From a virus, in the IMG/VR virus record IMGVR_UViG_3300024432_000004, positions 1 through 40,815 of that record: a stretch of 40,815 nucleotides of DNA; one strand, 5' to 3'. Below the pieces are notes generated by a model. That model saw nothing but the letters and a program-made list of their open reading frames with translations. It had not been told where the DNA came from and made no database searches. Made by a program: the position numbers and the translations under genes. Below are positions 1-40,815 of the stretch, one piece after another (the first letter of the stretch is position 1; each line of letters begins with the position of its first letter).

Positions 1-141
1 TGTTGCATGGGCACTGGGGCAGCTGGAGCCTGCTGTTGCATGGGCACTGGGGCAGCTGGAGCCTGCTGTTGCATGGGCACTGGGGCAGCTGGAGCCTGCT
101 GTTGCATTGGTGCAACTGGAGCCTGCTGTTGCATTGACATT
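1..141. repeat. 33-bp tandem repeat (left portion), shared with window end
   Basis: A 33-bp unit encodes QQQAPAAPVPM on the minus strand. Period 33 is exact from 1 to about 107. It then decays into degenerate copies to about 141. Positions 1-103 are identical to 40713-40815, so the true copy number is probably collapsed or duplicated by assembly at the genome closure. Confidence 0.9.
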
Positions 142-791
142 GAAGCTGTTTGAGAAACACCAGGATATGGAACACCTACCACTTGCTCACAATGACCAAC
201 CATACCGGCAATTTCATTTAAACTCATACCAACGGGATTTATAATAGTGTCATGTTTGATCAATAGTATAAATTCAGGATTACAATAGATACCCGCTGTA
301 TTACCTGTCTGAACGTTATTTGCAAAACTTACACCTACTTTAACATGTACACCAGTGTAAAAATTATCATGATTAATAGATTCCACTGGTGAACCATTCG
401 GGGCAACTTCCAATAATTTTGGCAAACTTTCAAAACCACTACTAAAGTGGAAAATATAACAATCTTTTGCATGTTGAGAATATGGTTTACCATTGGCGTT
501 TAAACCATCACCATCATTACATTTCCATGAATACCCATCATTATTCAAATCTAGGGGCCATTGACGACCATTAGCAGCCGCAATCATAATAGAAAATACA
601 CCAGGTATTCCATCACGATCATACAATTCAGGAGATGTTTTAGGTACAGCTAATTGAAAATAGAAATTCATTTTCTGCGTACCATCTTTATTTACTGCTG
701 GTTGTTTAGTTATCATATCCCATGATTGCATTTTTTGTTTCACATTACCACCAATCACACGGCCTATTAAAATACGTGTTTCTTTAGTCAT
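1..791 (-). CDS. Probable single-strand DNA-binding protein (N-terminal part; gene crosses the window end)
   Basis: The protein starts MTKETRILIGRVIGG and runs off the left edge. It re-enters in frame at the right edge and stops at 40559-40561. If the 103-bp terminal overlap is collapsed, it has about 314 residues. The first ~220 residues resemble the phage SSB-like/DUF2815-type proteins found beside DUF2800 nucleases: a beta-rich body with the pieces KMNFYFQLAVPK, GDGLNANGKPY and IYCNPEFILLI. This is recognition by eye. The tail is repeats of MQQQAPAAPVP, a flexible linker. Known SSBs often carry such a disordered tail before a partner-binding tip, but this protein's tip is not the classical acidic DDDLPF type. 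The ATG overlaps the upstream nuclease stop (ATGA), and GAGGAG lies upstream on the minus strand. The number of repeats is uncertain. Confidence 0.62.
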   Translation of the reverse strand, partial: MTKETRILIGRVIGGNVKQKMQSWDMITKQPAVNKDGTQKMNFYFQLAVPKTSPELYDRDGIPGVFSIMIAAANGRQWPLDLNNDGYSWKCNDGDGLNANGKPYSQHAKDCYIFHFSSGFESLPKLLEVAPNGSPVESINHDNFYTGVHVKVGVSFANNVQTGNTAGIYCNPEFILLIKHDTIINPVGMSLNEIAGMVGHCEQVVGVPYPGVSQTASMSMQQQAPVAPMQQQAPAAPVPMQQQAPAAPVPMQQQAPAAPVPMQ

Positions 792-1882
792 TTTTTTAGA
801 AGCTCCTCTACTCTCTGAATGTCGAATTCTGTTAATTTAACAGACGTTCTAGTTTTGGTGAATTTATCAATTATTTTTTGTGAAAATCCGTTGATTTCTG
901 CCTGTCTTGGAGTCATAAATTCAACAGATTTTTTGGGCCATCCTATACGTTCAGCCCTTGAATCACTCATGTCTCTATAGCGGTTACCATTTCCACGTTC
1001 TAATTGATAACCCGGTACAGATTCACCATTTTCTAATCTGATTTGAACTACTGATTCAATAACTTGCAAACGTTTTTTCAAAATGTTACTTGCAAACCGA
1101 AATAATTTTAATTGATTACTTAGTTGTTCCCCAGTTGGTTCTTGACCATATTGCATACCACCAAGATTTACGATTCTTAAACAGGTTTCAAGATTGGTAT
1201 TACACTGCAACATTGCAGAACAATAATGACAATGGTCACCGGCTCTTGTCATTGAAAATTTAGACTGGCAATCACGCAGAGATACCTTAATTTTTTGAAA
1301 ATATCCACGCTCTTGTATCTCTTGAAACGGGAATTTCCAGATTTTATAAATCCCTTCTTTCGTTGAGATTCTTGGCTGATAAATTCCAAATTTAACATTC
1401 CTAATCTGCAATTTTGGGAATTGATTGTGGAATAACCAAGTATACGATAGTAATTGCCAATTTTTAAAAACTGAAACAGGAATAAAACCGTATTTTAAAT
1501 CAATTATAGTTAATTCACGTGATAACTCATCGTAAGAAACAAAATCAGGAGTACCACCGAAACCCTTAAACTCACCCATTGTAATTTCAAATCGTTGTTC
1601 AACATATGCACAGGGGTATGTTTTGGTAATTTCAAAATACCCTAGAATATGAGTTATCATTTCACGGTCAACAATTTGATCATTTAATGGGGTTTCGTCT
1701 AAAAATTGCCATACATCAACCCCCTGTGATAGTTTTTGTTGTGCTAACCAATGTGCCAAGGTTCCTTGTCTCGCTTCTTCCCCATCATCTTCTGACAGTG
1801 CGGTAAATTGTTTACAAATATTTACAGAACCGGGACAATTTACGATTCTTGACATTCTACTTGGTGAAATGTTTGTAAACAT
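788..1882 (-). CDS. DUF2800-family PD-(D/E)XK nuclease, Cas4/RecB-like
   Basis: A 364-residue protein starting MFTNISPSRMSRIVNCPGS. The N-terminal NCPGSV and GTLAHWLA pieces are typical of DUF2800. The nuclease core is seen as GGTPDFVSY followed by LTIIDLKYG (the D...D/ExK pattern). A C-terminal Cys cluster (CHYCSAMLQC, with an upstream Cys) could hold an iron-sulfur cluster, as in Cas4/AddB-like nucleases. Families like this process DNA ends beside phage SSBs, and here the SSB-like gene follows with an ATGA overlap. I chose the ATG at 1882 because it follows the upstream stop by one base. A TTG start at 1909 would add nine residues and overlap the neighbour. Confidence 0.75.
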   Translation of the reverse strand: MFTNISPSRMSRIVNCPGSVNICKQFTALSEDDGEEARQGTLAHWLAQQKLSQGVDVWQFLDETPLNDQIVDREMITHILGYFEITKTYPCAYVEQRFEITMGEFKGFGGTPDFVSYDELSRELTIIDLKYGFIPVSVFKNWQLLSYTWLFHNQFPKLQIRNVKFGIYQPRISTKEGIYKIWKFPFQEIQERGYFQKIKVSLRDCQSKFSMTRAGDHCHYCSAMLQCNTNLETCLRIVNLGGMQYGQEPTGEQLSNQLKLFRFASNILKKRLQVIESVVQIRLENGESVPGYQLERGNGNRYRDMSDSRAERIGWPKKSVEFMTPRQAEINGFSQKIIDKFTKTRTSVKLTEFDIQRVEELLKK

Positions 1883-1883
1883 T

Positions 1884-2459
1884 TTATTTAACGGTTTGAA
1901 GATGATCAAATAATCTTTTTTGTGCTTCTAGATCATCTTCAAGCTCAGAAACATTTTTTGCTCCTGGTTTGGCCCAATTCAACACGGAAGATACCCAATT
2001 TGAAAAGTCTCCAATATGTCCAGATTCATCCAAATCAGCAAACATATCATCAATCTCTACTAACATGTCTATTTCTGGTGCAGTAGGTGCCAATGATTGT
2101 GCAGTAGGTGCCAATGATTGTGCAGTAGGTGCCAATGATTGTGCAGTAGGTGCCAATGATTGTGCAGTAGGTGCCATTGAGAATTGAGCGGCATAATCGT
2201 CATAATTTTCTTTGTCTACACCTTTTCTGCGTTTCCATAATCCTTTGATTGTTTTAATCTTGGTGGATGTGTGAAATCTTACATCCCAAGGTGTACCATT
2301 TTTATCTACATCTGTAAATCCAGTCGGTTCAGCAGATGTCAATGGTACTGGTATTGTTGTTGACACCTGATGTTCCATGGGATTAATAGAAAATTGATCA
2401 ATCAAAGCTGTAACAGCTCCACGATCTTCAAGTTTCATCGGATCAAATATAATTTGCAT
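1884..2459 (-). CDS. Unknown phage protein with APTAQSL heptapeptide repeats
   Basis: 191 residues. The start at 2459 has a strong AGGAG site eight bases upstream. Residues ~55-80 contain GTPWDVRFHTSTKIKTIKG and WKRRKGVD. I recall this WD-R-H-S-K...W(K/R)xRRG motif from several phage proteins of unknown role. After it, residues ~95-127 are four perfect and one partial APTAQSL repeat, followed by an acidic segment (EIDDMFADLDES) and a helical C-terminus. The layout of a small folded motif, a repetitive linker and a second folded end suggests a tethering protein. It lies between the VRR-NUC and DUF2800 nucleases, so a replication or recombination role is likely but unproven. Confidence 0.6.
   Translation of the reverse strand: MQIIFDPMKLEDRGAVTALIDQFSINPMEHQVSTTIPVPLTSAEPTGFTDVDKNGTPWDVRFHTSTKIKTIKGLWKRRKGVDKENYDDYAAQFSMAPTAQSLAPTAQSLAPTAQSLAPTAQSLAPTAPEIDMLVEIDDMFADLDESGHIGDFSNWVSSVLNWAKPGAKNVSELEDDLEAQKRLFDHLQTVK
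2080..2177. repeat. 21-bp tandem repeat within the 191-residue protein gene
   Basis: Four perfect 21-bp copies (2080-2163) and a partial fifth, each encoding APTAQSL on the minus strand. The unit is a multiple of three, so copy-number change keeps the frame. The perfect identity between copies suggests recent expansion. Confidence 0.92.
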
Positions 2460-2515
2460 TTTTTACTCCTAAATTTTCAATTAATAAAATTTGTATCAGA
2501 CTACTTTTTTCACTC

Positions 2516-2899
2516 TCACTTGTAGATATTATAAAAATCCTCTTTACTTTGTATAAATCCTGAAATACCGGATTTTTGTCTAATGGTACTAATGAAATTC
2601 TGTTGAGCTATATATTCCTGATTGTTTGTATTCGGTACCCAACCGGGTTTTTTAATTTCAAGAGCTGTAAAAACTCCATAAGTATGTCCACAGTGGCAAA
2701 TTACTGGGGTTATACCTATAAGATCGGATGATTTAAAAACAGCGTTGGTTTGACAGGAATCGTTACCAAGCCCGAATCTAACAGGTATCCCAGTTAATGG
2801 ATTAGGTAAAACCCCTGAATTATTCCGCATCATGAAAGATTGAAACTCTGATTGAGAATTAAGCCTAACCCATGCTTTCAGTTGATTTTCATGTTTCAT
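2516..2899 (-). CDS. VRR-NUC domain nuclease (Holliday-junction/flap nuclease type)
   Basis: 127 residues, matching a stand-alone VRR-NUC domain. The nuclease core is visible: a conserved Glu near the N-terminus (SEFQSF), then RFGLGN, SSDLIGITPV (catalytic Asp), GVFTALEIKKPGW (ExK) and QEYIAQQNFI (Gln). The Cys/His piece CHCGHTYG lies between Asp and ExK. The family cuts branched DNA and is common in phage replication modules; the likely role is resolving recombination or packaging intermediates. Upstream on the minus strand is a weak GGGAA site. The gene sits downstream of the SF2 helicase and its small companions. Confidence 0.8.
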   Translation of the reverse strand: MKHENQLKAWVRLNSQSEFQSFMMRNNSGVLPNPLTGIPVRFGLGNDSCQTNAVFKSSDLIGITPVICHCGHTYGVFTALEIKKPGWVPNTNNQEYIAQQNFISTIRQKSGISGFIQSKEDFYNIYK

Positions 2900-2962
2900 A
2901 ATAATTCCCGATTACATGGCCAACAAAGATATTTGTGTCTTAACAATCCAAACTCATATTCT

Positions 2963-3100
2963 TTATTGCGATGTCTTTTGTGTATGGTCTGTCATTATCG
3001 GATGTGGTGGATTCATACAACTATTTATCATCCGCAATTCACCAGTAAGTCTATCCAATTCACTCACTGCAAGTTGCTGTAAACTATTCAATTCAGTCAT
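2963..3100 (-). CDS. 45-residue truncated paralogue of the upstream 84-residue protein
   Basis: The reading begins MTELNSLQQLAVSELDRL and ends after TDHTQKTSQ. Its first ~30 residues match the N-terminus of the neighbouring 84-residue protein (MTELNSLQKLAVSELDRL). Its DNA (3041-3100) differs at about five of 60 positions from 3288-3347. Its ATG overlaps the stop of the first copy (ATGACTGA), the same junction the first copy has with the helicase. It may be a working short version or a decaying duplicate. Confidence 0.5.
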   Translation of the reverse strand: MTELNSLQQLAVSELDRLTGELRMINSCMNPPHPIMTDHTQKTSQ

Positions 3101-3347
3101 TGTAGTTGACCGAAATAGCGGATGTGGTTGTGTTTCCACATAATGCTTGTGACCATTTTCTAATTCGTCTGATCAACTTGGTTTGTTCAGACGGTAGAGA
3201 TGCAAGATAAATATTTTGCTCTATTCGTACATCTTCTTTCATTGGAGGGCGTGGTGCATTCATATCATTATTTATCACAGTTAATTTACCAACAAGTCTA
3301 TCCAATTCACTTACTGCTAGTTTCTGTAAACTATTCAATTCAGTCAT
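3093..3347 (-). CDS. Small unknown helicase-linked protein
   Basis: 84 residues, starting MTELNSLQKLAVSELDRLVG, with a predicted helical N-terminus and a basic middle (LIRRIRKWSQ). The start overlaps the helicase stop by ATGA, so translation is probably coupled to the helicase. I recognise no family. A partial duplicate follows immediately downstream (2963-3100). The tight coupling suggests a helicase cofactor, which is inference. Confidence 0.6.
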   Translation of the reverse strand: MTELNSLQKLAVSELDRLVGKLTVINNDMNAPRPPMKEDVRIEQNIYLASLPSEQTKLIRRIRKWSQALCGNTTTSAISVNYND

Positions 3348-4963
3348 TGTAGCTTCTCCATTAAACGTGTTGCGTCACCAGCTCCTAACGTTTGAGCTTT
3401 AAGAATATCAACTCCTGTGACCATATAAAAAATCTTGTAAATTTCACTATCTGTTTTACCAAAAAAACGTAAATTACCTGCCCACTGAGAAATCATAGAA
3501 CGTAATTCAATCTGTTTTTCTTTTCTGATTCTTTGCCTCTTTATAACCGAAAATCTAATCATATCACCCTGTAATGTCGGTGGTGGTGGAGGATTGTCTA
3601 TTTTCTTTCTTTCTCCTTTCATTATTTCGATGGTGTCAGGATGTAATTCTGTCAAATCACCTTTGACTTGTTTGATTGAAGTTTTAGAACTTATCGTCTT
3701 AATACTTTTACAATACGGACACCTTGACAATCTTGAATCATATGGTGCAAAACATCCAACGGTTTTACATGTGGTTATCGGTATTGCTAAATCTTCCATA
3801 AGGGTAGATTTTGTTCGTTTAAAGTTTGGTTCTAAACTCCAAACCCTGGGCATGTCAGGTAATCCATGACGTTTAACATTTCCTACATGATCAAAAATAA
3901 TTGCATGGGTTTTACCCTCCAATGGTCTTAATGCTCTACCGAATTGTTGCATAAATAGATTCAATGATTGGGTTGGTCTTAACATTGAAACACAACCCAC
4001 AGCTGGTAAATCATACCCTTCACCGAAAATATCAACATTAACAAGCTGTAATAACTTTCCAGATTTCAACCATTTAGATGCATTTATCCTATCTCCAATA
4101 GGAGTTTTAGCAGTGACCAACATTGCAGGAACACCGGCTTGATTAAATTTATCTGTTGTAATTCGTGCTGCTTTAACATCGGTGCAGAATGTCAACCCTC
4201 TAACACCATTTGCATATTGTAAATAATGTAAAACTGCATCACCTGTTATTGTTGATTTCTCAACAGCAGCAGATACTTTTTTTCTATTAAAATCACCACC
4301 ACTATCAATAGAAACACTTGATAAATCAAAATTATCGGCATCAACACAAAAAATTCTATATTGTGTCAAGTTTCCCATAGTGATTAATTCGCTCATGGTT
4401 GGACCCATGACCATATCGTCAAAAACACCGTCATTATGTGAACCAAGTCCACACCCATCTGTTCTTGTTGGTGTCGCTGTGACACCTAACCCGGTAGCAT
4501 TTGGAAACGCACTTGATACTTTCCCCCATTTATTTTTTTTCAGTACATGATGACATTCGTCAATAGTCCATCGTCTGATTTTTCGTGACCATTGCTTAAA
4601 TTCCACTTTGTCCAATCTACGAACTAATGTATCAACTCCTACACAAGTGATCTTAGCCAATGGATCAATAAATGATTTGTCGAATGATTTCGCTTGAACA
4701 GTTGAAATTACCCTGATTAATTTATCAGGGGCCATTAAATTATGTTTTATCCCGACCGATGCTAAAGTTAATGAAATCTGACTGATTAATTCTTGACGAT
4801 GAGCCAAAAGAACTTGATGTCCTTTAAATTCACCGACGATAGATGAAACCACCACCGTTTTACCGCCACCAGTTGGAAGAACATACATGACATTTCTATT
4901 ACCGGAATTCCACGAGCGATAGATATTCTGTTTATCGTTAATTTGATAAGGTCTAAGTATCAT
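3344..4963 (-). CDS. SF2 DNA helicase (DEAD/DEAH type) with C-terminal zinc knuckle
   Basis: 539 residues. Motif I PTGGGKT is at 30-36, motif Ia LLAHRQELI at ~52-60, motif II DECH at 135-138 and motif III TATPTR at 162-167. The second RecA lobe has GLTFCTDVKAA at ~256-266, GEGYDLP at ~314-320 and motif VI QQFGRALRP at 339-347. After the helicase core, Cys399, Cys404, Cys415 and Cys418 form a likely zinc knuckle. The whole resembles phage SSL2/RecG-like replicative or recombination helicases. It lies in the replication operon after the primase-helicase, so the phage encodes two separate helicases. The start ATG follows a short in-frame open stretch by one base. Confidence 0.88.
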   Translation of the reverse strand: MILRPYQINDKQNIYRSWNSGNRNVMYVLPTGGGKTVVVSSIVGEFKGHQVLLAHRQELISQISLTLASVGIKHNLMAPDKLIRVISTVQAKSFDKSFIDPLAKITCVGVDTLVRRLDKVEFKQWSRKIRRWTIDECHHVLKKNKWGKVSSAFPNATGLGVTATPTRTDGCGLGSHNDGVFDDMVMGPTMSELITMGNLTQYRIFCVDADNFDLSSVSIDSGGDFNRKKVSAAVEKSTITGDAVLHYLQYANGVRGLTFCTDVKAARITTDKFNQAGVPAMLVTAKTPIGDRINASKWLKSGKLLQLVNVDIFGEGYDLPAVGCVSMLRPTQSLNLFMQQFGRALRPLEGKTHAIIFDHVGNVKRHGLPDMPRVWSLEPNFKRTKSTLMEDLAIPITTCKTVGCFAPYDSRLSRCPYCKSIKTISSKTSIKQVKGDLTELHPDTIEIMKGERKKIDNPPPPPTLQGDMIRFSVIKRQRIRKEKQIELRSMISQWAGNLRFFGKTDSEIYKIFYMVTGVDILKAQTLGAGDATRLMEKLQ

Positions 4964-4964
4964 T

Positions 4965-5141
4965 TTAATTTATAGAGAGAAATTCAATATATTCTTTCAT
5001 GGTGAATACAAACGTAATGTTGCAAATATTCATCAAAAATCTAAAATCACCATGTTTCAGACTGGAATACACTAAATAGTTTCTATCTACATCTGGACCA
5101 TGTTGTAAATAATTTGTTGTAAAATAATTCCCTTCTTGTTT
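4965..5141 (-). pseudogene. Start-less reading-frame remnant between helicase and YozE-like gene
   Basis: A 58-codon open frame, in a different frame from the YozE-like gene, ends with TAA one base before the helicase ATG. It reads through NYLQHGPDVD and ends IEFLSIN. NYLQHGPDVD also occurs in the YozE-like protein, because 30 bp are duplicated (5085-5114 and 5233-5262). No ATG, GTG or TTG with a ribosome site opens it; the first ATG is at 5033. The simplest reading is the old tail of a gene cut off by a frame-changing 148-bp duplication. A translated short peptide is not excluded. Confidence 0.4.
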
Positions 5142-5400
5142 TTAATGTTTTCGTTCTTTCTGCTTGTTCACTTGTAAAAACTATAAATTTCCATTCTAAA
5201 TACGCCTCATCTAAAATTTCTAATACTCTAAAATCTACATCTGGACCATGTTGTAAATAATTCGTTAATTCTTCAAAATAATAATTGTTAATTTTAGTGA
5301 TTTTAATATCTTCCTCTAAAAAACTAGCTAGATCACCAACTGGATCATCTCGGTGTTTTTGATCTAATAACCATTTGAAAAAATCTTTTTCTCCAATCAT
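5083..5400 (-). CDS. YozE-like small protein, C-terminus altered by duplication
   Basis: 105 residues. The N-terminal ~70 residues (FFKWLLDQKHRDDPVGDLA, then FEELTNYLQHG, then LDEAYLEW) fit the YozE_SAM-like helical fold seen in small Bacillus and phage proteins. Function in that family is not well defined. The start ATG is just after the primase-helicase stop. The C-terminus, ending LFTTWSRCR, is encoded by a second copy of the 30-bp segment that earlier encodes NYLQHGPDVD, read in another frame. The present stop is therefore probably new. Confidence 0.6.
   Translation of the reverse strand: MIGEKDFFKWLLDQKHRDDPVGDLASFLEEDIKITKINNYYFEELTNYLQHGPDVDFRVLEILDEAYLEWKFIVFTSEQAERTKTLKTRRELFYNKLFTTWSRCR
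5085..5262. repeat. Pair of identical 30-bp direct repeats, 148 bp apart
   Basis: The 30-bp sequence starting atctacatctggaccatg occurs at 5085-5114 and at 5233-5262 without mismatch. The 148-bp offset is not a multiple of three, so the second copy is read in a different frame from the first. Confidence 0.92.
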
Positions 5401-5401
5401 T

Positions 5402-7735
5402 TCATTTATCCTTCATTGGTGTTGGTGGTAATGGTGCAGACGATGGTGATACTCCAGGTATACCTACAAACACAGAATCAATAATCTTCACGCCTTCAAA
5501 TCCTTGTGTCCTAACTCCATTCACCCTATATCTACATGGTTTTACATCTTCATTTAATAAAGTATTTTTCAATCTCTTTCTAAACATAGTTTCACTCCAA
5601 ATTCGCATTTTATTTTTTTCACAATGTAGCTTATAAGCACTATATAAATTGTCCGTTGATACTTTATATTCAGAATAAAAAATTAAATAATCTTCAATAA
5701 ATCCATTCAAAGGTTTTGACAGATTTTTTAAATCTTCCATCTCTTCTATACTAGACCTAGGCTTTGTAAATACTCCATTATTAGCTATCAATCTTTGCAA
5801 TCCTTCAATAGCCCAATGAGTAATCCCAGAAAGTTCTTTCTCTAATCGCTTGTAAAGTTGTTTATCCTCCTTACCTAAAAAACTCTTACTAAATTTCAAA
5901 ATCTCTATACGACTTGCCGATGCCCCACTGTCATCTGAAAATATCGGTAAATTGTTACATGCGATAATCAACTTACAATTTACTATGCCTTCTTTATATT
6001 CATTATTATATAGCACACGAGAACTTATCGGTTCGTTCGAGGTTACCTTTTGTATCGTCTGTAAAGTTGAAACTTTCTCCTCCCTCTTCGGAGCCTTGGC
6101 TTCAGGATCTATTAATACCTGATGCTTCCATAGTGCATCATGTCCTTGAGGAGTACCCAGCGTGCTAAAATTAAACGATCCACAAAAACCGCTACCTAAT
6201 ATAGCTCTTAAAATCCTTAAAATTATACCCTTACCTGCTCTCGTGACTCCAGTGAAAGCTATATACTTTTCTATTCCTAAATTATGATGTACCAGAAAGA
6301 AACCCATAATCTCTTGCAATAATTTAATCTCATCTTCTTCAAGTGTACTTATTGAAAACTTTATCCATTCAACGGTCATCCCTTTATCTCTATAATTTAC
6401 CGACAATGTGCCGATATTATAATTGTTCTTATTATGTTGGACAAATTTACCAGAATATAAATCTAACACCCCATCAAGAAAAAATACCTTTTTAGACGGT
6501 TTAGGTGTCTTAATCTTAGGCATTCGATACAAGAACATTTTATGTATTTGTTTGATACGAACCGTACTTCCATAACGTTCAGGTAAAGAGTCAGTTATGA
6601 AATTAATCAAATCTGTTTCTCCTAGATATTCCCATTCTCTACCTGACCACCAGCGAGGGCTTCCATCAAACTTTTGAAGTCGGCCTTTGTATTCACCTTT
6701 TAATATCTCGAAAACACATCGTTTATCAACTAACCAAGGATGTTTGGGCTTTATCCGTGCATTATCGCTAATTATAATCGGATGGTCTTCAATTACCTGT
6801 GCTGGAATCTTATCCACATGAATGATAGTTGGTAGATGTGACGATGGTTCTACTGGTTCAGTCCAGCCTACTAACTTAGATATCTCATCCATGCTCATCT
6901 GTTCATGGGGGCTAGTCATACCAGCATAGTGATAGATGCTACTTATCGTCACTCCACCTGGAACATATTGCTTAAAACTTGACCATTGCCAAATCATTTC
7001 TTTATTTTTGTATTTTTCTGGTGTACCATTGCCGTGAAAATCACCTCTGCTCCACTGATTCCAAAGTTCAAATCCTTTTGGATCATTACCAAACCCATGC
7101 TTCAAACCAAATCCAACGTTACGCCATAGATCCCGACTGCCCTCGGGATCTATATTTTTTAATGCTTCCTTGAGCCTACCGATGTCTATATCGGCTTTCA
7201 TGGTTGGAGGAGGTGCTAGGTTGTGTTGATGATTGTCACGCTTTAGAACTTCATATGCGGCATCTGGCAACCGTGGAAACCTGTCAGGGTTACTTAATCC
7301 AATAATCCCCGATCCCATCTCAGTATATTTATGCCCTAAACAAATATACCCCTTCCCAGCTATTTTTGTATCCAACCCTTTGATAGGGTAACCGTTTCTC
7401 TGTGAAATATTTGCTGGGTAATCACCAAAATCAACAAGAAATGCATGATGTTCTCCACCACTTTGCGTTTTTTGGATCAACGACTGGTCCCATGGCAGCT
7501 TACAACCAAGAACTTTATCAGCATCTTCCCGTGTAATCCCATCATACAGATCTAAATCAATTATTAAAATTCTTGATGGTACTAACAAACCCCAAATGTT
7601 CGACTTCTCTAACTGATCCTCTGGTAAAAATGCAGCTGCTCTCCAGTCTTGACCTCTTTCTACCATCGGGTGTTTGTTTTGCAAACATGGAAAACACCCT
7701 AAACCTGCTGATTTTATTTCTGCAACTCCCTTCAT
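5402..7735 (-). CDS. Replicative primase-helicase: Prim-Pol, PriCT-2 and SF3 helicase domains
   Basis: 777 residues. Residues ~1-170 look like a bifunctional primase-polymerase domain, with the DxD pair at Asp60/Asp62 in LIIDLDLYDG and the QSGGEHH piece at 91-97. Residues ~185-275 match PriCT-2 (ALKNIDPEGSRDLWRNVG, GFELWNQWSRG). Residues ~470-690 form a D5/SF3-type AAA+ helicase: Walker A GVTRAGKG at 496-503, an acidic LIDPEA at 541-546, and the sensor CNNLP at 593-597 followed by an Arg-rich stretch. Such proteins unwind and prime at the origin. AAGGAA precedes the start. It is the second gene of the leftward operon and the likely initiator at the repeats upstream. Confidence 0.9.
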   Translation of the reverse strand: MKGVAEIKSAGLGCFPCLQNKHPMVERGQDWRAAAFLPEDQLEKSNIWGLLVPSRILIIDLDLYDGITREDADKVLGCKLPWDQSLIQKTQSGGEHHAFLVDFGDYPANISQRNGYPIKGLDTKIAGKGYICLGHKYTEMGSGIIGLSNPDRFPRLPDAAYEVLKRDNHQHNLAPPPTMKADIDIGRLKEALKNIDPEGSRDLWRNVGFGLKHGFGNDPKGFELWNQWSRGDFHGNGTPEKYKNKEMIWQWSSFKQYVPGGVTISSIYHYAGMTSPHEQMSMDEISKLVGWTEPVEPSSHLPTIIHVDKIPAQVIEDHPIIISDNARIKPKHPWLVDKRCVFEILKGEYKGRLQKFDGSPRWWSGREWEYLGETDLINFITDSLPERYGSTVRIKQIHKMFLYRMPKIKTPKPSKKVFFLDGVLDLYSGKFVQHNKNNYNIGTLSVNYRDKGMTVEWIKFSISTLEEDEIKLLQEIMGFFLVHHNLGIEKYIAFTGVTRAGKGIILRILRAILGSGFCGSFNFSTLGTPQGHDALWKHQVLIDPEAKAPKREEKVSTLQTIQKVTSNEPISSRVLYNNEYKEGIVNCKLIIACNNLPIFSDDSGASASRIEILKFSKSFLGKEDKQLYKRLEKELSGITHWAIEGLQRLIANNGVFTKPRSSIEEMEDLKNLSKPLNGFIEDYLIFYSEYKVSTDNLYSAYKLHCEKNKMRIWSETMFRKRLKNTLLNEDVKPCRYRVNGVRTQGFEGVKIIDSVFVGIPGVSPSSAPLPPTPMKDK

Positions 7736-7753
7736 ATCGGTTCCTTCATGCTA

Positions 7754-7948
7754 CTAAGTATATAAATTTTTGTGATATTCTCCATTAATATTCTTAGGAG
7801 TTATTTTAATTCGATTCTCCACTGTTGCTATGATGAGTTCTCGAATTAAATGTGCTGGTTTTTTATCCAGTTCTGAAGATATTTTTCTAAAACTTTCTGC
7901 AATTTCAGGTTTAACACGGCTAGTAAAAGATTCAGATATTGGTCGCAT
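7754..7948 (-). CDS. Ribbon-helix-helix DNA-binding protein
   Basis: 64 residues. The pattern FTSRVKPEIAESFRKI, then LDKKPAHLIRELI is typical of an Arc/MetJ/CopG ribbon-helix-helix dimer: a short beta strand followed by two helices, with a basic tail. These proteins bind tandem or inverted short operators. It is the first gene of the leftward operon, with GGAGT seven bases before the ATG and a sigma70-like promoter just upstream. Its nearest candidate targets are the phased GTGTCCAGT repeats at 8061-8122 and 8344-8385. An autoregulator, copy-control or centromere-binding role is inference. Confidence 0.72.
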   Translation of the reverse strand: MRPISESFTSRVKPEIAESFRKISSELDKKPAHLIRELIIATVENRIKITPKNINGEYHKNLYT

Positions 7949-7989
7949 ATTGTTTTACTCCATATATATATATATATTTTGATGATCAT

Positions 7990-8018
7990 AGAATATATCA
8001 ATACAAAGGCTTTGTCAA
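7990..8018 (-). promoter_or_regulatory. Sigma70-type promoter of the leftward replication operon
   Basis: On the minus strand a perfect TTGACA (8018-8013) is followed by a 17-base spacer and TATTCT (7995-7990). The expected start of transcription is near 7983, ahead of an alternating TA run and the ribbon-helix-helix gene start at 7948. Confidence 0.68.
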
Positions 8019-8060
8019 GAATAAAATAATTCCGGTTGAAATAAAACCGTTTCTCATGTG

Positions 8061-8122
8061 GTGTCCAGTCTGTGTCCAGTGTGTCCAGTCTGTGTCCAGT
8101 CTGTGTCCAGTCTGTGTCCAGT
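8061..8122 (+). repeat. Six direct GTGTCCAGT repeats (left iteron block)
   Basis: Copies of GTGTCCAGT begin at 8061, 8072, 8081, 8092, 8103 and 8114. Most steps are 11 bp, close to one helical turn, and one step is 9 bp. The same word recurs at 8169-8186 (two copies, the first CTGTCCAGT), and in reverse orientation at 8282-8298 and 8344-8385. Phased short repeats of this kind usually bind an initiator or a repressor. Confidence 0.88.
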
Positions 8123-8385
8123 CTTCTAATAACGATAAATGTGCATAAAATTATATATTTATACTATGCTGTCCAGTGTGTCCAGTCTAAAATGGTATAT
8201 TTATATAAGAAAAAAACAAAATAACAAAATTATAATGTTAATATAATGGTGACATTTTCATATAGATATACATCATTTTAGACTGGACACACTGGACAGA
8301 TCATGAAAGTAATTGATTTTTAATAGATAATCGTTATTAGAAGACTGGACACAGACTGGACACAGATTGGACACAGACTGGACAT
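8081..8385. promoter_or_regulatory. Candidate replication origin or master control region: nested inverted repeats
   Basis: Outer arms 8103-8136 and 8330-8363 are perfect 34-bp inverted copies, extendable outward to about 56 bp with two mismatches. Inner arms 8169-8194 and 8274-8299 are perfect 26-bp inverted copies. The centre (8195-8273) is very AT-rich with no gene. The arms contain the GTGTCCAGT words. The region lies between the two divergent operons, beside the ribbon-helix-helix and primase-helicase genes, as expected of a phage origin or a shared operator. Which of these it is cannot be told from sequence. Confidence 0.65.
8344..8385 (-). repeat. Four inverted GTGTCCAGT repeats (right iteron block)
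   Basis: Read on the plus strand, ACTGGACAC occurs at 8344 and 8355, ATTGGACAC at 8366 and ACTGGACAT at 8377, all 11 bp apart. They mirror the left block in opposite orientation; two of the four have a single change. Confidence 0.87.
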
Positions 8386-8448
8386 ATCCAGCCCACTGCC
8401 AATCGAAACACCAATCAGTATACAGAAACAGCAAAAAAACATCTAAAA

Positions 8449-8501
8449 TTACAGCATATAATCATAATTAATTAATAATTAATTATGATTATATGCTGTA
8501 A
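8449..8501. repeat. Perfect 53-bp palindrome (26-bp arms, one-base centre)
   Basis: The arm starting TTACAGCATATAATCATAAT (8449-8474) is repeated as its exact complement at 8476-8501. It is AT-rich with no T-run of its own, so it does not look like a standard terminator. It could extrude as a cruciform or be a dimeric protein site near the origin. Confidence 0.93.
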
Positions 8502-8673
8502 ATCACTCTGAAATACGTCATTAATCGAATTAATATGTTATAAATCAACACTTCCAACAGTGTGCATTTTTATTTTTTCCTTTATCTGCTGGTGTTGGAT
8601 ATAATCTATTGTTGACAAAATTTACATTGTAATATAGATTTAAACAAAAACCAATACATTCAAGGTGATAATT
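8502..8673. other. Remaining non-coding leader before the packaging genes
   Basis: The divergent non-coding region spans 7949-8673 (725 bp). Apart from the promoters, repeats and palindrome listed, I see no gene, tRNA or ribosomal RNA in it. This last part carries the likely rightward promoter and the leader of the small terminase gene. Confidence 0.6.
8612..8640 (+). promoter_or_regulatory. Candidate rightward promoter for the head and tail genes
   Basis: A perfect TTGACA at 8612-8617 is followed by TATAGA (15-base gap) or TAGATT (17-base gap). The -10 is imperfect. It lies 35-60 bases before the small terminase start and faces the long rightward operon. Confidence 0.5.
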
Positions 8674-9276
8674 ATGTTTGTGACTGCATCTGAAGCATTA
8701 GCTGCAAAAAGAGCAACTAAAGGTTATAAATACCCCAGTGGAAAAAGAGATAAAAAAAAGAATGGTCGAAAGACTTTATTTAAGCAATCCATGATTGAAC
8801 AAACCCGTGATTTGGTCTTAATGGGCTATACTCATGAAAAGGTTGCTGAGTTTTTTGGTGTAAGTATCTCTTCTATTACTAAGTGGAAATCGATGTATAA
8901 AGATTTCGCAGCCGTTTTGAACATTAATAGAGATGATTATGACTCTAAAGTCGTTCGATCGCTGTATGAAATTGCTACAGGATATGATTATGTGGAGAAA
9001 AAGAAGGAAACTGAGCAACCTGAATTTGATGGCGGAAAAGTTAAGGTAAAAATCACTAAAACTAAAAAACATATCCCTCCTAACGTTGGAGCTATCAAGG
9101 TATGGTTGTACAACCGCCGTCCTAAAGAATTCAAACCGGAACCAGCATTGTCCAGTCAGGGAGGAGGGGAGCAACTACCAGCACTACCATTGAATATCAC
9201 GTACACTGTTAGTGCACCTGTTAGGGCGTGCAAGGTGACTATAGGGCGTGATGAAGATGGAGATGTCAGTACATGA
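8674..9276 (+). CDS. Terminase small subunit
   Basis: 200 residues from the ATG at 8674, which has AAGG about eight bases upstream; a GTG three codons earlier overlaps that site and is less likely. The N-terminus is basic. Residues ~35-70 form a helix-turn-helix (DLVLMGYTHEKVAEFFGVS, then SITKWKSMYKDF), typical of TerS DNA recognition. The following RSLYEIATGYDYVEKK is also common in TerS proteins. Gene order supports the call, because TerL follows one gene later. Small terminase recognises the packaging site on the concatemer and loads TerL. Its site may lie in this gene or the leader, but is not identified here. Confidence 0.82.
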   Translation: MFVTASEALAAKRATKGYKYPSGKRDKKKNGRKTLFKQSMIEQTRDLVLMGYTHEKVAEFFGVSISSITKWKSMYKDFAAVLNINRDDYDSKVVRSLYEIATGYDYVEKKKETEQPEFDGGKVKVKITKTKKHIPPNVGAIKVWLYNRRPKEFKPEPALSSQGGGEQLPALPLNITYTVSAPVRACKVTIGRDEDGDVST

Positions 9277-9485
9277 TAAAAATATTTCGTGTAGCCATAG
9301 CTTTGATCATCATCATTTTTTCAATGTTAGCAGCATTATTAATCATGGATGATGGTGTTGTTTTTGTTGGGTTAATTGACGGGATGATCATGGGCATTAT
9401 TTCAATAATGGTTTTCTTGGTGTGGGTATTGGCTTGGGTATGGTCAAAATTATTGCGGTTAAAATGGGTTGGTAAGATCGATTGA
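9273..9485 (+). CDS. Small two-helix membrane protein between TerS and TerL
   Basis: 70 residues, with a hydrophobic segment at ~6-26 (IALIIIIFSMLAALLI), a short acidic loop (MDDG) and a second long hydrophobic region at ~30-58 ending in basic residues. It overlaps the TerS stop (ATGA), and its own stop overlaps the TerL TTG start. A two-helix hydrophobic protein could be a holin, but its place between terminase genes is not typical and there is no other support. Treat as an unassigned membrane protein. Confidence 0.6.
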   Translation: MIKIFRVAIALIIIIFSMLAALLIMDDGVVFVGLIDGMIMGIISIMVFLVWVLAWVWSKLLRLKWVGKID

Positions 9486-10765
9486 GTGGTTCAATTCTCT
9501 CTCTTCTGACTGCTGGTTTAAGCTACCCCCAAAATATTTACCTGAATCAGTTAACTACATCATTCAGAGCCTATGTAGGAGGATATGGGAGCGGTAAAAC
9601 GTTTGTGGGTTGTCTTGACCTTCTGAATTTTGTAAGTGTTCATCCTGGTATCACTATGGCCTACTTTGGGCCAACATACGGCACCATTCGTGATGTTTTC
9701 TATCCGACAATTGAAGAAGCTGGTAAATTACTTGGGTTCACCTGTGATATCAAAACTGCAAATCGAGAAGTCCATTTATATAGAAATTCATGTTTTTACG
9801 GTACTATCATTTGTCGTTCTATGGATAATCCAAATTCAATTATTGGATTTAAATTTGCAAGGGCGTTCATTGATGAGATGGATACATTAGCAACGATTGA
9901 AAAACAAGAAAAAGCATGGAATAAAATTATTGCACGTCGAAGGGGATCAATTGAATATCAGGTTGTAATTGGTATGACGACAACACCAGAAGGATTTAAA
10001 CACACTTATAATTTATTTGCTGATAATCCCTCGAAATCCTATTCTATGGTCCAGGCTTCCAGTTACGAAAATAAAAAATATTTACCGGGTGATTATATTC
10101 CAACATTAATGGAAACTTATTCGTCTGAATTGGTTAACGCCTATGTAAATGGGTTGTTTGTAAATTTGACTGCTGGAACCGTTTACAACATGTTTGATCG
10201 AGTGTTGAATCATTCATCTATTATCGAAGATCCTGGTGAATATCTGCATATTGGGATGGATTTTAATGTAACCAACATGTCGGCAATAGTTCACATTATT
10301 AGAAATGGTAACCCAATTGCGGTTGATGAATTGGGTGGTATTTATGATACTCCTGCGATGATTGTAGCTTTGAAAGAGAAATACTTGAAACACCCTATTT
10401 CAATTTATCCAGATGCTAGTGGTTATAGTAGGCAAACCGTAGATGCTTCAACCTCAGATATTGCAGAATTAGAGGAAGTAGGTTATCATTGTGTGTATAA
10501 TGGTTTGAATCCGAGAATTAAAGATCGTACTGCATCCATGAATCGAATGTTTTTGAGTTCCAAGGGTGAACGGAAATATAAAGTAAATACTATTCGTTGT
10601 CCAGGGTACACAAAAAATTTAGAACAGCAAAGTTATGATAAATCAGGAATGCCGGATAAATCAGGTAATAATGATCATAAACCCGATGCTGGTGGTTATT
10701 TTATATGTGACAAATTTCCGATAAACAGACCAGAAACAATTATTGGTTATCAATTACCAGTTTGA
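9482..10765 (+). CDS. Terminase large subunit (packaging ATPase and nuclease)
   Basis: 427 residues. The ATPase has Walker A GGYGSGKT at 33-40 and Walker B FARAFIDEMD with Asp131/Glu132, followed by the coupling segment VIGMTTTPEG. The RNase H-like nuclease contains Asp260 in HIGMDFN and Asp311 in IYPDASGYSR, plus an expected C-terminal Asp (NDHKPDAGGY). It packages DNA through the portal and cuts the concatemer. The start is a TTG at 9482 overlapping the upstream stop (TTGA); no ATG or GTG in frame lies close by. The length is normal for compact TerL proteins. Confidence 0.92.
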   Translation: MSGSILSLLTAGLSYPQNIYLNQLTTSFRAYVGGYGSGKTFVGCLDLLNFVSVHPGITMAYFGPTYGTIRDVFYPTIEEAGKLLGFTCDIKTANREVHLYRNSCFYGTIICRSMDNPNSIIGFKFARAFIDEMDTLATIEKQEKAWNKIIARRRGSIEYQVVIGMTTTPEGFKHTYNLFADNPSKSYSMVQASSYENKKYLPGDYIPTLMETYSSELVNAYVNGLFVNLTAGTVYNMFDRVLNHSSIIEDPGEYLHIGMDFNVTNMSAIVHIIRNGNPIAVDELGGIYDTPAMIVALKEKYLKHPISIYPDASGYSRQTVDASTSDIAELEEVGYHCVYNGLNPRIKDRTASMNRMFLSSKGERKYKVNTIRCPGYTKNLEQQSYDKSGMPDKSGNNDHKPDAGGYFICDKFPINRPETIIGYQLPV

Positions 10766-10774
10766 GGAGTTGAA

Positions 10775-10936
10775 ATGAGTACCGAAAAAACCGAAGAACA
10801 TGAAAGTATATTAGGTGCTGTTATTGAATCTAAAGAGACGAATGACTCGTTGTTTATTGTGGGCATTGTAGCAATTGTGGGCATTATGGGAATTATGGGC
10901 ATCGTAGTTATGATATATTATAAATTACCAGTTTGA
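10775..10936 (+). CDS. 53-residue single-pass membrane protein
   Basis: Starts MSTEKTEEHESILGAVIESK with GAGGAG nine bases before the ATG, so it is likely translated. The N-terminal half is charged and acidic. Residues ~27-47 form one hydrophobic helix rich in Gly, Ile and Met (VGIVAIVGIMGIMGIVVM). It ends YYKLPV; TerL just upstream ends YQLPV, and the two genes share the DNA word ttaccagtttgag at their ends. No family recognised. Confidence 0.55.
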   Translation: MSTEKTEEHESILGAVIESKETNDSLFIVGIVAIVGIMGIMGIVVMIYYKLPV

Positions 10937-10946
10937 GAGTACGTAA

Positions 10947-11042
10947 ATGTATAAAAAGTTTAAGATTTTTATTGATCCTTATCTTGGAATTCTATCTTTT
11001 TTAACAGTGATACTGTTGATAATTGATATTTTTATTGATTGA
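10947..11042 (+). CDS. 31-residue hydrophobic peptide
   Basis: Starts MYKKFKIFIDPYLG and continues as one hydrophobic helix (ILSFLTVILLIIDIFID). The upstream GAGAG is a weak ribosome site. It fills the space between the 53-residue protein and the portal. Too short to assign; listed because it fits the run of tiny membrane proteins in this phage. Confidence 0.38.
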   Translation: MYKKFKIFIDPYLGILSFLTVILLIIDIFID

Positions 11043-11060
11043 TATTTGAAGGTTAAATCT

Positions 11061-12515
11061 GTGATTTGGGAAGATATTAAACCGAATGTAGAATATGTGT
11101 TGAATTTTCCACGTCAGCAACGGGTTAATGATGTTGTTGACGGTGAATATCGGCTGAAAAAACGGGATGAGGAAAAACCAGGAACATATTTGCGGGTTAT
11201 CAATCCGTTAGATGTATCCGATTATAATAAGCGTTTGAATGCCAGTTATCGAAAATCAGCGATATTGTATAATGCTACAGGGCGTACCCTAATTGGGTTG
11301 CTAGGTATGTTGTATCGGGTAGAGCCTACGATTCCAGAATTGCCCGAATTAATGGAGTATATTGAAACTGACATTGATGGTAATGGGATGGGGATCAATC
11401 AGCAATCACATGCTGTTTCATCTGAAGTTATTAAGATTGGCAGGCATGGTTTGTTAACTGATATACCGATAAAAAAAGAGGGTAAAGAAGAAAAACCGAC
11501 AACGATTGCTGATGTTCAGAACGGATTTAGACCATTTACTAAAAAATACAATGCTACCGATATTATTGATTGGAATCAGTCATCCATTAACGGAATGATG
11601 ACGCTTGATTTGGTGGTTTTATTAGAAATGGTTAGTATCTTTGCCGATGAGCATAGAATCAAGCGTGAAATTAAAAAACGTTATCGTATCCTCAGATTGA
11701 CCGAAGGGAAATATACTCAACAATTATGGGTTGAAGGTGACGATTCACCAGGGGAAGAAATCGAAATTATAGATGGTTCTGGTGAGCCATGGGATGAAAT
11801 ACCGTTTGAATTTATCGGTTCTGAAAATAATGACCCTTCGATAGATTTTGCACCATTGGAATCATTGACAGATGTAAATATTGGGCATTATAGAAATAGT
11901 GCCGATCTTGAACACAGTTCATTTCAGTTATCTGCTGCAACTCCTTGGATTGCTGATGATCGTTATTCGAGTGTACAGAGTAACCCGAATAAAAAAGATA
12001 CCAACACACAGAAATTTGGTGAAACTTCCATTATTGTAATGGGTAACGGTGGTCAATTTGGTTATGCTCAACCTAGTCCAAATGTACTGGCAAACGATTT
12101 GGCTAAGAATAAAGAACAACAAATGGTTGCACTTGGTGCCCAATTGATTTCTGAAGGTGGAGGAACCGAAACAGCGGAAGCAGTCAGGACTAAAAAAGCC
12201 GCTGATACTTCAATGCTATCAATTGTTGGTATCAATGTTTCCAATGGATACACAAAATCATTAGGTTGGATTGCAAGATTTTTGAATGTTGATTTTAAAG
12301 GTGAATATCAGTTAAATAAAAACTTCTTTGATAGTAAATTAACTCCACAGGAGCGGCAACAGATCGTCGTTGAATGGCAATCTGGTTTGTACTCTGTTAG
12401 AATAGCAAGGAAGCAATTGCAAGCATCCAATGTGATTTCTAGTGATGAAGATTTGGGGAAATTGCAAGTAGAGGTTGATGGGGAATTACCCGGTGTTGAT
12501 TTGGGTGGTGAATAA
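11061..12515 (+). CDS. Portal protein (DUF4055 family)
   Basis: 484 residues from the GTG at 11061, which has GAAGG eight bases upstream; a TTG at 11046 would add five residues. Early pieces YNKRLNASYRKSAILYNATG, then RTLIGLLGMLYR, are characteristic of DUF4055 portal proteins, as are SSEVIKIGRHGLLTDIP and the C-terminal SEGGGTETAEAVRTKKAAD. Portals form the dodecameric ring at one capsid vertex through which TerL packages DNA and to which the connectors attach. Its place between TerL and the MuF-like gene agrees. Confidence 0.85.
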   Translation: MIWEDIKPNVEYVLNFPRQQRVNDVVDGEYRLKKRDEEKPGTYLRVINPLDVSDYNKRLNASYRKSAILYNATGRTLIGLLGMLYRVEPTIPELPELMEYIETDIDGNGMGINQQSHAVSSEVIKIGRHGLLTDIPIKKEGKEEKPTTIADVQNGFRPFTKKYNATDIIDWNQSSINGMMTLDLVVLLEMVSIFADEHRIKREIKKRYRILRLTEGKYTQQLWVEGDDSPGEEIEIIDGSGEPWDEIPFEFIGSENNDPSIDFAPLESLTDVNIGHYRNSADLEHSSFQLSAATPWIADDRYSSVQSNPNKKDTNTQKFGETSIIVMGNGGQFGYAQPSPNVLANDLAKNKEQQMVALGAQLISEGGGTETAEAVRTKKAADTSMLSIVGINVSNGYTKSLGWIARFLNVDFKGEYQLNKNFFDSKLTPQERQQIVVEWQSGLYSVRIARKQLQASNVISSDEDLGKLQVEVDGELPGVDLGGE

Positions 12516-12516
12516 T

Positions 12517-12756
12517 ATGTTTGTTGAAGTTGGTCAAGTAGTTAGATTTAATTTGTCTGGTAAGGTTGTGATAGGTGTTATTGAAATAATTTTGTTTGAA
12601 CATGACTTAGTTCGCATACTTTTAAAAGACAACGATTTTGTACTGATGAGACCAGATTATTTGATAGGTGGCAATTCTTATTGTCATTTTTGTAATCATA
12701 ATATCCCAATTGGTGACGATGGTTTATTTATCCATGATAACGTATATCATGGATAA
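12517..12756 (+). CDS. 79-residue protein with a possible C-terminal zinc site
   Basis: I place the start at ATG 12517, one base after the portal stop, with GGTGG nine bases upstream. The N-terminal 50 residues look like a small beta barrel (VGQVVRFNLSGKVVIGVIE). The C-terminus has CHFCNHNIPIGDDGLFIHD, then VYHG: a CxxC pair plus several His that could bind zinc. No family recognised. It lies between portal and MuF-like genes. Confidence 0.5.
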   Translation: MFVEVGQVVRFNLSGKVVIGVIEIILFEHDLVRILLKDNDFVLMRPDYLIGGNSYCHFCNHNIPIGDDGLFIHDNVYHG

Positions 12757-12759
12757 ATA

Positions 12760-12918
12760 ATGGAAAGATTTATGGAAATCTGCTTAGTTTTGGCAATTGG
12801 TTTTATCTTGATGTCTTATGCATCGAAAGATTTTAGAGACATTATATGTGTCGATAAAAGTTCGTGGTTGAGTTATGCAAAAGGGGCTATAATATGCCAA
12901 CCGCACCAGAACAATTAA
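12760..12918 (+). CDS. 52-residue protein with an N-terminal membrane helix
   Basis: Starts MERFMEICLVLAIGFILMSY, one hydrophobic segment (~6-22), followed by a charged tail; it overlaps the MuF-like start by 25 bases. No clear ribosome site is seen, so it depends on coupling to the previous gene. Unassigned; another small membrane protein at a head-gene junction. Confidence 0.4.
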   Translation: MERFMEICLVLAIGFILMSYASKDFRDIICVDKSSWLSYAKGAIICQPHQNN

Positions 12919-13976
12919 AAAATATTGAGATCAGAAATCAGGTTCTTCTTGAAGGGTTGAAAGAAGGTGAACATCGAAAATTTGCCAAGTTTCTACGTGA
13001 TTTATCTAATCAGATTATCAAACGTTTAGAATCTGAAGGACAAACAATTAGAACCAAGCGTAGATTGCAAATTCTGCTTACTGATTTCAATGAGATTCAG
13101 AATTTGATTTATTCTGAATATGTTGGTTTTTTAGGTGAAAACTTAGAAGATATCACCATTGATCAAGCGGAATTTGAAACCCAAGCGTTAAACCAAACGG
13201 TAAATAATTTTGATTCTGTTACACCAGCACCGGTACAATTATTAACAGCTTCCAGAGTAGTACCTATGTCGGTACAGGGATTGACTAGTAAACCATTATT
13301 GAAACCGTTTATTAAAGATTGGACTACTGACAGCATTAACAGAGTAAATACTGTTATTCAACAAGGGTTTGCGCAGGGTAAGACCGTTAATCAAATGAGT
13401 TTGGAGATTAGAGGTACCAAGCAGCAGAAATTTAAAAACGGTGTACTGGCTAAGATAAACCGTGATAATCGGGCTATTGTTCGTACTGCTATCCAGCATG
13501 TTGCAAGTGTAGCCCGTACTGAAACAATGCAACAGAATAGCGATTTAGTGAAAGGTTATCAAGTGGTTGCAACTCTTGATAGTAGTACAACTGCAATATG
13601 TAGAGGGCTTGACGGTCGAAATTTTAAGATTGGGGAAGGCCCATTGCCGCCTTTCCATGTCGGTTGTAGAACAACTACGGTAGCAATTCTAGATGAACGG
13701 TTTGATTTTTTAGATGAAGATGCCAAACGTCCCGCAGTCGGTGAAAAAAAGATTGGACAAGTTGCTGCTGATAAAACATACTATGAATGGTTGATAACTC
13801 AATCTGCTAAATTCCAAAATTCCGTGATTGGAGTTAATAGGGGTAAATTGTTACGAAATGGTGGTTTAACTGCTGAAGAATTTGGGCGTTTAAGTCTGGA
13901 TAAAAATTTTCAACCATTGACACTTGATGAAATGAGAGCAAAACGACCAGAGGTATTTGAAGAAGCCAATGTTTAA
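12894..13976 (+). CDS. MuF-like minor head protein (SPP1 gp7 / Mu F family)
   Basis: 360 residues from the ATG at 12894, with AAGGGG upstream; an earlier start at 12864 would lengthen it but lacks that site. The N-terminal ~150 residues are helical. The MuF domain is clear at ~215-270: ASVARTETMQ, then VVATLDSSTTAICRGLDG, then GPLPPFHVGCRTTTVAI. These proteins bind the inside of the portal and assist head assembly or DNA delivery. The tail beyond ~275 is unassigned. The stop lies in the left arm of the long inverted repeat described next. Confidence 0.86.
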   Translation: MPTAPEQLKNIEIRNQVLLEGLKEGEHRKFAKFLRDLSNQIIKRLESEGQTIRTKRRLQILLTDFNEIQNLIYSEYVGFLGENLEDITIDQAEFETQALNQTVNNFDSVTPAPVQLLTASRVVPMSVQGLTSKPLLKPFIKDWTTDSINRVNTVIQQGFAQGKTVNQMSLEIRGTKQQKFKNGVLAKINRDNRAIVRTAIQHVASVARTETMQQNSDLVKGYQVVATLDSSTTAICRGLDGRNFKIGEGPLPPFHVGCRTTTVAILDERFDFLDEDAKRPAVGEKKIGQVAADKTYYEWLITQSAKFQNSVIGVNRGKLLRNGGLTAEEFGRLSLDKNFQPLTLDEMRAKRPEVFEEANV

Positions 13977-14105
13977 ATTAATGTAAGTAGTATCTGATAT
14001 CGGCGATAGCTTAATGATAAGGATAAAACGGTGCTTATTACATCGGCTTATACTGGTTCAACTCTAGCCTGTTGAATATGTCAGGTACTACTTATATTAA
14101 TTTAA
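13973..14105 (+). ncRNA. Long inverted repeat enclosing a tRNA-like fold
   Basis: Arms 13973-14000 and 14076-14105 are near-perfect inverted copies (about 26 pairs, two wobble changes and small bulges). Inside, 14000-14075 folds like a degenerate tRNA: a 7-pair acceptor-like stem with one mismatch (TCGGCGA with CTGTTGA), a D-arm-like TAGCTTAATGATAAGG, an anticodon-like stem CGGTG/CATCG with seven-base loop CTTATTA, and a T-arm ACTGG-TTCAACT-CTAGC immediately before the 3' acceptor strand. The D region is about three bases too long and poorly paired, base 37 would be T, and no CCA is encoded. It is either a decayed or divergent tRNA, another structured RNA, or a small inverted-repeat insertion. 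Confidence 0.45.
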
Positions 14106-14106
14106 A

Positions 14107-14211
14107 ATGAAAAACATTAAAATATCGATTGTAGCTATCATTCCTCCCCCTCACTTTGTGGCTATAGTCGGTATTTTGATGTTTATTATAAATTTGGAGT
14201 TATTGAAATGA
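14107..14211 (+). CDS. 34-residue hydrophobic leader peptide before the scaffold gene
   Basis: Starts MKNIKISIVAIIPPPHFVAI and ends LELLK; its stop overlaps the scaffold start by ATGA. No good ribosome site is seen upstream. It may only be a chance frame, but the ATGA coupling and hydrophobic make-up match other junctions in this phage. Confidence 0.3.
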   Translation: MKNIKISIVAIIPPPHFVAIVGILMFIINLELLK

Positions 14212-14885
14212 AACTTGATGGAATAGAAGGGCTTACAGACGTACAGAAAAAAGCAATCATCAAAGAGTATGATTTGAATGTTTCTGGGTTGAAAAAGAAT
14301 CATGATGAATTGTTGGCAGACGTAAAGAAAACTAGCAATGATAAAAAAGCACAAGATGAACAGTCTCGCAAGGATAAAAAGCAAGCAGATGCTGATAAAA
14401 TTCATAGTGCTAGTACTTTTGATGAAATGAAAAATCTTCTTGAAGAACGGGATGAAAAAACACAACAACTTGAGCAACGTATTCTTGATGGTGAAAAGAA
14501 ACGGGTAGATGTTGAAAATTCCCGTACTGTTGATAGTTTTGTTGATAAGTTCATCAATAGTAATGTGGTCAATGATTCTTTGGTCCGTGATGCTATTAAA
14601 GCCAAAATTTCAATCCGGCTTGGTGTTCGAGATGGTAATATTGTTGAATTGAACGGTTCTGAATTGACTGGTAAAACTGGTGATCAAGTCTTATCTGAAA
14701 TCAAATCTAATAAAGATTATAGTAATCATTTAATTGCAAATAATGCTAAAGGTGGTGGGTCTACTGGAGGTAGTGGCAACAGTTCTGGTATTGTTGATAA
14801 GACAATGAGTAGGTCTGAATTTGATAATACTTCTCCTTTACAGGTTGCTGGGTTTATACGTGAGGGTGGTAACGTAGTTGATTAA
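14208..14885 (+). CDS. Capsid scaffold protein
   Basis: 225 residues, highly charged and helical. It starts MKLDGIEGLTDVQKKAI, has a coiled-coil middle rich in Lys, Asp and Glu (~30-110), and a Gly/Ser-rich hinge (GGGSTGGSGNSSG) before the C-terminal tail. This composition and its position directly before the coat gene are typical of scaffolding proteins, which template procapsid assembly and leave or are degraded. No protease domain is evident. GGAG lies ten bases before the ATG. Confidence 0.75.
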   Translation: MKLDGIEGLTDVQKKAIIKEYDLNVSGLKKNHDELLADVKKTSNDKKAQDEQSRKDKKQADADKIHSASTFDEMKNLLEERDEKTQQLEQRILDGEKKRVDVENSRTVDSFVDKFINSNVVNDSLVRDAIKAKISIRLGVRDGNIVELNGSELTGKTGDQVLSEIKSNKDYSNHLIANNAKGGGSTGGSGNSSGIVDKTMSRSEFDNTSPLQVAGFIREGGNVVD

Positions 14886-14912
14886 AATATTTGATTTAAA
14901 AGGAGTTTTATT

Positions 14913-16073
14913 GTGTCGGCAAATACACTTACCGGATTAATTCGCATCATTTATAGAAATTTAGACGTGGTTTCACAGGAAGCTGTGGGTTATGCACCGT
15001 CTGTTTCTCGTGACGCAGAAGCTTCAAGAGCTGCTTTAAATCAGGTTATTACGATTAACCGCACTCCTCCTATTACCGCTTCTGATATTGTTCCTGCAAT
15101 GGTTGTAACAGAAGCTGATGGGGTAGAGATGGATCCTGTTAGTATGGCTATTACAAAATCTCGTAAAGTAGCGTTACCGTGGCGGGGAGAAGAAATTCTT
15201 TCTCTTCAAGCTCCTGGACCAGGGCACAATACAATTCTTGATGATGAGATTCAACAAGCATTCCGTACTTTACGGAATGAAATTGATGTTGATTTAGGAG
15301 TAGAAATTAAAAATACGGCTTCTAGAGCTATTGGGGCAGCTGGGAGTACACCTTTTAATAATACTATTAATGAGTCAGCCGATGCGTTAAAAGTTATAAT
15401 TGATAATGGTGCTCCTCAAAATGATTTACGAATGGTCATTAATTCAACAGCTGGGGCACAATTACGGAAAAATACCCAGTTGACTAAAGTAAATGAAGCT
15501 GGGACAGATCAGACTTTACGCAATGGTTTATTGTTGGATTTGAACAAATTTCAGATTCGGGAATCTGCTGGTGTCCAAACCACACCCATTGGTACTGGTA
15601 GTGGCTATGTTACTGATACTCCCGCCGCCGCAACATTACCAATCGGAACTACTGAAATTCATGTTGATACTGGGACCGGAACTAGTGTTGCTGGTGATGT
15701 TGTCACTTTTGCAGGTGATACAAATAAATATATTGTTGCAACCGGATTTGCAGGTGATGGGGATTCCGATCTTGTCATTGCCGCTCCTGGATTACGTGAA
15801 ACACTAGCTGATGGTGTTGCTATGACAATTGGTAGTCTTGCAGTTCAAAATTCATTTTTTAGTCGTTCTGGTGTAATTCTTTTAAATCGATTACCTGCAT
15901 TGCCTGGTGGCAAAGATATGGCAACAGATCGATTTGTTATTATTGATTCTATTAACAATTTAGTTTTCGATATTGCGTTGTATCTTGGGTATCACATGGC
16001 ACAATGGGAAATCGGTACTTCTTGGGGTGTTAAGAATATCAAACCAGAACATACCGGCACATTGCTTGGTTAA
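14913..16073 (+). CDS. Major capsid protein (P22 coat-like HK97 fold)
   Basis: 386 residues from a GTG with AAGGAG nine bases upstream. The start (MSANTLTGLIRIIYRNLDVV) and the pieces RDAEASRAALNQVI, KSRKVALPWRGEE, IDVDLGVEIKNTASRA and the C-terminal HMAQWEIGTSWGVKNI match the P22-type coat family. Residues ~225-305 are a Thr/Gly/Asp-rich beta domain (IGTTEIHVDTGTGTSV, AGDVVTFAGD), corresponding to the inserted domain region of P22 coat. It builds the icosahedral shell with the preceding scaffold. Confidence 0.88.
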   Translation: MSANTLTGLIRIIYRNLDVVSQEAVGYAPSVSRDAEASRAALNQVITINRTPPITASDIVPAMVVTEADGVEMDPVSMAITKSRKVALPWRGEEILSLQAPGPGHNTILDDEIQQAFRTLRNEIDVDLGVEIKNTASRAIGAAGSTPFNNTINESADALKVIIDNGAPQNDLRMVINSTAGAQLRKNTQLTKVNEAGTDQTLRNGLLLDLNKFQIRESAGVQTTPIGTGSGYVTDTPAAATLPIGTTEIHVDTGTGTSVAGDVVTFAGDTNKYIVATGFAGDGDSDLVIAAPGLRETLADGVAMTIGSLAVQNSFFSRSGVILLNRLPALPGGKDMATDRFVIIDSINNLVFDIALYLGYHMAQWEIGTSWGVKNIKPEHTGTLLG

Positions 16074-16092
16074 TTAATTTTGAGGTTTTGTT

Positions 16093-16272
16093 ATGAATAT
16101 GAGGTGCCCAACAATAGAAGTGAATAGAGATGGTGAAAAAGTCATAATCAACCTGTCTGATTTTGATGATAAAATTATGACAAAATGGGTGGATAAAATA
16201 ACAGAAACGGAAATAATTGATAATTCAACATTATTGCCACTAGCACCACCACCACCAATCAGTAAGAAATAA
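16093..16272 (+). CDS. 59-residue head-region protein
   Basis: Starts MNMRCPTIEVNRDGEKVIIN and ends in a proline-rich PLAPPPPISKK. GAGG precedes the ATG. The core NRDGEKVIINLSDFDDKI is like small proteins often encoded just after phage coat genes (a VNxxGxxVxINxSDFD pattern), whose role I do not know; a head accessory role is inference. Confidence 0.6.
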   Translation: MNMRCPTIEVNRDGEKVIINLSDFDDKIMTKWVDKITETEIIDNSTLLPLAPPPPISKK

Positions 16273-16297
16273 TTAATCTCGAAGTAAGGTATGTTAG

Positions 16298-17041
16298 ATG
16301 GCACTTGATAAAGATGATAGTATATCTCAGGTAAACAATTTATTCCCGGATAATATTACTGGTGAAATATCACCTGAAGATCAACGAGTTGTATCAACAA
16401 ATGCTATTTCTTCTAATTTAAATATCGAAGAAACTGTAGATCAAGTTATTAAAAGTAATTTTGAAACTGAGAAGCAATTAATTAAACATGCTCCTGGTTG
16501 GCGTGATATGTTTGGTAGTTTTACAAATGCTAAAATAACAGGTACTAACGAGCCTACTTGGACGAAGGTTGTTGATGATGGTGCTGGGTCTACTGGGGTT
16601 TATGCGTATGCTTTTTCGCCTACTGTCTTAAACGAATTGTGGGTGATGTTTCAGGTTGACCATGATTTTGCAGTGGGAACGGCATTTTATCCACATATTC
16701 ATTGGTTGCCAGATAATGTAGATACTGGTGTTGTTAGGTGGGGTATTGAGTGGTCGGCAGCACAAGGTCATGGTCAAGATGTTTTTGGAAATACAGTCAC
16801 TATATTTATTGAACAGGCTGCGCCGGGTGTTATAAATCAGCATATGCTTGCAGAAGTTGCCGATCCGGGTATAACGGTTCCTGGTGCAGAACCGGGCATG
16901 ATAGTTTTAGCTAGGGTGTATCGTGATGCAACACATGCTAATGATACGTTTACTGGTAATGCAATTGGTTTAAATCTTGACGCACATTTTCAAGTGGATA
17001 GAGATTCGACTTTGAACAAAGAACCTCCTTTTTATACATGA
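16298..17041 (+). CDS. Head-associated structural protein (possible capsid fibre or decoration)
   Basis: 247 residues. The body (~65-240) carries KHAPGWRDMFGSF, YAYAFSPTVLNELWVMFQVD, then HDFAVGTAFYPHIHWLP: a beta-sandwich type I recognise from structural proteins of many siphophages and metagenomic phages, where it lies near head genes. The first 65 residues are acidic and probably flexible. It could sit on the capsid surface or form a head fibre. Its stop overlaps the next start (ATGA). Confidence 0.6.
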   Translation: MALDKDDSISQVNNLFPDNITGEISPEDQRVVSTNAISSNLNIEETVDQVIKSNFETEKQLIKHAPGWRDMFGSFTNAKITGTNEPTWTKVVDDGAGSTGVYAYAFSPTVLNELWVMFQVDHDFAVGTAFYPHIHWLPDNVDTGVVRWGIEWSAAQGHGQDVFGNTVTIFIEQAAPGVINQHMLAEVADPGITVPGAEPGMIVLARVYRDATHANDTFTGNAIGLNLDAHFQVDRDSTLNKEPPFYT

Positions 17042-17541
17042 GCATCGTGGTTGAAGATGGTTCTAATGTTGCAGGTGCAAACAGTTATGTATCGTTGATT
17101 GATGCAAGGTCTATATTAATCCCATTAGGTCAAGATCTTAATCTTGATGATGCAATAGCAGAACAGCAAATTTTGAATGCTGCACGATATATTGAAGCTT
17201 TTCGACAAAGTTTCAAGGGTTGGAAGAGGAATGGCAGTCAATCTATGCAATGGCCTAGGTTTGGAGTTGTAATTGATGGTAGTTCGATTGGTTCTGATAT
17301 TATTCCTCAAGATTTGATAGATTCACAAGTCTTTGCTGCTTATGAGCACGCACAAGGGCAAACGTTGCAACCATCTTCACCTGGCCAATCGGTAGCCTCT
17401 GAAGAGGTTGTTGGTGCTGTTAAGGTGTCCTATTTTGATAAAGGGGCTATTGATGGTTCACCGACTTTAGTTAGGGTGAATGATTCACTAAATCCTTTAT
17501 TGAAATCCGATGGTTTCACTATGTTTGGTATGAGAGGGTGA
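17038..17541 (+). CDS. Head-tail adaptor, DnaT-like family
   Basis: 167 residues starting MSIVVEDGSNVAGANSYVS. This opening, together with ILNAARYIEAFRQSFKGWKR and SMQWPRFGVV, matches the phage family often labelled DnaT-like ssDNA-binding. In head-gene clusters it behaves as the first connector ring below the portal, so I favour an adaptor role. ATGA overlap with the gene before and GTGA overlap with the gene after suggest coupled translation. Confidence 0.78.
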   Translation: MSIVVEDGSNVAGANSYVSLIDARSILIPLGQDLNLDDAIAEQQILNAARYIEAFRQSFKGWKRNGSQSMQWPRFGVVIDGSSIGSDIIPQDLIDSQVFAAYEHAQGQTLQPSSPGQSVASEEVVGAVKVSYFDKGAIDGSPTLVRVNDSLNPLLKSDGFTMFGMRG

Positions 17542-17918
17542 GTCTATCGGCTAAATTTGAAAATACTGCAACTAGGCTATTGAAGAAATTTGATGAACGT
17601 GTTGGGGGTATAAATGAAATACAATTGGAACAAACCCCTGTGAATTTTAATCCTGTAACTGGAGAAGATGAACTGGGTACCCCTGTTATTACTGATTTGA
17701 TTGGTGTTTCTGTTAAATTTGATAGACATTTTACTAATATTTCAGGGAATAATAATACAGTGCAAACTGGTGATCAATTATTAAAAATCACTAGTGCGAT
17801 TGAACCTTTTATGAATGATAAAATATTGATTGATGGATTAAAATATTCAATTGTTGGCATTTTTCCGTCACGATATACCAGCAGAACTGTATTATATACT
17901 GTGCATATTCGGCGGTGA
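17538..17918 (+). CDS. Head-closure / neck connector protein
   Basis: 126 residues from a GTG overlapping the previous stop. It contains a beta-barrel-like ISGNNNTVQTGDQLLKIT, then DKILIDGLKYSIVGIFP, as in head-closure proteins that plug the connector (a recognised pattern, not a search result). Length and position agree. Ends YTVHIRR. Confidence 0.6.
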   Translation: MSLSAKFENTATRLLKKFDERVGGINEIQLEQTPVNFNPVTGEDELGTPVITDLIGVSVKFDRHFTNISGNNNTVQTGDQLLKITSAIEPFMNDKILIDGLKYSIVGIFPSRYTSRTVLYTVHIRR

Positions 17919-17921
17919 ATT

Positions 17922-18359
17922 ATGGGTAGATTTTCAGACCAAATTAGAGAATTTAATATTGATTTTTCTAATTTGTTCGATGAAGTTTTTAGAATAACGG
18001 TTATTAAATTTTTTGGTCAGATTGTCCAAGCATCCCCAGTTGATACTGGAAGGTTTCGAGCTAATTGGTTTGCAACAATTTCAAGACCTTCTCGAAAAGT
18101 TGAACCGAACTCAGAAAAATCAGAAAATGAAGTAAATCAACGTATTGAACGAGTAGTTAATGGGGCAAGGATACCTCGTATTTTTTGGCTTACTAATAAT
18201 CTTCCTTATTCTGAAGTTATAGAATTTGGTGGATTTGGAGATGGTCCAAAAACTACAGGTGGATTTTCTCGACAAGCACCAAAAGGTGTGGTCAGAATTA
18301 CAGCAAAAAGGTTCACTAGAATTTTTAACGAAAATGCAAGAAGAATTAATAGATTGTAA
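17922..18359 (+). CDS. HK97 gp10-like neck / tail-completion protein
   Basis: 145 residues. The signature SPVDTGRFRANWFATI, followed by LTNNLPYSEVIEFGG and RQAPKGVVRITAKRF, is the HK97 gp10/tail-completion pattern. It helps join the tail to the head. GGCGGTG lies ahead of the ATG. In most siphophages the tail terminator follows at once; here 6.7 kb of other genes intervene. Confidence 0.82.
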   Translation: MGRFSDQIREFNIDFSNLFDEVFRITVIKFFGQIVQASPVDTGRFRANWFATISRPSRKVEPNSEKSENEVNQRIERVVNGARIPRIFWLTNNLPYSEVIEFGGFGDGPKTTGGFSRQAPKGVVRITAKRFTRIFNENARRINRL

Positions 18360-18385
18360 AATTTTATGAAGTGGATGGTGTTGGT

Positions 18386-20740
18386 ATGTCAATAGATGAA
18401 ACAAACCCTGTTGATATAATTTTCAATAAAGATGGGACGAAATTATTTTTAGTTGGGCAACAGAATAATTCTATCTATGAACATGATTTAACCACACCAT
18501 TCGATATATCGACTTTATCGGAAGTGCAAGAAACGAAATCTATTGCTTCGGAAGATAATTTACCAACTGCTATTATTTTCAATAAAGACGGAACTAAATT
18601 ATTCCTTCTTGGACAACAAAATGCATCTATATATGAGTATGATCTAACCACACCATTCGATATATCCACATTATCTGGTGTCCAGATAATAAAATCCATT
18701 GTATCAGGTGATAATGCACCGACTGCTATTATTTTCAACAAAGATGGAACTAAATTATTTATAGCTGGGGATGAAAATAATTACGTCTATGAGTATGCTT
18801 TAAGCACACCATTTGACATATCTACATTGTCTGAAGTGCAGGGAGTGAAATCTATTGGTTCAGAAGATACTAGCCCTAAAGCATTAAGATTTAACAGAGA
18901 TGGAACGAAATTATTTATAGCTGGGCAACAAAATGATTCAGTCTACGAGTACGGTCTAACCACGCCGTTCAATATATCCACATTATCACAGGTTCAATCT
19001 ACAGTCGTAATTCCATCTAGTGATACTATTCCAGCAGGAATAACTTTCATCAATGACGGAACTAGATTTTATGTGATTGGAAGTGACAATGATCGTTTCT
19101 ATTCATATGATCTAACCACACCATTCGACATATCCACGACATCGATAATTGAAGTACCTCCTAGTGTTGGTTACGATTTAAATAATTTATCTGCGGTTCA
19201 GGTTACGAAATCTGTTAATTCGGAAGATGCTAACCCCAGAGATATTATTTTTAATAATGACGGTGATAAATTATTCATGATTGGTGCCCAGAATGATTCA
19301 ATTTTTGAGTATAATCTTAGTACCGAATTTGATTTATTTACATTGTCAGGAGTTCAGGCAAGTAGTTCTATTACTTCAGAAGATGTGAATCCTAGAGGAA
19401 TAGCTTTCAATAATGATGGCAGTAAGATATTCATGGTTGGAAGTGACGGTTTTCTTGTAGTATACGATTTGAATAATTTATCAACAGTCCAGGTTACAAA
19501 ACCTATCGCAACTGAGGATAATTCTCCACAAGGAATAGCATTTAATAATGATGGCACAAAGATATTCATGGTTGGTAATTCAAACAATTCAATTTATGAA
19601 TATGATTTAGGCACAGCATTTGATTTATTAACGTTATCTGGAGTTCAAGCAACTAAATCTGTAACGTTAGAAGATACTGGTCCAACTGGAATAGCGTTTA
19701 ATGATGATGGCACTAAGATATTTATGATTGGTACTTCCAACGATTCAATTTATGAATATAATTTAGGCACAGCATTTGATTTACTAACGTTATCAGGCGT
19801 TCAGGTTACGAAATCGGTTGCATCGGAAGATACTAGTCCAACTGGAATAGCATTTAATAATGATGGCACTAAGATATTTATGATTGGTACTTCCAACGAT
19901 TCAATTTATGAATATAATTTAGGCACAGCATTTGATTTACTAACGTTATCTGGAGTTCAAGCAACTAAATCTATTTCATTGGAAGACGATAATCCAAGGA
20001 GTATAGCGTTTAATGATGATGGCACTAAGATATTTATGATTGGTATTACCAATGGTTCAATTTATGAATATGATTTAGGCACAGCATTTGATTTATTAAC
20101 GTTATCTGGAGTTCAAGCAACTAAATCTATTTCATTGGAAGATTCAATTCCAACTGGAATAGCGTTTAATGATGATGGCACTAAGATATTTATGATTGGT
20201 ATTGCTAACGGTTCAATTTATGAATACGATATGAGCGCAACCGAACCTGGTATTAATGAGTATGATTTAAGCACTGCATACGATATATCAACATTATCAG
20301 TAGTCCAAGAAAGAAAATCTATTGCTTCAGAAGATAATAACCCTACTGATATTACTTTCAGCAATAACGGAAATAAATTATTTACAATTGGTTCTCAGAA
20401 TGATTCTATCTATGAATATAATCTGAGTACTGCATTTGATTTATCAACGTTATCAGTAGTTCAGCAATCAAAATCCATTACTTTGGAAGATGAAACACCC
20501 ACCGATATTGTTTTTAATGATACTGGTGACAAATTATTTATGCTTGGTAATCAAAATAATTCAATATATGAGTATGATTTATCAACAGAATTTGACATAT
20601 CGACATTATCAGGCGTTCAGGTTACGAAATCTGTTTCTTTAGAAGATGGAAGCCCTAGAGGAATAACGTTTAATAATAATGGCACCAAAATATTTATGGT
20701 TGGTACTTCAAACGATTCCATCTATGAGTATGATCTCTAA
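18386..20740 (+). CDS. Beta-propeller-like protein with about 15 repeats
   Basis: 784 residues from the ATG at 18386; a GTG at 18371 would add five. About 15 copies of a ~50-residue unit run end to end, each with an xxIxFNxDGTKLF core, then (V/I)Gxxxx(S)IYEYDL, then a DLLTLSGVQxTKS linker. Several copies between ~19600 and 20240 are almost identical in DNA. DGTKxF repeats with a repeated Tyr-Glu-Tyr strand suggest seven-bladed propellers, perhaps two. There is no signal peptide. Such repeats occur in phage tail or surface-binding proteins, but this gene lies between connector and tail-terminator genes. It ends immediately after a repeat, with no cap domain. Role unknown; ligand binding is plausible. 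Confidence 0.68.
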   Translation: MSIDETNPVDIIFNKDGTKLFLVGQQNNSIYEHDLTTPFDISTLSEVQETKSIASEDNLPTAIIFNKDGTKLFLLGQQNASIYEYDLTTPFDISTLSGVQIIKSIVSGDNAPTAIIFNKDGTKLFIAGDENNYVYEYALSTPFDISTLSEVQGVKSIGSEDTSPKALRFNRDGTKLFIAGQQNDSVYEYGLTTPFNISTLSQVQSTVVIPSSDTIPAGITFINDGTRFYVIGSDNDRFYSYDLTTPFDISTTSIIEVPPSVGYDLNNLSAVQVTKSVNSEDANPRDIIFNNDGDKLFMIGAQNDSIFEYNLSTEFDLFTLSGVQASSSITSEDVNPRGIAFNNDGSKIFMVGSDGFLVVYDLNNLSTVQVTKPIATEDNSPQGIAFNNDGTKIFMVGNSNNSIYEYDLGTAFDLLTLSGVQATKSVTLEDTGPTGIAFNDDGTKIFMIGTSNDSIYEYNLGTAFDLLTLSGVQVTKSVASEDTSPTGIAFNNDGTKIFMIGTSNDSIYEYNLGTAFDLLTLSGVQATKSISLEDDNPRSIAFNDDGTKIFMIGITNGSIYEYDLGTAFDLLTLSGVQATKSISLEDSIPTGIAFNDDGTKIFMIGIANGSIYEYDMSATEPGINEYDLSTAYDISTLSVVQERKSIASEDNNPTDITFSNNGNKLFTIGSQNDSIYEYNLSTAFDLSTLSVVQQSKSITLEDETPTDIVFNDTGDKLFMLGNQNNSIYEYDLSTEFDISTLSGVQVTKSVSLEDGSPRGITFNNNGTKIFMVGTSNDSIYEYDL

Positions 20741-20768
20741 ATTGATGATTTGTATTAGAATTTAAATA

Positions 20769-20780
20769 GGGGGGGGGGGG
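20769..20780 (+). repeat. Twelve-base poly-G tract upstream of the autotransporter gene
   Basis: An uninterrupted run of 12 G in an AT-rich intergenic region, 28 bases after the propeller stop. Long G runs are unstable in replication and are typical phase-variation elements in some Gram-negative surface genes. Here it lies upstream of the promoter-like elements, so length change would alter spacing and not the reading frame of the 20903 start. Confidence 0.8.
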
Positions 20781-20803
20781 TGATGAATTACATGATTTGG
20801 TTG

Positions 20804-20847
20804 ATATCACATGGAATGTTGTTGACGTGCAACATTCCATGTGATAT
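20804..20847 (+). promoter_or_regulatory. Perfect 18-bp hairpin upstream of the autotransporter gene
   Basis: Arms 20804-20821 and 20830-20847 (ATATCACATGGAATGTTG and its exact complement) flank an eight-base loop TTGACGTG. No T-run follows, so it is not a standard terminator. It could be an operator, a processing site or a weak transcription barrier between the propeller and autotransporter genes. Confidence 0.72.
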
Positions 20848-20848
20848 G

Positions 20849-20878
20849 TTTACAACTATGTCTGTTTACATTTATTCT
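20849..20878 (+). promoter_or_regulatory. Possible promoter for the autotransporter gene
   Basis: TTTACA at 20849-20854, an 18-base spacer, then TATTCT at 20873-20878, about 25 bases before the start codon. Both hexamers are imperfect. Independent transcription would fit a gene cargo inside a structural operon. Confidence 0.4.
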
Positions 20879-20902
20879 AGTATAAAAAAAGGAAAGAAGC
20901 AA

Positions 20903-23900
20903 ATGAAAAAGAAAATTAACAAAGTAGGATTATTTAGTGCGTTAGCGTGTGCAAGTTTTTTTAGTGTGAATGTTTGCGATGCGGAACCATCGGTTGCATA
21001 TAGTGCGGTTAATGTTTCTGTATCTTCTGAGAGCAGTGTTGAAACTACCTTTGTTTCTCCAGGAGATGTGTTAGTTGCTGGTGTTGAAGGTGTTGATGCT
21101 GTTTTAGCCACCGAAGCTGATGTTGTGACGCTTAATCAGGTATTGGTAGCTGGTATTACAGGTGTAACTGAGGTCTTAGCAGGTGTTGATGACGTTATCA
21201 TACTTGACCAAATATTGATTGCTGAAACCGAAGATGTTGGTCCTGTATTAGCCACTCTTGATGATGTTATTCAATTGGGTGCTTCAATCGCTGCTACTGA
21301 AGCCAATGTTATCAATCTCGGTGATGTGCTGGTTGATGAGTTTTTCGCTGTAACTGAGGTGATTGCCACTGCTACCGATGTTGTCAATATTGGTGATCCA
21401 TTAAAAATCACAGAGAGAAATGCTATTGCGGTTGGCGATGTCCTGGTTGAATATGTCAAACATATCCCTGACGTAACAGCCGGTGTGGAAGATGTTGTTG
21501 AGCTTCATGGTCCAATTAAAGCAACTGAAAAGCATGTTATTGAGATTGGCGATGTATTGACAGCCGGTGTTTTACATAAAGATGCCGTGCTAGCCACCAT
21601 TGATGACGTTATTGAAGTCGATGATATCATATTTGCCACTCTAGAACGCCATTTTGTCGTAGGAATTACCAAAGAAGAATATGCTACGGCTGTAAATATC
21701 GAACGTGTTGGTGAGGTTGATACTGCTTGTCTTACACAAAATACACTTATCAGCAATTATAATGCTGAAATTGGGGTTGGTGACAGAACAAAAGCAGACT
21801 TAATTGTTGATGTAAATCGATCTATTGATGCCGCCGATGTGACATATGCTGTAAACATCGAACGTATTGGTTTGGTTGATAATGCTGGTTTAACAACATA
21901 TCAAGAGATCAAACGTATTGGTGAGGTTGATGCAGATTTAACACCATATCAGGCTATTGCTGAAATCAATCAGACGCTTGATAGTAGTAGTTACGATACT
22001 GCTAATACGAACATAACCAATAATATTCTTACTGCTGGTCATGCTGATGAAAACGTCGATGGAAAGATAAGTGCCGTAGTTAATGTTGATGACATTATTA
22101 TGTCACTTCCGACAAATGATGCTAGCCGGGCAGCTACACATATTGTAATTAATAAAGCAAATACTGATGCAGTAAAGAGTATACTTAGTGATACTCCTGG
22201 TGCTGCAAGCAGTGTATTATTAAAGACCTTAAATGATAATACTAACGGTACAGAAGTTAGCCTTAATGATACTCAAAAAAATGCATTTATTAAAATGTAT
22301 CAGGATAGGTTAATTGTTGATCGTCTGATTGATGCTAACGGTACTGATTTTATCGTTGCTCAACAGTTAACAGATGCTAAATTCATTGTTGAGCAAAATG
22401 GAATTAATGCTGTCGATGTGACCGATGCCAATTTTGTTATTGCACATGGTGAAATCGATAGTGATGATACAGATGATGCTGAAAAAATTATTAATTATGA
22501 TAGTGCCAATCCTAATGAAGCTATCACTGATGCTGATCTGATCGATGCGGGAAAAATTGTTGCAATTGATCAAATAGTCGATGCTACCCAGTTAGAAGAT
22601 GCTAAAATTATTGTTGAAATTGGTGAAATTTCCGCTACTGAGTTACAAGATGCTAGAGAGTTAAAAGCCCGTGGTATTGCTGAAGGTAGTGATGATCCTG
22701 ATAATCTAGGTGCCGTCAAAGCTGTAAAAGAAGGCGATGCAATAAAAGCCACATATCATGCTACTGAAAGTGATCTTATCGCCGTTGATGATGTGTTGGA
22801 AGCCGAAGTTATGGCTGTTACCGAGGTTTTAGCCGAAGCTGATGATGTTGTCAATATTGGTGACCCAATAAAAGCCACAGCCGATGATGTTATTGAGCTA
22901 GGTGAGGTATTGATTGAAGGCACCGAGGGTGTTGCTGAGGAATTAGCTACTGAGGATGATGTCATTGAGGTTGGGCAAGTGATATCAGCCACCGCTGATC
23001 ATGTTGTCAAGGTCGGTGATGTATTGGTAGCTGCTGTTGAAGGTAAAGCTGCTGTATTAGCAACTGAGGACGATGTTGTTAATCTGGGTGATGCAATTGA
23101 AGCAACTGAAGTCAATGTCATTAAGGTTGGCGATGTGTTGGTAGCTGCTGTTGAAGGTAAAGATGCTGTATTAGCTACCGCCGATGACGTTATCGTTCTC
23201 GGACAGGTGCTGGTAGTTGGTGTTGAAGGTGTTGAAGAGGTATTAGCTACTGAGGCCGATGTTGTCAATCTGGGTGATGTGTTGGTAGCTGGTATTGAAG
23301 CTGTTGAAGAGGTGCTAGCCACCGCTGATGATGCTATTGAAAATTATGCATCCAACATAGGAATGTCTGAATCAGAGATGTCTAGCATGACTTCTAAACT
23401 TTCTGAAACAGAAAAAACAGCAGTCATTACGAAGCTTTCTGAATTAAACCCGAATACTACCAAGTCAGACAAAGCAACGATGGCAGGTATCGCATTTGCA
23501 TTTGTATCCGATCCAGCTAGTAAAACTGTATTTGGTAAAGTTATGGATGATCTTAAAAATGGCAATACGACAATGGATGAAATCAACACCAAAGCCAATT
23601 CTGATACCAATAGTGCGGTAGTAGGTGCGGCAACAGGTATCACCATTGTCAATAATACGGTAAATGTTCGTCAAGAAAGTATTGTTACAGCTTCAGGTAA
23701 GTACGGATTGAGAAAATATTCAGGTATGAACTCTGGAAGTTCAAGTCTTGATAAGGGTGCATGGCTTAAAGTGATAGGTTCTACTGCTGATATGGGCACA
23801 CGTCAATCTGTAGCTGGCTACGAAGCAGATAGTCATGGTGTTGTCATTGGTGTTGATAAAACCATTGGGGACATTGTAATTGGTGGTGCTTTCAGCTATG

Positions 23901-24565
23901 TAGATACTGACACTGAAGGTAAAAGTATTGCCAATTCTGAAACGCAGACAAAACAGTATCAGAGTACTTTGTATGGTGCATTTTTAAATGACGGACATGT
24001 TATTGATGGATCTGTTGCATATGGTCATTCAACGAGTGATACAAGCCGTACTGGGTTAGGTGGTCAAGTAACAGGTTCATTCGGCACTGATATTTATTCA
24101 GTTGGTGCTGGTTTCAGTGTACCGATGGATATGGGTAGCTGGTCAATCACTCCTAAAGTTTCGATGTCTTATTCGCATGTGTCACCGGATGAATATACCG
24201 AAAGTGGCATAGGTGCTAAAAAAATCAATGTTAAAAGCATGGATTTATTGAGTGTTCAAACTGGTGTAACCATGGGTAGCAAGATGGTTACAGATGGTGG
24301 TGCAATCATTCCAAAATTGCGTTTAATTGCGGATTTAGATATTGCTAGAGAGCAAGCCGTGGTAAATTCATCTTGGGCAAGCAATGGTAGTGTTACTCCT
24401 GTGTCAACTGGTGTTAAGCCGTCTGCCCTGGGTGCTATCATTGGTGCAGGTGTTGAATATGCCAGTGATGATGGTGCATATGTTTTCAGTGTGGGCTATG
24501 ATGCGGGTATTAGATCTCAGTTTATTTCCCATTCTGCTAATGCAAAAATTCGTGTAAATTTCTAG
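20903..24565 (+). CDS. Phage-encoded autotransporter-type outer-membrane protein
   Basis: 1220 residues from ATG 20903, with AAGGAA eight bases upstream; an in-frame GTG/ATG at 20780 is less likely because it gives no signal peptide. Residues 1-27 form a Sec signal peptide (MKKKINKVGLFSALACASFF, cleavage probably after CDA). Residues ~35-330 and ~600-810 are repeats of a VGDVLVAGVEGVxxVLATxDDV unit, very acidic and poor in Lys/Arg, separated by a helical Ala/Asp-rich middle with Glu-Ile-xxxx-Asp repeats. The last ~280 residues fit an autotransporter beta barrel: alternating strands such as GAWLKVIGSTADMG, then GVVIGVDKTIGDIVIGGAFS, ending with the terminal Phe signature AKIRVNF. Autotransporters insert the barrel in the outer membrane and display the passenger outside. 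This is not a known virion part; a cargo (moron) gene acting on the infected cell is likely. Confidence 0.82.
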   Translation: MKKKINKVGLFSALACASFFSVNVCDAEPSVAYSAVNVSVSSESSVETTFVSPGDVLVAGVEGVDAVLATEADVVTLNQVLVAGITGVTEVLAGVDDVIILDQILIAETEDVGPVLATLDDVIQLGASIAATEANVINLGDVLVDEFFAVTEVIATATDVVNIGDPLKITERNAIAVGDVLVEYVKHIPDVTAGVEDVVELHGPIKATEKHVIEIGDVLTAGVLHKDAVLATIDDVIEVDDIIFATLERHFVVGITKEEYATAVNIERVGEVDTACLTQNTLISNYNAEIGVGDRTKADLIVDVNRSIDAADVTYAVNIERIGLVDNAGLTTYQEIKRIGEVDADLTPYQAIAEINQTLDSSSYDTANTNITNNILTAGHADENVDGKISAVVNVDDIIMSLPTNDASRAATHIVINKANTDAVKSILSDTPGAASSVLLKTLNDNTNGTEVSLNDTQKNAFIKMYQDRLIVDRLIDANGTDFIVAQQLTDAKFIVEQNGINAVDVTDANFVIAHGEIDSDDTDDAEKIINYDSANPNEAITDADLIDAGKIVAIDQIVDATQLEDAKIIVEIGEISATELQDARELKARGIAEGSDDPDNLGAVKAVKEGDAIKATYHATESDLIAVDDVLEAEVMAVTEVLAEADDVVNIGDPIKATADDVIELGEVLIEGTEGVAEELATEDDVIEVGQVISATADHVVKVGDVLVAAVEGKAAVLATEDDVVNLGDAIEATEVNVIKVGDVLVAAVEGKDAVLATADDVIVLGQVLVVGVEGVEEVLATEADVVNLGDVLVAGIEAVEEVLATADDAIENYASNIGMSESEMSSMTSKLSETEKTAVITKLSELNPNTTKSDKATMAGIAFAFVSDPASKTVFGKVMDDLKNGNTTMDEINTKANSDTNSAVVGAATGITIVNNTVNVRQESIVTASGKYGLRKYSGMNSGSSSLDKGAWLKVIGSTADMGTRQSVAGYEADSHGVVIGVDKTIGDIVIGGAFSYVDTDTEGKSIANSETQTKQYQSTLYGAFLNDGHVIDGSVAYGHSTSDTSRTGLGGQVTGSFGTDIYSVGAGFSVPMDMGSWSITPKVSMSYSHVSPDEYTESGIGAKKINVKSMDLLSVQTGVTMGSKMVTDGGAIIPKLRLIADLDIAREQAVVNSSWASNGSVTPVSTGVKPSALGAIIGAGVEYASDDGAYVFSVGYDAGIRSQFISHSANAKIRVNF

Positions 24566-24594
24566 CATGACTTACTATGCCCACATATTTTTTA

Positions 24595-24661
24595 TTCCCA
24601 CTGTGGAAAAGTATGTAGAGGTGTCAGGTTCGCTATGTACAATGTTTTTCCACAGTGGGAA
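24595..24661 (+). terminator. Hairpin pair after the autotransporter gene (first hairpin)
   Basis: TTCCCACTGTGGAAAA at 24595-24610 pairs perfectly with 24646-24661 around a 35-base loop. It begins 30 bases after the autotransporter stop and directly adjoins a second hairpin that has a T-run. Confidence 0.55.
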
Positions 24662-24704
24662 GTACACAGGGGGTTTCCGCTAGTCCCCCCTGTGTACATT
24701 TTTA
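24662..24704 (+). terminator. Rho-independent terminator after the autotransporter gene
   Basis: GTACACAGGGGG (24662-24673) pairs perfectly with 24686-24697 around a 12-base loop and is followed by ATTTTT. It would end transcription of the autotransporter and lower read-through to the tail genes, so the tail genes may need read-through or antitermination. Confidence 0.75.
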
Positions 24705-24705
24705 A

Positions 24706-25098
24706 ATGATGAGTAAAATGATGTTGCAGAAATCTATACCAAAAAGACCAGTAATACCGAATATTCATCAAATTCCAGTAGATAATTTTAGAAAATGGAT
24801 GGTTGAAATTGATGGTCGGGATGCAAGCGGTTCCGCATATCATTATTCTAGGGAAATCATAGACATATCAAAGCATTACCTAGAAAAAGTCGGGAGTCCA
24901 ATTGATATCTATGATTTGGCGGATATACGAAAAGTGCGTAATTTAGCTAATATTTACAATCGGAAGGGAAAGTATAGAGATTTTGTACGTATAAGACATT
25001 ATGGTTCTAGTATATCTAAATATATACAATATGCTGAATATTGCTTAATAAATCCTGGAAAATACGCAGAATTCCATAGTCGAAAATTCCGTTATTAA
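24706..25098 (+). CDS. Unknown 126-130-residue protein of the inserted cassette
   Basis: Two starts are possible: ATG 24706 or ATG 24718; neither has a good ribosome site. The N-terminus is basic (QKSIPKRPVIPNIHQIP). The rest is helical and ends with basic residues (HSRKFRY). The piece DIYDLADIRKVRNLANIYNR, then RHYGSSISKYIQYAEYCL resembles by eye a small helical domain found ahead of nuclease modules in some restriction-type proteins, but no catalytic motif is present. I do not assign a function. It directly follows the terminator, upstream of the tail terminator gene. Confidence 0.5.
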   Translation: MMSKMMLQKSIPKRPVIPNIHQIPVDNFRKWMVEIDGRDASGSAYHYSREIIDISKHYLEKVGSPIDIYDLADIRKVRNLANIYNRKGKYRDFVRIRHYGSSISKYIQYAEYCLINPGKYAEFHSRKFRY

Positions 25099-25110
25099 AT
25101 TGGTGTTGAT

Positions 25111-25527
25111 ATGAGTTTTGAGGAGATACAGAAAGCACTTGATGTACCATTGAAAACAATTAGTTTCGGTGGTCTTCCTGCATATCTTGAGAATTCAATT
25201 GTTGTACCAGATATTTCAACCCCTTTCCTTACTGGAACTCTTCTACCTGTTCAGCCGATACAATCAGAACTTGGACCTTCAGGTACAAATTTACATGAGG
25301 GGATTTATCAAATCAGTATTTATTATCCAAAAGATAGCGGTACTGGTAATATAAATCGAAAAGCTGATGAAATAGCCGCTGTATTTAAATCTGGTGTAAA
25401 TTTAGAATGGTTAACTACCTGTGTTAGATTAAACAATATCGGTCGTGGCTCATTGCGGATAAATAAAGGGTGGGCTATTTTAGATTTAAACGTTGATTGG
25501 TCTAGCTATATCAGAAGGATACCTTGA
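25111..25527 (+). CDS. Tail terminator protein (DUF4128-like)
   Basis: 138 residues. The pieces LHEGIYQISIYYPKDSGTGN, then RKADEIAAVFKSG, match the phage tail-terminator/DUF4128 pattern, which caps the tail tube at the head-proximal end. It lies directly before the tube gene, as usual. The upstream ribosome site is GGTG. Confidence 0.75.
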   Translation: MSFEEIQKALDVPLKTISFGGLPAYLENSIVVPDISTPFLTGTLLPVQPIQSELGPSGTNLHEGIYQISIYYPKDSGTGNINRKADEIAAVFKSGVNLEWLTTCVRLNNIGRGSLRINKGWAILDLNVDWSSYIRRIP

Positions 25528-25528
25528 A

Positions 25529-26704
25529 ATGACATGTATACAACCAAAATCAGGTTTAACAGTAGCCCATTATTATGTCATTGAAACAGATTGTGGAGTG
25601 ACACCTACAAGTCCTGAATGGTTACCTTTACGGTTTACTTCTGGAAATCTTCAACAAAACCGTGATGTATTGGTGTCTAATGAACTTGATGGAGGTAGAG
25701 ATACAACGAATGTTCGTCTTGGGTCCAAACAAACTAGTGGTGAAATTTCGGTTGAACTCTCACCTACCAGTTATGATGATCTTTTGGAAGCTGCATTAGG
25801 GGGAACATGGGTCGTTCGTTTGGGTGAAGCAGGGTTAAGTATAACCGTTTCCGCTTCTGGAAAAACATTCAGTAGAGCATCGGGAGATTTCACAACCGGA
25901 CCAACCTCTATTGTCGTTGGTGACATGGTCAAATTTCCAAGTTTAACAGGTGGGAATGCGGGAACTTTCCGAGCGACAACCGTCACTGCAACAGTGGTTA
26001 CTTGTGCTGGTATTGCTCCCGGTGTTTTAGCTGATGAATCAAGTGTTACTACTGATATTAAAGTCGGTGATACTCTGTCAGTTGGTAGTATCCGCCGTAC
26101 TATGTCAATTTTAAGTAATTTTCCAGATTCGGATGGAACAGCAGATTATCAATTGGTAACCGGTGTTGAAATCACAGGATTTAGTTTTGATATCAGCGTG
26201 AACGCCAATGTGACTGGTTCTTTACCAGTGATTGGACGTGAATTGACTTTACTCGGTGCTACACCTCCTTCCGGTTCAACATTTGGTTCGGTAATCACTA
26301 CCGAGGTTTTTTCGGCTCTTGATGGTCGGATTCTTCAAGATGGCGTGATTATTGGATTTTTCAGTTCTATAAGTATCACTAACGATAATAATCAGTCTGC
26401 ACAATTTGCAATTGGTTCTGAAGGGGTGTCGTTTATTGAAAAGGGACGTGCGAATAATACACTGTCCATTTCCACTTTTTTCAGTAGTACGGATTTGTTG
26501 CAAAAATTCCTTGATGAAACTGAGGTACAATTGACGGCAATTCTTGAAGGGATTGACGGTTCGTTGATGTTCGATTTTCCAACGGTAAAATATACAACCG
26601 GTTCTCCCGAAATTGAGGGGCCAACATCAATTGTGCAAAATTTGGAAGCACAGGCAATCGGTTCTATTGGTAATTCAAGTTTGATAATTCGGAGTATTGT
26701 ATAA
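25529..26704 (+). CDS. Major tail tube protein
   Basis: 391 residues from the ATG at 25529, one base after the terminator gene stop. Pieces such as LRFTSGNLQQNRDVLVSNEL, GSKQTSGEISVELSP and YDDLLEAALGGTW are typical of siphophage tail tube proteins (tube_2 type), followed by an Ig-like or beta-sandwich region with a Ser/Thr-rich strand pattern. It polymerises into hexameric rings forming the tail tube. The stop overlaps the next start (TAATG). Confidence 0.82.
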   Translation: MTCIQPKSGLTVAHYYVIETDCGVTPTSPEWLPLRFTSGNLQQNRDVLVSNELDGGRDTTNVRLGSKQTSGEISVELSPTSYDDLLEAALGGTWVVRLGEAGLSITVSASGKTFSRASGDFTTGPTSIVVGDMVKFPSLTGGNAGTFRATTVTATVVTCAGIAPGVLADESSVTTDIKVGDTLSVGSIRRTMSILSNFPDSDGTADYQLVTGVEITGFSFDISVNANVTGSLPVIGRELTLLGATPPSGSTFGSVITTEVFSALDGRILQDGVIIGFFSSISITNDNNQSAQFAIGSEGVSFIEKGRANNTLSISTFFSSTDLLQKFLDETEVQLTAILEGIDGSLMFDFPTVKYTTGSPEIEGPTSIVQNLEAQAIGSIGNSSLIIRSIV

Positions 26705-27075
26705 TGAAACGTACTAAATTTTCTGCTGGATATTTGAAACCTGAGGATTTTTACACTCGTCCTCAATCTGATTTAGGGGTTGAATTTCCACTTGAATCTC
26801 CTGACGGTACTCAAAGTAGTGAATGGCTTACTGTGGTTGGTGCTGAGTCATCCTTGTACGAAAAAGCTTACAGAAAGACGATGAAGGCCGCTCTTACCGG
26901 TTCTGATTCAATAAAACAAAGTGACATCCTTCTTTCTAATCTTGTTATTAATTGGAGTTTTAATACTGATTGTACCAATGAAACAGTTTTGAAATTTTTA
27001 CAAAATACTCCATATATTAAGGCGGCTCTTGATAAGTTTGTTGTTAATCGGGCAAATTTCCTTAAAAAAAAGTAA
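26704..27075 (+). CDS. Tail assembly chaperone, short form (gpG-like)
   Basis: 123 residues. Opens MKRTKFSAGYLKPEDFYTRP and ends RANFLKKK at a TAA. Position between tube and tape-measure genes, and the frameshift site at its end, identify it as the gpG-type chaperone. It coats the tape measure protein during tail assembly. GGAG lies ahead of the TAATG start. Confidence 0.8.
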   Translation: MKRTKFSAGYLKPEDFYTRPQSDLGVEFPLESPDGTQSSEWLTVVGAESSLYEKAYRKTMKAALTGSDSIKQSDILLSNLVINWSFNTDCTNETVLKFLQNTPYIKAALDKFVVNRANFLKKK

Positions 27076-27437
27076 CGCAACTCCTTAAACATTGCGAGGA
27101 GTGGATAAAATTAAATAAAAAAGATTCGAAAGGTGTAACGCAAAATCAACATTTTGAAACCCTTAGAAAGATGGGTGCACCAGTTCTAGAGATAGAATTA
27201 ACCCCTGCACCAAAGGAATTAGAATATTTAAAAACGTATTGGTTGCAGTGTCGTAGGGGCCAAATTATCACTTATCAGGAATTATTTTATTTTCAACAAG
27301 TGATGTATATGAACATTGAACCGTGGGAATCCTCAATCATAATGCAAATAGATAATATCTATTGGAATCCAAACGATGGCAACAGCAACATTGACAGCAA
27401 GGGTGGAGTCAGTAGGGGTACGAAGGGCAACAGATGA
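26704..27437 (+). CDS. Tail assembly chaperone, frameshifted long form (gpGT-like)
   Basis: The slippery heptamer A-AAA-AAG at 27066-27072 sits just before the gpG TAA. A -1 shift there opens a frame of 121 more codons, continuing VTQLLKHCEEWIKLNKKD, then TPAPKELEYLKTYWLQC, to 27437. That frame has no start codon before 27171, which supports expression only by frameshift. The product, about 244 residues, overlaps the first 62 bases of the tape measure gene. The ratio of short to long forms is important for tail assembly in lambda-type phages. Confidence 0.82.
27066..27102 (+). promoter_or_regulatory. Programmed -1 ribosomal frameshift site with downstream structure
   Basis: Heptamer A-AAA-AAG (27066-27072) followed by TAA. 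Three bases after, CGCAA (27076-27080) can pair with TTGCG (27092-27096), or ACTCCT with AGGAGT (27097-27102). The two stems exclude each other if loop lengths are realistic. Either hairpin could stimulate slippage. Confidence 0.8.
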
Positions 27438-29394
27438 ATTGCATGGTCTTGAAAGACAAGCAGATCGTACCGAAACCGCAACAGAACAGTTAGATAGAGA
27501 ATCCCAAGAATTAACCAGATCATTACAGGCCCAATCGAGAGCTAGTAGAACCGCAAGCAGAACACTTGGTGGTTTAGGTAGTTCTGTTCTTTCGACAATT
27601 GGCAACATGACATTGCTTAGTGGCGGTGTTATCGGTATTACTGCTGCTTTCATTGGCCTTGCTGCAAATATTGATTCTTTGAAATCTGAATTGATAATTC
27701 TCGCTGATTTGTCCGATACTTCCGTTCAAGAATTTCAAAAATTATCCACTGCATTCAAAACTGTGAATGTTGATGCTGATAAAACTGCTGATATCTTAAA
27801 AGATGTTAATGATAAAGTTGGGCAATTTGTTTTAAGCGGCGGAGGTGAATTTAAGGAGGTTTTTGAAAAAGTCCTTAAACCTCTTGGGAGAACTAGGGAG
27901 GAATTGACCGAACTTGGGCCGGGAGGTGTGTTATTAGCTGTAGCTGAAGGTATGGAACAGCTTGGATTTGATGGTACCGAAGTTACCGCAATCATGGAAG
28001 CTTTAGCTAATGATTCAACTAAACTAATTCCATTATTAGAAAATAATGGTGCTGCATTAAAAGAAATTTCGTTAGAAATTGAAAGTAAAGGGTTATTATT
28101 AACAGATTCGGAAGTACAAGCGTTGAGAGATGCGAACACCGAATTGTCAAAAATGGCCAGTTTATTTTCCAATGTGTTCACCAAAGCAAAAGGTGTTTTG
28201 GCTGAATTTTTATTTGGTGATGATTTTCCAAGTACCATTGAAGGTGTAAATACCGAAATTGAAGCGTTGCGGGTAAAAATTAAAGAACTACAAACTGATC
28301 AAGGTATTTTTAATTTTGGAGATGATAAAGATATCGTCCGAGCACAAATCCGCATAGGTGATTTAATTGCTTCCCGTCAAAGGCTCTTGAATATTGAACG
28401 ACAAGCCAGAGAAGAAACAGAAAAAGCCGCCTTCAGGGAAGAAACTGGAAAGGAACGTAGAGCTGCTGAATTTGCAGCAGAACAAAAAGCAGAAGAGGAA
28501 AAAAGAGAACTCAAACGGCAAACGGAAGAACAGAAATTAATTGATGATTTAGCTAGGCAAGCAGAAGCGGATATAAGAGCACAAGAGCGATTAGATAGAG
28601 AATTAGAACGTGAACGAGGCGCAGCACAAAGGCGGCTTGATTTAATTCTTGAACTGAACGAAACAGAACGTCAAACAATTGAAAGAGTTAGAGCGGAACG
28701 TCTTGAACAACTCGAAAAAGATTTCGCTAATCGTTTGATTTTAGAAAAGGATTTTCAACAAGCAAAATTAGAGATTGGAAAAAAAGCAAAAACCGCAAAT
28801 GAAAATCTTGACAAAATAGTTGCAAAGGTAAAAGAGGAAGAGACACAAAAACTTATTGGTAAAATTACCGGATTAATGCAATCTGGTAATGAGGAGCTTT
28901 TTAGAATCGGTCAAGCCGCTGCACTTGCAAATGCAGTTGTTGAAACTGCTTCAGCTGTTTCTAAAGCTCTTGCTTCAGCTCCTCCACCTTTAAGTTTCTT
29001 ACTTGCTGCCGCAGCTGGTGCAGCTGGTGCTGGTCAAGTTGCCGCTATAGTTTCAGCTCCTCCACCATCGGCAAGACAGCAAGGAGGGCAGTTTCAAGCC
29101 GGTCAACGTTTAATGGTAGGAGAGCAAGGACCGGAATTGGTAGAATTTGGTACTGGTGGTAGGATTACTGATACACGGGAAACAAAACAGATAACAGAAA
29201 ACAGACCGGCTGTACCAGAAATTATAATTATTAACCAAACATCTGAAGAAATTAGCGAACCAGATATAAGCATTGATGAAGATCAAAAAGTTATTATCCT
29301 TATCAGAAATACGGTATCTTCTGATTTAGAGAATTCTAATTCAAAAATTTCTAAATCATTGGGACGTGCCACTACAGCAGGAAGACAATTTTAA
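27376..29394 (+). CDS. Tail tape measure protein
   Basis: 672 residues. The N-terminal ~75 are coiled coil (LHGLERQADRTETATEQLDR). Residues ~75-105 contain hydrophobic segments (LLSGGVIGITAAFIGLAANI) typical of tape measure proteins. Residues ~345-500 form a long charged helix rich in Glu, Arg and Lys, followed by an Ala-rich hydrophobic region (~555-580) and a C-terminus with GEQGPELVEFGTGG, also common in tape measure proteins. At 672 residues it predicts a tail of roughly 100 nm by the usual 1.5 A per residue rule. It overlaps the gpGT frame. Confidence 0.86.
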   Translation: MATATLTARVESVGVRRATDELHGLERQADRTETATEQLDRESQELTRSLQAQSRASRTASRTLGGLGSSVLSTIGNMTLLSGGVIGITAAFIGLAANIDSLKSELIILADLSDTSVQEFQKLSTAFKTVNVDADKTADILKDVNDKVGQFVLSGGGEFKEVFEKVLKPLGRTREELTELGPGGVLLAVAEGMEQLGFDGTEVTAIMEALANDSTKLIPLLENNGAALKEISLEIESKGLLLTDSEVQALRDANTELSKMASLFSNVFTKAKGVLAEFLFGDDFPSTIEGVNTEIEALRVKIKELQTDQGIFNFGDDKDIVRAQIRIGDLIASRQRLLNIERQAREETEKAAFREETGKERRAAEFAAEQKAEEEKRELKRQTEEQKLIDDLARQAEADIRAQERLDRELERERGAAQRRLDLILELNETERQTIERVRAERLEQLEKDFANRLILEKDFQQAKLEIGKKAKTANENLDKIVAKVKEEETQKLIGKITGLMQSGNEELFRIGQAAALANAVVETASAVSKALASAPPPLSFLLAAAAGAAGAGQVAAIVSAPPPSARQQGGQFQAGQRLMVGEQGPELVEFGTGGRITDTRETKQITENRPAVPEIIIINQTSEEISEPDISIDEDQKVIILIRNTVSSDLENSNSKISKSLGRATTAGRQF

Positions 29395-29897
29395 TGGGTA
29401 ATTCAACAATTCCTAATTTTGCTATTCCTCTTGCTAGAGGTTATAAAGTTAAACGTGGTAAAAATCTGATTGGTACACCTGTTGCTGGAGGTATTTTCCG
29501 AACTAATTTAGATCAATCATTAGAAGCAGTTGAAATTAACGTTATTTTTGCGTTCACCAATCTTCAAAAAGCTGCTTTCTTTGATTGGTTTGATTCCAAT
29601 GCCGCACAAGGTGGTATAAATCATGGTGCAAATAGTTTTAAAATACCTCTTGAAACTGACACAGGGGGGGTAGAAGACCATCAAGCACTTTTTAAACCTG
29701 GGACTATTGATATTACAACTGTTGAGGGTATTAATTTTCGTGTTGCGTGTGTATTAGTGGTTGAAACTACACCTTCACAAGATGCCCCATTTGGTGGTTC
29801 ATTATGGCCTTTGGTTGAGGAGTACGGAGAGGAATTACAATCTGTTCTTGATCGGTTAGCGAAACTTACCAATATTGATTTCTTGGTTTTGAAATGA
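29394..29897 (+). CDS. Distal tail protein (lambda gpM-like position)
   Basis: 167 residues. It follows the tape measure gene with a TAATG overlap and precedes the DUF1833 gene. Contains VEINVIFAFTNLQKAAFFDW, then FKIPLETDTGG, a pattern of small tail-tip ring proteins. The assignment leans mainly on position and size. Confidence 0.6.
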   Translation: MGNSTIPNFAIPLARGYKVKRGKNLIGTPVAGGIFRTNLDQSLEAVEINVIFAFTNLQKAAFFDWFDSNAAQGGINHGANSFKIPLETDTGGVEDHQALFKPGTIDITTVEGINFRVACVLVVETTPSQDAPFGGSLWPLVEEYGEELQSVLDRLAKLTNIDFLVLK

Positions 29898-30391
29898 CTA
29901 TTTTAGATGATTATAAACGGTTTCTAAACTCTCAACCTGAGGAAGAACGAGTTTTTGAAACCATTGAGTTGCAACACCCTTCATTATCCCAGGTGTTTAG
30001 ATTTGTTCGTGATCCTAAACAATTGACTGCAAAAGATGAAAATGAAATTGACCAGATTTATGAACCCATTGATTTTATAAGTGACAATAGTAAAATTTCA
30101 GATGATCTTGATCAATTGGCAAGTTTTAATTTGCCAGATGTTGAAAATATCCTTGATAATGAAATGGATAGGATTGATGTAGGTGATCAGAATAAATCTA
30201 CAATTACCTATCGGATATATCTTTCTACGAATCTCAATGAGATTGCAGAAGGTCCATTTATTTATGATCTTGAATCAATTGCACAGAGCAAGGGTGTTTT
30301 CACTATTCAATCAGGTATACCAAGGCTCAACACTAGAGAAACGGGACAAACATATAATTTTACTGATTTCCCAATGTTGAGAGCATTATGA
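29894..30391 (+). CDS. DUF1833 minor tail protein (lambda gpL-like position)
   Basis: 165 residues. The pieces LQHPSLSQVFRFVRDPKQLT and LASFNLPDVENILDNEMDRI are characteristic of DUF1833 tail proteins, which form part of the tail-tip hub. The start overlaps the upstream stop (ATGA), as does the next gene. Confidence 0.8.
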   Translation: MTILDDYKRFLNSQPEEERVFETIELQHPSLSQVFRFVRDPKQLTAKDENEIDQIYEPIDFISDNSKISDDLDQLASFNLPDVENILDNEMDRIDVGDQNKSTITYRIYLSTNLNEIAEGPFIYDLESIAQSKGVFTIQSGIPRLNTRETGQTYNFTDFPMLRAL

Positions 30392-30765
30392 TTGATATCA
30401 ATTCATACACCGGCAAACGTTACGGACTCATGACCTATAATTGTTGGCAACATGTGGTTAGTGTCCGTAGTGCTGTAGGGATTAAGACCAAAATGTATAT
30501 GGTTACATCGATGGCGGTTGGTGTTGTGGCAAGTAAATTTAATACTGAACGAACCAGAAATAAACACGGTTTGACATTGGTTACCAAACCGAAAAATTAT
30601 GATATTGTGATTTTCAAAAGACCTATTGCCGGAATTGATTACTATCATGCTGGAGTGTGGTTTAATGGGTGGGTTTCCCATTCTTGTAATATTGCAGGAC
30701 AGGTTATTTTTGAACCTTTGAGAGAAGCGGTGAAAAATAGAAGAAATGTTGAATTGTGGCGGTAA
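30388..30765 (+). CDS. NlpC/P60-like tail-tip peptidase
   Basis: 125 residues, with a compact papain-like hydrolase pattern: YNCWQHVVSVRSAVG (candidate catalytic Cys) and DIVIFKRPIAGIDYYHAGVW (candidate His). A C-terminal FEPLREAVKNRRN completes it. In lambda-type phages such a protein (gpK) is associated with the tail tip and cleaves peptidoglycan during entry. Gene order DUF1833, peptidase, TipJ supports this; the one unusual feature is the immunity-like gene inserted after it. Confidence 0.72.
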   Translation: MIDINSYTGKRYGLMTYNCWQHVVSVRSAVGIKTKMYMVTSMAVGVVASKFNTERTRNKHGLTLVTKPKNYDIVIFKRPIAGIDYYHAGVWFNGWVSHSCNIAGQVIFEPLREAVKNRRNVELWR

Positions 30766-30787
30766 ATATTAAGCAGGAAAATTAAAT

Positions 30788-30982
30788 ATGGATATTGGAC
30801 CACTCATTCTTATTGTTTTTGTTCTTACATGTATTTATTTCATTCCAAGTATCGTAGCTAAACAGCGTAAACACTACGACGTTTGGGCAATTTTTATTAC
30901 AAATTTATTTTTAGGATGGACATTCTTAGGATGGGTGATTTCATTGATTTGGGCAACGAAAAAATACCCATTAAGAGGATAA
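30788..30982 (+). CDS. Superinfection immunity-like membrane protein
   Basis: 64 residues. Two hydrophobic segments (~4-21 and ~33-56) surround a basic loop. The pattern IPSIVAKQRKHYDVWAIF, then TNLFLGWTFLGWVISLIWA, matches the superinfection-immunity family (T4 Imm type; IP-xxAxxR...NxFLGWTxxGWxxxLxWA). These proteins sit in the inner membrane and block DNA entry of related phages. It lies between the tail peptidase and TipJ genes, and its C-terminal codons form the left arm of a perfect hairpin. Confidence 0.78.
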   Translation: MDIGPLILIVFVLTCIYFIPSIVAKQRKHYDVWAIFITNLFLGWTFLGWVISLIWATKKYPLRG

Positions 30983-31019
30983 TATGACAGTAAGTATTAA
31001 ATATTATCCTCTTAATGGG
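30967..31019 (+). promoter_or_regulatory. Perfect 19-bp hairpin burying the TipJ ribosome-binding site
   Basis: Left arm 30967-30985 (CCCATTAAGAGGATAATAT) is the exact complement of 31001-31019. The left arm contains the ribosome site AGAGG and the first two bases of the TipJ ATG (30984). The loop is 15 bases. In mRNA, folding would block TipJ initiation unless opened by ribosomes finishing the upstream immunity-like gene. No T-run follows, so it is not a usual terminator. Confidence 0.8.
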
Positions 31020-33260
31020 GAGTTAAAAGAAATACAAGCAGAAACCCCTGCTCATTTTTGCTTGGAAAATTTTGAAGCAAGCCCTTTTTCTGTTCATGAA
31101 GGTTTTCAACCCACTTCCGAAAATGAAATAACTAAAAATTTTTCAAAAATGATTTCAACAATAGGTGAATTTACTATTGTTGAAACTCCCGCAGGTGGTA
31201 TCGGATTTATTGCCGCATTGAAAATTATCGGTGCTGTTGCATCTATCATTTCTACCGTTATTTCGGTATCTAGTTTATTTGCCGGTAGACCAGATATACC
31301 ACAACCTGTTGCATTAAAAAATGTAAACCGTCAACAACAATCACCAAATAATGCACTTGGTGATAGATCAAATACAGCTAGAATTAATGAAAGAATTCCC
31401 GATATTGGTGGTCAAGTAAATTCCATTCCTGATATCATCATGAGTCCGTATCGTAAATTCGTGTCAAATATAGAAGAAGAAATTTCTTATTATTGTGTTG
31501 GTAGAAAATCATTATTGATTGAAGATATTAAAGATGGTGACACTCTAATATCTGATATTACTAACGCAAGTGCCGCCGTTTATGATCCTTTCACTTCTCC
31601 CAATAGTGGTGATTCTCCAGAAATACAAATAGGACCGATTATAAGTGACTTAGTTCAAACGGTACGGCGTTCTGTTGAAGTCGGGGGATTAATCCTTACA
31701 GCTAGTAATGAAACACCAGCAGGAGGCTTTACAAGCTGGTTTTCTTTTTCCACTCTCAAAGTCGATAGATTTTGGGTGAATGTTATTGCTGCAAAAGGCA
31801 TGTTCAAAGATGATGGGGTAGACCGAATTTCCACTAGTGTAAATTTTACCTTAGAATGGCAATTTCTTGACGATAATAGAGATCCAGTAGGTTCTATTTC
31901 TTCTTCATCCGGTACCGTATCAGGTGGTGACACAGATCAAAAAGGTACAACGGTTGAAATCACCATGGGTTCTAGATCGTATGTTAGGTGTAGAGTTAAA
32001 AGAACAACCCCGAAAGATTTTGAATTTGAAGGTACTGTAGTTGATGAAATTCAGTGGAGAGATTTATATGGTTCCCAGGATGTTGAACTAACCGATTTTG
32101 GAGATGTTACTACAATCCATACCCGACGAATCAGAAATGAAACTAGTACAGCAATCACAACACCTGTGCTATCGTGTTTGGCAACAGAAAAGGTTGATAA
32201 ATATTTAGGTGGTGGTTCGTTTGCTGGAAGTCTTACACCTAACACTCAAGCAATGCAAACATTGATTAGGATGGCACTTGATTCAAAAATCGGTGGTAGA
32301 GATACTACCGAACTTGATCTTGATCAGTTATTACAAACTCAAGAAGATATTGAAGAATATTTTGATGCTTCCGAAGCAGGGGAGTTTAATTACACTTTTG
32401 ATTCAACACAAATAACACCACAAGAGATTTTCTATACTATTGCAAATGCTGTTTTTTGTGTTCCTTATCGTACAGGAAAAGTTTTACAAGTTGAGTTTGA
32501 AAAACCACAAATTGGACCCGCAATGGTTTTTACTCATCGATCAAAAAAACCCAATACGGAAGTATGGTCGAGACGGTTTAAAAATTCTTCAGAAAATGAC
32601 GGAGTTATTTTGAAATGGCAGAATCGAGAAACCAATACCCAAGAATTAATTTTCTTTCCTGTTGATCGTAGTGCGATTAATCCCAAAACTTACGAAATTC
32701 CAGGTATTGCAAATTTTCAACAGGCACAATGGCGTACGTGGCGGGAATTTCAAAAAATTCGGTATGGTAGAATTGGGGTTGATGTTACTACAACTTCAGA
32801 AGGTAGATTTATTAAACCGTCACGAATGATATCAGTAGTCAAAGGCAGTCGTGTTAATACGTTTGATGGTTATATAAGATCAGTAGACGGTTTGGAACTT
32901 CGATTATCACAATCGGTTGAATTCACACCGGGTGACGATCATTTTATTATCTTAAAAAAACGTAATGGTGATATTCAATCCATACCGGTTATTGCTAGTT
33001 CTGATAGCAAACATATTGTGCTTCTTGAGATTCCAGAGGAAACGATATACACTGATAATAGTGCTTTAAAAACTGAATTTTCATTTGGTCCAGAGATGAG
33101 ATTAGAGGCACAAAGGATTTTACCACTGACTATTGATCCTTCGGAAAAACAGTATGTTAGAGTGACGGGGATTAATTACGATAAACGGTATTACATTTTT
33201 GATAAATTGAACCCGTTAACACGTGGGCACTCAACCGGATTTAGTGAAGGATTTTCATAA
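30984..33260 (+). CDS. TipJ-family tail tip / host-specificity protein
   Basis: 758 residues, shorter than lambda J. Starts MTVSIKYYPLNGELKE. Residues ~70-100 contain a hydrophobic segment (GFIAALKIIGAVASIISTVI), as commonly seen in this family. The central region (SYYCVGRKSLLIEDIKDGDT, VTTIHTRRIRN, YTFDSTQITPQEIFYTIANA) and the region RRFKNSSENDGVILKW, then PGIANFQQAQWRTWREFQKI match TipJ proteins. It likely forms the tail-tip hub and contacts the receptor. Its start is buried in a hairpin, and two prepilin-like genes follow with TAATG coupling. Confidence 0.82.
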   Translation: MTVSIKYYPLNGELKEIQAETPAHFCLENFEASPFSVHEGFQPTSENEITKNFSKMISTIGEFTIVETPAGGIGFIAALKIIGAVASIISTVISVSSLFAGRPDIPQPVALKNVNRQQQSPNNALGDRSNTARINERIPDIGGQVNSIPDIIMSPYRKFVSNIEEEISYYCVGRKSLLIEDIKDGDTLISDITNASAAVYDPFTSPNSGDSPEIQIGPIISDLVQTVRRSVEVGGLILTASNETPAGGFTSWFSFSTLKVDRFWVNVIAAKGMFKDDGVDRISTSVNFTLEWQFLDDNRDPVGSISSSSGTVSGGDTDQKGTTVEITMGSRSYVRCRVKRTTPKDFEFEGTVVDEIQWRDLYGSQDVELTDFGDVTTIHTRRIRNETSTAITTPVLSCLATEKVDKYLGGGSFAGSLTPNTQAMQTLIRMALDSKIGGRDTTELDLDQLLQTQEDIEEYFDASEAGEFNYTFDSTQITPQEIFYTIANAVFCVPYRTGKVLQVEFEKPQIGPAMVFTHRSKKPNTEVWSRRFKNSSENDGVILKWQNRETNTQELIFFPVDRSAINPKTYEIPGIANFQQAQWRTWREFQKIRYGRIGVDVTTTSEGRFIKPSRMISVVKGSRVNTFDGYIRSVDGLELRLSQSVEFTPGDDHFIILKKRNGDIQSIPVIASSDSKHIVLLEIPEETIYTDNSALKTEFSFGPEMRLEAQRILPLTIDPSEKQYVRVTGINYDKRYYIFDKLNPLTRGHSTGFSEGFS

Positions 33261-33805
33261 TGAAAAAACAGAGTACAGGATTTTCCTTAGTTGAGGTTGC
33301 CATAGTGTTGGTGATCATTGGTGTGGTCATGGCAGCGATAGCAATCGGTAAGGATGTAAAAACGAATGCAGACGTTACACGTTTGTTTAAAAATCGGGTA
33401 GAATCCTGTATTATGGCATCTTTTCAGATAAACAGTCATAAAAAATATGATGGGTCAGAGATCGACAAACACCAAGATAATGGGACTCTTTTGAAGCATT
33501 TCTGTAAAATTAAAAAACATCCCGATGGTAAAATAACAGCTAGAATCTATGTACCATCCGAAGCAATGGCTGTTTTACTGTATGAAAAATCACAGGAGAT
33601 ACTTTCTCCAGATGATTTCAAAGTGATGCCACACCCACCTACAAATAGAAATCTTCTGATTGTTACTAATGACGGCTATGGGGTTATACCCCCACCTGTT
33701 CTTGATACTGGCCTTGGTGGGCCTACACCTGGAGGTTCTGGTGGTCCTATCCTTGGTGGTCCTGCACCTGGAGGTCTCACCCGTGATGTTTTCACAAGGA
33801 GATAA
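33260..33805 (+). CDS. Type IV prepilin-like protein 1
   Basis: 181 residues. N-terminus MKKQSTG|FSLVEVAIVLVI is a class III prepilin signal: short basic leader, Gly at -1, Phe at +1, Glu at +5, then a ~20-residue hydrophobic helix. It would be cleaved and N-methylated by the host prepilin peptidase PilD. The body (~35-140) has a Cys pair (VESC, KHFCK) and is unlike common major pilins. The C-terminus is Gly/Pro-rich (GLGGPTPGGSGGPILGG). It follows TipJ with a TAATG overlap, so it is co-translated with a tail gene. Whether it is a virion part or acts on host pili is unknown. Confidence 0.78.
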   Translation: MKKQSTGFSLVEVAIVLVIIGVVMAAIAIGKDVKTNADVTRLFKNRVESCIMASFQINSHKKYDGSEIDKHQDNGTLLKHFCKIKKHPDGKITARIYVPSEAMAVLLYEKSQEILSPDDFKVMPHPPTNRNLLIVTNDGYGVIPPPVLDTGLGGPTPGGSGGPILGGPAPGGLTRDVFTRR

Positions 33806-34289
33806 AACACAGGAAACAGGATTCACCCTAATAGAAGTATGTATTGTATTAATTACGATTGGTGTACTCACTGGAGTAGTTATCACTGAGCGAAATGTCA
33901 GAGTAAACACTGATATAACAAGCTCGTTCAAAAATCGGGTAGAATCTTGTGTATTAGCAGCATATACGTATATCGACAATTCACCTTTAAAACTCACAGG
34001 GGGTAAACATGGCAAAATTCAATCACTCCTACGTGAATTTTGCCATGTTGAGAGTGGAATTAAAACAACCGCATTTAAAGATCCCGGCACGAACCAGTTA
34101 GAAATATGGAAGATAAAAAAGAAACAAGAATTTTGGAAAAAATTTAAGAAAGAGGAAAACGAAAAATGGCGGGATGAATGGAACGAAAAATGGCGTGATG
34201 AATGGAACGGATTGAAAAAATCTGATGAATGGCTGGCTCTTTTATTAAAGATGAATGAATTTAAAATGTCAACAAGGGAGTTAAAATAA
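33786..34289 (+). CDS. Type IV prepilin-like protein 2, paralogue of protein 1
   Basis: 167 residues from ATG 33786, inside the end of the preceding gene. Leader MFSQGDKTQETG, then FTLIEVCIVLITIGVLTGVV: again Gly -1, Phe +1, Glu +5 and a hydrophobic helix. It shares NxDxTxxFKNRVESC with protein 1, and DNA around that motif is nearly identical, so the two arose by duplication. The body lacks the Gly/Pro tail; instead it ends in a charged region with two copies of NEKWRDEW and a basic helix. AAGGAG lies inside the gene start but too late to serve the ATG. Coupled translation from gene 1 is likely. Confidence 0.74.
   Translation: MFSQGDKTQETGFTLIEVCIVLITIGVLTGVVITERNVRVNTDITSSFKNRVESCVLAAYTYIDNSPLKLTGGKHGKIQSLLREFCHVESGIKTTAFKDPGTNQLEIWKIKKKQEFWKKFKKEENEKWRDEWNEKWRDEWNGLKKSDEWLALLLKMNEFKMSTRELK
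34006..34049 (+). repeat. Perfect 16-bp inverted repeat inside prepilin-like gene 2
   Basis: AACATGGCAAAATTCA (34006-34021) is the exact complement of 34034-34049, with a 12-base loop. It encodes part of the protein body. A stable mRNA hairpin here could slow ribosomes or be a recent insertion. Confidence 0.75.
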
Positions 34290-35059
34290 TGACAGCTGTT
34301 ACACTTCAAGATTTAAACAATGCCCAAGTCGATACAGTAACCCTTGCTGAAGTTGTAAATAGTAGATCAGGTGGGATAGCTACTGGTTCACCTATTCAAG
34401 AGACTACGACGCGTCTTGGAAGCACTGTTAGCACCGTTCAAGGGCAATTGGCAAAACTTGGTTTTCAAATTCCTGCAATTGATTGGACATCAAGTACCGA
34501 AGTTACAAGCAATATCCAAGTTTATAGGTTTCCAGCTGGGACAGGAGATTTTTACGTTGCGAAAGTTCCTGTACCGTTCGTATCAGGAACTAGTTTCATT
34601 CCTTCCAATTGGCAACCATTAGTTGTGTCAACCGCTGACAATATTGTTGATACATTTGCCGGAAATGGTATTTTAACGTTGTTTACGTTGTCAGAAGAAC
34701 CTACTAGTAAAGATAATTTATTGACCTTTGTAGATGGTGTATTTCAATCACCGAGTTTGTTCACACTGGTTAATTTTGATGTTATATTCATAACCCCTCC
34801 ACCTTCTGGTATTACTGATAATGTTGTTTTCATCATTAGTAAAAATGTAACCACTTCAGAATCTTTTGCAGCAGATGCAGAAGCAAGTGCAGTTGCAGCG
34901 GCGGCAAGTGCAGCGAATGCAGCGGAAGATGCGATACAAACCAGTTCTGATCTTGCAGAAGTAACTGCTTTACTCGGTGCGTCTGGTTCCGATGCTGTTA
35001 TCAATCTTGGTGACCGAACAACTGGAAGCGCAATGTTCAATTATGGAAATAGAGTGTAA
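34289..35059 (+). CDS. Tail fibre / tip-attached fibre protein (N-terminal type)
   Basis: 256 residues. The middle has VDTFAGNGILTLFTLSEEPT, then NLLTFVDGVFQSPSLF, a domain common in phage tail fibres. Residues ~190-225 are an Ala-rich coiled coil (DAEASAVAAAASAANAAEDA) typical of trimeric fibre shafts. It starts with a TAATG overlap with prepilin-like gene 2. Likely a fibre or connector that joins TipJ to the next protein. Confidence 0.7.
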   Translation: MTAVTLQDLNNAQVDTVTLAEVVNSRSGGIATGSPIQETTTRLGSTVSTVQGQLAKLGFQIPAIDWTSSTEVTSNIQVYRFPAGTGDFYVAKVPVPFVSGTSFIPSNWQPLVVSTADNIVDTFAGNGILTLFTLSEEPTSKDNLLTFVDGVFQSPSLFTLVNFDVIFITPPPSGITDNVVFIISKNVTTSESFAADAEASAVAAAASAANAAEDAIQTSSDLAEVTALLGASGSDAVINLGDRTTGSAMFNYGNRV

Positions 35060-35061
35060 TT

Positions 35062-36492
35062 ATGGCAAAGTTTTTTCCACCGACTATCACAACTGCACAA
35101 AGAACCGCTATTACACCCGATAAAGGTGAAATTATGTTTGATTCTGATTTAGATACATTCTATCTAGGTGATGGATCAACACTAGGGGGTATTACTCTCA
35201 AAGGTGATACCGGTGATGTTGGACCTCCTGGTCCACTTGGTGCCGTGGTGGACGATACAAGCCCACAATTAGGCGGTTTCCTTGATCCAAATGGAAATTA
35301 CATCGGAATGGGCAAAGGTGGTGATATTGCTTCTTCTTCACCTCTTGTGATTGATATTGACGGTGATTATTTCGATATAACCGGTACAAATAGTTTTTCA
35401 ACAATGACCGTTATTGAAAATCGGTTTTTTATTCTTGAATTCGATGCGGTGTTAACTATCACCCATGGGGGTAGTATTACACTCCCAGGATCTACAAATT
35501 TCACAACTGCTGCCGGTGACCATCTTCTATGTTTTTCAACCGCTGCAAATACTGTCCGAGTGGTAGCGATTACTAAAGCGGATGGTTCAGCTGTTGTTTC
35601 TGGATTATTTAATGTTTCTGAAGATACCACACCACAATTAGGCGGTTTCCTTGATCCAAATGGAAATTACATCGGTTCTGAAAAAGGTGGTGATATCGCT
35701 TCCTCATCACCACTTACAATCGGTACCAATGGTGATTATTTTGATGTGACAGGCACAACTGGTTTTTCAACAATGACTGTTGCCGTTAATAGGCTATTTA
35801 GATTGCAGTTTGACGGGATATTAACTATCACCCATGGGGGTAGTATTACACTCCCAGGATCTGCAAATTTTACAACTGCTGCCGGTGATGAAATTACGTT
35901 TTTTTCAACCGCTACAAATACTGTCCGAGTGGTAGCGATTACTAAAGCGGATGGTACACCCGTTATTTCTCCTAATGGCGGTGGTGCTTGGAATTTAATA
36001 GGTACAATAGAAGCTAGTGATGATGCTACATTAACTATCACGGGTTTGGATAGTACTTATGATACATATGCTATTGGTCTGAGTGATTTAATTCCTGCTA
36101 CTGGAACCCCAATCGCTCATTTACGAGTTGGTGATAGTGGTGGTATAGATAGTGGTAGTACAGATTATAACTATGTATATCATATAACAGCGTCTACTAA
36201 TCCTACTATATATACTGGATCAGGTTCAATAGGTGATACACATATTAAATTAGGAGGAGTTGCTTGTAATGCTTTTGGTGGTATGTTATTTTTACATAGA
36301 CCTGGAGATGGTGATTCCTTTCCTTCTATAAGCGGCACTTGTGCGCCTCAAAACAGCAATGATAATTCGCAACTGTGTGTAATAGCTGGACACAGAACAG
36401 CAGTCATAACATTAGATAGAATTCAATTTCTATTTTCTTCAGGTAATGTATCAACAGGAAGAATGACAATATGGGGATTATCACATGAATAA
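35062..36492 (+). CDS. Tail fibre protein with collagen-like motif and duplicated domain
   Basis: 476 residues. After an N-terminal fibre-head motif (TPDKGEIMFDSDLDTFYLGD), a short collagen-like stretch GDTGDVGPPGPLG appears. Two copies of a ~120-residue domain follow, each starting (T)xPQLGGFLDPNGNYIG and containing LTITHGGSITLPGS and NTVRVVAITKADG; their DNA is still similar. The C-terminal ~170 residues (GGAWNLIGTIEASDDATLTI ... MTIWGLSHE) form a separate beta-rich tip, probably the receptor-binding end. Confidence 0.78.
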   Translation: MAKFFPPTITTAQRTAITPDKGEIMFDSDLDTFYLGDGSTLGGITLKGDTGDVGPPGPLGAVVDDTSPQLGGFLDPNGNYIGMGKGGDIASSSPLVIDIDGDYFDITGTNSFSTMTVIENRFFILEFDAVLTITHGGSITLPGSTNFTTAAGDHLLCFSTAANTVRVVAITKADGSAVVSGLFNVSEDTTPQLGGFLDPNGNYIGSEKGGDIASSSPLTIGTNGDYFDVTGTTGFSTMTVAVNRLFRLQFDGILTITHGGSITLPGSANFTTAAGDEITFFSTATNTVRVVAITKADGTPVISPNGGGAWNLIGTIEASDDATLTITGLDSTYDTYAIGLSDLIPATGTPIAHLRVGDSGGIDSGSTDYNYVYHITASTNPTIYTGSGSIGDTHIKLGGVACNAFGGMLFLHRPGDGDSFPSISGTCAPQNSNDNSQLCVIAGHRTAVITLDRIQFLFSSGNVSTGRMTIWGLSHE

Positions 36493-36790
36493 TCAATATC
36501 ACAAAGTATTTGATGCTAAAACAAAAAAAACCACCAGGATCCCATTTACTGAAAAAGAAAAGAAACAGAGGGATTTAGAGGAACAGGTGTTAATAGATAG
36601 GAAGCCGTTAGAAGATTGGGAAGTTAAAATGTCAGCTACCGATGATAAATTAATAAAAAATTTAGCAAGAACTATTGAAGAATTGTTAGACACTAACCCA
36701 ATGATATTAAATAACAAACTTCCATCAATGAGAGATTTATTATTGGAAAGAAAACATTTGAGAGCTAATAGACCTTCGCAAAATAAATGA
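36485..36790 (+). CDS. Small tail-fibre-associated protein, unknown
   Basis: 101 residues, charged and helical, starting MNNQYHKVFDAKTKKTTRIP with an ATG overlapping the fibre stop. Helical segments KEKKQRDLEEQVLIDRKP and LIKNLARTIEELLD. Position suggests a fibre assembly helper, but no family is recognised. Confidence 0.5.
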   Translation: MNNQYHKVFDAKTKKTTRIPFTEKEKKQRDLEEQVLIDRKPLEDWEVKMSATDDKLIKNLARTIEELLDTNPMILNNKLPSMRDLLLERKHLRANRPSQNK

Positions 36791-37236
36791 AAATTCTTGT
36801 TAAAAGACAGTTTCAGACCAAAAACACTACAATTTCGACTATCTTTATTGATGGTGAATTTCAATGTTTCGGCTTGGAAAACCCGCACCATAATGTAAAA
36901 ATACCTGACAATACCAGAATCTCCTCTGGGATTTATCGTGTAGGCATACGATTAACAGGGGGTAAGAATGATCATTACTTAAAAAGATATCCAAATTTAC
37001 ATCGGGGAATGCTTGAAATTAAAAACGTTCCTGGTTTTGAATATATTTTAATTCACATCGGTAATTATCATCGTAATACTGATGGTTGCTTATTAGTCGG
37101 AGAATCAATAACTCGTGACGGTTATGAAAACTATATGGTTGGTAATAGTCGTGTTGCATATTTAAGTTTTTATGAAAAAACGATTGCTGCTGCTGAAAAA
37201 AATTATTTACAAATTGAGATTAGAAATGAATATTAA
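36787..37236 (+). CDS. Endolysin candidate, DUF5675 family
   Basis: 149 residues. Pieces LVKRQFQTKNTTISTIFIDG, CFGLENP and the C-terminal ILIHIGNYHRNTDGCLLVG match DUF5675. The HIGN...DGC arrangement recalls L,D-transpeptidase-like fold active sites (His and Cys), and DUF5675 proteins are often found where phage lysins are. A peptidoglycan-acting role is likely but not proven. No signal peptide is present, so a holin would be needed; none is obvious nearby. ATGA overlap upstream. Confidence 0.65.
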   Translation: MKILVKRQFQTKNTTISTIFIDGEFQCFGLENPHHNVKIPDNTRISSGIYRVGIRLTGGKNDHYLKRYPNLHRGMLEIKNVPGFEYILIHIGNYHRNTDGCLLVGESITRDGYENYMVGNSRVAYLSFYEKTIAAAEKNYLQIEIRNEY

Positions 37237-37828
37237 TCAAAGTATCAAAAAGGTATTTGTTCACGGTATTAATACAGATGGCAAAGACAACATTTTTCAA
37301 ATGGCTGATTATCTAGAAAGTGAAGCTGATACCAATATGGTACAACATAACATTTACAGGTTTCGATATGGTCCAATTGGTCCTAATGATGCCCGTGATT
37401 TGAAATTTCTACAGAAAACAGCATTTAGATTGATTAAAGAAGCCGGTGACGGTGCGGATTTAATAGGACATTCAAACGGGTGCCGGGTGATTATTGAGGC
37501 TATACGATTGGGTTTGGATGCTCACAGAGTTATCTTGTTCGCTCCTGCCGTTGAATCATGGCTTGCATTGCCTGGAAAGGGTAGGGGATGTAATACTATG
37601 ATTGTAGTACACAACCCCCGTGACAAGGCCATACGTGCCGGGGAAATGTTGTTTTATCACCCCTTTGGATCAATGGGTAGAGAAGGTTATAATGGTCCTG
37701 CTGATAGTCGCATTACGAATTTTGAGGCACAGCCACTTGATACTCCTGGACGATTTAAGCATAACGGATATTTTACTGGTACTGATTTATCGGTGTGGGT
37801 AGATCGTGTCAAAATCTGGTTGAAGTAA
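37226..37828 (+). CDS. Alpha/beta hydrolase at the end of the lysis module
   Basis: 200 residues from the ATG at 37226, overlapping the DUF5675 gene end; an earlier start at 37172 would overlap it more. The hydrolase signs are VFVHGINTDG (oxyanion region), ADLIGHSNGCRVI (nucleophile Ser in GxSxG), a likely Asp in VVHNPRDKAIRAG, and a likely His in RFKHNGYF. No signal peptide. Substrates could be lipids or esters on the envelope. Phages of mycobacteria use such an enzyme (LysB) for envelope esters, but the rest of this genome does not suggest that kind of host. Confidence 0.78.
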   Translation: MNINQSIKKVFVHGINTDGKDNIFQMADYLESEADTNMVQHNIYRFRYGPIGPNDARDLKFLQKTAFRLIKEAGDGADLIGHSNGCRVIIEAIRLGLDAHRVILFAPAVESWLALPGKGRGCNTMIVVHNPRDKAIRAGEMLFYHPFGSMGREGYNGPADSRITNFEAQPLDTPGRFKHNGYFTGTDLSVWVDRVKIWLK

Positions 37829-38047
37829 TCAAAAAAATTTTGAATATGGTATACTATATTCAAAATCGTCATTAATAGAATGTACTATTGTGTTTTCTTC
37901 TCTTACAAATAACCACGCCATGCAACCTGGACAATATTCACCAGTACACTCCCGTGCCTCTGTTTTTAAAAGTCCTTCTGTAGCAGGAATGTTACCTAGT
38001 TTATGAATGGTCCAAATTGTGCCACATTTTTCACATTGTCTTTTCAA
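37829..38047 (-). CDS. Zinc-ribbon protein, last gene of the replication operon
   Basis: 72 residues from a TTG at 38047, with AGGGGG five bases upstream inside the polymerase gene end. Two Cys pairs, CEKCG near the N-terminus and ECTGEYCPGC at ~33-42, make a zinc ribbon. It follows the DNA polymerase by a few bases. Role unknown; DNA or protein contact is likely. Its stop directly abuts the stop of the oppositely oriented hydrolase gene. Confidence 0.68.
   Translation of the reverse strand: MKRQCEKCGTIWTIHKLGNIPATEGLLKTEARECTGEYCPGCMAWLFVREENTIVHSINDDFEYSIPYSKFF
37831..37865 (-). terminator. Terminator at the meeting point of the two operons
   Basis: On the minus strand, TTTTGAATAT and ATATTCAAAA (37865-37838) pair around an eight-base loop, followed by a T-run. 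The stem is AT-rich and so weak. It would end the leftward operon at its last codons, right at the convergent junction. Confidence 0.55.
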
Positions 38048-38048
38048 G

Positions 38049-40028
38049 TTAACCCCCTATGATCGGAACAGTTAATTTTTCAACTTCTTGAATGTAGAAA
38101 TCATAATCAATATCTGAACGATCCATTAAGCCGTTGTTGCATGGCGTAGTATTCCATCCTACGTTGATTCCCGTTTGTCTGTTGACCGGGCTTAGGGGTT
38201 GAGGATCACCGGATTTAGTCAATTTGAATAACCCCGAACCATCCCTACCAGCTAGAATTTCATTTTGTAAAATTTCTTGTTTCTGACTTGTTATTCGTGA
38301 TAATTCTGCACCAACTTTAACAAGTGGTTTGCCAGATTTAGAAACATAATAACGAGTTGTTCCCTGAATCTGTTCATTGCCCCACATAAGAACCCAGGGT
38401 TTTATCATTTTGACATTTAGACAGAAATCAAAATCATTTTCATGATTACGTATAAAATCAGATATATTAACGCCTCTTATCAAATGCGCTTCTGCTGCTT
38501 TTGCTACTACCAACATAGAAAAGTTTTTATTCCATGCTATATTTGCACCAACTTTGTTTTCATAATCATAATCTTTTTTTCGTTTTATCTTTCCCATCAC
38601 ATCAACAGCAAGATAACTATTAACATTCTTCAGCCACATATCAGTATAGTATTGTGATTCAAGAACCAACCCGGTAAATTTAGACCATTGTTTTTTGTAT
38701 TGTTCTAACATTGATTCAAGCGTTCTCGGTATCTTAACTGTCAATCCGTCCGTATTCATTTGTAATATCGTGGTATCAGGAATTAGCATTATCATTTCTG
38801 CTAGCATACAAAGTAACAATTGTCCATTAATCGTTACTTGCATTGCATATTTTTTATCATAAAACGGGCTGTAAGGATCATTGGATGCACCCCAAGCACC
38901 GTTAATACTTAGTTTAAGCATTCCATTTTCAGACATGTTTTTATCATACTGTTTTCTTTGAATTTTCAATTCACCTAATAAATCAGAAAAAACACTACTT
39001 AAATGAACGGGATATAATTGTTTTACAAAACTTAAACTACCATAAAAACCTTCAACATCAAGGTCAATGATTGCATATTTTGAACAACTTCTTGCGTGCA
39101 TTGATTTTATAAATGCATGAATCCCCCCCATGCCAAAATCACATTTTAAACCATTTGGGAATGTGCAAGAAAGATTTTTAAACACCCCTTTAGTTTCGGA
39201 TGTTTCCGTTTTATTGAAAAATTCTAAAATACTATTGAATTCTTTTGTTCTAAATTTAATTTCAGGAAATATCAATTCTCCTAATTTCATTATCCCCCAA
39301 ATTGTTTGTTTTGGTTTACGTGGATTTTTAGTATAACAAACTTCGGGACCAAGACGTTTTTCAAGTTCCATTACTAAGAAATCTTTACCGATTTTTGTAT
39401 CATTATGATTGGTAAAATCATGATTTAATTTTTTTGTTAATTTATCCCTGAATTGAATCAATGGCAAAGATTCATGATAAAATTGCTTGGTTGCAAAAAC
39501 ATCATATTTATTGTAATTAACAAGAACTTGCATTTGTTCAAGTGTCAAAATTGTTCCAGGTGGAAATGGTAGATCTTCAACAAACGGTAGTCGCATATTG
39601 ATTTCTAATATTTTCAAACTTGTTCGTTTATTCTGATTGTCAAAATGGTGTATTTTAAATAAATCTACTTGTCGAACTATTTCTTGATTAGGATAAATAC
39701 TATTAGAAAAACGATCTTCCCACGGTGTCGATATAATCGCATTCGATTTTTGATAAATAATGTCGTTCAATTGTGGTTGAGAAAAACTGTTTAAATTACC
39801 CTGTAATATCCAATGCAATACAGGGTAATCATATTCTAGATTATTAAACCCTACCATTCTATGCTTATAAAATCTACACCATTCTATGAATTGTAATAAC
39901 CGGTGGATATCATTAACCCGTGGTGAAATTTCAAATAGATAACGTTCGTCACTATCACAGGGAGACGCTAATAATGTCCATATATTTGGGTAACATTCTT
40001 CATCATAGATAATATCAATTGATTTCAT
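38049..40028 (-). CDS. Family B DNA polymerase with 3'-5' exonuclease domain
   Basis: 659 residues. The exonuclease has DIIYDEE near the start (Asp9 and Glu10/11), VGFNNLEYD at 59-67 (Exo II) and YNKYD at 172-176 (Exo III). Polymerase motif A is DLDVEGFYGS at 322-331, motif B LKLSINGAWG at 371-380 and motif C MNTDG at 424-428. Motif C has Asn where DTD is usual, but the Asp known to bind metal in related enzymes is kept. GAGG lies ahead of the ATG. It is the replicative polymerase and, with the primase-helicase and SSB, gives a self-contained replisome. Confidence 0.88.
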   Translation of the reverse strand: MKSIDIIYDEECYPNIWTLLASPCDSDERYLFEISPRVNDIHRLLQFIEWCRFYKHRMVGFNNLEYDYPVLHWILQGNLNSFSQPQLNDIIYQKSNAIISTPWEDRFSNSIYPNQEIVRQVDLFKIHHFDNQNKRTSLKILEINMRLPFVEDLPFPPGTILTLEQMQVLVNYNKYDVFATKQFYHESLPLIQFRDKLTKKLNHDFTNHNDTKIGKDFLVMELEKRLGPEVCYTKNPRKPKQTIWGIMKLGELIFPEIKFRTKEFNSILEFFNKTETSETKGVFKNLSCTFPNGLKCDFGMGGIHAFIKSMHARSCSKYAIIDLDVEGFYGSLSFVKQLYPVHLSSVFSDLLGELKIQRKQYDKNMSENGMLKLSINGAWGASNDPYSPFYDKKYAMQVTINGQLLLCMLAEMIMLIPDTTILQMNTDGLTVKIPRTLESMLEQYKKQWSKFTGLVLESQYYTDMWLKNVNSYLAVDVMGKIKRKKDYDYENKVGANIAWNKNFSMLVVAKAAEAHLIRGVNISDFIRNHENDFDFCLNVKMIKPWVLMWGNEQIQGTTRYYVSKSGKPLVKVGAELSRITSQKQEILQNEILAGRDGSGLFKLTKSGDPQPLSPVNRQTGINVGWNTTPCNNGLMDRSDIDYDFYIQEVEKLTVPIIGG

Positions 40029-40037
40029 TTCAGAGCC

Positions 40038-40529
40038 TCACTTAAAAGAAAGAATAGTAGTTATCGGATCCATTATTGTCAACTTTTTGAAACCTTCAGA
40101 TTTATAATAGCGTGGATTTTTTAAATCTGAAAGTAAAGTATTGTGACTAGAAACTTTATATTCTGGAAACTCTATCGTAAGGATATCTATTATTTGACTA
40201 TCATTATACTTAGCTTCTTTTATCAGTATTTCAAGTCGATTTCGTCGTTTTTTAATTCGGTACTGAATTTTACCTGTGTCAAATTTTAATTGTTCTTCTG
40301 TGATTAAAACAGATTCTTTGCCTGTAATTAAATCAAGATGTTCATTTGTGACGAACTCTAAATGATCGTCACAAATGAAATCCAATTGTTTATTTTTGAT
40401 TAAATCCAATTCTTCGTATATATCCATCCTCATTTTTTTATTGTAGATTTCTTGAGATTTTAACATGCCTTTTATTTTTGAAATGCTAAAATTTAACAAT
40501 ATAATTTTTTGTTCATAATCCATTAACAT
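40038..40529 (-). CDS. Unknown protein with imperfect internal repeats
   Basis: Up to 163 residues; the second ATG at 40523 (161 residues) has better spacing to AGGA. Residues ~40-85 hold imperfect repeats of an LDxIxxxxL unit (EELDLIKNKQLDFI, DDHLEFVTNEHLDLITGKE). The basic segment RIKKRRNRLEILI follows. The C-terminus (DSQIIDILTIEFPEYKVSSH, then LSDLKNPRYYK) looks like a helix-turn-helix domain I recall from some phage proteins. A DNA-binding replication accessory is plausible. It lies between the SSB and polymerase genes. Confidence 0.55.
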   Translation of the reverse strand: MLMDYEQKIILLNFSISKIKGMLKSQEIYNKKMRMDIYEELDLIKNKQLDFICDDHLEFVTNEHLDLITGKESVLITEEQLKFDTGKIQYRIKKRRNRLEILIKEAKYNDSQIIDILTIEFPEYKVSSHNTLLSDLKNPRYYKSEGFKKLTIMDPITTILSFK

Positions 40530-40558
40530 TCCTAAATAAAATTATAAAACCCATTAAA

Positions 40559-40815
40559 TCAATTTAAAATAGTATCGTGGGGTGGTGCATTCATCATACC
40601 ACTATCAATCAATTGCTGATCAGTCCAATTTGATGCATGATACTGTTCTCTGGTTAAACCGTTTGCTTTCGATGTCATTGTGAATTGCGGCACTGGGGCA
40701 GCTGGAGCCTGCTGTTGCATGGGCACTGGGGCAGCTGGAGCCTGCTGTTGCATGGGCACTGGGGCAGCTGGAGCCTGCTGTTGCATGGGCACTGGGGCAG
40801 CTGGAGCCTGCTGTT
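40559..40815 (-). CDS. C-terminal part of the same SSB-like protein
   Basis: This is the continuation of the gene that starts at 791. It holds further 11-residue MQQQAPAAPVP repeats and a unique C-terminal tail of about 43 residues that contains FTMTSKANGLTREQYH and ends with PPHDTILN. An internal GTG/ATG could be mistaken for a start, but the frame is continuous with 791 once the shared terminal repeat is merged. The unique tail would be the part available for partner contacts, by analogy with other SSB tails. That role is inference. Confidence 0.65.
   Translation of the reverse strand, partial: QQAPAAPVPMQQQAPAAPVPMQQQAPAAPVPMQQQAPAAPVPQFTMTSKANGLTREQYHASNWTDQQLIDSGMMNAPPHDTILN
40687..40815. 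repeat. 33-bp tandem repeat (right portion), shared with window start
   Basis: This carries almost four copies of the same 33-bp unit as at 1-107, lying in the SSB-like gene. The last 103 bases equal the first 103 bases of the window. That is the signature of a circular assembly opened in a repeat, more than of a physical terminal repeat, because the reading frame passes straight through. Confidence 0.9.

Follow-up and report, generated by a model that had tools for sequence, protein, structure and literature searches.

Tandem prepilin-like genes form an accessory cassette behind the tail-tip gene of a probably virulent siphovirus

We analyzed one virus record of 40,815 bases, hereafter the window, at its full length. 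The window carries terminase, portal, capsid and tail genes, the content of a tailed phage, together with replication genes for an exonuclease, a helicase, a primase and a DNA polymerase. Both ends carry the same 103 bases, an exact overlap composed of a 33-bp tandem repeat, which makes it probable that the genome closes on itself. No integrase was recognized among the window proteins scanned, which suggests that the phage is virulent; it is probably a virulent siphovirus. An autotransporter with a Sec-type signal is encoded by the same genome. The locus studied here has the order TipJ, TAATG, gene 1/gene 2, TAATG, fiber-like gene (Table 1). On its family matches, the gene upstream of gene 1 is certainly a TipJ gene, and its nearest isolates are Guernseyvirinae and a Shewanella phage, at about 40-46%. 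The small gene before TipJ, which the preliminary description had called immunity-like, is by its profile matches a genuine Imm_superinfect member; it is accessory, being absent in the relatives L004 and L006.

Table 1. Features of the TipJ locus, with their positions in the window and the support for each assignment
Feature	Position	Strand	Support
Imm_superinfect small membrane protein, 64 aa, directly before TipJ	30788..30982	+	PF14373 E 3.9e-18; phrog_1039 E 1.8e-19
TipJ-family tail-tip / host specificity protein, 758 aa	30984..33260	+	NF040662 E 3.9e-103; phrog_469 E 1.5e-179
Prepilin-like protein 1 (gene 1), 181 aa	33260..33805	+	N_methyl and TIGR02532 above cut-off
Prepilin-like protein 2 (gene 2), 167 aa	33786..34289	+	translation; paralogy E 4e-21; N_methyl below cut-off
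24-bp tandem repeat, 2.2 copies, codes EKWRDEWN in gene 2	34158..34209	+	TRF
Fiber-like protein, 256 aa	34289..35059	+	four relatives aligned; L003 junction

The two genes between TipJ and the fiber-like gene are real and unusual. Gene 1 starts within the TipJ stop as TAATG, and its product opens with MKKQSTGFSLVEVAIVLVIIGVVMAAIAIGKDV. Judged from its residues and profile scores, the class III prepilin leader of gene 1 is clear: MKKQSTG|FSLVE combines Gly-1, Phe+1 and Glu+5 and runs into a hydrophobic helix, and protein 1 scores above cut-off against both Pfam N_methyl (28.9 bits, cut-off 21.2, E 7.4e-7) and NCBIfam TIGR02532 (21.5 bits, cut-off 16.3). A strict leader scan found gene 1 in the window and returned 0 in 60 shuffled windows, and TAATG combined with the leader motif was seen a single time in the window and in 0 of 100 shuffles. 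Hydropathy gives protein 1 a single transmembrane helix, inspection of the sequence revealed no lipobox, and the C terminus is rich in Pro and Gly.

Gene 2 is built differently from what had been described at first, namely a textbook leader in both proteins and TAATG coupling of both genes to TipJ; each statement is right for gene 1 but not for gene 2. The ATG of gene 2 lies about 10 bases downstream of a GGAGG, the first 20 bases of the gene lie within the end of gene 1, and its TAATG is formed by its own stop with the following fiber-like gene. The leader MFSQGDKTQETG|FTLIE has 12 residues and is net negative. It retains Gly-1, Phe+1 and Glu+5 despite being acidic, yet protein 2 scores below cut-off against both N_methyl (17.1 bits, cut-off 21.2, E 0.004) and TIGR02532 (12.1 bits, cut-off 16.3), and it is recognized as prepilin-like mainly through its paralogy to protein 1. 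Protein 2 has no lipobox on inspection, and its C terminus is charged and Trp-rich and carries the 24-bp tandem repeat.

The paralogy proposed in the preliminary description was borne out by alignment, although within limits. The two proteins are, on this comparison, paralogues, with 37 of 86 residues identical (43%, E 4e-21); the common region spans about residues 1-90, beyond which they are completely different. A cysteine pair is shared (Cys50/Cys82 in protein 1, Cys55/Cys86 in protein 2) and would suit a disulfide outside the cytoplasm. Retention of Gly-1, Phe+1 and Glu+5 in both proteins despite 43% identity suggests that the cleavage motif is under selection. The FKNRVESC segment had been singled out for its almost identical DNA; it is indeed shared, with 6 of 8 codons identical between the genes, but this near-identity lies within the expectation from codon usage for a shared peptide (P = 0.17), and we dropped the reading of it as a sign of recent duplication or gene conversion. 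Outside the segment just 12 of the 30 residues in common use the same codon, which gives the duplication an old look.

In bacteria, class III leaders lead to maturation by prepilin peptidase and to entry into type IV filaments. In the window pair, profile comparisons confine the resemblance to pilins to the leader and first helix, and it ends near residue 30. Profile-profile comparison with other phage prepilins gave 95% probability over residues 1-30 only, and GspG, GspH, PilV and ComG/ComGC returned N-terminal matches with E values of 1e-4 to 1e-2. Named pilin and pseudopilin families reached 15.7-21.5 bits where 52-89 are required, in the N-terminal region only and short of full-length membership. 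The pair thus has the leader and hydrophobic helix in common with minor pilins and minor pseudopilins (GspH, GspG, PilV, ComG), but no C-terminal pilin domain was recognized in either protein by Pfam, NCBIfam or profile-profile comparison. The AlphaFold models drew on two or three sequences each and reached mean pLDDT values of 37 and 45; they predict a long first helix as in pilins (10-57 and 15-65), but at this low confidence they weigh little for or against a pilin fold. Residues 67-101 gave a colicin-immunity match (E 0.02) that falls below cut-off and is probably due to chance; it recurs in PDB matches at E 0.15-0.4. Apart from the remnant in L004 described below, the viral, phage and bacterial collections searched yielded no homologue of either protein.

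Comparison with relatives revealed that the content of the interval behind TipJ is variable. In L003, whose TipJ is 82% identical, the TipJ stop forms TAATG directly with the counterpart of the fiber-like gene, with nothing between, and L102 has the same direct TipJ-TAATG-fiber junction. The TipJ regions of L102 and of the contigs L007 and L008 are identical to one another, and in all three TipJ overlaps a fiber or tailspike gene directly. Among isolates, the six nearest that were examined have a tailspike or fiber gene within about 10-15 bases after TipJ. The slot of L006 holds one or two short hydrophobic ORFs unrelated to the pair. In the L004 slot lies an ORF of 59 residues that is homologous to gene 1 over its first half (14 of 28 residues and 54 of 84 bases identical; 0 of 2000 composition-preserving shuffles). 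Helix and Glu+5 are preserved in this ORF, but Arg replaces Gly-1 and the downstream domain is missing; as aligned, it is a truncated remnant of a gene 1 homologue. The preliminary description had looked to conservation of the leader among homologues, and the single homologue found is this one, which has lost Gly-1, in part a point against the prepilin reading, though it is itself truncated. An origin of the ORF from the joined ends of genes 1 and 2 was also considered; this reading was suggestive only (P 0.06 for protein, 0.16 for DNA) and was set aside.

The whole records of six relatives contain no N_methyl match, and no leader was found in the stretch examined of eight more distant TipJ phages (Vibrio, Acinetobacter, E. 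coli). TAATG-coupled prepilins do occur in other viral contigs: 67 stretches were found, the majority of them carrying a true leader, and none follows a TipJ-like gene. The pairing of TipJ with prepilin genes, which the preliminary description had proposed to look for in other phages, has no second example in the viral contigs and relatives examined. With TAATG kept at both ends and slot content that varies among relatives, the pair is, as gene order indicates, an accessory cassette between TipJ and the fiber gene that comes and goes.

This position has precedents. The cor exclusion cassette lies directly downstream of the tail fiber cluster in T1, HK022, N15, ES18 and phi80, and in T1-like phages it includes two further uncharacterized membrane-protein genes (PMC13164509). 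In T5, llp adjoins the receptor-binding gene pb5 on its downstream side (PMC9586334), and the BASEL study places the receptor-binding proteins and exclusion factors of small siphoviruses at a locus beside the J-like hub (PMC11990801). The window pair resembles Cor and Llp as accessory envelope-protein genes directly downstream of a tail-tip or receptor-binding gene. In contrast, Cor and Llp are lipoproteins of the outer membrane and act by inactivating FhuA-type receptors, whereas the pair has a class III leader and no lipobox, and no Cor- or Llp-type family is among its matches.

Phage-encoded pilins are already known, and the earlier statement that no such phage module had been described was too strong. 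The temperate Pseudomonas phage MD8 carries gp11, a host-type pilin beside transposases (PMC8508860). Cyanophage pilins form phrog_3433, filed under host takeover, and the cyanophage pilin examined lies among metabolic genes. At least five further PHROGs have the same leader (27437, 11263, 10597, 11596 and 13280), with function listed as unknown. These phage proteins are pilin-type like the window pair, and the PHROG families share the class III leader GF[ST]L[IV]E with it, but the similarity to the window proteins ends with the leader. The phage pilins examined (MD8 gp11 and the cyanophage protein) sit elsewhere in the genome, and a tandem pair after TipJ was seen for none of the phage pilins. 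The literature searched held neither a tested function for phage-encoded pilins or prepilin PHROGs nor a phage-encoded pilin named as an exclusion factor. What is new is the tandem pair, its divergence and its place in the TipJ slot.

We consider it quite probable that the pair encodes accessory, prepilin-like proteins that sit in the envelope of the infected cell. This reading draws on the protein 1 leader, above cut-offs and absent from shuffles, and on the known exclusion genes that occupy the same slot, which also favor a role in exclusion. The single transmembrane helix, together with the cysteine pair that both proteins have, would be compatible with an exported domain. The Imm_superinfect gene that flanks TipJ on the other side points to exclusion as well, and the autotransporter indicates that the phage makes other cell-surface proteins; with these two genes, the phage seems to invest in altering the infected-cell surface. 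The receptor gatekeeping put forward in the preliminary description gains support from position, namely from the cor and llp precedents and from a variable slot that can hold small membrane proteins.

The mechanism itself can be sketched tentatively, and we regard the full chain as possible rather than probable. The cassette proteins would probably be made late, together with the tail proteins. By their class III leader both would insert into the inner membrane of the host, where the prepilin peptidase of the cell may process them, and the processed proteins might enter or jam the host type IV filament machinery, either a pilus or the type II secretion pseudopilus. A surface structure used by phages would then be changed or removed, which would either keep rivals out or spare progeny from being lost to debris and to cells already infected. 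Several findings weigh against this chain: no homologue with a conserved leader was detected in the viral or bacterial collections searched, the L004 remnant has lost Gly-1, the protein 2 leader is acidic and scores low, no pilin domain is recognizable past residue 30 and the models are poor, and the mechanism of Cor and Llp is a different one.

Known phage inhibitors of type IV pili, for example those acting on PilB, target the assembly ATPase or expression (PMC11436027). The outcome could be shared, with pili lost or changed and exclusion as the result, but a pilin mimic encoded in the window would act inside the filament. In Vibrio cholerae, overproduced minor pilins are reported to raise pilus dynamics instead of blocking it (PMC13249403), so the outcome here could be change and not loss. 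A still bolder version is unlikely in our view: that the two divergent prepilins of a virulent phage are pilin mimics which, once matured by the peptidase of the host, enter its pilus or secretion filament and reprogram it as a receptor-exclusion device, evolutionarily paired with the tail tip and acting with the Imm_superinfect protein and the autotransporter. A pair in the receptor-exclusion slot offers a concrete, testable idea for the recurring prepilin-like PHROG genes of phages. If true, pilus control would work by subunit mimicry, not by a block of the assembly motor, and the TipJ-slot rule would cover pili or secretion filaments in addition to receptors of the outer membrane.

The strongest rival, which we rate as improbable though not by far, is that the two are ordinary accessory envelope proteins of the slot, single-pass and with a signal anchor of pilin type, and that their helix and periplasmic tail act without peptidase or filament. 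The L004 version would fit, since it retains the helix and Glu+5 but neither Gly-1 nor the downstream domain, and so would the unrelated small membrane ORFs in the L006 slot, the absence of a detectable pilin domain and the two uncharacterized membrane proteins beside Cor in T1-like phages (PMC13164509). It is harder to reconcile with paralogues that have diverged to 43% identity and still both keep the three residues of the cleavage motif.

Somewhat less likely is a host-derived moron that provides or changes pilin-like subunits, brings a benefit unrelated to phage entry, or none, and is being lost. Both genes have a GC content of 0.30 at third codon positions, compared with 0.20-0.24 for the adjacent structural genes, the cassette is decayed in L004 and absent in L003, and MD8 is an example of a temperate phage with a host-type pilin beside transposases (PMC8508860). 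Against this stand the seamless coupling at both ends, the intact pair in the window and the lack of a close relative in the bacterial collections searched; a benefit to a lysogen is also unlikely in a genome with overlapping ends and no recognized integrase.

We give very little weight to spanin-type lysis proteins, with protein 2 as the helical inner-membrane spanin and protein 1 as its Pro-rich partner: the N-terminal membrane helix and charged, probably helical tail of protein 2, the Pro/Gly-rich tail of protein 1 and the lack of a recognized spanin among the other window proteins scanned would agree with it, but protein 1 has no lipobox, spanins do not feature the specific GF[ST]L[VI]E motif and neither protein matches a spanin family. 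Equally improbable is a structural part of the tail tip or fiber, for instance an adaptor or bait for a pilus receptor, and the docking or bait role for the tail tip raised in the preliminary description found no support; the genes do lie between tail tip and fiber in one coupled cluster, but relatives make a 79-85% identical TipJ and a homologous fiber without genes 1 and 2, which are thus not conserved together with the tail module, an N-terminal membrane anchor would be unusual for a tail part, and the cassette anatomy itself argues against such a role. Scanning bacterial genomes with TipJ gave no host assignment; it returned one distant prophage-like locus, in Achromobacter (31%), where a large fiber-like gene follows TipJ immediately.

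Three further viral contigs carry small prepilin-like genes whose start codon overlaps the stop codon of the gene upstream (TAATG coupling). In the products, of 87-104 aa, a shared C-x-x-GY[KQ]F motif follows the helix; these proteins possibly represent a widespread uncharacterised phage family.

Between the head and tail genes of the window lies a gene for an autotransporter that has a long passenger rich in repeats and a signal of the Sec type. The record of the relative L006 contains an autotransporter as well (E 1.8e-45). Across the phage collection, a weak autotransporter match was found in only two records, both unannotated. Immediately preceding the autotransporter gene of the window is that of a tandem-repeat protein, possibly a surface-binding or secreted partner.

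Among the genes downstream of the prepilin-like pair, one fibre contains a duplicated module with a 369-bp period. The fibre genes are followed by that of a protein with a hydrolase-like motif but no family match in Pfam, possibly an esterase acting in lysis or on the envelope.

The region between the primase and terminase genes holds short repeats in opposite orientation, a possible replication origin or regulatory site. The contig ends share an exact overlap of 103 bases, and the genome probably closes inside a repeat-coding stretch of the early gene at 3-791 (-).

Additional features of the window and of three other viral contigs
Feature	Record	Position	Strand	Evidence or detail
33-bp tandem repeat	window	1-107; 40689-40815		same at both contig ends
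11-bp repeats	window	8061-8124; 8342-8384		GTGTCCAGTCT and its reverse complement
789-aa protein	window	18371-20740	+	156-bp tandem repeats; matches beta-propeller families
Autotransporter	window	20780-24565	+	Pfam PF03797, E 6e-35, residues 994-1236
Fibre	window	35062-36492	+	weak match, major tropism determinant N-terminal domain
218-aa protein	window	37172-37828	+	GHSNG hydrolase-like sequence motif
Small prepilin-like protein	L036	4237-4512	-	TAATG-coupled
Small prepilin-like protein	L063	5333-5647	+	TAATG-coupled
Small prepilin-like protein	L070	7496-7759	+	TAATG-coupled
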